64,000 nucleotides of DNA from Serpula lacrymans var. lacrymans S7.9. Taxonomy: Eukaryota > Basidiomycota > Agaricomycetes > Boletales > Serpulaceae. A model generated the notes under the pieces. That model made no database searches. It was not told the origin of the DNA and saw only the letters and a list, made by a program, of their open reading frames with translations. The position numbers and the translations under genes are program-made. Shown here piece after piece: positions 1 through 64,000 of the stretch. Position 1 is the first letter of the stretch; every line of letters starts with the position of its first letter. The DNA is taken from positions 2,180,897 to 2,244,896 of the forward strand of contig NW_006763292.1 in the NCBI RefSeq assembly GCF_000218685.1, written 5' to 3'.

Positions 1-120
1 TACGATCTCTCGATCTGGGACGTTGTTGCGCAGGGGTGGCGTAAGCCCAGTGGTGAGATTACGTTCTCAGTTGGTGCGAGCAGCCGCGATTTCAAGCTCA
101 ATGGTACCATTCCTACTTGA
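1..120 (+). CDS. GH3 beta-glucosidase, C-terminal end (partial)
   Basis: Frame 1 is open from the first base to a TGA at 118-120, giving 39 residues. The text LSIWDVVAQGWRKPSG followed by FSVGASSRDFKLNG is the ending of the fibronectin type III-like domain that closes glycoside hydrolase family 3 beta-glucosidases. The catalytic domains lie upstream of the window. GH3 enzymes release terminal beta-linked glucose and in mushrooms are usually secreted for plant cell-wall breakdown; that role is inferred from the family, since the signal peptide and active site are not visible here. Confidence 0.8.
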   Translation, partial: YDLSIWDVVAQGWRKPSGEITFSVGASSRDFKLNGTIPT

Positions 121-472
121 TTGATCCACTGTCATTTCATTCTTTGTCAGATATCTCTGATCATTTCTTGTATTGTCTGTTGAAAATTATTGTGGGGCAT
201 ATATTTCTTGTGGTGAATATTGTTTTTAATAATCATGTACCTGCGCTACACGTAGACCACCTAGTGAATGAAAGTATACAATCCGAAAGACACCAGTTGG
301 CCAAACCATCCAGCAAACGATACATTGTTTTTGAAGTACAGAGATACTACTGCAAGGTTCCGTTCGAGACCCTACAGGAAATACAATAATACACCAATAC
401 CAAACACATTAACTGCCAACCACACGTGCTACTTATACAGGAGGCGAAACAAGAGGTGTGATGAGAAAAGAA
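121..472. other. Convergent intergenic region
   Basis: This stretch lies between the 3' ends of the GH3 gene and the E2 gene. It is AT-rich and should hold the two 3' UTRs. I see no coding pattern, repeat or RNA gene in it. Confidence 0.5.
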
Positions 473-1102
473 TCACTGCGCGACCCCATCGCCATCGCCG
501 GACGCTCCATCAACCGCCATCTTCTGCTTTTCCTCCGGATCTAACCAACTATCCTCCACAGTAGCCTTGACGCGCCTGACATACTCCTTCATATTTTCTC
601 TGTACAGCTGTGCGGCCTCTGCGTTTGCAGGGCTGTTTGGGTTTGGATCGTGTAGGAGAGACTGTATGGAGGTGAGGATGGCGGCGACGTCGTAGGTGGG
701 AGACCACCGGTTCTGGAGGATGTCCAGACAGAGTTCGCCATTGGCGTATACGTTTGGATGGAACATGCGGGAGAGGAACTTGACGGTGGGTGGCTTGTTA
801 GGGTAGGACTCGTCGAATGTGAGGAGGAGCTTGAAGGTGCCGTCTTCGAAGGGGGTGTCGGCTGCAGAGTAGTATGCTGAGCCTGACGCGATCAAGCATG
901 AAGCATAGAGAGGCTTACCTGGGCCGAAGATGACGGCGTTCCAGACCATGATGTTGTCTGGGCATGGGCTCCCTGATATACCGCCTGGCGGGTCTGTGGA
1001 GAGGCGTTTGAAGTCGCGGATGAGACGTCTTCTGCAGTTTGTAGACTAGATGATGACTTGAATACATTATGCGTGCATATGGTTTCATTTTATACGCACC
1101 AT
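473..1102 (-). CDS. RAD6: Ubiquitin-conjugating enzyme E2, Rad6/Ubc2 type
   Basis: Exons are 1100-1102, 919-1045 and 473-861, totalling 519 nt or 172 residues. The first exon is only the ATG. Intron 1 (1046-1099) starts GTGCGT and ends CTAG, after which the frame reads [15 protein letters not shown], the expected Rad6 N-terminus. Intron 2 (862-918) joins IFGP to ADTPFEDG. The active-site cysteine sits in [13 protein letters not shown], and [17 protein letters not shown] follows, diagnostic of Rad6/Ubc2. The enzyme transfers ubiquitin to substrates such as histone H2B and PCNA in DNA repair and chromatin regulation (family knowledge). The tail after SWLDPEE is acidic, glycine-rich and short. 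It is divergent from the SNARE gene, with a 276-bp shared promoter. Confidence 0.93.
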
Positions 1103-1378
1103 GGTGATTATTATTTTGAGATGAAGCTGGCTCTTGTGGTGGGGTGAAGGTAAGAAAGTGGTAGAAGGATACGCGTAGAAGTGAATGAGAAGTGGCCACA
1201 GCGATTGCACCCAAAGACCTGTAATCAGGAGGATTAGTAAGCAAAACCAGGATATCTACTCCGCGGCGGTGTGTGCCACCGGAAGAAGCCGACGACCCAT
1301 TGAGTATAATAAACAGAGCACTGGACTGGCTGTTGTCTGTTACTAGCAACGCTCCGTAGTTCTCTATTCCTTACCACC
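1103..1378. promoter_or_regulatory. Bidirectional promoter, E2 and SNARE genes
   Basis: These 276 bp separate the start codons of the divergent E2 (-) and Sec9-like (+) genes. A TATA-like stretch, gtataataaa at about 1305-1314, lies roughly 65 bp before the SNARE ATG. The E2 ATG is preceded on its strand by an A-rich leader ending aatcacc. Confidence 0.45.
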
Positions 1379-2596
1379 ATGTTCTTCAAACGCAAAGACC
1401 AGAACTTGATACCTCCAGTGTCCCAGCCATCGTTGGCCCCGTCAAGCACTCGTGGAACAAGCCAGCGGAGCGTGTCGCCTCTACCCAGCTATCGCTCAAA
1501 CGCCTCCACTTACGTCCCAAGCAGAGATGGCGACCCTTACAACAAAATGACCAGCAGAAGTAACTCTGCTGGTGCCAATGTAAACGACGACTATCACCCA
1601 CCTCCCAGATATAACCCAGAAGACGCTCAGCTGCAGAAGAATCGCAACGAGCTCTTTGCCGGATACAACCCCGAGAAAAGCGGTGGTTCAGGTCGCTTCT
1701 TTGATGGCCCCCCTGCAGGAAGAGAACCTCCGCCAGGAGAGGAGAATGATGAGGATGTGGAAGGTATTCGTCAGCAGACGAGGTACTTGAAGCAAGAAAG
1801 TGTTAATTCTACACGGAATGCTCTCCGTCTTGCTCGTGAGGCTGAGGAGACAGCCCGCGGTACCTTGACGAGACTTGGCGATCAATCTGGTACGTGTGAC
1901 TTTTTTCCTTTTTCATAAAAGGGTGTGATTGTCGCTAATCCGTGTTATTTATTTCAGAAAAACTGGCCAATACTGAACGTCACCTTGACGTAGCAAAGGG
2001 CCACACTGCTCGAGCTGAGGATAAGACTGATGAGCTCAAACAACTTAACCGGTCCATTTTCCGCCCTGTCATAACTTGGAATAAGGATGCGAAACGTGCT
2101 GCTAAGGAACAAGAGATCCAACAACGGTACGAAGAAGAGCGGAGTGAGCGTGAAAAAGCTATGATGGACATCAGGGACACCCAGAATCGTCTAGGCCGTG
2201 CTACCACCTACGGGAGGCAGGATGACGACGACGAGGGCATCTCTCCCGGAGGTGGAAGCTCTAGGATGCGTACCGCAGCACAGCTCTCGGCGAGGAAGGA
2301 GCAGCGCAAGCGTTATCAGTTCGAAGCCGGTGCTTCTGACGATGAGATTGAGGATGAATTGGATGATAATTTAGAGGAAGTTTCGAACGTGACAAAGGGT
2401 CTAAAGGCACTTGGTATGGCTATGGGTCAAGAGTTGGATCGACAGAACGAGCGAATTGAGGTAATCGATGGTAAGACCAGAAACCTTGATAACAGAGTAT
2501 TCAGGAACACCGAGAAAGTGCGTTGGTTCGTCAAATTGATTTTCACTCTCGCTCATTCAGATGTCTCCTATAGCTCAAGAGAATCAAGTGATCTGA
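1379..2596 (+). CDS. SEC9: Sec9/SNAP-25-type Qb+Qc SNARE
   Basis: Exons are 1379-1889, 1958-2517 and 2561-2596 (1107 nt, 368 residues). Intron 1 (GTACGT...TTTCAG) joins LGDQS to EKLANTERHL. Residues 1 to about 115 are a low-complexity Pro/Ser/Asn-rich tail. The first SNARE helix starts near QQTRYLKQESVNSTRNAL, and the second contains GLKALGMAMGQELDRQNERI with the central glutamine layer, ending VFRNTEK. There is no transmembrane segment, as expected for SNAP-25 relatives, which pair with syntaxin and synaptobrevin for exocytic fusion at the plasma membrane. The last 12 codons depend on a 43-nt intron at 2518-2560; if it is retained, the frame runs on to 2805 with unrelated sequence. The C-terminal end is therefore the least certain part. 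Confidence 0.88.
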
Positions 2597-2875
2597 ATAT
2601 CCTTCGACGTATATCATCACCTCATGGTCGCATATCATATCACCGAGACAAAGGGGTCGGGGGTTTTATGCAAGACGTTTTCTGTTTCTTCAAGTATATT
2701 ATTGGGCTGGAAAGCAGACGGTCGTTACAAGCTTTGGATACTGTGTATATCTTGACAACACGATGGACAATATGGATTATCATGCTCGTACCACTTCGAT
2801 GTTAATGTGCTAGGGGCAACCCCGCCTCAGTATTACCTCGCCCGTCAAGATCTTTCAACGGTATCGAGAATTCTA

Positions 2876-3981
2876 CTAGACTGGTAATGTGATTTCATCT
2901 TCTCTGTTGAGTAATCTGCCCTCCATCCCTCCTTCGACCATTAAGCACTGTCCGGTGACATGCCCTGAGACAGTTCCCGATGATAACATCGCAATCTGGT
3001 TAGCAATATCCCGAGGAGTCGCCACTTTCTTCAAAGGCGTCCTACGAGCCCATCATATTATCAGCATACACGTAACTCTTCCATAGAATAAGGAAGGTCG
3101 TACGACGCAAGAGCTTGGTATACCACCCTTGGATCCTTCAAGGTTTCCTCGGCCATCGGCGTCTTTACCCATCCAGGTGCAACTGTGTTGACTCTACCTT
3201 TAGGCGCAATCTTGACGATTTCATTCTTCAGCGTCATCGTCAGTCCGTACATCATTGCTGCACCGATAATGGCGCCATCAGGTCTCACACAAGATGCACG
3301 AGGGACACATCCTCTCACCGCTTTTTGTAGCGGAGTAGTCTGCATGTCCAGCTTCTCCGTACTTTCCAGCTGTGCTCCCGACAAACACTATGGCAGCTTT
3401 TTCTTTCGCCGCCGAACTCGCACCTTCGAGTTTTCTCAGATACTCCCTACAGACCAAGAACGAGGATGTCAAGTTGCTCGACAAGGTCGAGTTCCACTGG
3501 TCCAGTGACATCTTCGCTACTGGTACGTCCGCCGGAGGCCAGTAGCCGTGGTTGACGACTGCGACCTGCACAGGGCCGAATGTTTGTTGAGATAAGAAAT
3601 TAAACATCTCGATGACGTCTTTTTCGCTGGAAAGATTTGCCTGTACGAGTTGGAGGTGGCTCGAAGTTGTTTTTAGCAGATCTCTGAGGGGCTCTGCGTT
3701 GGTGTTGTAGTGGGCGGAGACGTTCGCACCCAATGCTATTACAGTATTGTGGTATAATGAATGCGCCCGACATGCCAGCACTCTCGTTTGAACGCATTCC
3801 ACACATACAAATTCGGGAAAGTAGTACTCACACAAGTAAAGACGAGTAGTTTCAAGACCGATGCCACCACTGGCGCCTTGCATTGAGATGGCGAGTTTCA
3901 GACGATGACACAGATAATGGGATGGCTTCATTCAGATTCACCTGTGACCAAGACGTGTACGTTATTTAACCCGAGATCCAT
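2876..3981 (-). CDS. Short-chain dehydrogenase/reductase
   Basis: Five exons: 3942-3981, 3832-3876, 3319-3735, 3070-3257 and 2876-3028 (843 nt, 280 residues). The Rossmann nucleotide-binding motif is VLVTGASGGIGLETTR at the N-terminus, split by intron 1. NHGYWPP corresponds to the conserved NNAG-like segment. The catalytic serine lies in VGSTAGKYGE and the catalytic Tyr/Lys pair in DYSATKS (YxxxK). The C-terminus GTVSGHVTGQCLMVEGGM is typical of classical SDRs that use NAD(P)H to interconvert alcohols and ketones. The substrate cannot be read from the sequence. The gene is convergent with the SNARE gene. Intron 4 is only 41 nt (3029-3069) but is needed to join MEELR to KVATPRDIA. Confidence 0.88.
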
Positions 3982-5260
3982 CACTTGAAATGATGTGCAG
4001 GAGGTGCTTTGATAATAGAGTGCTGAGCGAGAGAAAGGTTGTTTTGTAGTGAGAATGCTGACTTGATTCAGTCTGGTTGTTTATGCCAGTGGGAGCCATG
4101 TGTGCACCCGGATCGCTGCTCCTGCTCTTGGGCCATATGACCCTGACTTGAATCGATTAGAATTTACAATATTTTAGTTTCTCTAATCTGTTTCTTGCGA
4201 TTTCCCAAATGACGGTTTTACCTGGATTGTCAAGGTCCCTTCCAGGATCTTCCCAGTCCACTGATGCGAGAGGAGGATTTGGAGCCATGGACAAGGGAAT
4301 CTGCATAATGCGATAAGATAAGATGAGTAGTCTGGGACTGATTCGGTCACTGTTTATGGACGTTTCTGATAACACGCTTTTCTAGGTTTCGCCGTGGTGT
4401 GTAGCTACCAAGGCTAACCTACTCAAAACACAGACTCATGGCCACGATTATTCGGTCTGCCAAGTACTAGTCAGGCTCAGACTGGACAATCAACGCCTGG
4501 CAGAGTATAATATCAATGTCCAGCTTGCCCACGTTCTTTGGAGTTCCCCACCTGCCTCCGACTACAACCTCCCAAGCCCCACGTCAGCCTGCTGGACTTT
4601 TAAACAAAGCAGACCGACTTTTCTTCGTTCTCCATTGGTATAGATACTAATGGGACGACGAGGAAAAACTCGGAATCGTACTAGCTCGGCGAACGCGGTA
4701 GGGAAGGTCAGAGCAACTCACTAAATATATTTGCAACAGTGTTGAAACAAGTTTAGACCTGAATGCAGGTAACGTTCACAGAGTATCCTTATACCATGAA
4801 GAATGAAGCTTGAGCGCAAATAATCTGACAGAACGGCAATCCAATCAGCATACATGCCACCTAGCATAACGAATACATCGCAGAGCAAACAATGCACGAG
4901 AGCACACGAGAAAACACGGCTAATCCAACACCCTTTCCTTCCCTCCTCCCTCTCTCCCTCCCTCCTCTCACCCTTTCATCATCATTTGACCTCCACGAGA
5001 CATAAACCCCACCAAACACCATAAATCCAGGTGGTCCACCGAAACCGATAAGAAAAAAATTGATTTGGGATCGCATACGCAAACACTATCAGCCATACTC
5101 CGTCTCATCTATAACAGTAATGCACCTTGAAATACCATCCGATCATGCTAGAAACTTGGACTCTCGAGGTTCGCAGCATTTCTTTGGAAGATGAATCAAG
5201 TGTTCGGTTTAGCATGGACATGGCGCAGCTGACACTGAAAACTGACCTAAGAGGGCTAAT
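3982..5260. other. Intergenic region, no supported gene
   Basis: About 1.3 kb between the start of the SDR gene and the terminal exon of the NACHT/micro-exon gene. A short open start on the plus strand at 4650 (MGRRGKTRNR) runs into a possible donor but continues into nothing I recognise. A C/T-rich tract lies at about 4930-4975. I see no family signature, RNA gene or repeat. Confidence 0.4.
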
Positions 5261-6139
5261 TCAGTCAAAACGGAAAACCTGTTCAACGATGCCCCTGTTC
5301 TTTCGATCCGTCTGAAACAAGAGAAAACATTAGGATATATGAAAGACAGTATTACGGTTCACGTACTCGCTGGTGATAGAGGATATAGCATGTGCATTTA
5401 AAAACGACCTCTAGGTCAAATGATAGGAACGACACACCCACTAACGATGAACGGAACGATTAATTACTCGAAATTCAATTTGAGTTGGTGATTGGGAACA
5501 CGTACTTCCTACAATGTATCACCAGGATACCAGTTACTTCAGCACATAATGCTCAAATATTAATATTTTATGTCTTACCATCTAGATAGCATTGGTCACG
5601 GCGGTATGCAAAACAATATGGCTGTAAATTTTGTAGAAAGGTTGACGACGATAAAACGTACAATCTGTAATGAGATTCAGTTAGCAAGGGTCCCGCCTTC
5701 CAATACATGAAATGGTTGCAAACCATCTGCAACGGAAGTAAAGGATTTAAAGAACTCAGGGCCGGCTGTACGAATGCATGAAGTGTATCCTCTGCATACA
5801 AGCAAACAAAGGATCTGCAATGGTAAATGCGTTCGATAAAAGAAAGCACGCACCACCTAATAAAGAAGAGCAAAATAGCGTTAGGTATATGTTAATAACG
5901 TAGCTCAAAATATAAGAAGTACCTTGCGGATTTCCTGGCAATATAATTGAGGTATGAATGTCAGTGAACAAATTAGTAGAGATGATGCCAGCTAATAACC
6001 TCATCCTGGAAACATAAGAGAACACAGACTTAACAGAAATATGCAAATAGAAGGAACGAGAAAGACGAACTTTCTGTAAAAAATGAGAATAAACACCAGA
6101 ATAAACAATGTGTGCCCAGGTAAAGGGGCAAAAGAACTC
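5261..6139 (-). other. Diverged downstream micro-exon units and terminal exon
   Basis: Triplets continue beyond the repeat core: 6071 AAA, then a 6-nt exon 6000-6005, a 12-nt exon 5923-5934, 5854 GTG, 5724 ATG, 5662 ATT, 5579 ATG, 5506 GAA, 5438 TGG and 5367 CGA, followed by the terminal exon 5261-5311 with TGA at 5261-5263. The stretch 5727-5853 is ambiguous: a 15-nt exon at 5800-5814 would leave a 39-nt intron beside it, or it may be skipped. Either choice keeps the frame. The last intron (5312-5366) has a clear CTAAT branch and a TTTCAG acceptor. Confidence 0.55.
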
Positions 6140-9100
6140 ACTGTCTGAAAATATCATATCAAGTGTGATAGTCAACAAAATGTCTGGTTTGCAAAGGAAC
6201 AAGAGAAACATACAAACTGAGAATATCACCAACGCCATGATGTCAGCCAAATGTTTGACACGCAAAGGGACGAGAGGAACTTACAGGCTGAAAACATCAC
6301 CCAGGCCTTGGCAGTCAGTCTGGCGCACAAAAGGAGAAGAGGAACTTACTTGCTGATAATGCCGTCAAGGGGATGACAATCAGCCAAATGTCTGGCTTGC
6401 AAAGGGATGAGAGAAACTCACTTCCTGAGAATACCATCAAGGGTATGACAGTCAGCTAAATGTCTGGCTCACAAAGGGACGGGAAGAACGTACAAACTGA
6501 GAATATCACCAACGGCATGACAGTCAGCCAAACGTTGGACAAGCAAAGGGACGAGAGGAACTTACAGGCTAAGATTACCCAGGCGTTATGAGTGCCAAAT
6601 GTCGGGCAAGAAAAGGGACGAGAGGAACTTACTTGCTGAGAACGCCACGAAGGGCAATGACAGTCAGCCAAATGTCTCATACACAAAGGAACAAGAGCAA
6701 CTTGCACGCTAATGACATCATCAAGATCATGATAGTCAGCCAAATGTCAGACACTAGCACGCAAAGGGACAAGAGGAGCTTACACGCTAAGGACATCACC
6801 CGGGCCATGACAGTCAGCCAAATGTCTGGCACGCAAAGCGAGAAAAGGAACGTACCCGCTGAGGATGTCACCAAGGGCATGGCAATCAGCCAAATGTCTG
6901 ACGAGCGAATGGAGAGGGAGAACTTACGCGCTAAGGACACCACCCAGGCCATTACAGCCAGCAAAACGTCTGACACGCACCAGAGATGAAAGATACGTAC
7001 ACTCTGAGAATGTCACGAAGGGTATGACAGTCAGCCAAATGCCTGACGTGAAAAGGGAGAAGAGAAACGTACATACTGAGAATGTCACCACGGGCATGAC
7101 AATCAGTCAAATGTCTAGCATGTAAAGGGACTAAAGGAACATACACCCTGGGAATGCCACCAAGGGCATGATAGTAAGCCAAATGTCGGACACGCAGATG
7201 GGGCGAGAGGAACTTACACGCTAAGGACATCACCAAAGGCATGGACAACCATCCAAATGTCAGACACTGACATGCAAAGGGACGAAAGGAGCTTACACGC
7301 TAAAGACATCACCCAGCCATGACAGTCAGCCAAATGTCTGGCACGCAAAGAGATGAGAGGGACGTACATCCTGAGATTGTCATCAATAGTATGGATAGTC
7401 AGCCAAATGTCTGGCTTGCAAAGGGACGAGAGGAACATACAAGCTGAGAATGTCACGGAGGGCATGACGCTCAGCCAAATGTCTGGTTCGTAAAAGGACG
7501 AGATGAACACACCACCTGAGAATGCCACCAATGGCACGAGTCAACCAAATGTTTGACACAAAAAGGGACAAGAGCAACTTACATGCTAAGGACACCACCA
7601 AATTCATGATAGTCAGCCATATGTCTGGCGCGCAAAGAGATGAGAGGGACATACATCCTGAGATTGTCACCAATAGCATGACGGTCAGCCAAACGTCCGG
7701 CCCGTAAAGGGACGAGATGAACGCACCACCTGAAAATGTCATCAAGGGCATGACAGTCAACCAAATGTTTGACACGGAAAGGGACAAGAGCAACTTACAT
7801 GCTAAGGACATCACCAAGGTCATGATAATCAGCCAAATGTCTGACGTGAAAATGGACAAGAGGGACATACAATCTAAAAAAACTCCCAAGGGCAAGGCAA
7901 TCAGTCAAATCCGTGGCACCCAAGAGGACATAAGCGAACGTACAACCTAAAATGCCACAAGGGGCATGACAGTCAGCCAAATCCGCAAGAGGACAAGAGG
8001 AACGTACGTCCTAAACCGCCACAAAGGGCAGTCAGCCAAAAGTCAGGCACTGCGAAGAGAAAAGAGCGACATACGTGCTGAGAATGTCATGAAGTTCGTA
8101 AAATATGATGTGGGTGAGCCAGCTGAAGTATTTGCATAGAGTGGTTTAATCGTACATACTGGTAAATACAAGAAAGTTAGCAAATACTTCGGCGGTGTAG
8201 CAAACATAAAAGCTTACTTTCTAAAGCATCATAAGGGCCAGAAATTCTCAGCGGAAAATATTGTGGGACAAAATTGCGAGCAACCTACATACTGCAGGAA
8301 CAATGTCAAGTCAAAGCACATAAATTGATTAGCCATCAGGTAGCATGGGCAAGGACAAACGACGCACAAACTAATCCAATGATCTTATTCATCAGCGACC
8401 ATTTATAAATACATTAAAAGTACTTACATTCTATGTGTGTGGTCAATCTCTTCAAGTGCAGGCTGTATGTAAGTGGAACACGTACTTGCGACGCACATGC
8501 GGAGATAGATCAGGTCAAATTTAGTCTGTATCATTTTGAACTGACTCACAAGCTGTTGATCAGAGTGGAATAAAGCGGATTTTAGGTCAAATAGCCTTGC
8601 ATTTAAAGCTTGGACTACGCACTAGCTAATAATATATAAACTTAAGAGTGAGATAAATGCACGGTGTGAGTACTATACATACTAGCTAAACCCAATTTCA
8701 ACAGGGCAAAGGTTCAGGATACTTCATCGTCATGGACCATGTTAGAAGGGAGAAAATTCGCACATAAGTATGGACTAGCATATTATTTAGGCTAGTTAGC
8801 GTCAACAGCAAACCTTGAGGGTACTTCGAGAGTTCCTACATAGAGTTGAATCAGATAGGCTTCACATCAATATTACGGCTTACTTGAGGCGAAAAAAGTG
8901 GTGCTTCCTTGTATATTGTGGCATTCATATTATTCATAATCATAGAGTGCAACCAAGGATCAAGGGAACTACTGGCAAAGTTTGTCAGAGAATCTTTAAG
9001 TAAAAAAATTAAAGACAAGTCCGAAGGATATCGCTCCTCTTCAGACAATGCTTTGTGCAGGTGATTCAACCACTCCTTGACAGCGTACGACAATGGTTGA

Positions 9101-10826
9101 ACCCCAAACCAGAACTCCGCCTTGTTTCTTTCTATGATATTCAGACAATTAATGGCAATGGAGAGGTGACGAGTAGGGGGATTGATGAAATAGTTGCCTG
9201 AACGTGCTGGAGCCAACAAAAAATCCTTTAAAGAAGTGTGAACCAGTTGCACCAGATCGTCATCAGATTCGGGAATGAGGAGGATTGACTGAATACTAAG
9301 AAAAATCTCTACAAGGCGTCGTGAGGAAATATTTAACAAAGAAGCGAGATGCTTGATGGGTAGTGGATCTTCAAGAAGGAGGAGGGTGCCCATTATCTGC
9401 ATGAGATCGACCATATTTCCAGGTACCCCGTCCGGATACAAAGCATTCGAGAACACCTGAGAATACAGATCATCTAGGCCATGTGCCTTTAGTGCGTCCA
9501 GAAGTTTCCGGTGCGGCATCCCCCCTGCTCTACTAACAAAATCGACGAATGTGGACGAGTAGATATAGGATCCCGAAGCTTCTTTGACGAGAGTGTCAAG
9601 GACTTCAGACGAAGGCCAAGGCTCTGGTACCTTATCCGTGGTCATAAGTAGGCGATTCGCATCATATATTGTTTCGAACTCGGACTGGAAAAACATGCGG
9701 ATATCTCCCGCAGCGTTGAAGTTTTGTAGCTTCAATTGAAGTGTAAGATTTCTGGCGTTTCGAGTTTCGAGTTTTTTACGGAGATATTCTTCAACCCTGC
9801 TAGTGATAAAAAGACAAAAAGGAACCCGACCATTCCTGGCCCCACAGGCATCGACTACAGCATCAATGAATTCATCCATTAATGTTCTGTCCTGGTGTCC
9901 ACACTCGTCCAAACCGTCGATAACGATCACCATGCGTTTACGCTTGAAAAAATTTCGTATACGTTTTGAGCATGCAAGCATGGGTTCCATGATGAGTTTG
10001 TCAAACTGGTAGCTGAGTGGAGTGTTCAAAATGGAGGGTTCTTTATTGAGGGCATTTTGTAACAACGGTTCCATGCCTCTGACTGTAGTCGAGAGCTGAA
10101 AAGCGAGCGTTGGAATAAGATGGGAGATTTTGTCTCGATTTCCTATTCCTCTGAAGAAGAAGAAACTGGCGGCAAGTTTCCTCTCGTCAGCACACCATTC
10201 CGCTATAGTCTGCGCGATAGTTGATTTTCCAGATCCAGCAGAGCCATTTAGCCAGCAAATTGGAAGACTAGTACGGTCCGCCCATTTTTGGATCGTCTCG
10301 AGGACATCCTTCCGAGTGCCTTGCAAACATCGGGCCTTTTTCCCAGAGCGATTCTGGTACGAAGCATTGACTGGTTGTAGCAGCTGGTGTAAACCAGGTA
10401 TGGCTGACCCCCGATAACTGAGCTCAGATCTCAAGGCTGATAAACACCACACACCATCAGGGCTGCCATGAGTAACATTCGTGACGTTGTGCACAACGGG
10501 CTGTAGACTCCCAGAAAAATCGCTGAAAATGCTGTGTTGAGCCTGGGTGTTGTTGGAATTATTGAATACGCCAGCAGTGGGCACTAGAGAGGTGCGTTGC
10601 TTGATGAAGCGAAGATCTCCAGACGTTTCACCAGAAGTGTTGTGGTGAGACTGTGGTATGGATACTGTGTTGATTACGAGGCATGGGGAGGGAGCCTGAG
10701 ACCTGAAGGATGAACATAGGTATATAAGTAGGATATCAGTAACTTATTAGCACTCATTCGACTATTGTAGCGCTGGATTTCTCTATGACCAAGGCCCTTG
10801 TTCATGTCAACATTGATATCTATCAT
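5261..10826 (-). CDS. NACHT-domain (NLR-like) protein with a tail of single-codon micro-exons
   Basis: Exon 1 is 10744-10826 (start uncertain) and the NACHT exon is 8884-10702. The P-loop reads GSAGSGKSTIAQT, Walker B VIVIDGLDECG, and an NTPase sensor-like stretch CLFITSRVEEYLR follows. NACHT proteins are STAND ATPases used in fungal non-self recognition and cell death; usually WD40, ankyrin or TPR repeats follow. Here the large exon ends in phase 0 at a GTAAGC donor, then exons of 22 nt (8814-8835) and 11 nt (8764-8774) restore phase 0. I then read 45 exons of exactly 3 nt down to 5367, plus exons of 6 nt (6000-6005), 12 nt (5923-5934) and possibly 15 nt (5800-5814). The terminal exon 5261-5311 reads TDRKNRG... 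to TGA. The total is about 53 exons and 717 residues. If the first tail intron (8836-8883) is retained, translation stops at 8851. The NACHT part is secure; splicing of the tail is inferred. Confidence 0.68.
6140..8080 (-). repeat. Tandem array of about 72-bp units, each holding acceptor, 3-nt exon and donor
   Basis: About 27 imperfect direct repeats lie between 6140 and 8080. Successive units are mostly 70-73 bp apart (range 64-79). On the minus strand each unit reads donor GTAnGTTCC, then a stretch containing ACATTTGG, a branch-like CTGAC about 28 nt before the acceptor, then CTCAG or CTTAG, three variable bases, and the next donor. Position:codon of the triplets includes 8075 CAC, 8008 GAC, 7944 GTT, 7871 ATT, 7799 CAT, 7727 GTG, 7655 GAT, 7583 CAT, 7513 GTG, 7441 CTT, 7368 GAT, 7297 CGT, 7218 CGT, 7145 GGT, 7073 TAT, 7001 AGT, 6928 CGC, 6856 CGG, 6784 CGT, 6706 CGT, 6633 CAA, 6566 CCT, 6494 TTT, 6422 GAA, 6350 CAA, 6285 CCT, 6214 TTT, 6142 ACA. 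The unit at 6706 has a GC donor (GCAAGT). Confidence 0.85.
8081..8885 (-). other. Diverged upstream micro-exon units
   Basis: No sequence repeat is obvious here, yet the same AG-NNN-GT arrangement recurs at similar spacing: 8683 CTA, 8623 CTA, 8550 CTT, 8482 TAC, 8429 AAT, 8368 TTT, 8289 TAT, 8218 AAA and 8156 TAT (first base of each triplet on the plus strand, codon given for the minus strand). Donors include GTGAGT, GTGCGT, GTATGT, GTAGGT and GTAAGC; the one at 8482 (GTGTTC) is weak. The longer exons 8814-8835 and 8764-8774 connect the NACHT exon to the triplets. Confidence 0.62.
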
Positions 10827-10966
10827 GCTTTCCTGTAACTAGACAAAAAGATACAAATACAAGAGGGATGGCAATGCGAAGAAGCGACGAATTTGGAGGC
10901 ACGTGAACCAATTAGAAAATAATCTACAACTACAGCTTGGATCAAGGCTAGATTACAAAACAGGAT

Positions 10967-12176
10967 CTACAAAGGACCAAGATTTTCCCAAATGGCATGG
11001 TTTAAGACATTAGATGAAGATCCGTCAGGTGCCAGCGTCTCTAAATTATCCTTGTCGTCGGCAATTTTGTCAAGCCATTTGGCTGCACCTGAGAGGTTGG
11101 CAACTTTTGCACAAGCCGCATGCAAGGCCGGGAGTTCCCCAGACGGGAGCGGAAGGTTGATGGGATCCGACGAAGTGAATGTAACCGTATGGGGCACTAC
11201 ATAACCTCTTCTGGCTGTACAGACACGATAACAGTTAAGAGATGGCTGTGTATAGATGCAATGACCCAGCACAAGAATCCAAGAATCCAGCCTACAACTC
11301 ACAGTCTTCTCAAACCACATCTGTAATCGATCGAACCAGTCGTGTACATCCTTCTCCATCGTCATAACGTTGAAAAGAGAATGGAATTTTTCACCATTCA
11401 GACTTTCAATGTTGTAGCCAAAGTGCTTTAAAACGGCCAACGCCGACGAAGAATAATCCTTCTGGACAGCGATGAAGCCAATGTCAATATCAATTATAAC
11501 ACAGAATAACAAACCTCTGCGCTCGTGTCCGTATCTGTTTTGGCTGAAATGTTGAAATACACAGAATCTGGTATAATGTGGGCACATTCTGTGTTCACGA
11601 TGCCGCCGGCGTCGAGCACTTCAGTCAATGTAACAATTGACAGATCTTCTCCTTTGACGTCGTATTTCCCAGTCACTACGCATCGGAAACCGTCTCGGAT
11701 AAGGGCCTTGATATAATGTTTTGAATCCAACAGCAGATAGTGAGTGATACAGAACAATTGCGCACCTGTTCTTTGGCTTCTCGGTGATAAGACGAAGCCG
11801 GAGTTCTTCCTTTAAAATTTTTGACTATTCCGTGATTAAGCTGAATGTATTCAGTGATCATGATTAGTAGCGGATTGGTAACTTACATGGGCGGATGAAA
11901 TGGTCGAGGAAAAACTCTCCCAATGAACACAGGTGTTGTTGCTTCCCCTCAGGAATGTATCTCTTTCGCCATCCCGTGCATTGCCCGAATAGACGGCGCC
12001 TTGAGAATCAAATAACCCAAGATTCTCGCGTACATGACATGTCGGTCGTTGGAAGCAACAGCTTTCTCGAAGTCCAGACAGACTTGATAGGCGCCGACAA
12101 CATGAGTGTGGACAGGATCATCTGGTGAAAGAAGATCCTCAGCTTCCGCGACGGGGGGAAGGCTAACCGCGACCAT
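10967..12176 (-). pseudogene. HNH_2-type nuclease-like gene with a frame break
   Basis: Exons read as 11887-12176, 11766-11824, 11515-11706, 11303-11461 and 10967-11245. The HNH region contains ALIRDGFRCVVTGKYD and, further on, TECAHIIPDSVYFN. HSLFNVMTMEKDVHDWFDRL and the C-terminal DGSSSNVLNHAIW match the large Agaricomycete family annotated as HNH nuclease domain proteins, whose cellular role is unknown. The first exon begins MVAVSLPPVAEA and carries YARILGYLILKAPS, but hits TGA at 11949, while the downstream frame (QQHLCSLGEFFLDHFIRP) is one base out. Summed exons are 979 nt, not a multiple of three, and I find no plausible intron to repair it. Either a single-base indel has broken the gene, a sequencing error is present, or the start is wrong. 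It lies 140 bp upstream of the NACHT gene on the same strand. Confidence 0.72.
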
Positions 12177-12316
12177 GACCAAGTGAAGTAACCGACCCAG
12201 TGTAAATGAGTTCCGGACATTTGCGAGCTGACCTGGCTTGACTAAGCTTTTTTACGGAGGTCAAGTAGCAAAAACCATTTTCAGCATAGAACCTCTATCA
12301 CCTTTCTTCCATCGCA

Positions 12317-13357
12317 ATGCAGTTCTCAAAAATCATAAAAGCTGGCTTACGGGTGGCTTCAGTATCGCAGAGAGCTCGCTTCTCTGCTTCTTTGCCTGCA
12401 ATTACCCATTTCCAGCCTCTACAGTCATCCTCTCCACTTTTCTCCGGGCGGAGGTTTCTGTCAACATCACAGCCATTGCGCGAGGAATATCTGCGCGAGG
12501 AATCTGAGGACGGAGGATTGGAAAAGGGAGAAGGCTTCAAACGAAAATTTCCCCCTGCCGAAACGCTTTTCGTCGGGAACCTACCTTTTGCAGCCAGCGA
12601 GGATGACCTCCGGACCATATTCTCGCCGTTTGGCAATGTGAAACGCGTAAATATTGGTATGTCAATTTTTTTTTTTAAAAAAAACTGCCAATTCATGTTC
12701 CTTCTGACATCCTTTGCTTTTAGCTGTACACCCCGACGGTACCCAACGCGGCTATGCGCATGTAGAATTCAGCTCAAAAGAAACCGCGATTCGTGTCATT
12801 GAATCCGACAAGGAAGATCCCATATATTTCCTGAGTAGGAATCTTGTGCTCGACTTCGCCCCACCTAGATCAAGAGTGTTTAATGAGCCATATCATACTC
12901 TTTATCTCTTCGACTTCAGAGGCGAAGAGAAAGATATTGAGGAGCTTTTTGCACCTTGGTCGGAAGACATTAAGAGGGTCACTCTGCGTGAGTTCGTTTA
13001 CCGCTTGATGGTCTACTTGTCTCTCATTTTATTGCGTCGTCGGCAACTGGTGTGTCGAATATAGTGCGTGACGGAGCCACAGGTAGGTCATACGGCAATG
13101 GCTTTGTCGAATTTACGGATATCGACGTGGCTGCGAAAGTCCTGGAGTCTATGAATAACCGTAAAATGCCCAATGGGTGGTCCCTGAACCTGAACTTTGC
13201 TCACCCTCCGAGGTCCCGCAACACAGACCGGAATGAATATGGGATGCGGAAAAAGGAGTTTGGCCAGGGAAAGAAGTCATTTAAGAGGAGATCCCCTGGC
13301 TCGTTTGGTGGCGATCGGGGAGGTCCAAGGCGTTCCGATGATTGGGTCGATTCATGA
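12317..13357 (+). CDS. Two-RRM RNA-binding protein, probably mitochondrial
   Basis: Exons are 12317-12656, 12724-12987 and 13065-13357 (897 nt, 298 residues). The first 55 residues are rich in Arg, Ser and Ala without acids (QFSKIIKAGLRVASVSQRAR, then SGRRFLSTSQPL), which looks like a mitochondrial targeting peptide. RRM 1 has RNP2 TLFVGNLPF and RNP1 RGYAHVEF; RRM 2 has TLYLFDFRG and, after intron 2, the RNP1-like YGNGFVEF. The C-terminus is basic and Gly/Arg-rich. RRM proteins bind single-stranded RNA; a role in mitochondrial RNA handling is inferred from the leader only. Both introns are phase 1, with donors GTATGT and GTGAGT. Confidence 0.88.
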
Positions 13358-13988
13358 AGATGTCCTGTGGCGTTTTGTGGGAGGGACTTGCTTTGGTATC
13401 TTTTTCAACCATCTTACCACGTAATCATATTTTTGACATATGTCAACTTCATACGCACCAGCGGTTTAACAATTTCCAAAACTGTACACGGCCCTATCTG
13501 CTCTTGAAAAATATTGAAATGGACTGAGAAGGCCGATCAAGAAGACACAACTCTCAAATTCCATTGTTACGTTCATTTATTGGTTTGTTTGGTAAAGGTT
13601 GCGTATACCCTGATGGGCCCCCTGTAATAAGTGATGATTATCTCAGGTACTGTAGCTGGCATCCGAAGTGCAGTCAGCGACACCCGAGTCCTTGGTTGGT
13701 GTAACTACTAACTGTCTAACCTAACTTACTTACCCTCACTACCCTATGATATGGACTTGCTAGTGGGCTCCGGGATAGGCAGCAACTTGTCAATGTACAT
13801 ACAGTCTACGCACGATTTACTAAAGCGAATTACGGTCTCACTTGTCTAGAACTGTTCGTACCGCAACTGAGTTTCAACCAGCCTCTAAGCCGAAAAGGAT
13901 GATCCCATCCAGGTTAAAAGATGAGTCCTGTCCCTGTCCATGTTACATTATTCTGCTTCTACAATTGCTACACCACCCAGGCCTAAAC
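13358..13988. other. Intergenic region upstream of the NRPS
   Basis: This holds the 3' UTR of the RRM gene and the promoter of the NRPS. The reading frame of the NRPS stays open upstream to 13842 but has no ATG before 13989. A pyrimidine-rich stretch lies directly before the start. Nothing else is recognisable. Confidence 0.4.
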
Positions 13989-18641
<4,653 letters not shown>

Positions 18642-18804
18642 GGGGGACTTTGATTTTCTCGAGAGAAACAAATCATATGATTAAGCAAATCCGTGTACCT
18701 ACAGGATAGATAGCAATGTACGAGACTCACGTATCCTACCTGAATCATCGCCACTCGGGCCCAGCCAAACGTGAACAGGCTGTTCTTGCTTGACATATTA
18801 GGTA

Positions 18805-21213
18805 TCATTCGTAGCCTTCTTTCTCTCTGATTTCCCTGACTTCGACATCTTGTGCAATCCTCCTTCTCTCTATAGTCCTGCCTCCCTTACTACTCCATAC
18901 TCCTCCCGTAATTCCGCCCTTCTCGAAGATATGGTCGATGTCCTCTAGCTCTAGACCTTGTGTTTCTGGGAAAAATATGTAGACCAGGGGAACCCAGAGT
19001 GCATTGAAGATGGCAAAGATGACGAAGACGCGCCAGTCGATGTTGGCAATGGCGATGGGGGTTATTTGAACTGTACAATTGGCGACGTTGAGCACGACCC
19101 TTGACCAATGCCAAAAGCATTTTTAAATACTCACCGACTGTGAAGGTACATAACCAATTGAAAGATGATGAGAGTGAAGAACCGCGTGCTCTTATTCTGG
19201 TGGTGGATATCTTGATGTGAAGCAAGTGCGTTAGTTTTCTTTGATCTGTGAATTTAACACGATCAAAAACGTACTTCGGCGGGATACAACCAGGGCTGAA
19301 GAAACATGATTTTGTCAGACAATGTGAGCTGTGTTGTATGATATAGATATATACGACTTACAATTGGTAAAAAGCCCAAACCCAGAAAGATCTGGAAGAC
19401 GAAGATCATAGCTGTGGCTCCATATGCAGCTGGCCTGCTTCCAGTTGAGAGTAGTATAGAGGTGATGATGAAGCATAGCGACAACCCTGTAGCAGACACC
19501 ATCAGTAGGAATCTCCTGCCATAGCGATCTACAGTCTGGAAGAACAGAAGTCAATGGCATCTCTCTGACTATCAGCTGAGGTGCTTACCCAGAGTGGAAT
19601 AAACGAGGCAAGCATATATGTAATAGCGGTACATCCGCCCAGTATGAGAGACAAATCACGGGATAGACCCATAGTGTTCTGGTAGACGATGGGGGCAAGA
19701 TAGCTATGGAAGACATCTAATTAGGTGCTAGAGCCATGAAAACGAAGACTACCTCTACGCACTTGATCATGTTCGCGCTATATAAGAGAGGATTGTATAT
19801 AGTAGCTGAAAGGAGTAATATGGCAGGTAACGTACCCTGTAAACTGTTGCATGACATTGATGCCGATGCACAAGCAAATCCTCCTGAAATTTCCTAGAGG
19901 GCCGCCTTGGAGAAGCTCAGCGTACCGGAAGGGACCTGGCAAAAGCACAAAATATGCACTCAGTATATCAACCAACAGTGCGATCACGGAGATACCTTAC
20001 CTCCTGCACTTTCTTGCTCCAATGAAAACTCAATTTCCTTCAATTTTTGTACAACATCAGGGTGGTCAATCGAATCTCGATCTTCCAGCTGTGCCAGAAC
20101 TCGTGCACCCTCTTCTCGACGGTCGTGAGCGATCAGCCAACGTGGAGAATCAGGGAGGACCATTCCCTGAAGTAACAGGCAAAGTGCGAATACAGCTTGG
20201 AAACCTATAGAAGGGTGTCATAGGTTGGACGCGTTTTGATGTGATTGGATTGTGTAGCAAGGATCTTACCGATTGGAAGTCTCCACTGGATTGGACCGTT
20301 GACAAATGAGAGACCATAATCCAGCCAATACGCCTTGGTTCGATATTACAAAACGACTGATAAGGCTGGCCCTCAGAGAGCGCGAGAGCAGACTCACTAT
20401 GACGAGGCCAACGATAGTCACTGTTGAATTCAAGCAAACGAGGGTGCCCCGTATGTGACCTGAGCAAGTTTCTGATTGGTACACGGGTATGGATGATGCA
20501 TTGAAACCATTCCCCTGGAAGATATTGACGATGGTGACGACTCTCAAAGACAAAACAGACTTACAATTCCACTAACAACTCTCCCAACATATAGCTGAGC
20601 GCGCGTGGTAGCGCTCGTCATAATAGCCTATCAGACAGTTACCATTGGAAGAGAGTGGATATTCGATGTTTATAGACTCACAGTTCCAATCAACATAGTA
20701 ACTGCGCCAGACATGATCATGCGTTTACGACCGATGGCTTCTCCGAAAACGAAGACTATCAAGCTGCCCACTACGCATCCGATATCCTATTTGTCGTTGG
20801 TACACCGTCCATGTTAACTGTTGGTCCCCACTCACATAGATAGCCACCTATGAGAGTTGAGTATAAGTCATTATGAGGATGTGATGCACGACTTACGATG
20901 AGACCCTGTGCTGTGGGGTCAGGATCACCAAAATCTTTTCCAAACTGATTTGTAGCCCCGATCTTCATGTTGTGGATAGGATGGCGTTAGGGTGAGTTTC
21001 AAGGTTTAATCGAAAGGATGATTGAATAGAGATGACGCACAATACCAGACATAACGCCCTGGTCATAACCAAGAAGAAGGAAGCCTTGGCAACAACATGC
21101 TGATAACGATGGGGGGGTCAAATTGAAGGAGAACGTTATAACGAGCCAAGGTTCAAAAGCGCACCTGTGATTGCCCACACTAGATACTTTCCTTTCAGAG
21201 GTACAATCCACAT
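18805..21213 (-). CDS. MFS sugar transporter
   Basis: I read 16 exons: 21165-21213, 21041-21084, 20897-20962, 20836-20847, 20682-20786, 20565-20627, 20398-20514, 20270-20333, 20001-20204, 19836-19935, 19763-19777, 19589-19703, 19362-19535, 19275-19295, 19135-19210 and 18805-19070, totalling 1491 nt and 496 residues. Family marks are GYDQGVMSG in helix 1, GEAIGRKR in the first loop, LPDSPRWL before the central loop, MQQFTG, VDRYGRRF, and FFPETQGLELEDID at the end. These identify the fungal sugar porter family: twelve membrane helices, plasma membrane, proton symport or facilitation of a sugar. It is divergent from a predicted L-rhamnonate dehydratase, so rhamnose or a related sugar acid is a reasonable substrate guess. 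Several exons are very short (12, 15 and 21 nt). Confidence 0.9.
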
Positions 21214-22013
21214 GGTTTGCGAAATCTGCGTAGCGCTGTAGAAGACACGTCAACAGCGATACCTTCAAGTTAAATGCTCGTGTGGTTGAGACTTGGGCTT
21301 TGGGTTGCGACTCTAAGATTGGGCGTTACATACTCCGTTGCATCAGGTTCAGAGGCGCTATAATGTAAGTGGTCAAATGATCATACTCAAGAGGCTATTG
21401 GGACGGCCCGTGGACATGCTGCCTCCCGTATAAGTAATATGCGTTGCAGCTTGACCGGGCTCCACTTTCTTCCAACTTGAAACACTAAGCGTGGCACAGT
21501 GCATTGATATAGCTGAAAATGAAGAGAACAGTCCAGATAATAGAAATTTTTGTTGCGGTACTTCAGTGAGCAAGGCTACAAGAGCTTGCCACAAGAAACA
21601 TTGCGTTAACAGAGAAACATTCGTTGAGAAAGACACAAGTACGGTTTATGTTTTCAGGTTCGCGGACTTGGAAATGGGCGGTCCGGGAGTTGCCGACTCT
21701 CACTTGTTTTGGAGTCAAAGGTTATGGATGTCTCTTGACCAGCTTCCTATATGACAAGTGCGGTAGACCGCCATCATGTGGTCAGCTCGTCAGCCACGTA
21801 GATATGGCCGTGTGCATTATAGGACAAACATGGTGGGTCAGATATCATGTTGTCTGGCGTATGATATTCCGTGCCGGTGTAGCGCTTGGAAAGGTATTCC
21901 TTATAACATTCAGCTATTGCGACCCTTCAGCTTGCCTTTGCAGTCATACACGCTTTTTATACCCGCCTTCAGTTGACTGAGTGGTGGGAGAACCTGGACA
22001 ACGAGATCCCACA
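21214..22013. promoter_or_regulatory. Divergent promoter, sugar transporter and L-rhamnonate dehydratase
   Basis: These 800 bp separate the two start codons and must carry the control region for both genes. Small open frames on both strands here show no family resemblance. I could not identify a specific operator by eye. Confidence 0.4.
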
Positions 22014-23572
22014 ATGACTTCACGCGCATTTCCAACTATAACTGCCGTCAAGACTTATCTAATTGGCGGAGCAAGTTACTTGATCCTGCATACCGTCGCC
22101 TCCCATGCTAACTCGTGCGTTTGTAGGAAGGAGACGGTGCGGATTATCACGATCAAAAGCGAGGACACTGGATTATAGACAGTCCAATTTCCAATCCAAT
22201 GTGCGTCTCTCACTCGAGCTGTGTATAACTATTAATCATATGTGAGCCACTCCCTTCAGGTCGCGCTACACACAGTACAAGACCTCTCGAGTTCAATGGG
22301 GAATCAATGTCTTGGGAACGTTTTGTGTAGAAATCCACGCGTCTGATGGTACAACTGGGTGAGACATGCTTCAAGGGTCACACTGCCAATATGCACCTCA
22401 TGTCCGCCGTCCAGGTTTGCGACAGGGCTTGGTGGTCCACCTGGATGTTGGATCGTCCAACAGCACTTCAAGCGCTTCCTCATAGGAGCCGATCCTCGCG
22501 ACACGAATATGCTTTGGGACCAGATGTACAAATCCTCGTTATTCTACGGACGCAAAGGTCTCCCTATTGCAGCCATCTCTTGCGTTGACCTGGCACTCTG
22601 GGACCTGCTCGGAAAAATCCGTGGAGAGCCCGTTTATAAGCTCATCGGCGGAAGGACGAAGGATTACCTGAGCTTATACTCTACCGGGCCGCTCCCTGCA
22701 GAGGCCAAGAAGCTCGGGTTTTGGGGAGGAAAGGTTCCCTTGCCGTACGGTCCCGATGAGGTGGACGGTTTGCGGAAGAACTATGAGTTTTTGGCCGATC
22801 ACCGCAAACAAATCGGTCCAGATTTTCCCTTGATGGTGAGATCCGCAAATTTTAACATACTATGCATGTGATTGACCTATCCATGTAGGTGGATTGTTAT
22901 ATGAGCTTAAATGTACAGTATGCTATAGAATTGGCGACAAAATGTTTGTCGCTGAACATCAACTGGTGGGAAGAAGTTTTACACCCGGACGATGAAGACG
23001 GGTTCAAGCGGCTCAAAGCAGCCCTTCCTCAGGTCAAATGGACGACGGGAGAGGTCAGTCAAGGTCCTTGTCCGCAATGTTACTGAGAGCTAAATGACCT
23101 ATTCCATCAGCATGAATACACGCGTTATGGATTCCGAAAACTCCTCGAGACGCATTCCATTGATATTCTCCAGCCCGACGTCACCTGGGTTGGCGGCCTC
23201 ACAGAGCTATTAAAGATCAGTGCGCATGCTGCAGCATACGACGTCCCCGTTGTACCGCATGCATCGAGTAGTTACAGCTATCACTTCGCACTGAGTCAAA
23301 CAAATGCACCGTTTGCTGAAGTACGTCGTGTTTCCCCTCCTCGATGTGTGCCGTTAATCTGATTTTGACAAATTCAGATTGTGTGTAATGCTCCAGACGG
23401 CAAGTCCGTCCAGCCTAGTTTTGGCAAGTTGTTCTTGAACGAACCTCTTCCTGAGAATGGGCGTATTGAGGTGTCTGCTTTCGACCGTCCTGGGTTCGGG
23501 TTGGAATTGAACCCGGATGTCAAACTCATCGATGCCGAGCAAGCACTCATGATGGGGACGGGAACTCATTGA
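22014..23572 (+). CDS. L-rhamnonate dehydratase-like enolase superfamily enzyme
   Basis: Exons 22014-22070, 22127-22200, 22260-22358, 22415-22835, 22889-23053, 23111-23320 and 23378-23572 (1221 nt, 406 residues). The N-terminal capping domain carries DYHDQKRGHWIIDSPISNPM and YKTSRVQWGINVLGT. The barrel has YYGRKGL-like FYGRKGLPIAAIS, the metal-ligand region VDCYMSLN, EEVLHPDD, TGEHEYTRYGFR and DILQPDVTWVGGLTE, and the C-terminal VVPHASSSYSYHF. These segments match the RhamD group of the mandelate racemase branch, which dehydrates L-rhamnonate to 2-keto-3-deoxy-L-rhamnonate in the non-phosphorylated rhamnose pathway (LRA3 in yeasts). The first intron (22071-22126) begins GCAAGT, a GC-AG intron, required to join LIGG to EGDGADYH. 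Substrate identity is inferred by resemblance. Confidence 0.88.
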
Positions 23573-23879
23573 ACAACTAGACATTTGATGAACACAAGAG
23601 TTGAAATGTAGTAATACGTGCTTGCTTTTCTGGTCTGGGTAGAAATCTTTTTGCTTTTTTTACGGTACAATGCTCAGCAATCAATAAGCTTCACGAAAAA
23701 TTACCGAATAACGTCATGCAACACTGAGTAGTCGTAGTGTATCATAGTGTGCTACGTTGTCAACTTAACAAATACAATGAAGGCAGAAAATAATTGAGAA
23801 ATACATATACTAGCGGAATGTCCGCACCGCAGCTTCTGTCACAGAAGTTGCGGTGGTCAAAGCTAAACTCAAACTGACC
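23573..23879. other. Convergent intergenic region
   Basis: The 3' ends of the dehydratase gene and the conserved minus-strand gene face each other here. The stretch is AT-rich with nothing recognisable beyond presumed 3' UTRs. Confidence 0.4.
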
Positions 23880-25064
23880 TTATCTATCCGACAACCACAC
23901 CTTTAACTGCTTGGCTAATTTCTTCGCGGCAACCTCAAGTTTCTCATCCCTCGACCTCGCGACTTCCACAATTGTCCTCTTCCTCCCCGTGCTCGTCAGC
24001 ACCAAGCCTACTTTCCGAGAGGAGAATGATACAGAGAGGGCACTGAACGATAGCGGTGTGGGTCCTGCAGGCTTCTTGCCCTTCGCGCTATGGCTCGAAC
24101 CCAGAGTCCCTACGTTATTATTTGCCCTGGACATGGCTGCCGTGGGCGACGGATTGGCCGGGCCGGCGATGCTGGGGTTGGTGTGGACGACTCCCTCTCG
24201 CAGACCATAATACCTCACGAGGTCCTCGAGTCTGCTGCGTGGCTGCATGAGGTCAAAGAGATCCTTGAAGCTTTCCTCGCGCTCGAGGTGGAGCTCGGAG
24301 TCGTCCATCATGACGTCTTCGCGGACTTTGAGGACGATGAAAAGGTCGAGGACTTGGGTCTCGCGTTGGACGGTGTCAAACGGATTTGAGGAGGGGACAG
24401 GAGAAGGTGCGGAGAGGGGGAAGGGATCGGAGGAGTATGGTGGGCGGATTAGAGAATTGTAGGCTGGGAGGTAGGTGGAGCGTAGGACGTGCATGCATGC
24501 TGAAGGGAGGGATTGTAGGTCAGCGACTATTCTGAATGAGAGGAATTGGTGGGACAGAGGCGACAGCAATATCCGAATACTGAAAGCGTGGCGTGCTCCA
24601 AACAGTAACACTGGTTTTGTGCCCCGCCACAAACACCACCACCCCTGAACATACGACATACCGCAGACATACCGCTTTGAGGGCGTAAGCGGAGCTCCAC
24701 GGTTCCGCAGTACATGCCCTTCTCTCATGGTGCAAGCGTCATGTCACAGAGACGACTGTTGTCGAGTAGTAATATGCACAAGATCCAATAACTCACCGAT
24801 GTAAAACGAGTGGTTGACGAGTCTCAGACTGGTTGAGAGCCAGTAAAGGGTCTTTCTCTGTCGCTCTATCCGTCCTTCGTCTATCCCATGTGTTTGTGGA
24901 AATGTCATATACACGATTTTGAGCAGCAAATGCGATGGTAGCGCTGAGAAGTTTGCAGGCTCATGGCGCTGGTGCGGGAAGGGCGGAGGCGGGACATTTG
25001 CAGAGCCTGCAGGGACGTACGGCGGGGGTGGAGGGTTCATGCACTTTTCGTCGATTATGACCAT
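23880..25064 (-). CDS. Conserved basidiomycete protein, possibly F-box-like
   Basis: Two exons, 24797-25064 and 23880-24499 (888 nt, 295 residues), joined across a 297-nt intron that turns FYI into ACMHVLRSTYLPAY. The N-terminus MVIIDEKCM is followed by a proline-rich stretch. LPSHLLLKIVYMTFP then resembles the start of an F-box (leucine/proline helix), followed by WLSTSLRLVNHSFYI. The second exon has a charged middle and ends with RKVGLVLTSTGRKRTIVEVAR and a lysine-rich helix. I know similar unnamed proteins in other mushrooms but no assigned function. The F-box reading is tentative. The start could be further upstream in the same frame, but MVIIDEK is the better conserved beginning. It is divergent from PEX1. 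Confidence 0.72.
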
Positions 25065-25610
25065 GATGAAGATGGTTTTGAAAACGAAGCTATATAGATC
25101 TGGCTGTCCGTTTATTTTCGGTATCAGTCCGTGTGCGCAGCTACGGGATTTGGGCAAAGATGGACAGGACTGCGGCAAAACCGGTGTGGTATCGGACCAC
25201 GAGACCAGCGCTTTGGGACTTGTGTGTGATAACTGAGGACAGCACTGGACGTTAGCGCAGGAAACGGGATTGAAAGGACATGTTGCGGAGGTTTATATAC
25301 CCAAAGGCTACTGCAGAACGCCAAGCTCTGAGGCAAGGCTGTCCCTATACGTGCAATTGCTTGTTTGTTCACTTGCTTGCATCGCGATTTCACCTGCAAG
25401 GTCACCGGCCATCTTTCTACCTTTACCACTTTCTTGTATTACTTTCATCTGCTTTTCTGCCTGTAAACCTGTGTACTATTGGGATCATTGTTGTTACCGG
25501 ATAACCCGCTCTTCTTGCTATACGACAAACCAACCTTACCTCCGCACTTGCAAGGACCGCACCAAATATCTGGACTGTCAACATACAGGAAATAACAGAG
25601 AACAAACGCG
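25065..25610. promoter_or_regulatory. Divergent promoter of the conserved gene and PEX1
   Basis: A 546-bp region between opposing start codons. It contains no convincing coding pattern. The PEX1 ATG is preceded by an A-rich leader (acaaacgcg). Confidence 0.4.
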
Positions 25611-29904
<4,294 letters not shown>

Positions 29905-30820
29905 ACTTTTCATGGGACGTTGATTATCTAGCATCACCTTACCAACGATAAGCATAAGAGGTGCTTTGCAAGCTTAATGGTATTCGTGCTAAAATATTAC
30001 CACAGCAATTGTGCTTCGAGTTGAATATAGATTATTCCTGTCTGGTCGAGTTTGGGCATGTCGGTCGTGCCAACAGTACTCATTGGGGGAGTTCCCGTAA
30101 AGAGAGTGTTCGGCAGTTGCTATCTGCAGGATTTCCCCTCCATTCAACTTCACAACTTCAAACTTATCGTGCTACAAGTAAAGTGTTTTACTTCAAAGTT
30201 CACATTCGTCTGTTAGAAGCAAGAATACACCTCATTCAGCCCTCTTTTCACTGACAAACTTCCACCACCCTGTCACGGTAGTCGACAACTAAGTCTCTCG
30301 ATCTCAGGCTTTCTATGCGTGTAAGTGTGGTTGGTATCACTTCGCGTGTAATATACCTAGAAAGGTCTTTGAAACGCTGGGTGAGTTCTATTTTGACGTG
30401 AGTTCACCAAATAGTAACACTGCTACCTTTTAGGACAGATCATCCTGAACTCAGTTCCCCGAACTTCTAGTGCGATTGTCATTGCGGAGAAGAGTCACCT
30501 GTGCCATCTAAACTTGGGCGATGATGACCGAACCACTTCTATGTGTGGTTCATCATTTTGAGTTCTTCTTCGTATCAGAATCTTCTGGTGAGACCACTGT
30601 CCGTTAATGTCGTGGTAGGTTCCGGCATGGAAAAGACAACAAGACCTTTCAGGAGACCTTTTTTTGTCATTGACTATTCTTTATAAGTACATTCACTCGG
30701 CATGGATGGCGACCGCTCTTGGATGACCCTGTAATTGTTCGTGAGTAAGATGATCAGCGTCTAGAAGGTACGCAAGATTCTTGATTGCCTAGCTTCTGAG
30801 CTATTCGAAGGCCATCTTCA
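29905..30820. other. Intergenic region, no supported gene
   Basis: About 0.9 kb after PEX1. Open frames are short and show no family signature. I see no repeat or RNA gene. The 3' UTR of PEX1 and the distal promoter of the DUF6534-like gene should lie here. Confidence 0.35.
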
Positions 30821-30821
30821 T

Positions 30822-30988
30822 TTCTGGTCGCGGATGCAGTGTACAGCAATCCATCCATCGTGATATCTTCAACTGACCCGGGCAGAACTTATATAGTCCC
30901 CCATCTATTTTGGTCGCAGATGCACTATACAGCAATCCATTCATCACGATATCTTCAACTGACTCCGCCAGAACTTATATAGCCCTCC
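30822..30988 (+). repeat. Two-copy direct repeat in the promoter of the DUF6534-like gene
   Basis: Two copies of about 80 bp stand side by side (about 30822-30905 and 30908-30988). Both carry tggtcg...gatgca, acagcaatccat, gatatcttcaactgac and gcagaacttatatag-like text, the last being a TATA-like box. The second copy ends about 55 bp before the predicted start codon at 31043, so the duplication doubles the core promoter. Confidence 0.7.
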
Positions 30989-31042
30989 ATCTCAGCTTGG
31001 TCGAGGCGTTAACCTCTACTCTCACAATCTCACCCACCCACC

Positions 31043-33123
31043 ATGCCTGTTATGCCTGTAGAGGATCTCATGCGGGGACCTTTGATGGGATTCTTTATTG
31101 GTATGCTGTGAGTATCCAAAGACAAGCCTTCGGTTGGGCTTACACGCAGAACGAATTTGGTGCACTTTTTGGACATCCCCATGGATTCCTTCAGATTCTA
31201 CGGCATTACATGCATTCAGGTGTTTCTGTATTTCCAACACCACGCGAAAGACCATTGGGTTTTTCAGTCTATTGTACGAGCATCGTGTCCCGCTGAATGC
31301 ATTCATATTAGCCTGTCACTGATTTCTTGGACAGATCGCAGTCCTATGGTTTAGCATTTACCTTTGTGGACTTTTTTGAGCAACACTAACAGCGCTGCTT
31401 TAGGATATTGGAAACATTCCACGCAGTGTTATCAATGAGCGTAATGGATCATTACCTCGTTAGAGGCTTCTCAGATTGGGAAACATTGCTGCATGTAGAT
31501 TGGTACGTCCCTGAAAGGCTTTGCCAGTTAGCATGTCGGGGCCAATTCTTTTCCTTGCTATCCGCCAAATGTCATCAGGGAGATGACAGTAAGTAACCGA
31601 GAAACATTCATCATCTATTCTCTAGCTCATATCTGGCGGTCTCAGGTCTTGGTCGCTGTATCGGTGAGTCTTTACTGACTACAGTGATTGTTTCATGCTG
31701 ACGACATGCTACAAGTTTTTAATCGCATTCCTTGTCAACCTGTACGAATTTTCTTCCTATGCATACAGACAAACGAGACTTATCGCAAACAAGCTATTAT
31801 GCCTGGCGAGTAAAGATGCGTGCGTAACACCAAAGGAAGCATGGGAAGCATGATAAACTATGCTAATTTCCGCTGGTTAATTTCTTTTAGTCAGCTCCAA
31901 AACATGGATCGCTTCTTTTCTGGTAAATCCTTCAAGTCTTCCTGACACATCTTGCTTATTCGAGAACCTCTTAGAGCCTGATTGCTGCCACACGATTTGG
32001 TGCTTCATAATCGATTTCTTGTTTAGAAGCACAGTGCACTGACCATACACTCCAGCCCTGGGCATCGTTATCTGCATTTACTTGTAACCAGCTCTGCCCA
32101 AGTTCGTGAGATATAACATTGACACTTGACAACTTCAGCGTGCAATATCAACGATCCTGGTTCCTTGTGATGGCGAAGTCTAATGCAAGGTCCTTTTGCA
32201 TGATGTATACCATTCTCTCACCTTTACTTGCAGGATCTGCTAATTTCTGTTATCGCCGTGATTGTCGTACATGATTTTCTGACAGCATGTGTTATGGCCT
32301 ATTATTTACACAGAGCACGGTCAGGTATTGGCTGGTAGGTACTCATGCTTTGCGAGGCTGCATTATTAGTGACATCCAAATTCTTAGCTCGAATATTGAT
32401 GGTCTTGTCAATAGACTCCTAATCTACATTGTAGGCACTGGTGGTTTGACTTCGTGAGTATCAGGATATGTGACACCTATATCATCCTGCCAGTGTCTGA
32501 CTTCTTTTTTTCATTCAGAGTATTAGGGTTTATAGCCCTAATAATGGTATGTGAATCACGAATCACGAGTCTCATGGAAGAAAGCTGACATCCAACGTAT
32601 AACCATGCGAATTGTCAGTTTATGGAAGAGCAGCACACTCTCCACTTCAGTGGAATACTCTTGGTGCAAGTGAAAAGTACGTCTTTAACGACAGTGTTGA
32701 TTGAAGAATATAACACGAACATTGTAGTATACGCCAATTCGATCTTGACCTCGTAAGTATCAGCCACAACCTGATGGGGATTCCATTCAAACGCTCTTCT
32801 CCAGACTGAACGCCCGAAAGTACAATGCTCGGGCACTTTCTGGAAATTTTATCGACACATTCGCGCTTATGCCTATTGGTCATGACTTGTCTCAGCGCTA
32901 CAAGGAATCAGGAGGTATGTTGCTTTTTATTTCTCCTAAATTGACATCTACACAAGTTCACCGTGGTAACAGGCAATTTATGATTAAACAGCAGTCATCC
33001 GTCTCATAAAGTAATATAGTACTGCCTATGCATCATCCTGTCAATGTGATATCACCTTCAGTGCGTCGACTGAAGAGAATCATGCACCTGCATCGTCATA
33101 AGGCTCCGGTATTGGTAAGTTAG
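31043..33123 (+). CDS. DUF6534-like seven-helix membrane protein
   Basis: Supported exons: 31043-31107, 31195-31273, 31335-31348, 31404-31502, then 32234-32334, 32388-32453, 32519-32546, 32619-32676, 32728-32752, 32805-32914 and 33062-33123 (stop TAG). The N-terminus reads GPLMGFFIGML then FYGITCIQVFLYFQ, giving helices 1-2 with the family's conserved glycine and Y/Q pattern; IAVLWILETFHAVLSM is helix 3. DLLISVIAVIVVHDFLTACV, YYLHRARSG, NRLLIYIVGTGGLTS and IYANSILTSLNAR match the C-terminal half of the fungal DUF6534 family, a seven-helix membrane family of unknown function abundant in Agaricomycetes. The section 31503-32233 holds exons I could not resolve; AHIWRSQVLVAVS at about 31625-31660 and FLIAFLVNL at about 31715-31742 probably belong to it. 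A decayed middle cannot be excluded. Confidence 0.72.
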
Positions 33124-33454
33124 AGGTACTGGTAAGGTGGCATTTCTTGCATCAATTTCCTCGCGCCCAAGTCATAATCAGTAGCAGACAGTTTAGGTTC
33201 CCTAGCGACCCCTCGTTCATTAAATCTTGGACCTTCGGTCTTAATGCAAATCCTTCCAATGTTCAAATAATTTATGATAGGATGTACGCAATCGCCAAGG
33301 TGAACCTTCCTAGCTTAATGTATGTACGATGCCAACCTTTCAATGTGATCGTTCTTCCCACAGGATCGACCTATGAAAGTAGTCCACTACACAGTACTTA
33401 CTATGGCCAAGAATCACCTGGGATAAACAAACATCGGGGCTATTGTCAAGTCAG

Positions 33455-35612
33455 TCAAGCTCGTGATTCAACCGTTATCATAAATGGGCCCTGCATAGAC
33501 ATCGTTAGCGCATCAGTGGGGAGTCTATCTTTCATCTCGACCGGTTTGAAATCGAACGAAGGCAGAAATGCTGCCCAGATAGCTACAAACTCATATGCGG
33601 ACAGCTGCGCACCAGGGCTATCCGAACAGTCAGTTTCACGCGAGAGGGCTCAAAAAAAAAAGCCTGTGAGAGGACATACCATAGTCGAGGACCTGAACCA
33701 AAGGCGTGGAATTTTGGCTGAGAAGGCTTTATAAACTTTCCTTCAGCATCCAAGTGCCGGGCAGGGTTGAAATCCGTAGCATCAGAGCCCCAAACCTGGA
33801 TATTGTTTTTTTCCCTTTAATGACATGGAATCGATCAAGGTGTGGGGAGTCACCTTCGGGTTACGCATCATTGAAAAGTCGGACCATAAGATATAGTCAC
33901 CTTTGGATATTCTAACGGGTCCATATCCGTACTCGGGTATCGCAGGTAGTACATCGTCACGAAGTGCAAGACGTGCGTTTTTGGGAACGCCAGGCCAAAG
34001 CCTTAATGTCTCATAGAATACAGCTAGGTGAATGTGATATTTCTGGAAACAACAAGCAGCATGAAAAGAGACAAAGTCATGGACGTGATGAACACACATA
34101 CCGACAATTCACCATATCTGGTAACTTCTCCATCCAAATCCTTCAGTGCCAAAGCTTCTTCGCGCATTTTGTCGAACCACTCTGGTTTGCGGGACATCTC
34201 ATAAAGGGACCAACCAAGGACATTCTGGGTATTGTCACGACTGGCGAAAAGGAGAGTGACCAACGTGTCACGAAGAAAGTCAGGGTCTTTGGCGCCCAGG
34301 CTGGAGTCGCTAAGTAGGGTAGATAAGAAGTCGCCTTTGTCTTCGCAAGACATCTTGCGGTCCTGAATAATGTTATTTACTATGTCGTACAGTTCACTGC
34401 GAACCAGGTTGAAGGCTCTTCGAGTGCCAGTAAACTGATACATAACATGACTTGAGAATGAAAGTGGAGACGAGTAAGATGTTCAGTGCTCACTATTTCT
34501 GTTATTTGCCATAGAGGATCGTACAGACGTCTGCATAGACATGTAAATGGTATATCCGGTCAAAGAAACTAGAGCTCACCCTGAAGATATGTGATTTAGA
34601 GTCATCACTGCATCCATCATCCTGTCGGGCGTGCTTAGGCAAGCAGGGTCGGAGGTGAGCATATTAGTCTCCACACTCATTGATGTTTTGCAAAATATGG
34701 CCAAGACAATTCTTCCACAGAAATCTGTGCCAAAAAGATCATCAAGGCGGTACTCATATTTTTGAAAGCCATACTTACTATCGAAATCAACCTCAAGACC
34801 GTCTTTTGCCGCTGACGTTAATAACTCTTTCGCGACAGGAACAATCTACGCATAACTTGAATATTCTAAGCGGTCAGATTGTCATTAAAGGCACACCTCG
34901 CTCATGGCACGAGACACGTGAGAGTCAAAAGTCTTTGAAATAAATATAGGTCTTCTGCAGTCAGTATAACTGAGAAGATAAGAGTGAAAAGAGCACACAA
35001 ACTTGGTCACTTGGCGGGATGCTTTCCATCGAGTCCCCTCGGTTGAGAATGCGCTTGATACCCCGGGAAATTGACGAAACATAGCTAAAGCAGTTGGACC
35101 TTTACCATACCCAACGCCATCCTCTAAAAGAACATCTTAAACAGAGAATTGATATTATTTTTAGCGAACGGCTTACGCTTCCTTGTGTGTTCAAGCCACT
35201 CTGGCCGATTAATGACAATATTGCGTCCCCAGCCAGGCATCGTAAAGGTAAAAAGTTCCCCATATTGGTGTTCCAGTTCTGCCAGATAAAACAGCATCCT
35301 CTTTCGATGAGGGAGGAGCTGGATGAGATTGCCGAGTAGTGGTATTCCACGAGGACCAGGCAGGTCTGGCCTCGATTTCGTCCCAAAGTAACGATCTGGA
35401 TAAGCCATTGCGGCGACGACAACCAAGGAAATCGTGGCTGCGAGGGCTACCCAAATATCAATGTGAGATTCAAAGCCTGGTAGCTGCATAGTGAGTATGA
35501 GGCCCGAGTAAAGAGTGTAGGTATATATCGTAAGCGCGATAGATCCGGTAGCACCCAAAGCAATGTACAGCATCTCCAAACCTGGGGCCGTCGCGCCGTA
35601 CCGTAGCATCAT
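33455..35612 (-). CDS. Cytochrome P450 monooxygenase
   Basis: Ten exons: 35177-35612, 35003-35135, 34897-34954, 34779-34845, 34580-34724, 34494-34530, 34102-34434, 33854-34042, 33680-33795 and 33455-33617 (1677 nt, 558 residues). The N-terminus is hydrophobic, with perhaps three membrane helices before the hinge SRPDLPGPRGIPLLGNL. FSTEGTRWKASRQ is the C-helix region, LLFASRDNTQNVLGW the oxygen-binding I-helix (usually AGRDTT-like; here ASRDNT), FYETLRLWP the ExxR motif, and FGSGPRLCPG the heme-cysteine loop. The final exon ends MSMQGPFMITVESRA. The enzyme should be bound to the ER. The substrate is unknown. The extended N-terminus with several helices is longer than usual. Exon junctions all close in frame; the start could also be the adjacent in-frame ATG at 35609. 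Confidence 0.9.
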
Positions 35613-36757
35613 GATGGAACGCAACAAAAATAGCTGTCGCACTTGAAGGAATCAGAACGTTCGGGGGTGCTACTATTTTGTCGACCTGTCATCAGTTGCA
35701 GGAGATAGCATTTCAATGGTAAGTAATGGGGAAGATTCTGATAGGACAACACGCTACCAAATCAGCCAGTGCGAATTGTCGATGGCCTACTACCGCTGGC
35801 GACCCACATGCATATATATCGGGCATCGGCCTTGCACTGCGTTGATATTATAAATATGAGCGCACAACGATGCTTTAGTAACCCCTAATAGAATGCTCTG
35901 TCAGTACCCTACAAATGAAACGTACCTGCGTCTGTATCATATAGTTGGGCTCACTCGGACTACTAGTAGAGTTCGGCGCTCGGCGCTCAACATGAAAGAG
36001 TGAATTTGATGATAAGGATGGCTATATCGGCAACCAAAAAAACTACTCCAAGTTCTCACAACACGGTGAACTTACCACGTTTATCAAGCCTTGGAAATTT
36101 ATAAAGGCCTGACCATAAGACAACTACAAAAAGGGAGGACCATCAGAGCGTTAGTACTAGAAGAGATATCTCCAGTCCTCGCTTTTCTGAGCTGACAGTT
36201 CTCTCAGCGGCTATCTGTGCCGAAACGGCAACCTCATAGCGGACCCTCAAAAATTCTCAGCCTGGTCCGCTATTCATTCAAACTCGTCTCTTCTTCTGAA
36301 ATCTGATGTTCGTGTATAGAAAGTAGATGCAGAATGTACAAGTAACATAATTGTTCCATAGATACCACAAGTACTTCATCAACTCTCCTAAAAGGGGGCT
36401 TCAAATTGATAGTTCCCACCTATCGACCAAATCAGTGAGCGTCTGATTTGATACAGGTCTTGAACCTGAAATACAAGTGTCAATCAAAGACCAGGTGATA
36501 CAATTTAACCCCACAAATATTTGGCCAGCGTTTACTCAGACTGCGGTCTACAAAAAAAAAAAAAAAAAAAGGAATGCAGTATATTGTAGCTTCCATTAGC
36601 CACACCAGCCACATCAAATGATATAGAGGTGCAACAAGTTGAGTAGAAAACATACTCTACAATTAAGTCCCAAGAAATATGAAGAAAATAAAAAGTACAT
36701 TTCCCAAAAAGATTCGATGCGAGTAATAAAACGTCAAGACTAAGCTCGAATGTGACT
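35613..36757. other. Intergenic region between P450 and ATPase copy 1
   Basis: About 1.1 kb with the P450 promoter on one side and the ATPase 3' UTR on the other. A run of 19 A lies at 36552-36570. No gene, RNA or repeat family is visible. Confidence 0.4.
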
Positions 36758-39700
36758 TTACCAGGCCATAGCAGCGATAATTGACTAGAGAAAACGACAA
36801 ATGGATCAACCTTGCAAATCGAGGGAAATCTACTGGGTGAAACAGACCACTAACCTTTGGGTAATTCCTCACAATCGCCTTTCTGATTTCATCCATGATC
36901 AACACACCCAAAGCAAAGCAGAACGGAAGGCCCCAGAACATCCTCGGTATAGGAGCCGTCCCAAATACGCTATTCAACCCCGGTCCGTACAGGTTGACGA
37001 CTGCGATGAGAGCAGTTCCGATCATGCCAAGAGGGACTACGAGGTTGCGACGGGGACCCCAAAGAGGGTTGGAGTTTAGGATAGACACACGTCGGTTGCG
37101 CACAGAAAGCAGGCTCCCACACTGCATGAACACGATGGTCACGTAGCTAGAGTTGCGATCGATCGTCAGGAACGGGTATTGTTAGCGTGAACAGGGTTAC
37201 ATACTAGATGCACTGGCCGACGTTAACGAGTTGCGTCAGATCACTTGTCGAATGGCCTTTCCACCCGTCCGTCCACTTGTTGTAAACCAGGATAACGTCG
37301 TAAAAGCTGAGGCCATGTTGGTGCATGTACAAGAACCACATACTCATGGCACACGGCCATATCATCAGCCCTATGAACTAAAGCCAACTATTAAACACAG
37401 GCTGCACTACCAGGGGAGAAAACCACGTACAAAATAAACCTGCACGAAAAACCGCCAATCACTCAGACGGTCAGTCCTCGCGTTCCGCGGCTTTCGTAGC
37501 ATAAGGTCTAGGCAGCAGTCAAATGAAGGCCTCAAGAACGTGAGCGAGCATAAACCCTACCCGCTTCAGGCTTCTCGTACATCAACGAGATCGACATGAC
37601 CACGTCGTTGGTAATACAAAAACAGACTTGTAAGTACGAGCTCATCGGGATTTGCATGCCGAAGAAAACGGTTCCTAGCACTGCCATGAACTCCGCGTAG
37701 CTTCCAGCCTAAATTAACAATTGTCAGCGAAACGTCCACAACACGGCTCTGATTGATATGTAGAAGCTTACTGGCGTCAAGTAGAGAATGACCTTTTTCA
37801 GATTGTCAAATACAAGCCGTCCCATTTCAATCGCGACAGGGATGGACGAGAAGTCATTGTTGAGGAGAATGAGGGAAGCTTCATAGGCATAGGGGCACAT
37901 GTTCAAGCTCTGCGCACCGTGGCATACAACTAGCCCTGCTCACCTGCTTCTTTCGCAACATCGCTCCCACTTCCCATCGCAACACCAATATCGCTAGCTT
38001 TCAGAGCAGGTGCATCATTAACCCCATCTCCTGTGACCGCGACGGTATTGTCTCCGCGGGCTTTGATTTCTTCTACAATCCTTAGCTTCTGATCAGGGGT
38101 CGTCCGTGCAAACACAATTTCTGTATATCGACCAACAATGATATTCCAATCTTCAGGACTAAGAGAGGCTACATCATCTCCGGTCAGAACAAGCGATCGA
38201 ATCGGATCGTCTTCAGACGGTTTAACCGCAGAAAGCGGAACGACCGAGAACTCCTTGGAGTAATCTGAAACCCTGATATTACTGATGGTATCAAGATGAT
38301 CTTGTGTGACGATCCCAACCTGAAATTAAGGGTAAGCGCGACGACTCTGAATCTATACAATGGTCAAATACCTGGCGTGCAATGGCCACGGCAGTAAGCT
38401 TGAAGTCTCCCGTGACCATGAATACCCTAACGCCCGCTCTTCTAATCGTCACAATGGCGGACGGAACATCGGCACGCGGGGGGTCCCGAATACCAATGAT
38501 CCCAACCAGCGTCAGTCCTTGCACCTCCGCATACATCATCTCCTCCATGTCGTTTGGCGATACATTCGTCTTGATGCCATCCAGCTGCTTCCGACAGAGT
38601 GCGAGCACACGCTGTCCTTGATCAGACCATTCATTTTGTAAAGCAGATATGCCTCGTCTCGCATCATTGCCAAAGGGTACGATGGTACCATCTGTGTTCA
38701 TGATGCTTTCGCATGAGGGAAACAGAACATCTGGAGCACCTTTGACGAGCAACCACGGTTCAGAACCTTTCTCACCCGATTCTTGGCAATGGTTTACAAC
38801 CGTTAACATCCATTTATTTCTGGAGTTAAAAGGAATCTCGAAGGTCTTCTTCCACGAAGAAAGTAGAGCTGTAGTGTCGACATCAAGACTAGGTATAGAC
38901 AATGACTGGGAGAAGCGCAGAACAGCTGAATCTGTCGGGTCGCCTTTGACAGTAGGCTCTTCGATGGGAAGGTTTTCTGATGCAGCGTTAAATTTGGCAC
39001 CATTGCAAAGTCTAGCAACCATGTGTAAGGCTTTCAATGCTGAGAATCGACCAGGTTGAGAAGCACTGGAAACTACTTTTGATATATCTCCAACTCGTAA
39101 CGATCCGTCAAAAAAAGCGACATCTTCAATAGACTGATATATAGCTTAGCATCCATTCAGGTAAAAGATACTGAAAGAACTTACCATTTCTCCTGCGGTC
39201 AACGTGCCTGTCTTGTCTGAGCATAGGACCGACATGCACCCGAGTGTCTCTATGGTTGCTAGATTCTTGACGAGAACGTGACGTTTAGCCATGCGTCTCG
39301 CGACAACTGTCAAGGACAGTGCGACACAAACAGGAAGTCCCTATAATAGCACAATTAAATTGATTGTGTTAAACCAAAGCATCGAAAACAGACCTGAGGA
39401 ACAAAAGAGGTAAGGCATCCAATCGAATTAATGATAGCACCGCTAGAGGTCTCGTAGCCAGGAAAGGATGTCCTGAGCCACACGCCCCAAAGGAGGATAG
39501 ATATACCGAACAAGGATAATGCAAGGCCAGATATGATCTTCGTAAAAAACCAGACCTCTCGCTGGATAGTTGTCATCTTGAACTTTGTGTCACCAGACAT
39601 CGACACGATACGACCCATTACTGTTCTGTCACCAGTAGCAAAGACCACTCCTGTGCAGGTCCCTTGTACCACGAATGTAGACGTGAGTGCAAGGTTGCGT

Positions 39701-40658
39701 GTCTCGAGTACGTTGTCGGAAGTCGCGTCTACGGCCCCAGGAACCATATCACTTGGGGTGAATCATTAGGCTGGTGAAAATTTGATTAATTGAACGCTAC
39801 TGTTACCTTTCTCCGGTGAACAAAGAACGATCGAACCGAAGATCGGGAGTCACTTGAACGAGTCTCAGGTCGGCAGGTACGCGATCCCCAGTACTCAGTT
39901 GGACGACATCTCCAACGACGACGTCTGAAGCTGGGATAACCTGTTGCTTACTGTCTCTTATGACTACAGCCTCTTGAGCGACAAGTGATTTGATGGACTT
40001 CATGATACGAGAGGCATTCCAATCCACAAAAGCGTAAAACGTCGCAGACACGATGATCACTAAAATCTGAAGTATATGTTAAAGAGCGGGGTAATATGCA
40101 AACAACAAACATACTAATAAGACCGCAACACCGAGATTAAAAACAGCAGGAGATGGAGCCCCTAGCGGTTCATATGACAGCTGAGACCATTGATGAGGAC
40201 GGAAAGTTACATGGAATTAAAGATTACGTACCAGAGACAATATAAACGCAATCCACATGAGGAAATTGAAACCCCCAAAGATATAGTTGATAATTTTCTT
40301 CCAGTACTGAGTTCGAGGAGGTGAGAAGACATTTTTACCACCTTTAGCTCTGCGAGTGACAGCTTCAAACTCCAGACCAACAGATGGGTGACTCGAATAG
40401 CGCGTGAAAACCTCTTCCGAGCTGATGAGATGAACGTCAATATTCACAAGACCTTCAGTGGAGTCCTTTGAAGGTTTTGACGTAGGTTTTGACGTAGGTT
40501 CTTGGTCATCAATGCGGACAGAGAGGGTACGGTAACTGAAGAGACAAGCAATTAGGTGAAACCATTGAGCGTTATCAACAGACTGACCTGATCTGAACGT
40601 CATAGCCGTCTGAAGAAGGCTGAGAAGTACCTTTCGGTACTTTGGGGAAACGTTCCAT
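36758..40658 (-). CDS. P-type cation ATPase, Na+/K+-ATPase alpha-like (copy 1)
   Basis: Fourteen exons: 40588-40658, 40232-40535, 40115-40180, 39807-40066, 39394-39751, 39185-39340, 38372-39133, 37944-38319, 37772-37878, 37561-37708, 37431-37507, 37205-37377, 36855-37146 and 36758-36784 (3177 nt, 1058 residues). The phosphorylation site [11 protein letters not shown], the actuator loop (TGE-type, SLFTGER), KGAPD nucleotide-binding text and the hinge [20 protein letters not shown] identify an active P-type pump. [13 protein letters not shown] and the helix 4 text FVPQGLPV resemble type IIC Na+/K+-ATPase alpha subunits, a group with members in fungi. It should move alkali cations across a membrane; ion choice cannot be read. 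The N-terminal region has a small internal duplication ([10 protein letters not shown]). The intron layout is the same as in copy 2 at 48784. Confidence 0.92.
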
Positions 40659-41115
40659 TGAAGACGAAGTTGGCCCTATAGTTTGTTCGGCCTTAATTAT
40701 TTATGTAGCCGCCTCAACATCCCTTTAAAGATAGGACGAGTTACCATATCGCGGAAGCGACCTTGAGCGGTTTTTGCTATTCCATAGCAAGGCGCTCGAG
40801 TGCTCTGCGTGTATTTCGCCACAGAACGCTGTCAGTCTCATCAGCATGCTGATATTTTGATATTTTGATGGGATACATGCGCGCAGCCGTGAAGCAGTCG
40901 CTGTAAATGACCTAGAGAATCCATAACCTCTCAGTTCTCAATGAAAGACACACTGACAGAACAAAGGAGGAAAGGAGTGCGTTAACCTAACCCTACCGAA
41001 CAGTGACTGGATTACATAATTCTGGCGGCATCCCGCGGCTGGCTGGGCATTTTCTCCAGCGCCTCTGGAGACCAACGTTGATCTCATACTGTGACGCTCA
41101 AGTTTCAACTGTGAA
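40659..41115. promoter_or_regulatory. Divergent promoter, ATPase copy 1 and pseudouridine synthase
   Basis: A 457-bp region between opposing start codons. It includes a short direct repeat gatattttgatattttgat at about 40851-40870. No other feature is visible. Confidence 0.35.
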
Positions 41116-42357
41116 ATGCAAGCATATCGAGCAGCACGAGTATCGACGTCAAATTGGTCAAGGCGCGCCATATATGCTGACCGTGGTATCGTCGTCCTAA
41201 ATAAACCTTCAGGTCTCGTCTGTCAAGGTTCGAAGGATGGAGGTCACGGTAATGAGGTAGGTATGGAACATCTATAATGTAGTAATTAATAGCGCACTTA
41301 TAATTTCTCACCAAGAGCGACGGGCAGCGAATGAGAGGGGATAAATTCAATGAGTTATTGCAAGGTCAGTGCTGTCGATGAATGAAGCTCTGGACCGTTT
41401 TCTGATCGCCGTTACTCAGACCTAGAGAAATATCTAAAGCAGGACAGTCTTCCACACCCTGTACACCGTTTAGATAAGGTGAGTTCATTTTTTCGTCTTG
41501 TTGGACTGCCTGACCATGATTTATTTCATTAGTCTTGCACTGGAGCTCTTGTCTTCGCTCGTAATACTGCCACTGCCAGAGAAATATCTCAGCAGTTTCT
41601 CGCACGCACAGTAGAAAAGACGTATCTTGCCCTTGTCAGAGGTGGCGAGAAGTCATTCCCCGGAACATCGGGAGAAATTCGAGACGCTCTTGAAATTAAT
41701 GACGGTCGAGTATCGATAGGCAATAGCTGTAGCGCCAAGTTTGCCGCCACGGATTGGGAGCTTATTGGCCATTCGGTCAGTTCTCAGAGTTTGATCGTGC
41801 AGCATGGATGACTGAGTTCTTTTTACACAGCCAGAAGCACCTTTGTCCTTGCTCAGATTGAGACTGCACACAGGCTTGAAACATCAGCTCCGCGTCCATC
41901 TAGCCCATGCTTTACGCAGTGCGTGATCCTACGGCTTTTTCTTCTGCACTTCTCCGATTGACTATCGCTTTTCGGTCGATCTCAGCTCCTATACTCGGTG
42001 ATACAGTTTACACGCGCAGTACACCGTCCGAGAAGATCGCTGGCGTGACCACAGTCCCTGAAAACAGAATATTCCTACATGCATCACACATCTCGCTTAA
42101 TGTGAGTGTTATGGATTCATCAGTTGTTCACTATCTCACCCCTATGTTAGAGGTATAGGAAATCTGGACCGAGCAAGCGTTTCCGCTTGGGTATCACAGC
42201 CCCTTTGCCGAAAGACTTTGTCAAAATCTGCGCTGATACGGGCATTCGTCTTGATAGCAAAGATATCTCTGGTGGTTTATTTATCGACGGCGAACCAGTA
42301 GGTGAAGAAATCCCCGACATAGAAGGAAAGTGGCTACGACACGCTGCTCGACGATAA
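41116..42357 (+). CDS. RluA-family pseudouridine synthase
   Basis: Seven exons: 41116-41256, 41316-41364, 41420-41478, 41533-41775, 41831-41918, 41986-42101 and 42151-42357 (903 nt, 300 residues). The N-terminus MQAYRAARVSTSNWSRRAIY could be a mitochondrial leader. IVVLNKPSGLVCQG is the usual first motif. The catalytic segment is PHPVHRLDK followed by SCTGALVFARN, with the aspartate of HRLD as nucleophile. Next come VEKTYLALVRG, LRLHTGLKHQLRVHLAHAL (normally GRxHQLRVH) and TPILGDTVY. These are the ordered motifs of RluA-type synthases, which isomerise uridine to pseudouridine in rRNA, tRNA or mitochondrial RNA. The C-terminal 65 residues are specific to the fungal protein. Exon 1 uses the donor GTAGGT at 41257. 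Confidence 0.9.
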
Positions 42358-42549
42358 CTTGGAATATACACTTCTCGTCGCTGTTCGTACAATGTTACAA
42401 GCATACACCTACCACTACTAAAAAAAAGTACAGCAAAGTCTTAATAAAGTTCGAAGTTATAAATAGTCTTGCAATGTGGTCCACACCCAGAAGCTCACCC
42501 GGCAAGCTGGCATATAATGGAGGCGATAGTGTGTCCCCGGTTGGTCCGT

Positions 42550-43616
42550 TCATGACGGTTGCTGTTGACCATGAGGGGGAACCTGCACTTGCCCGTCTTG
42601 TTGTGCCTTTAACCAGTTGCCCACACCTACCGCTATCGCTCCGACAGCCTGCGCAACACCTGATGCCAATACGGTTCCACCAGCACCAGCACTAATTGCT
42701 GGGATGGCGGGCAGCGTACCGGCGGTAATCAGGATTGCGCTTAATGTGCTCATGGCCGTAGGGTGTTCGGCGGTGAGGAAGTCTAGGGCATTGCAAGCGT
42801 TCAACAACCACGTTGGTGCGTTTGAGACGGATGTTAAAGCTAGTAAAGACCGATGAAACTAAGGTCAGACCGGAAATGATGTGACAGAACCGACGTAAAC
42901 CTACTGTTTTCGTTGTTTATTGATAACGAAGAATCCATAGTCCTAGAACGTGTTGGCGTTGGCTTTGTGGTGTCTATGGTCATGGAGCGGGTGGGAGTTG
43001 GTGGAATTGGTGGAGTAGGTTTCGAGAAGAAATCTGTAGTCATGGAGCGAGTTGGCAAAGGTTTTGAGCTCATTCTCCTCTTGGGTACTATGATTTCTGA
43101 ATGCGTTTTGACAGGAGCAGGACGATTCAACTCGTCAACTGAACATCGCTCCTTCAAAGTCTTTTTCCGGGTAACCCAGAAAATACCTGATGATTTGGTA
43201 TGGACCTGCACTGGCTCCGTCGCCGTGATATCAATGTCCCCTATTGTAACAATGGAGCGCATCAGCTTTTGTTTGTCTCGACTCTACACGAAGACCACAG
43301 AAGACTTACATCCCATGTTCATCATCGCAATCTTGAACTTCTTCCAGCTCCACCTGTACTTCCCTCCGTTCACCTTCGCCATCACCTTCTTCAACTCCTC
43401 CAGTCTGACTTTCGCCGTCTCGCCCATGTAATGCTGAGCTACCTTGTGCCAATACTCCTCCGGCACCTTGCGTTCGGAGCACCCAGCCCTTATCTGTCGC
43501 AGCCAGTCCTCTACCGGAGCGTCTTTCTTTGGGTCACCAAAGAACATCGGTGGGTCCGTCCAAGACTCATAAATTGGCTCGAGGTTGAATTCTTTGATTT
43601 TGAATGCGTCAAGCAT
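42550..43616 (-). CDS. Conserved mushroom protein of unknown function
   Basis: Three exons: 43310-43616, 42905-43240 and 42550-42839 (933 nt, 310 residues). The first 100 residues form a compact, Trp- and Lys-rich conserved domain (MFFGDPKKDAPVEDWLRQI, then KYRWSWKKFKIAMMNMGW). The middle is low-complexity Ser/Thr/Pro with a repeated TRSM(T) motif (PTRSMTTDF, PTRSMTIDT, PTRSRTMDS). The end, WLLNACNALDFLTAEHP to GVGNWLKAQ, is a hydrophobic, Ala/Gly-rich segment that could form an amphipathic or membrane-associated helical hairpin. I recognise the same three-part layout in other Agaricomycete hypothetical proteins but know no function. Both introns are phase 1. Only 192 bp separate it from the convergent pseudouridine synthase. 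Confidence 0.8.
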
Positions 43617-46600
43617 TGCGAGTTGAAAGGGTAGGGAAAAGAATGTGTAAGTTGTGTGGTGGTGGTGGTCAGTTTGAGCTTTCAGCTACAAAATCTTATG
43701 ACGCTACTGCGAAGTCCTTAAAAACCAAGCTCGGCGCCTCGTTGATGCGGCGCGGCTCCATGAGGCCAGCTTCTGGGTGGGGTAACAAGACATGTGTTCG
43801 GACCTCTGTGCATAAGCGCAAATGAAATTCCGGCATCATCAAGATCCCAAGTACGGAGGACTCGAAAAAGGAATTTTCGAAACGCAAAACCGAACTCATG
43901 CAAAACATGAGGTTGTGGGTGCCCCAGCGCCAGGTCAATACTAGACGCATCCAGTCTGTATTAATGACCCTTCACGGGGTGTCTCATTGGCTGTGCCTAT
44001 ACGAGTAAGTTTGAAAGACTATCACTCAATGCATCAACACCGTTTCAGAACAGCCTTCGACGTCGGAACACACCAGCCGGAATCTCGAATGGAATCGATT
44101 TCAAGAAGCGGGAGAACACCGGTGTGATAGTTCAGAAGTATTATATTAGATATCATACATGAATCTTCCATATGTAGATAGAGGAAAGACGGCCCCCCAA
44201 ACGGAAAACTATCGATGCTGAGATGGCGCTGATTACAGTAGTAGAAGGCATGTGTGGATTGATGCATCATGGAAACCCGTCAGAAAGGGACGAGCCTTCG
44301 TAGAACATAATGGAGCTCTGTCCATTTGCCAACAGGGCAAGGTTCGGTCACTTTTAATATGCAAATTCATATATTAGCCTGCTTGACATGCACTGGGACG
44401 TACCGAACATTGAAGAAATCTGTGCGCGAAGCAACCTTTGCCTACCTTTCGCGCAGCACGGCTGCTAGTGTCTTCCTGCTCATTCTCCGACAAATGTCTT
44501 GCCGGAGTCAACTGAGTCTTGTGTAGTCCCAAATTGGAAGGTCCTGCACCAGCCTCGCTGCTTCCGTCCAGGGTGTCAGCTATGCAGAATATCAGTTTCT
44601 GGGCATTGTGCTCGTTGCGTCCTTTTGAGGTGTTGCAAGCATAAGTACAATGACAGGATCCTAAGGAGGAAAGTCCATGCCGTCGTAGCCAATATTGGAT
44701 TTTCGATGATCTGGGCTTTGTATAGACCGATCTTGGTGGCGTCCGTGGAAAATGCGGAAGGGACGGGAACCTGTAGGGAGAATGGAAGCCCTTGTTTGAG
44801 AAATGCCACGATATTTTTTCCACCTCGGCCGCTTATGGGTCCAAACGCACTCTGTGTGGTTGCGCCGCCCTTTTGATTTCGGACGCTGACCGGGGAATGT
44901 GTGTCCCGTAGACAGTAAGAGTATTGGTCAGCATTGACTGCAGAGACTCTGCTAGGCAGTGGTCGTGATAACCGATAACGAGGCTGACTACGCTAGAGGG
45001 TGCACAGCATGAGGCGATTGAGCCACGATCGAAGGCTCTCTAGCTCCGAAGGTAGATGATCTTGGACTGCCTCTTCCCGCAAGTATCGAAGGCAAGGTAC
45101 CGCAGTGAATCTTAAAAGGTGGATAGTACCTTTTAGGGAGCGAAAGCTTGAGCTAGCACTAAGACAAACTCACTCATAATAAGATTCATCGTCGTTTTTC
45201 CACATGAAGTTCCGTATACAATAGGTGCTAAGTTGACCAACATTTCCCTGCAACGCAGGCACCAAATGAAAGTATTTAATGTGCCATATATATAGTTCCT
45301 GAAAATCGCCTTTTATCGTGAAGGAAAGGAGAGCGATGAAACCCGACGCACAATAGATCGCCATAATGATACTCTGAGTGGAACTCAGTTGGAGGAGAAT
45401 CGGTTTGCATGCGCATTTTAGATGATCACCGATTAATTTCAATTACATATGAACTCCAAGCCAACGTGACTGGGAAGACACTTGATCGCTTCCACAAAAC
45501 CGTCAAAAAGGCAGTATGCGAATGTTGGAGAATCCTTGATATCCCTTGTTGAATCCAAGTAAACTCGCAAACAACCTGTAAGACATCAAAATCTTGGCCT
45601 TGAGTATCATGGTGTGAGCTTGATGACTAAGTTAGCGGCAAACTCGAGCACTAAGATTATAGACTCACCAAAGGCATGTTATTGGGCTTCCAAGTGCGTA
45701 AGCCATTTTTGTAAGCGGGAATATCACTCACCAGTAAGCAATGCATTGCATTCAAACTTTTCAAGAATAATAAAGGGGATGTTATCAGATAAATCTGAAA
45801 ACCTCTGGAGTGGTTATTATCCACAGGTTCGCCGGCGGGATGAAATATTCACTTCTTTGAACATGCATATCTGCTGCCATGCCATACCTAAATGAATGCT
45901 TGCAATCAAAGCCCCAGGTGCCCAAACGTGGGCACGTTGCTTCATTACAGTCCTACTGCTTCGTAGCAATCAAGTCAAGGCAACCATTCTCCTGATAACC
46001 CAAAGTTCTTCTTCACAAGATTATTAAAATGTTTCTCCATTCTCTTCTTGTGCTTTTGGAGAGTTTTATTTGTACCTGTAGAGCCCTGTTGTATACTCTG
46101 AGTTTAGGGGCTAAACGCCGAAGCCTTTTTGGGAAATTGACAACGGATTGGTTGTTCGCCTGAAGTTCCAGCTCATGGAGAAGTAGCGACTCTGTTGTTT
46201 CATTAACGTGGATCCGCTCGGGTAACTGAGAGGAGAGATCGCAAGTTACCAAGTGGATCCTCAACAGCGGCTTATCAGATGCATACCGGATGAGCATGTA
46301 ACCAAACATACCTCGCACGACAATATGATGGCGTTTACCCAAATACTAAACATACATCAGCATTGAAAGTAATTCCAGCAGCGCTGATCCATCAAATTAT
46401 TTGGCTGCAAGGTCATGAATTATGATGGTCATCATCATCATCATCATCACCACCATCCTCGCACACCATACCTTGTGGCCGTCCCGAGATGAATGTCCAG
46501 CGGAGTCGGATCAACATGCAACTCCTGCTTCTCAGCTACTGGTAGCTTCTGGGGAATATATCCGATTGGTTTGCCAAATACGGGGCGCGCTACTATATAT

Positions 46601-48783
46601 TAATGAGGAGCTGGACTTTTCAACGATGGCCGGGAGGTGTCACCTCTCACATCGCCGAGTAAGGCTGATAACCGCTCAAGTTGCTCTTGCGTGAGGATCA
46701 TTCCGGCTGTGTCTCGATCCAAGGATCCCAATTATCACAAGAGACACGATGGACTATGCGAGCCTTGAGTGAGGCTGCACTGCACCAGTCGAGTGAGACC
46801 GCAACGCAAGTAGTAATGAGAATGCAATACATTGCCTAAGAAAATCATGTGTGAGCTGTGGTAATAGTAAACGAGAGGATTGGGAGTTTACGGCCAGGTT
46901 GGGCAGACACGGGTACGGGTTTCAGAAGATCCATACATTAAAATTTTCCAGCTCAACAAAAATAGATATTCATATTCTGCAAGCCTTTGTTGCATTTTCT
47001 GATCCCATCTCTGCTCTGATTCACATATGAAGACAGTTAGAGATGATGCAACGCCACATTGAAACCTGCTGATATTTTAAGGGAGGATATCCGCTTGACT
47101 CTTGATGCGAACAAGCAAACAAAACTAGGATTAGATAATAGCACCAGGATGATAGCACCAGTGCAACACAGTCGACTTACTCATACAATGTGAGACTTAG
47201 ATTAGATGGATAGATTGCAGTTGCGCTGTCGGGTTTTTGGCATGCGTCAGACAATATAGCATATTGCCAGTCGTGGTTTGTTGTCATTGCAGCCACCTCG
47301 AGAGTAAAACTTGCTTCGTATTTGGATATGATCAGACACGAACGAAGCACATTCGACTCAATGAAAACTCACTTGCCAACTTTTCCATTCTTAAAGCTTG
47401 CATAGTTCAACCAGGTCAATTCCCTTATTTTTTGCATCCAATGCGCGTTTTCAAATTGAATGTTATGAGCGAGTTTAGTTTATTCAAAAATCCGTTTGTA
47501 CACAAGTTTCGCCTCTTGAACGGGGATTCGATGCAAGGACTAGCATCCTGTCAAGCAACGCCAGCCCAGGCCAGGTTTGAGAAAGCAACTTGAAGGCGGC
47601 ATGGTGATGGAACGAGTTCAAGCGGCATCATGATTATTCGCAGCCCGCGAGTACTCTGGATGGCGTCACGGTCACGGTGGCGCAGTCGTCCTCTGAGTCC
47701 TTCGTGTCAGCCTGAGTGGTACCAAAGTGTGTATTTTGTCTTTGCTGCAAGCTCGAGTAACAAGAAAAGCCTCGTTACCTATGTAATAGAAGATTCAAGA
47801 AGACATTTCACACTATGATGGTTACGTTTATTGACCTTCTTTGTTCTATACCAGTGCCATCTTGGATTATGCGATTCAACAGGTTATGATATCGTCTTCT
47901 GGCTTTTGGAAAAAGCCGCGGCGCATCTGATTTTACTGCAACTTGTGCTTGTAGAAAATTTCATGTGTAAACAGATGGCGATTAAACACCCCAGCAACGG
48001 TTCTAAAAGGAGTACCATTTGTTCTACTGTTGGCGCAGCTACTAGTACAAAACCATCATACTCCTGCCATACATGATCATGGTACCTTATGATAGGTTCG
48101 TTGTGGCGTTGTGGCTTGAGCCAACGAATGGGAATGGTGAGTCTAATCGATTTGACCACAAACATGTATTAATATCGTGTAGCTAATACAAACTATATTT
48201 TCAAGCTGACTCGGATGAATTGAATTATGGACAGCGAATCATGAACATCGGTAATATGGGTACGCTCGCTGTTTTCAGTTCCCCTTGTATTCCAGATATA
48301 TTGAAGTACACGTTCATGTGTACCAGGTTTATTATATCACGTTTAGCATGATCGGTCTTGATCGTTTTCAATGGTTCCTGGAACTTTACTCCCTTAAGGA
48401 ATCTATTGCTCTGGCCATCAGTACTGATATTTCTCACCACGGTTGAGGGCTGTCATCCAACACAGTGCGCGGCATTTGTACTTCAGCTCAGCAAGGCTTA
48501 TCTCATTGACAGGTATTACAACCTGAGTGAATAACACTCCACATGGCGGGATCTAAATCAATATCCAGTGAACCCATACCTACATCAGAAGTTTTGGGTG
48601 AATGGCGAAAAGGACGCATTTTTTCAGCGCCGACTGCCATGGAATGGCAAAAAGGGCGCAATGCATCAAGCTACTACAGCGCCAATTGTCTCGTCACTGC
48701 CGCACATCAACAATGGCTCAAGATAAGAACGAGCCGTGCCAATAAATATGCACAGCGCCTCACGATAATTCTCGCTACCTACC
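43617..48783. other. Gene-poor region, no supported gene
   Basis: 5.2 kb without a reading frame or exon chain that I can assign. The longest open frame is 149 codons on the minus strand (44374-44823) and has no family look. A minus-strand frame at 46013-46342 (109 codons, LGKRHHIVVRGMFGYML) is the most protein-like, but no neighbouring exons extend it convincingly. A short CAT/ATC microsatellite lies at 46427-46450. The rightmost few hundred bases should be the promoter of ATPase copy 2. Decayed transposon sequence is possible but not recognisable by eye. Confidence 0.4.
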
Positions 48784-51700
48784 ATGTTACGGTCTCGCCA
48801 GCATAAAGACACCAGCCAGGCTTCTTCTCAGACTGCGCCAGGGTTTGGCATTCAAATAAGGTTAGTCAGACGAGGTTCTCTTTATTTATTTTTTGCCGAA
48901 CTTTTTCTATCTAGCTATCGGACATTGTCAGTCCGCGTAGATGAGAAGCAAACCCAAGTGAAGCCTCCAACAGACCCAGCCGCTGGTATTGCAAATATCG
49001 ATGTTCATCTCATCAGCTCAGAAGAGGTTTTTACCCGCTATTCGACCCACCCTTCTGTAGGTTTAGAGCCTGCTGCGGTACAACGAAAGTCCAAGGATGG
49101 CAAAAATGTCTTTTCGCCTCCGCGAACGCAATATTGGAAGAAGGCCTTGAACTACATATTTGGAGGTTTTAACTTCCTTATGTGGATTGCGTTCATCGTT
49201 ACTATAGTACGTGTGTTCTAAACGACGCTACAGTCCAGCTTTACCAATAAATATATTTAGTTGTCATACGAACCGCTGGGGGGTCAAAGTCCTGCCGTCT
49301 TCAACCTTGGCGTTGCTGTCCTTTTGGTCAGTCCAGTGTTCGCACCATCTACGCATTTTTTTTACGTTCCTCGTAGATGTTGGTGATAATCGTGTCCGCG
49401 ACGTTTTATGCGTTCGTGGATTGGAATGCCTCGCGAATAATGAAGTCTATCAAGTCGCTTATCGCCCAAGAGGCCGTGGTCATAAGAGACGGTAAACAGC
49501 AGATCATACCAGCTGCAGACGTCGTCGTAGGAGACATTGTTGTGCTCAACTCTGGTGATCGTGTGCCAGCAGATCTGAGGCTTGTCCAAGTCTCTTCTGA
49601 TCTTCGATTTGATCGTTCACTGTTGACTGGAGAAAGGTAACCTTCCTTTCATTAATATGTCCGCCTAATTAATCCCCGTTTCAGTGATATGATTCCAGGT
49701 GTTATAGACGCCACATCTGACAACGTACTTGAGACTCGCAACCTTGCCTTGACATCCACATTTGTCGTGCAAGGGACATGTGCCGGAGTCGTCTTTGCTA
49801 CCGGCGATAGAACAGTAATGGGTCGCATTGTTTCCATGTCTGGAGAGACAAAATTTAAGATGACTACCATCCAAAAAGAGGTCTGGTTTTTCACGAAGAT
49901 CATCTCTGGTCTTGCATTATCGTTGTTCGGTATATCTATCCTCCTTTGGGGTGTGTGGCTCAGGACGAGTTATCCTGGCTACGAATCTGCCAGTATTGCC
50001 ATCGTCAATTCCATAGGGTGTCTTACGGCGTTTGTACCGCAGGTAAGCCAGTAAATTCTCACTGAGAAACACTCTGACAGTAGCTCACCAGGGTCTTCCC
50101 GTATGTGTTGCATTATCCTTGACTGTCGTCGCGAGGCGAATGGCGAAAAGACACGTCCTTGTCAAAAACCTTGCGACTATAGAAACGCTTGGGTGCATGT
50201 CTGTGCTGTGCTCTGACAAGACTGGCACCCTGACTGCTGGAAAGATGGTTAGTTTCTGTTGCTTTTGCTGCTGGACAGTATGCTCATGGTATGCTAGTCC
50301 GTTGAACACGTTTCGTTCCTCGACCACAGCCTGAGCACTGCGGACATATTCGACAGAATAATTGACACTCCAGAACCTCATTTATTCTCCGCACTGAGGG
50401 CCTTGCACGTGGTGGCAAGGCTCTGCAACGGTGCTAGGTTCGATGCTGCGACTGACAATCTGCCCGTTGAAGAGCGCATTGTCAAGGGCGATCCCACAGA
50501 TACAGCTGTTCTCCGCTTTTCAGAGTCAATGTTCATCCCTAGTCTCGGTATAGACACCACAACTCTGTTATCTTTGTGGAAGAAGGTCTTCGAGATCCCT
50601 TTCAACTCGAAAAACAAATGGATGATGACGGTCGTAAATCAAGGTGCAGCCAATGCTTCTGAGAAAGGTTCCGAACCATGGATGCTCGTTAAAGGTGCCC
50701 CCGATGTACTGTTCCCCTCTTGCGAAAGCATCATGAATATGGATGGTAGCGTCGTACCTTTTGCTGGAGAAGCGAGAGACAGTCTATCTGCTCTGCAAAA
50801 CGAATGGTCTAGTCGAGGACAGCGCGTGCTTGCACTTTGCCGGAAGCAGGTGCACGGCTTCAAACCGAACCTGTCACCCAACGATATGGAAGAGGCGATG
50901 TACGCTGAGATGCATGGGTTGACCTTGGTTGGAGTCATCGGTATTCGTGATCTCCCTCGCCCTGATGTTCCTTCTGCCATTGTAACGATCAGGAGAGCGG
51001 GAGTCAGAGTATTCATGGTCACGGGCGACTTCAAGCTTACTGCCGTGGCCATTGCACGCCAGGTACGTATTGATACAATAATGCAGAGTCTTTGCACTTA
51101 CATTTGTCATAGGTTGGCATCGTCACGCAGGATCGTCTTGATACTATCAACGATGTCAGGGCTTTTGCTTCCACCAAAGAGCTGTCAGGCCTTCCACCTT
51201 CCGCGCTCAAGCCGTTAGATGATGAGCCCATTCGATCGCTCGTGTTGACCGGAGACGACGTTGCCTCGCTTGGACCTGAAGACTGGAATGTAATTGTTAC
51301 TAAGTACACCGAGATTGTATTTGCACGTACGACTCCCGATCAAAAGCTAAAAATTGTAGAGGAAATTAAAGCTCGAGGAGACAATACTGTGGCGGTTACA
51401 GGAGATGGGGTCAACGATGCACCTGCTTTAAAGGCTAGCGACATTGGTGTTGCGATGGGAAGCGGCAGTGACGTTGCTAAAGAAGCAGGTAAGTTTGTTC
51501 CGTTGCGTATTCTATCATTCATGGCTTAAATATATACTTCATAAGCTTCCTTGATCCTCCTCGACAACGACTTCTCCTCCATTCCTGTCGCTATAGAAAT
51601 GGGGCGTCTAGTATTCGATAACCTAAAGAAAGTTATTCTGTACCTCATGCCCGTAAGTTACATCGTGTTGACACTCACGATCAAGATTCAACGTCTTTAC

Positions 51701-52633
51701 AGGCGGGCACGTACACAGAATTCATGACTGTGTTTGCAAATGTCTTTTTAGGCATGCAGATAGCCCTGAGTTCTTACCTCCAAGTCTGTTTCTCGATTAC
51801 GAATGACGTAGTAATGTCAATTTCGTTGATGTACGAAAAACCTGAAGCAGGTGAGCTGCATTTTCTCTTGAGAGCCATCATCTCTTTCTGACTAGTCGTA
51901 GATCTCATGCTTCGCAAGCCACGCAATGCAAGGACTGACCGCTTAACAGACTGGCGTTTCTTCTTTCAAATATATTTGGTATGCAGCTTTCCACTACTGA
52001 GGTTCCCTGTAATAACTCCGGGATAGTTTATAGGCCTAATGATGTGGCCGTGTGCCATGAGCATGTGGTTCTTGTACATGCATCAGCATGGCCTCAAATT
52101 CTACGACGTCATACTGGTTTATAACAACTGGGCCGATGGCTGGAAGGGTTACCCACTTGCTCAGTTAAACCACTTCGTCAGCGTTGGTCAATGCATCTAG
52201 TACGCGTCTACCTCGATACTCATCATCCCGAACTGATGATTTGATATACAATCTAGTTATGTTAGTATTGTTTTCATGCAATATGGCGGTCTGCTCTCTG
52301 TGCGTAATCGTCGCGTGTCGATCTTAGACTCGAACCCTTTGTGGGGTCCCCGTCGTAACTTTGCCGTCCCTGTGGGCATGATGGCAACAGCTCTAATTGC
52401 ACTCGTCAACTTGTATGGCCCTGGGTTGAACCGTGTATTCGGGACCACCGCTATACCAGGGATGTTTTGGGGTATTCCGTTCTGCTTTGCCCTGGGAATC
52501 TTATTGATGGACGAGACGAGAAAAGCCATTGTTAGGAATTATCCCCAAGTGAGTCCTCATATCTATACCAGTTTGCGTGTTCTATTCGGGCTGACATACT
52601 TTTCAGTCAATCGTTGCCAAGATGGCCTGGTAA
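48784..52633 (+). CDS. P-type cation ATPase, Na+/K+-ATPase alpha-like (copy 2)
   Basis: Fourteen exons: 48784-48860, 48915-49206, 49261-49326, 49377-49636, 49685-50042, 50092-50247, 50298-51062, 51113-51488, 51546-51652, 51703-51850, 51902-51978, 52027-52199, 52257-52548 and 52607-52633 (3174 nt, 1057 residues). Eleven exons have exactly the length of their counterpart in copy 1, and all introns fall at matching positions. The DKTGT phosphorylation site, [13 protein letters not shown] and the [17 protein letters not shown] hinge are intact. Divergence from copy 1 is concentrated in the first exon and in the region around exon 7. The last exon ends SIVAKMAW, against SIIAAMAW in copy 1. It should be an alkali-cation pump; whether the two copies differ in ion or expression cannot be told from sequence. 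Confidence 0.92.
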
Positions 52634-52949
52634 CAGGCAGCCACTTTCTTTCATTCCTCGAGTTTGCTGTATAACAACCAGTCGTTCCCATGTACCAAGT
52701 CTTTCTTGTCATATTGTGAAATAAATTACGACTTTGTAATCCAAGCACGTATACCGTGAACTGCATTCGGATAGCCTACACATGGCATGCCGTTCAAACG
52801 CTCACGTTCCCACACTGTAAATGGTATACAGACTAAAGCTAGATATTGTTCACAGCCCGCTGGAATTCATTCATATGGTTCAGACAAACCAAATTATATA
52901 CTTTGGCTTATACACACCATATGAATGCTACCTGATATGGGCTATGAAA
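52634..52949. other. 3' flank of ATPase copy 2
   Basis: About 0.3 kb of AT-rich sequence with a polyadenylation-like aataaa at about 52721. The satellite units start beyond it. Confidence 0.35.
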
Positions 52950-53660
52950 ACTATATCCAAAAGTAATAATATAGTTGCACAAACCTGTACTTAGATAAAC
53001 AGTTTACCAGAACTATACTGTAATGCAACAATTTGGTTTTCCAAGACTATACCATGGAAACAGGGTATTAAAACCATACCATAGTGATATGGATATATAC
53101 AACTATACTTTGATAAATGGTGTGGTAAAACCATACTGTAATACACTGCTATGGTTGCATAAGACTGTATCTGGGTAAACAGTGTATCAAAACTATACTA
53201 CTACAGTACAGTAATATGGGTGTATGGGACTGTACTTCAGTAAACAGTATATTGAAACCATACTATAACATACTACCTACTATGGTCATATAAGACCATA
53301 CCTTAGTAAACAGTTTATCAGAACTATACCATAGTACAGTAATATGGTTGTATAAGACCATATTTTAGTATATAGTATATTAAAACCATACTGTAAGATT
53401 ACTACTATAATCATATAGGACTATACCTTAAGAAACAGTATTTCAGAACTGTACTGTAGCATAGTAATATGGTTATATGGGACCATACTTCAGTAAACAG
53501 TATATTAAAACTATAATACACACTATAGTTTCATAGGACCATACTTTAGTAGACAGTGTATCAGAACCATATCATATTTAGATTATATGGTTTCACAAGA
53601 CCATACTTCAATAAATAGAATATAGAAACTATACTATGATAAACAGTTTATAAACACTAT
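52950..53660. repeat. AT-rich satellite with about 62-bp period
   Basis: About eleven degenerate copies follow one another. Each holds agtaaacagtatat, then aaaaccatact, a variable ctact stretch, then atatggttatataagacc and atacttt. The key words recur every 58-68 bp (for example agtaaacagt at about 53186, 53240, 53308 and 53492). The words ccata and tatgg make each unit partly palindromic. Decayed versions continue to about 54230. Confidence 0.75.
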
Positions 53661-53775
53661 ACATGTTTTTTTTAGTATGGTTTTGATATACCATTGCAAA
53701 TGTTATGGTTATGTAATACTATATCAATATGGTTGCAGAAAACTAAACTAAAATAAAACATGTATAAAAATACAA

Positions 53776-53849
53776 ACACAGGATTTGAACTTAAAACTTT
53801 ATAGTATTGCAAGAGCAAGACATCTGATTTAACCACTACACTATTACCA
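53776..53849 (-). repeat. tRNA-like sequence (SINE head or tRNA pseudogene)
   Basis: Read on the minus strand, taatagtgtagtggttaa (53829-53846) resembles a tRNA D-arm/A box, and agttcaaatcc (53781-53791) resembles the T-arm/B box at normal spacing. I cannot fold a proper anticodon stem, so this is probably a tRNA-derived repeat and not a working tRNA. Confidence 0.45.
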
Positions 53850-54240
53850 TTATATATATTGTCTAAATATTATATGCTATAAGTCTATCAAGTTGTCTAG
53901 TTTTAATGGACTTAGAATAATTTTGTGAAAAAGTGCAGCGATATAGTTTCCCCACACCATATCCAAACAGTATTATAGCACCATACTACTTATATGGTTT
54001 CTCAAAACTGTAATAATAGAATAGTGCACAAAAACCATTTCACACAATATAGTCACCTAAAACCATATTATTGTATAGTTGTCAGATACTGTTTCAGATA
54101 TAGTTTCTACAAACCATATTGGTAAAAAGTAATATAGTGGTATAAAACCATATCCTAACCAACAAGTAGGTATAGTTTATACACACTATACAGGTACTTT
54201 TATACATTTATTCAAATATCTTGAATATCATTTCTATTCA

Positions 54241-54312
54241 TCTTGTGGCTCAGTGGTTTAGTTATCTACTCAAATTATTGACTGACCGCAAGGCCTGGTT
54301 CAATTTTTGATG
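54241..54312 (+). repeat. tRNA-like sequence (SINE head or tRNA pseudogene)
   Basis: tggctcagtggttta (54246-54260) fits an A box and ggttcaattt (54297-54306) a degraded B box. It faces the opposite way to the tRNA-like piece at 53776-53849, with AT-rich satellite-like sequence between them. No functional cloverleaf is evident. Confidence 0.4.
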
Positions 54313-54623
54313 GTGGCAATTTTTTTGAAATGCAATGAGATAGTCTCCAGAAACCATATCACTGAATTAATTACAGCCGGCTGTGAATGCAATGTGACTA
54401 AATGCTGTATACGTCCTAAAGTGGTAGACCGTGAGCGTTTGAACAGCCGGGTCTGCGTCGCCTGCCCCACTGCATTTCGGGCTCATCATTATATAATATT
54501 TTTTCCGTCTTATCGCTAAAGCGCAGGCTGTGATGTTTCTTGACCTCCTCCCCGACGATAGCAGACGCCCTTTTGAACCATCTGCGTTCCAACAAATTCC
54601 CTACTGCAACACATTGCTATTAT

Positions 54624-57309
54624 ATGCTTACTAGACCTGACGAAGCCAACAAGAAAGATACTCAGAAACATAAAGCAGCACATCATCATCGTTATCAAGA
54701 ACATCATCATGGACACGTCCAGCAATACTCCCTTTTACTTGACCTTCCAGCCGAATCTCTTACATATATCACATCCTCCCTCGATCCCCCATCTTTATTC
54801 GCTCTCTCCCGAACGAATAAGCGGCTATATGAACACGTAAAGGATGACGGCACTTGGTTTCGTGCTTTCCTGAACCAGTTTCTTGGAATAGATCCTGAAA
54901 GTGACCTTCATCATGTGAAGCTTCTCTGTTTACGCAGGCTGGAGAACACATGGCGCAAAGAAATGATCAACCGTCACAAATTGAAAAGGTAAGCACTAGA
55001 ATTTTACCTAAGGAGTGTATCTCTGAAATGCCCCTCTCTACGACAGACGCTGGGAGGGCTCTCGCAATGGCACTGTCACTCACACTCCTCTCGACTCTAC
55101 AATCAGTAGTGTCCATCTGATGTCTGAAAGCGGCCTTCTTGCAGCGTCCATACAATACGGCGTAGTTGCGCGATCCCTCCCTCTCACGGGAAAAATATTG
55201 AAAGGCTACATTGGTGCATCTCAAGCAGGACTGGGCATTGGCAACCCAAACGTCGAATTTACACCGAACATTTCTGCCTGTGCAATGACTTCCGACGGTG
55301 GAACAGCAAGAATTTTTTGGGGCTATCGAAATGGCGATGTTGCCGTGACTACCGCGAGCAGAGCTATGGACAGTGCTCGTGCGGCAGCAAGGTTGTTGAG
55401 GTGTGGAGCTGTAGACCAGCACGAAGGCGCAGTGCAAGAGATCGTGCCAAATTCTGCCACGGGTACATTCCTTACAGCTGCTTCTGATGGCAGAGTAAAG
55501 TTATGGGACATCAAGACGGTCGGATGTCTTTGGACTAGTGACCAGCAGAAAGATTCACTAGTAATCGATCCCTATCATAAGGTCGCTGGTTCTTTAATTG
55601 ATGGTATCGTTGTGGGCGCGCTGAAGTCGGGAGATATATATGTTTGGACGGGGTTGAAACCCTCTCAAGAAATTTCTCCCGACCTGCCGCTTATCCCAAG
55701 TAACGAGCTTCGTATCCCATCTCCACTTCTCTCCAAGCAGCAACCCCAGAGTCCTTATTCGAGTACTCCAGAAGTGGAAGCGATTTTCGTAGCCCAGGGC
55801 ACCTCCCCGATTTCGATTTTTGTCAGTTATGCCAATCATACATTCTTTTATCGTCTGCGCGTGGGTTTCGAACCCGAGACAGTCGAAGTTACTAATTTCG
55901 GTGATCCTTCCCTCGGTACCATCACAGCAATAAAGCCGATATTCACAACGGATGCCAACGAATTCGGCTTCGTGGTTGTTGGAGATCAGCTCGGGTGTAT
56001 CAGCATATATGATTGGAATGCTCCTCACTCATCCCAGCCTGTAGGCGCTATTGATACGTTTGAGGCCCACGAAGATGGTGCGATCACATCCATTGCATGG
56101 ACTCTAATCGCATTTGCCACTGGTTCTGCACGTGGCACCGTCAAAGTCTGGGATTCACTCACATTCCAGCCGTTGCGCCTTTTCTCGTCTCCTATGTCAC
56201 GCCGTCCCCAAGGACGTGACTGGGAGCGCGTGAGTCAAATCATATTGAAGAAAGAGTTGATTGTGATTTCTGTAGGAAGTAGTGTGATGGTGTGGAAGTT
56301 GGGCTATCCTCATTATAAAGACCAGAAGAAGAAGCAAAAGGCATCCGGATCTTCGAAAAAATCGAGCGTTTTAAAGGGCCAACGTACGTAGCAATTTTAT
56401 TGATTAAATGGCCTGCACATACTTATCTTGGATCTTCTCACAGAACAATTCGAACTTTTGAAGGATATCGCAGAGTCGCGCAAAGAGCTGGAATACGAAA
56501 AAGCCCATGTGAAGCGTGCATATGAGCAGCACTCGACTCTCGAGAATCTTGGCCTCAGCGAGGCCGAGGCAGTTGAATACATCCTCATGTTATCCCGGGA
56601 CGAGGAAGAGAAGCGTCGTAGAAGTTATGCAGGGTCTCATCAAGAACTTGTTGATGATGAAAGCATGTTTGAGGCTGACTTTGACGGTCTATCGCTGTCG
56701 CCACTTTCCGATCCATCAACTTCATCGTTATCTCCTCGTTCTTCAGCTGGCTCTGTCTATCACGGTGGTCGCCCTCTTACTCGTTTAGCGATTCCAATTT
56801 CAAACGAGAAAGTTCAAACCTCCCCGCCTTTCCAGCCAGAACCTATGGAAGCCGGCTTTAACATCAGTGCAATTAGCTCAGCTGGACCGTCGTCAAATTC
56901 GTCACCTGTGGTCATGCGTACCACTTCATCATCCGAACATTTCCCCCCGATAAGCTCAAGCATGTCGTCGACTGCAAGTACCCCTACGAAAAGGAAATCA
57001 ACTTATCGTTCAGGATCGAATAGCCCGGAATCGCACCGTTTGCCCCTGAGTGGTTCGCCGATATCCTCTCTTCCGAGATCATCTTCAAGTACAAATTCAC
57101 CGTGGAGCAAAGCACCCGTCATTCGTCCAGCCGCTCCCGAACCGCCTCTACCCGCAGACACCGCTCGTCGTCCAAATGAGGATACGCCCAGTGGGAGTTT
57201 GGTGGATATGGACATCCCAGCATTTGACGATGACATGGACGACGATTTGAGATTCGCGCTAGAGCTGAGTCTTGTTGAGGCACGCAGTCGAGAGGAGATG
57301 TCTAACTAG
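54624..57309 (+). CDS. F-box/WD40-repeat protein with C-terminal UIM
   Basis: Exons 54624-54988, 55047-56383 and 56444-57309 (2568 nt, 855 residues). After a histidine-rich leader, LLLDLPAESLTYITSSLDPPSLFALSRTNKRLY is an F-box helix set (given here as two parts of one domain). WD40-like blades follow (for example DGRVKLWDIKTV, SGDIYVWTG, CISIYDWN and GTVKVWDSL), then a Ser/Pro-rich disordered region of about 170 residues. The extreme C-terminus, DDDLRFALELSLVEARSREE, is a textbook ubiquitin-interacting motif. F-box proteins recruit substrates to SCF ubiquitin ligases; WD40 blades usually bind the substrate. The start is the first in-frame ATG; the frame is open further upstream without one, so an upstream exon is possible. 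Confidence 0.88.
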
Positions 57310-57560
57310 AAATGAGGCCGTCTCACATGCGGCAATAGAATGTATTTTTTCTTTTCTCTTTTAGTTCGAGTGATCCTAGTTTTTGTTTTTCATTGTAAAT
57401 ATCGGACATACCAGGACTGTCAGCTAGAACCCATGATAATTAGAGTTCGATTTATGCATCGGATGATTTTTGGAAGGAATAATGCTTATTCCGAATGGTG
57501 TTAAGTAGTGATAACGGTGTATACAATAGTTGCTTTCATCTTCGAAATGTGGGCCAGTCT

Positions 57561-58221
57561 TCACACAGACCTTCGGTCTGTCATTGCTCGTACAATACAT
57601 CCGGTCCCAGCTATCTCGGTCAACTATCGCAGGTTTATCAGCAAACGCACAAAAGCAAACCGATCTTTGAGATGATATGCGTACCTTTTCATGCCAGCCT
57701 AGCAGCACGCTCCCGCTCACATCTCCCCAACCTGGCATGCCCATACCTTTATATATATACTTCATGAGCGTGTCCTGCGCATCCTGCGACAGTGCCTTTA
57801 TGACGTTCGATATGTCGGACGATTTCGTGCTGTTCAGAATCGTCACTACGGTTTGGAGTGTCAAGTTCTGTTGCGCGCATTGATCAGACCTCTCGGTTGT
57901 CAGGCGTGCATGAGATGGAATGAGATGGTACCTTGGCTTCGTCGACGTTTGGGCCATACGGCGCGCTGTCTAGAGCAATGTCTAAAGCTCCTGGAATGTC
58001 ACTCCTACGCCAATACAGTCAATCTTCGACGGACGTTTCTTGAAACTTGAGCCAAAAGGTACTTACTTTGCCAATGAACTCCTTACGGCTCCTTGTTTCT
58101 GCTTAGCATCGCTGAGGACCTGTGATGGATCCCTGGGATCTGGATCATAGAGCTCTGTTTCTAGTAGGACATCTTCATCGTAGATGTCAATGTCGATTTT
58201 GCGAAACGCAGTATCTGCCAT
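57561..58221 (-). CDS. ARC15: ARP2/3 complex subunit 5 (ARPC5)
   Basis: Exons 58067-58221, 57932-58004, 57685-57867 and 57561-57623 (474 nt, 157 residues). FRKIDIDIYDEDVL at the N-terminus, APYGPNVDEAKNLTLQTVV in the middle, DTLMKYIYKGMG, and the ending LTEIAGTGCIVRAMTDRRSV follow ARPC5/p16 along its full length. This subunit helps hold the ARP2/3 complex that nucleates branched actin at endocytic patches. Introns are 61-64 nt. It is convergent with the F-box gene. Upstream of the start the transposon-rich district begins within about 150 bp. Confidence 0.94.
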
Positions 58222-58384
58222 AGTTGTTGGTGGCAAAGCCGATAGACCACTCACCGCCACATGGTATTACGGATAGACGCGTACAGCCAGCCACCATAAC
58301 CATACACAGACTGTCAGCCAAACACTGTTCACAGCACATCAATGCGAGACTATAAACAATGCAAAACAAAGGACAGATAGTTCA

Positions 58385-58647
58385 CACATACCATATGAGA
58401 GTTAACTGAGATGGCTCTACAAAACCATATTGTCAGATGTGGTGTTGATACACCATACCAAGTATATAGTACAGTTTGTAAATACCATATGTTTAGCTAT
58501 AGTTTTGACAGACCATCCCAAATAGGGTTCATATATTCTCCACAGACCATATGAAGTGGTATGGTGTCACAGAACCATCCCACCAAGACCTTAAATGGTT
58601 CACCCAGACCATATGAAGCAGTATGGTGTCACAGGATCATCCCGTTA
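58385..58647. repeat. 62-bp-type satellite, left block
   Basis: Four or so degenerate units with the words accatatgaag, gtatggtgtcacag and aaccatccc at 55-65 bp spacing. The ccata/tatgg palindromic pattern and the period resemble the satellite at 52950-53660. The block is interrupted at 58648 and resumes at about 59064. Confidence 0.6.
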
Positions 58648-59063
58648 TAACAACCAAGAGTTTGTTACTCCGGCGCACAACTCAGACAAGCTATAGAGAT
58701 AATGATGAGGGAGTGGTTACCCTTTAGGCTTCAACAAGTCAGTTCTGAGGATACAACAGGAGGACTCACTGAGGAGTCTCCTTGATCTATTGGGGTATTT
58801 ATACTACTACAAGCTTATATGTACATATGTACTGTACAGTTGATAAAGGCAGTGGCTGATGATGTCATGAGGTCTAGCCCATATGACCAGCTCCACTGTG
58901 TGAGAGAGTTTGTATCTAAAATAAGAAGAAAGGCAGTGTAGCACGAGAAAGTGGAGTTTGAACAAAAGGAAAAGTGCTGCATAGCACGGAGTGTGAAAAC
59001 TACAGAAAAAGGTTGAAGAGGTGAATGAAAATTAAAGGTCCGAAAATGTGTTATCGTAACACC
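58645..59063. mobile_element. Non-autonomous insertion, solo-LTR-like, copy A
   Basis: About 415 bp that splits the 62-bp satellite. It begins ttataacaaccaagag and ends gtgttatcgtaaca. The flanks share cccg on both sides (58641-58644 and just after 59063), a possible 4-bp target duplication. Its first 150 bp match copy B at 61755 in direct orientation (ttactcnggcgcacaactc, then aggnttcaacaagt and acaacaggaggactc). No coding sequence is present. Class is uncertain: solo LTR or MITE. Confidence 0.5.
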
Positions 59064-59190
59064 CGTCCGATACTGAAATGGTTCACCCAGACCATATGAA
59101 GCAGTATGGTGTCACAGAACTATCCTGTCCAGCACTGAAGTGGTTCATCCAGACCGTATGGAGAGGTATGGTTTCAGTGTTCCCATCATC
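59064..59190. repeat. 62-bp-type satellite, right block
   Basis: Two further units (aaatggttcacccagacc followed by atatgaagcagtatgg, then a similar second copy with gtatggagaggtatgg) continue the satellite that ends at 58647, supporting insertion of copy A into a pre-existing array. Confidence 0.6.
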
Positions 59191-59263
59191 CTTACAATCT
59201 CATATTGCATGTGAACAAAAGACATTACAATAAAGTATGTAGTAGACGGACAAAGGCCCAGTG

Positions 59264-62200
59264 CTAATCCACCCCCGACGTTCTACAAATCTCAAGACAG
59301 TTCCAAATTGAGAAGAAAACCTTTGTATACACAATTGCATGGTCCTGCAACATATAACTGACCAACTTGCGAATATGTTTGAGTGCACTGTTGCCACACT
59401 CTGCGGCACTTGAATTGATTTGTCCGAGCTGGGGGTTAGTGTGACTGTAGGTAGTCAGAAAAGCACCAGGTGAGCACTTGGTATGGCCCTTAGCATGAAA
59501 ACCATCAACGACAAAAAGAGTATTTGCAAAAAAGTCTGGCTCTCAAACCATACAGTAAGGGCTGAGTGCACAAGCAAAATCGTATACGACAACTTTGGGG
59601 GCCTTAGGCCAGTGGGTTAGAATTGCTGAAAAAACATCATTTCGACCTTCTCCTTGAGGAATGCAATGAAATACATAGCAGATGCTATGAGTGCACCACA
59701 TGCACATGATACCACCGGTTAGTCTCTTTTCACCGTATTGAGAGTAATATTTTGAGCACTTTTCTCCCCGTTGCCTGCCAGGTTCGCTACTGAGGTCATG
59801 TTTAAGGTGAGGATACAACGGCCTCAGTCGAACCTGTGGCATGCTACAAAAGCACCCTGACTGGAAAAACCATCAATTTCTGAGATATAATAATACTATG
59901 GAAATCAGCCTCACCTTCTGCCATTCCAAGCTTGAGACATTTATAGCGGCTATGCAAGGTGGTGGGGCATTATAGACAAGTAGTGATTGCAGAACACAAT
60001 AACCTTGTTCACAAAGCCACATACAGAGTACTAGTAAAGCAGGGGGGTAGGGTTCTTGCCAACGAAGGTGATATTGTAAAACATTATATACTAAAGGTAT
60101 GCCTACAAGGCAAGATGCATTTTTGGTGGTGGAAGACTTTAAAAAATTGTACAACTTGCGTAGAGCTGACCAGTTTGCCATTTGGAGTACAGACTCTTCT
60201 GCGGTGAGCTGTTGATGTATAATGAGAGAATAAATTCTGTTCTAAAGTGTGATACTCACCTGAATGAAAAGTTGTCAGTACACAGGGACAGGTTTGTGAC
60301 CCATCAATGTGGTCCCAAAATGTCTTGAATATAATTCTTCAAGAGCGGGACTTAAGGCTTTGAGTCGGATCTGCACATCCACAATCAATTCGGCATGATC
60401 CAGCAGGCTCTCCTCAACATTCTCAGACACCTCATTGATATTGCAGGGATCATCAATTGAAGTAGAGCCACTGTTGCAAGCTTCATTTGAGGTAATTGAG
60501 CAGACTGGTATGGTTTTACAAACATCCTTTTGAAGCTGACTATTTGTGATCACTTGCTGGCCGTATTTGTAGTGCACCAGTTCACGGTGGTCGGACATTT
60601 CATTTGCAATAGTTGGCGGGTGAAGTGAAGGTAAAATGTGTTTTTGACTGAATGCTAGTATTACGCCATCCCAAATGGTCTCTTCAGGTAATGGCCCACA
60701 TTTTGCACACTTCATATCACCATCGTACTGCTGAATGCAGACATAGGAAAACCAGGCCCTTCTGAACGTGTCTTCGGATACAAAACCAACTACAGAGTGA
60801 TGGTTTTTGTAGCGGCGTGAGATGGTCAAAACGAAGGCAACAAATGGGGTCTCAGAGGTGGTAAAGGCACTCGTATATTCGTCAAGGATATCGTGAGTGA
60901 ACAGGATACAATTGTTGAGGTTGAATAACCCAGACTCTTGTGAATCAGGGCCAATGAATCAATGGTTTGTTGATGGACAATTTGGACAAAGTTGGACCTC
61001 AATTGCCGAGCGAAAGCCAGTGTTAATGGTGTAAACCATGCATGGACGCTGTTCCTTAGCTCTTGATGCCAAATCAGCTTTATGGCCACATATACATGCT
61101 GATGTATTGGTCAGCTGCAGCAAAGGGGGTGCCTCCTGTATTGGATGAGGACGAATATAGAGAGGAGCATCTCCACTGAGTGAGGCCCAGGGTAAGGTAA
61201 AATAGGGAGGTAGGAAATGGATAAATGACAGTGATTTTTGGCTGTACGGATGCTTGTGGTGCTTAGGTCTTGGTTGGCGCCGTCTGCTTTGCTATCTCGC
61301 ACATCAGGATCCCTATGAATCAATCTCTGCAATTGATGATGAGCTTTTATAATGTGGTTACAACTACCACAGCAACCCTCACACAATGCCATTGTCCATC
61401 ACCAGAATTGGGACCAGTATGTGATACAATGACTTGGTATTTGGTTGCTAGTTGCATTGGAAGTGCAACTGAAAACAAGTTCACAAAAATGTCCTCATCT
61501 ACTAATTGGCGAGAAAATAGAATGACAGGAGTGTCATCTCGACAAGACAAAAAATTAGAACATGTACTCTCATTATATGTAGAATAGCTTACCAGTATCA
61601 TGAAAGTCGTGGTTATCTTCAGGAAAACATTCTGTGCCATACTCTTGAAAGAACTGAACGTGAAAGCATGTGCTCCCTCTTAGACAGAAGCAGACAACAA
61701 CAATTTGGGAGCCGATAAACTTGCGCTGAAAGTGATACCAGTGATCCTATAACTGTAATGACCAAGAATTTCTTACTCTGGCGCACAACTCAGACAAGCA
61801 GAAGAGAGAAGAGAGAAGGAAGGGATCACCCCTTAGGTTTCAACAAGTTAGTTGTGCTAGACAACAGGAGGACTCGCTGAGTCCTTCCCCATGTATTGCT
61901 CCTGTATATATACTAAAATACATGAGGTACCGTACAGTTGTAAATCAAGTGTGACCAGTCACATGATGAGTCTAGACACTGGTCAGGTGATGTGTCACAT
62001 GATTGGTCATGTGACTTATGAAAAGTCCGAAATTGTAAAGTAAAGTAAATGGTCACATGATCAGTCATGTGACTTGGAAAATAAAAGTAGAAGTACAAAA
62101 TAGTGAAGCATAAGTACTTACTGTACCAACCTGAGTCTTTGTGTCCCATCCTTGGACTACAAAAATTGTGTCCGATATTTGATAAATTGGCATCAAATTG

Positions 62201-62595
62201 GATAGTACTAGATCTGTGAAGATATCATAACCTTGGTCAACCAAAACATCAGTGAAAACACCATCCCCTTGCAAGTCTACGACCAGAGGCTCAGAGACAT
62301 CAGCTTGAGTTTTTGATATATCGGTAGAGTTTTTGGCTGGTGGGGCATTGATACGAAGGCACTTGTACCCTCACTGTTTAACTGGAGTTGTGTTTGCTGC
62401 TGCAAATTAATCCATTAAAGGATCATCGTGTGACTGCCGCTTGAGGCCAGTTGTAGCAGGCAAACTGTCATCAACAAAATAAACAGTTTTGCCCTCATCA
62501 TCGAGACTTGGCAAACAAGACAAGTTGTCGGGGTAGTTGACCTTGAATAGTCGCAATTTTGGCAAGGAAGGTGGTGTCTTGAGAATGCACCGCAT
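59264..62595 (-). pseudogene. KDZ (Kyakuja-Dileera-Zisupton) transposase, disrupted
   Basis: Pieces in order on the minus strand: an N-terminal frame 62407-62595; 62120-62274 (FTDVLVDQGYDIFTDLVL); 61575-61745 (DHWYHFQRKFIGSQIVVV and further Cys-rich text); 61350-61570 (FSRQLVDEDIFVNLFSVALP, IVSHTGPNSGDGQW); 60275-60829 (CAKCGPLPEETIWDG); then 59543-59842 with GGIMCMWCTHSICY, FHCIPQGEGRNDVFSA and PKVVVYDFACALSPYCM. The final part, 59264-59542, has FHAKGHTKCSPGAFL, INSSAAECGNSALKHIRKL and IWN, typical of the KDZ catalytic C-terminus. At 59543-59545 an in-frame TGA stands where relatives have an arginine codon as I remember them, so the chain is cut. The intron at about 61746-62119 contains repeat copy B. 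Intron junctions were not all resolved. Confidence 0.75.
61752..62060. mobile_element. Non-autonomous insertion, copy B, inside the KDZ gene
   Basis: Starts ataactgtaatgaccaaga, runs through ttactctggcgcacaactc, the word aggtttcaacaagttag and acaacaggaggactc, and ends near aagtccgaaattgtaaag, parallel to copy A at 58645-59063 (which has aggtccgaaaatgtgttatc near its end). It lies between the KDZ pieces ending KTQV (about 62125) and starting DHWYHF (61745), most likely within an intron. A tcacatgan motif recurs several times at 61960-62080. Confidence 0.5.
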
Positions 62596-63406
62596 ATTTG
62601 TTGACTTTAATACCTTGATTTATGATTTTCAGTTGTTTTTTCAGAAATTTTATATTACTTACAGTACATGGTTCAGACCTCAGGCCTTAGTTTTCAGTCC
62701 TCAGTCTTGTTTCTATGCTGGCGGTAGCAAGACTCTAATGTCAGTTGCAGCCAGCCAAGCGGACTTTTTATTCGCCTTCTGTCCGTTGAACCTTCTGCCA
62801 AAATTGGGTTAAGTAGAATGGTTTGCACAAACCATTTTGAATTCAAATGCTCTCATCAAGTTCAGTCCTACGGTACCATATTGCATGAGCCAAGCAACAA
62901 CAAACACGATACCAGGAACTACAAAATCAGTATGTTTGTTTACACCACAATTTTTTGCTCACCTAACATTATGAAACCCATTAATAGACAGCCTCAACAA
63001 TGTCAAAAATGCCCCGGTTCCCCTTTAATGTCTCTGTGTCAACACACAAAAGCAGGTCATATATACCTAGAATTTGTAAGTTTCTTCATTTGAATTTCTT
63101 ACGCTTTCCTCACCTTATTATTTTACTCAGTGTCAAGCTAATATAGAACGAAACCTCCAATGTACTGGTACTGGTACCACCACCAGCACAAACACGACTG
63201 CATGTGAGGAACAACCTATTTTACCATACAGTTGCCAAAACCAGGCCCAGTTTTTGACCCCTGCAGTCCTTTTAATAATGGATACACAGATGCTACAACA
63301 CTTCAAGCTCCTGGCACACCTTCGTCTCTCACTGACACGCCCTGCCGTTGCACTCGTATAACCAACAGGAACCCGCAATTTAGCTACATTGAAGGGGCCA
63401 AGCGTG
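62596..63406. other. Region between KDZ gene and LTR, possible small Cys-rich gene
   Basis: A plus-strand frame from 62818 reads MVCTNHFEFKCSHQVQS, and later stretches contain CQKCPGSPLMSLCQHTKAG (62998-63054) and a further Cys-containing piece near 63132-63240. The pattern recalls small cysteine-rich mushroom proteins, but I could not join the pieces in one frame with good splice sites. No confident gene is called. Confidence 0.25.
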
Positions 63407-63821
63407 TGTTACAATTTCTATTGGACATTTAAGGACTACTCATTTCTCTTTACTCATTGGTTATACCATCGGACCGATGACTCATTTCCTTCACGTACAC
63501 TTCCGCTCCTCTTGCATTCGCAGTACCTATTATAGTACTTAGTCCTCAACAGACGGACCTGCCCTAGATAGGACCTAACTCCTATCACCGATTCCTTTCC
63601 ATTATAAATACACATGTAACAGCAGTAGTATTCTCTAATACAATTCTACGCAGTTTACGCTTACAAAGCTAGACTCCTAAGATCAGACTTCTACTCAGAA
63701 GAAGACCAACTCCCATTGGAAGACCTCTATTCAGAACTGCATTCTCAAACTTGTCTTCGGATAAGTCTCCCTTGAAACCTCAACAAACCCTCAGACTTTG
63801 TTAAGCACTTCGTGTGTAACA
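63407..63821. mobile_element. Solo LTR of a retrotransposon
   Basis: The 415-bp element starts TGTTACA and ends TGTAACA, exact inverted 7-mers with the TG...CA ends of LTRs. It is flanked by gcgtg (63402-63406) and gcatg (63822-63826), a 5-bp target-site duplication with one mismatch. A promoter-like attataaataca lies at about 63600-63612. No internal coding region or second LTR is visible, so it is a solo LTR, or the left LTR of an element continuing past the window edge. Confidence 0.6.
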
Positions 63822-64000
63822 GCATGGAGTCAATAATTGGGGTAGGTTTTTCTATTATTGAAAAAGGCGGTGTCATGCACCAAAGTTGATTGGTAGCATG
63901 GACAGGTGTCAATAATGAAGCGAATATTCAAAAGACTCGCCTTTGCGCCACACAGGCACAGTGCCACGTGGAATAGTAATTAATATTGCCTTTTTCGAAC

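Follow-up and report, generated by a model that had tools for sequence, protein, structure and literature searches.

Predicted gene organization of the locus

The analyzed DNA (the window) is a 64,000-nt stretch of contig NW_006763292.1 of Serpula lacrymans var. lacrymans S7.9, the dry-rot fungus, a basidiomycete of the Boletales. Its minus strand carries an NLR-like gene whose NACHT exon is followed by acceptor-NNN-donor triplets, which span 5367-8685 with intron-sized spacing. The features predicted for this gene are listed below in the direction of transcription.

8884..10743, minus strand: NACHT (STAND/NLR-like) exon, 620 aa, open up to the donor; based on the ORF, Pfam, and the N-termini of paralogues
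8836..8883, minus strand: predicted intron 1, 48 nt, GTAAGC...TAG; the homologous intron is spliced in public models of the sister locus L009
8764..8835, minus strand: predicted 72-nt exon, 24 codons, ELSKYPQGLLLTLTSLNNMLVHTY; a similar open frame is found in ten loci, L009 included
8156..8685, minus strand: 5' edge of the array, nine predicted single-codon exons CTA CTA CTT (TAC) AAT TTT TAT AAA TAT
6071..8077, minus strand: core of the array, 29 predicted single-codon exons with hypervariable codons and introns of 61-76 nt
6026..6028, minus strand: weak single-codon exon TCT with an AAG acceptor
5923..5934, minus strand: predicted 12-nt exon GAAATCCGCAAG (EIRK); paralogue homologues KIHE, KTRN, and KLRE
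5367..5856, minus strand: 3' edge of the array, predicted single-codon exons GTG ATG ATT ATG GAA TGG CGA
5261..5311, minus strand: predicted 51-nt exon TDRKNRGIVEQVFRFD with TGA; paralogue homologues are open to a further donor

The NACHT exon matched the Pfam families NPHP3_N (9e-26) and NACHT (8e-9), both over the cut-off, and its open frame contains the P-loop. Upstream of the P-loop, no in-frame ATG was found in this ORF, and the ATG that aligns with the start of the paralogues lies in another frame. An upstream exon may be used, or the gene may be damaged; damage is suggested by the start codon together with the last exon, which is out of step with the paralogues. The evidence obtained at the level of the gene family is independent of the state of the window copy.

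Intron 1 is homologous to the junction at which the public gene models of L009 (P0002 and P0003) join two exons. The 72-nt exon, which reads ELSKYPQGLLLTLTSLNNMLVHTY in the window and ELSRYPQSLQSTLTSLNNMLGQTI in L010, replaces two exons of 22 and 11 nt proposed in the original prediction, as its frame is open and similar in ten loci. The in-frame model of the window comprises 46 single-codon exons and 47 introns; the earlier estimate was about 45 such exons. Paralogues conserve the D/N, F, and K positions of the 5' edge and vary at its first three; at the 3' edge, Ile, Trp, and mostly Arg are conserved. Two of the 46 triplets (TAC at 8484-8482 and TCT at 6028-6026) are weak, having AAG acceptors only. 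Several parses are possible for the stretch 6070-5730, where a 6-nt exon GATGAG at 6005-6000, recognized by reading, is an in-frame alternative to the TCT exon. The 51-nt exon had been taken as terminal; it does end with TGA at 5261 in the window, but its paralogue homologues remain open beyond this point, so that the TGA may be specific to the window copy and the exon is perhaps not the true end of the family.

The predicted tail of 88 aa gave zero Pfam matches at E <= 0.1. WD40, ANK, and TPR repeats were matched neither in the 620-aa NACHT exon nor in the 88-aa predicted tail at the same threshold; the gene is therefore NLR-like by its NACHT part only, as no C-terminal superstructure-forming repeat was matched. 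An ORF just upstream of the NACHT gene (10967-11620, minus strand) showed an HNH_2 match below the threshold.

Related loci in the genome

The genome (42.6 Mb, 29 contigs) was searched for NACHT and then at the DNA level. Fifteen NACHT matches were obtained, and ten loci were found to carry an array: the window, L010, L011, L012, L013, L014, L015, C6b (contig C6, 2.785 Mb), C11, and C6a. C6b, C11, and C6a were detected through the DNA searches. All but one of the nine further arrays lie near a related NACHT exon. The remaining one, C6a, lies on the strand of the L016 NACHT exon, about 13 kb downstream of it, and an insertion presumably split the two. The tandem unit of one codon plus one intron recognized in the window is supported by comparison, with nine more loci of such design. 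L012 combines an array with a NACHT frame of 521 aa and a start-like ATG that aligns with the start of the paralogues.

An array was present at 10 of the 11 close loci examined, a count that excludes two partial relatives (C5:2187815-2189075 and C7:2155688-2156158). At six NACHT loci that are more distant, the 10 kb on the downstream side contained no array. L009 has the first two single-codon units only, and its early intron runs straight into the intron beyond the array; the loss looks like an intron-to-intron deletion. A search of plasmid records with the NACHT exon gave no match.

The number of predicted single-codon exons is 46 in the window and ranges from 16 to 29 in each of eight further loci. 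The array of L014 consists mostly of 71-nt units. At one site the exon measures 3 nt in certain loci; others have an in-frame exon of 12 nt there. The NACHT frame of C6b is broken. In C6a (L060, C6:2525700-2527250), the units are shortened and what is left of the 72-nt exon contains stops, which makes this locus a natural decay control; at least these two loci, C6b and C6a, are probably decaying, as judged from their sequences.

Eight public proteins were returned, five of them Serpula-named, and none has the tail as predicted here. Current gene models appear to miss the single-codon arrays, since a chain of single codons is carried by 0 of the 5 Serpula-named proteins. The public model P0004, from an L010-like locus, illustrates how automatic annotation handles such a region: part of the array is read through as a 24-residue repeat.

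Spacing of the triplets and exon parsing

Tandem repetition with a period of 72 was called at 6318-7982, that is, within the core of the array. The spacing of splice-like motifs was evaluated by counting [CT]AG-N(k)-GT[AG]N[AG]T for k = 0-30, with 300 dinucleotide shuffles per region. At k = 3, the tandem core contained 20 matches, its 3' flank 6, and its 5' flank 8 (shuffle means of 0.18, 0.08, and 0.09, respectively), giving a total of 34 vs 0.35 expected. Each other value of k yielded 0 or 1 match per region. This excess bears out the recurrence of acceptor-NNN-donor triplets noticed in the original prediction. Since both flanks lie outside the tandem-repeat call, the triplet pattern is not merely a by-product of repetition.

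Exons were also delimited by a dynamic programming parser with generic splice matrices, hand-set from the consensus and untrained. The parser was indifferent to exon length up to 60 nt, required AG and GT/GC, and ignored stops. With no length preference, 40 of the 48 exons parsed in the window were 3 nt long vs 1 of 37 on the opposite strand; a version without any length term returned 40 exons of 3 nt among 50. Over nine arrays, 3-nt exons made up 215 of 279, compared with 8 of 253 in the controls, for which eight loci (the regions following L009 and L016 plus six distant NACHT loci) were pooled with the window's opposite strand. Three of these eight control exons came from L009, which keeps two real units. 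The descriptive exon models force lengths to multiples of 3, and the length test came from separate parser runs. The k = 3 excess and the parser controls rule out chance or an opposite-strand signal; the triplet array on the minus strand is real.

A real array could still be a long intron or a 3' non-coding stretch with an expanded intron-like minisatellite, the triplets of which are untranslated. The tandem repetition of the core and the absence of the predicted tail from all eight public proteins returned are in favor of this explanation, whereas the persistence of the k = 3 spacing in flanks outside the tandem-repeat call speaks against it. Further evidence comes from the triplets themselves and is given below.

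Predicted splice signals and intron lengths

The predicted introns of the window have 46 GT donors and one GC donor, as well as 45 YAG and 2 AAG acceptors, GT/GC and AG being a condition of the parser. In 35 of the 47, a branch-like YTRAY motif was found. Over the nine modelled loci, donors were GT in 247 of 250 introns and GC in 3, acceptors were CAG (166), TAG (78), AAG (5), and GAG (1), and YTRAY occurred 12-55 nt before the acceptor in 177 of the 250. When 33 core units were aligned, the T and A of the branch-like CTGAC and the donor +5 G, which are scored by the parser but not required, were invariant, as were two further T columns; the AG and GT/GC columns are invariant by construction, being a parser requirement.

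Alternatively, the array could be translated without introns as a repeat of 24 residues (72 nt), leucine-rich or similar. NLRs usually end in repeats, open stretches of up to about 170-200 aa cross the arrays, and P0004 reads part of its array in this way. Against this, the predicted intron lengths over nine loci are spread over all remainders modulo 3 (89, 82, and 79 for remainders 0, 1, and 2), so that no frame runs through the introns, and the mostly 71-nt units of L014 do not keep the frame either. The invariant branch-like T and A and donor +5 G of the core units are likewise at odds with a continuous repeat, and no Pfam match was obtained in the read-through part of P0004. As unit lengths break the frame, a coding 24-residue repeat was rejected and is considered scarcely credible.

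Codon behavior of the triplets

No stop was found in the 232 triplets of nine loci, compared with 8.7-11.5 expected, although related units are non-independent; the original statement that all triplets are sense codons thus extends to the single-codon exons of the paralogous arrays. The edge introns differ by 0.25-0.37 between loci, and some of the adjoining edge codons are conserved. The TGG exon of the 3' edge was kept in 8 of 8 loci, with the reservation that TGG also served as the anchor of the 3' alignment and that L015, in which none was found, was omitted. All 12 differences in the edge Ile codon (ATT/ATC) were synonymous, and positions 1 and 2 of the edge F exon were unchanged between loci. 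Free variation was seen in exons 1-3 and 7 at the 5' edge and in a single exon at the 3' edge. Pooling the eight leading and six trailing triplets by order gave differences of 0.40, 0.34, and 0.41 at the codon positions vs 0.258 in introns, which indicates conservation at single positions and not of the edges as a whole. By eye, the conserved positions read roughly K-D-F-Y-K before the core and I-x-K-W-R after it.

The core was analyzed using the 29 nearest unit pairs, every unit being used once (mean intron difference 0.106). Differences were found at codon position 1 in 19 of these pairs, at position 2 in 17, and at position 3 in 9. The codons differed in 22 pairs, never synonymously, according to a list read by eye. 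Where an array had at least 13 core units (six arrays), codon positions 1 and 2 were more variable than each of the 361 two-column intron windows. Among the small arrays (6-8 core units), windows reaching positions 1 and 2 numbered 2 of 48 in L010, 28 of 58 in L011, 26 of 58 in L015, and 1 of 61 in C6a, and in these four the triplet excess is not clear, or weak. All six large arrays had a position 3 more variable than the intron mean, and in five of them it was less variable than positions 1 and 2; third positions vary as much as positions 1 and 2 in C6b and L010. The compared units were picked by a parser that demands AG and GT/GC.

Taken as codons, the triplets are hard to reconcile with the untranslated minisatellite introduced above. 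The 0 stops in 232 triplets, the conservation of some edge codons with synonymous changes, and the excess of positions 1 and 2 over all intron windows in six arrays all oppose that explanation, which is accordingly regarded as improbable. The comparisons support the view that the triplets behave as translated phase-0 codons.

The triplets could also be spliced codons whose variation in the core is non-adaptive: conversion would homogenize the introns while old codons are retained, or the triplets would be a mutational hot spot. The introns of neighboring units within one locus can indeed be almost identical, and since third positions also exceed introns, part of the variability effect could be mutational. 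On the other hand, third positions change less (9 of 29 vs 36 of 58 at positions 1 and 2), and collinear core units of different paralogues differ by 0.63, 0.61, and 0.45 at the three codon positions vs 0.225 in nearby introns (198 non-independent pairs). Because even collinear core codons differ between paralogues, they are not simply left over from before the introns were converted, and codon retention is not favored as the sole cause. Non-adaptive variation of the core is rated as rather unlikely, though it deserves more weight than either of the preceding alternatives.

Proposed structure and function of the array

The explanation that we consider quite likely is that the array forms the 3' portion of a receptor-like NACHT gene and that splicing joins some 45 predicted single-codon exons into a C-terminal tail, conserved in part at its edges and hypervariable in its core. 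Each unit would consist of one intron and one codon and would be duplicated, deleted, or converted via recombination inside the introns. Any such event would add, remove, or swap exactly one amino acid, because every exon holds a single codon and the breakpoints are buffered by introns. The array is thus likely to let the fungus vary the receptor tail by one amino acid with the frame intact. The introns of about 70 nt would be taken out by short-intron splicing (intron definition), perhaps successively, since a 3-nt exon is too small for U1 and U2AF at once.

The tail is probably a recognition surface. Its conserved edge positions would anchor it and the core would meet the ligand, with selection for new binding specificities keeping the core codons diverse. 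By analogy with other fungal NLRs, the tail may have a role in non-self recognition. Alternative skipping of single codons, always in frame, is possible. Tentatively, and with more doubt than confidence, one may go further and suppose that each variable-region residue is encoded by a cassette exon of its own, that recombination in introns edits the germ line one amino acid at a time, that skipping of exon subsets produces combinatorial in-frame tails from one gene, and that the system has arisen separately from the truffle NACHT-ANK genes.

Comparison with known systems

The truffle Tuber melanosporum belongs to the Ascomycota. Its nank (NACHT-ANK) genes contain dozens of 3-bp microexons, according to the relevant passages of PMC3689799, PMC4986451, PMC9815663, and PMC10197012; passages of later papers credit these microexons to Iotti et al. 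2012 (Fungal Biol 116:261, pmid 22289772), and alternative splicing of the microexons is reported in Tuber. With these genes on record, the original view of 3-nt exon arrays as without precedent does not hold. As far as these passages describe them, they share with the Serpula loci a fungal NACHT receptor gene, dozens of codon-sized exons (predicted in Serpula), and a proposed diversification of C-terminal recognition. Unlike nank, the Serpula gene has no ankyrin match in the NACHT exon or the predicted tail, and it was not placed in the nank family, since no ANK match was obtained at E <= 0.1. Set beside nank, the Serpula array, known from sequence alone, has a basidiomycete host, tandem units of intron plus codon, and a hypervariable core. 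Neither a basidiomycete array of 3-nt exons nor such a hypervariable core was found in the open-licence literature, among the matches listed. What is new here is a basidiomycete array without ankyrin matches, with tandem intron-plus-codon units and a hypervariable core, arrays of 3-nt exons being already known from Tuber.

Fungal NLRs such as Podospora hnwd are described in passages of PMC9815663 and PMC10197012 as having highly similar C-terminal repeats. In hnwd, as presented there, a C-terminal recognition region is varied by recombination among similar repeats, with selection on few positions per repeat, which resembles the Serpula array; however, the hnwd repeat is a protein module, whereas a Serpula repeat would encode a single amino acid and carry an intron.

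Aphid bicycle genes and schistosome micro-exon genes have many small exons, which are longer than 3 nt, and no NACHT. Like the Serpula array they are fast-evolving, but they encode putative effectors of animals; for the bicycle proteins, fast evolution is described in PMC9168663. Fungal exons of 1-3 nt are mentioned in passages on Dactylellina lipS (two 3-nt exons; PMC5639578) and Fusarium CYP621A (one 1-nt exon; PMC12940212), where they are isolated and do not form arrays.

If spliced as predicted, the array would provide frame-safe protein variation, turning repeat instability, which is normally harmful in coding DNA, into single-residue change. Serpula would then represent a second fungal phylum whose NACHT receptors use codon-sized exons. 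With ten such loci in a single genome, intron definition, diversifying selection, and the way in which 3-nt exons are spliced can be studied.

Other features of the window

An NRPS-like gene is located at 13824-18641 on the plus strand, with AMP-binding, methyltransferase, phosphopantetheine, and condensation domains in successive open frames. Two P-type cation ATPase genes, alike by eye, lie about 8 kb apart in opposite orientation (38291-40675, minus strand, and 48769-51218, plus strand). A ubiquitin-conjugating enzyme frame is present at 473-1045 on the minus strand. Two further repeats were detected: an 86-bp repeat in two copies at 30820-30992 and a 62-bp tandem repeat of 7.4 copies in an AT-rich stretch at 53175-53634.
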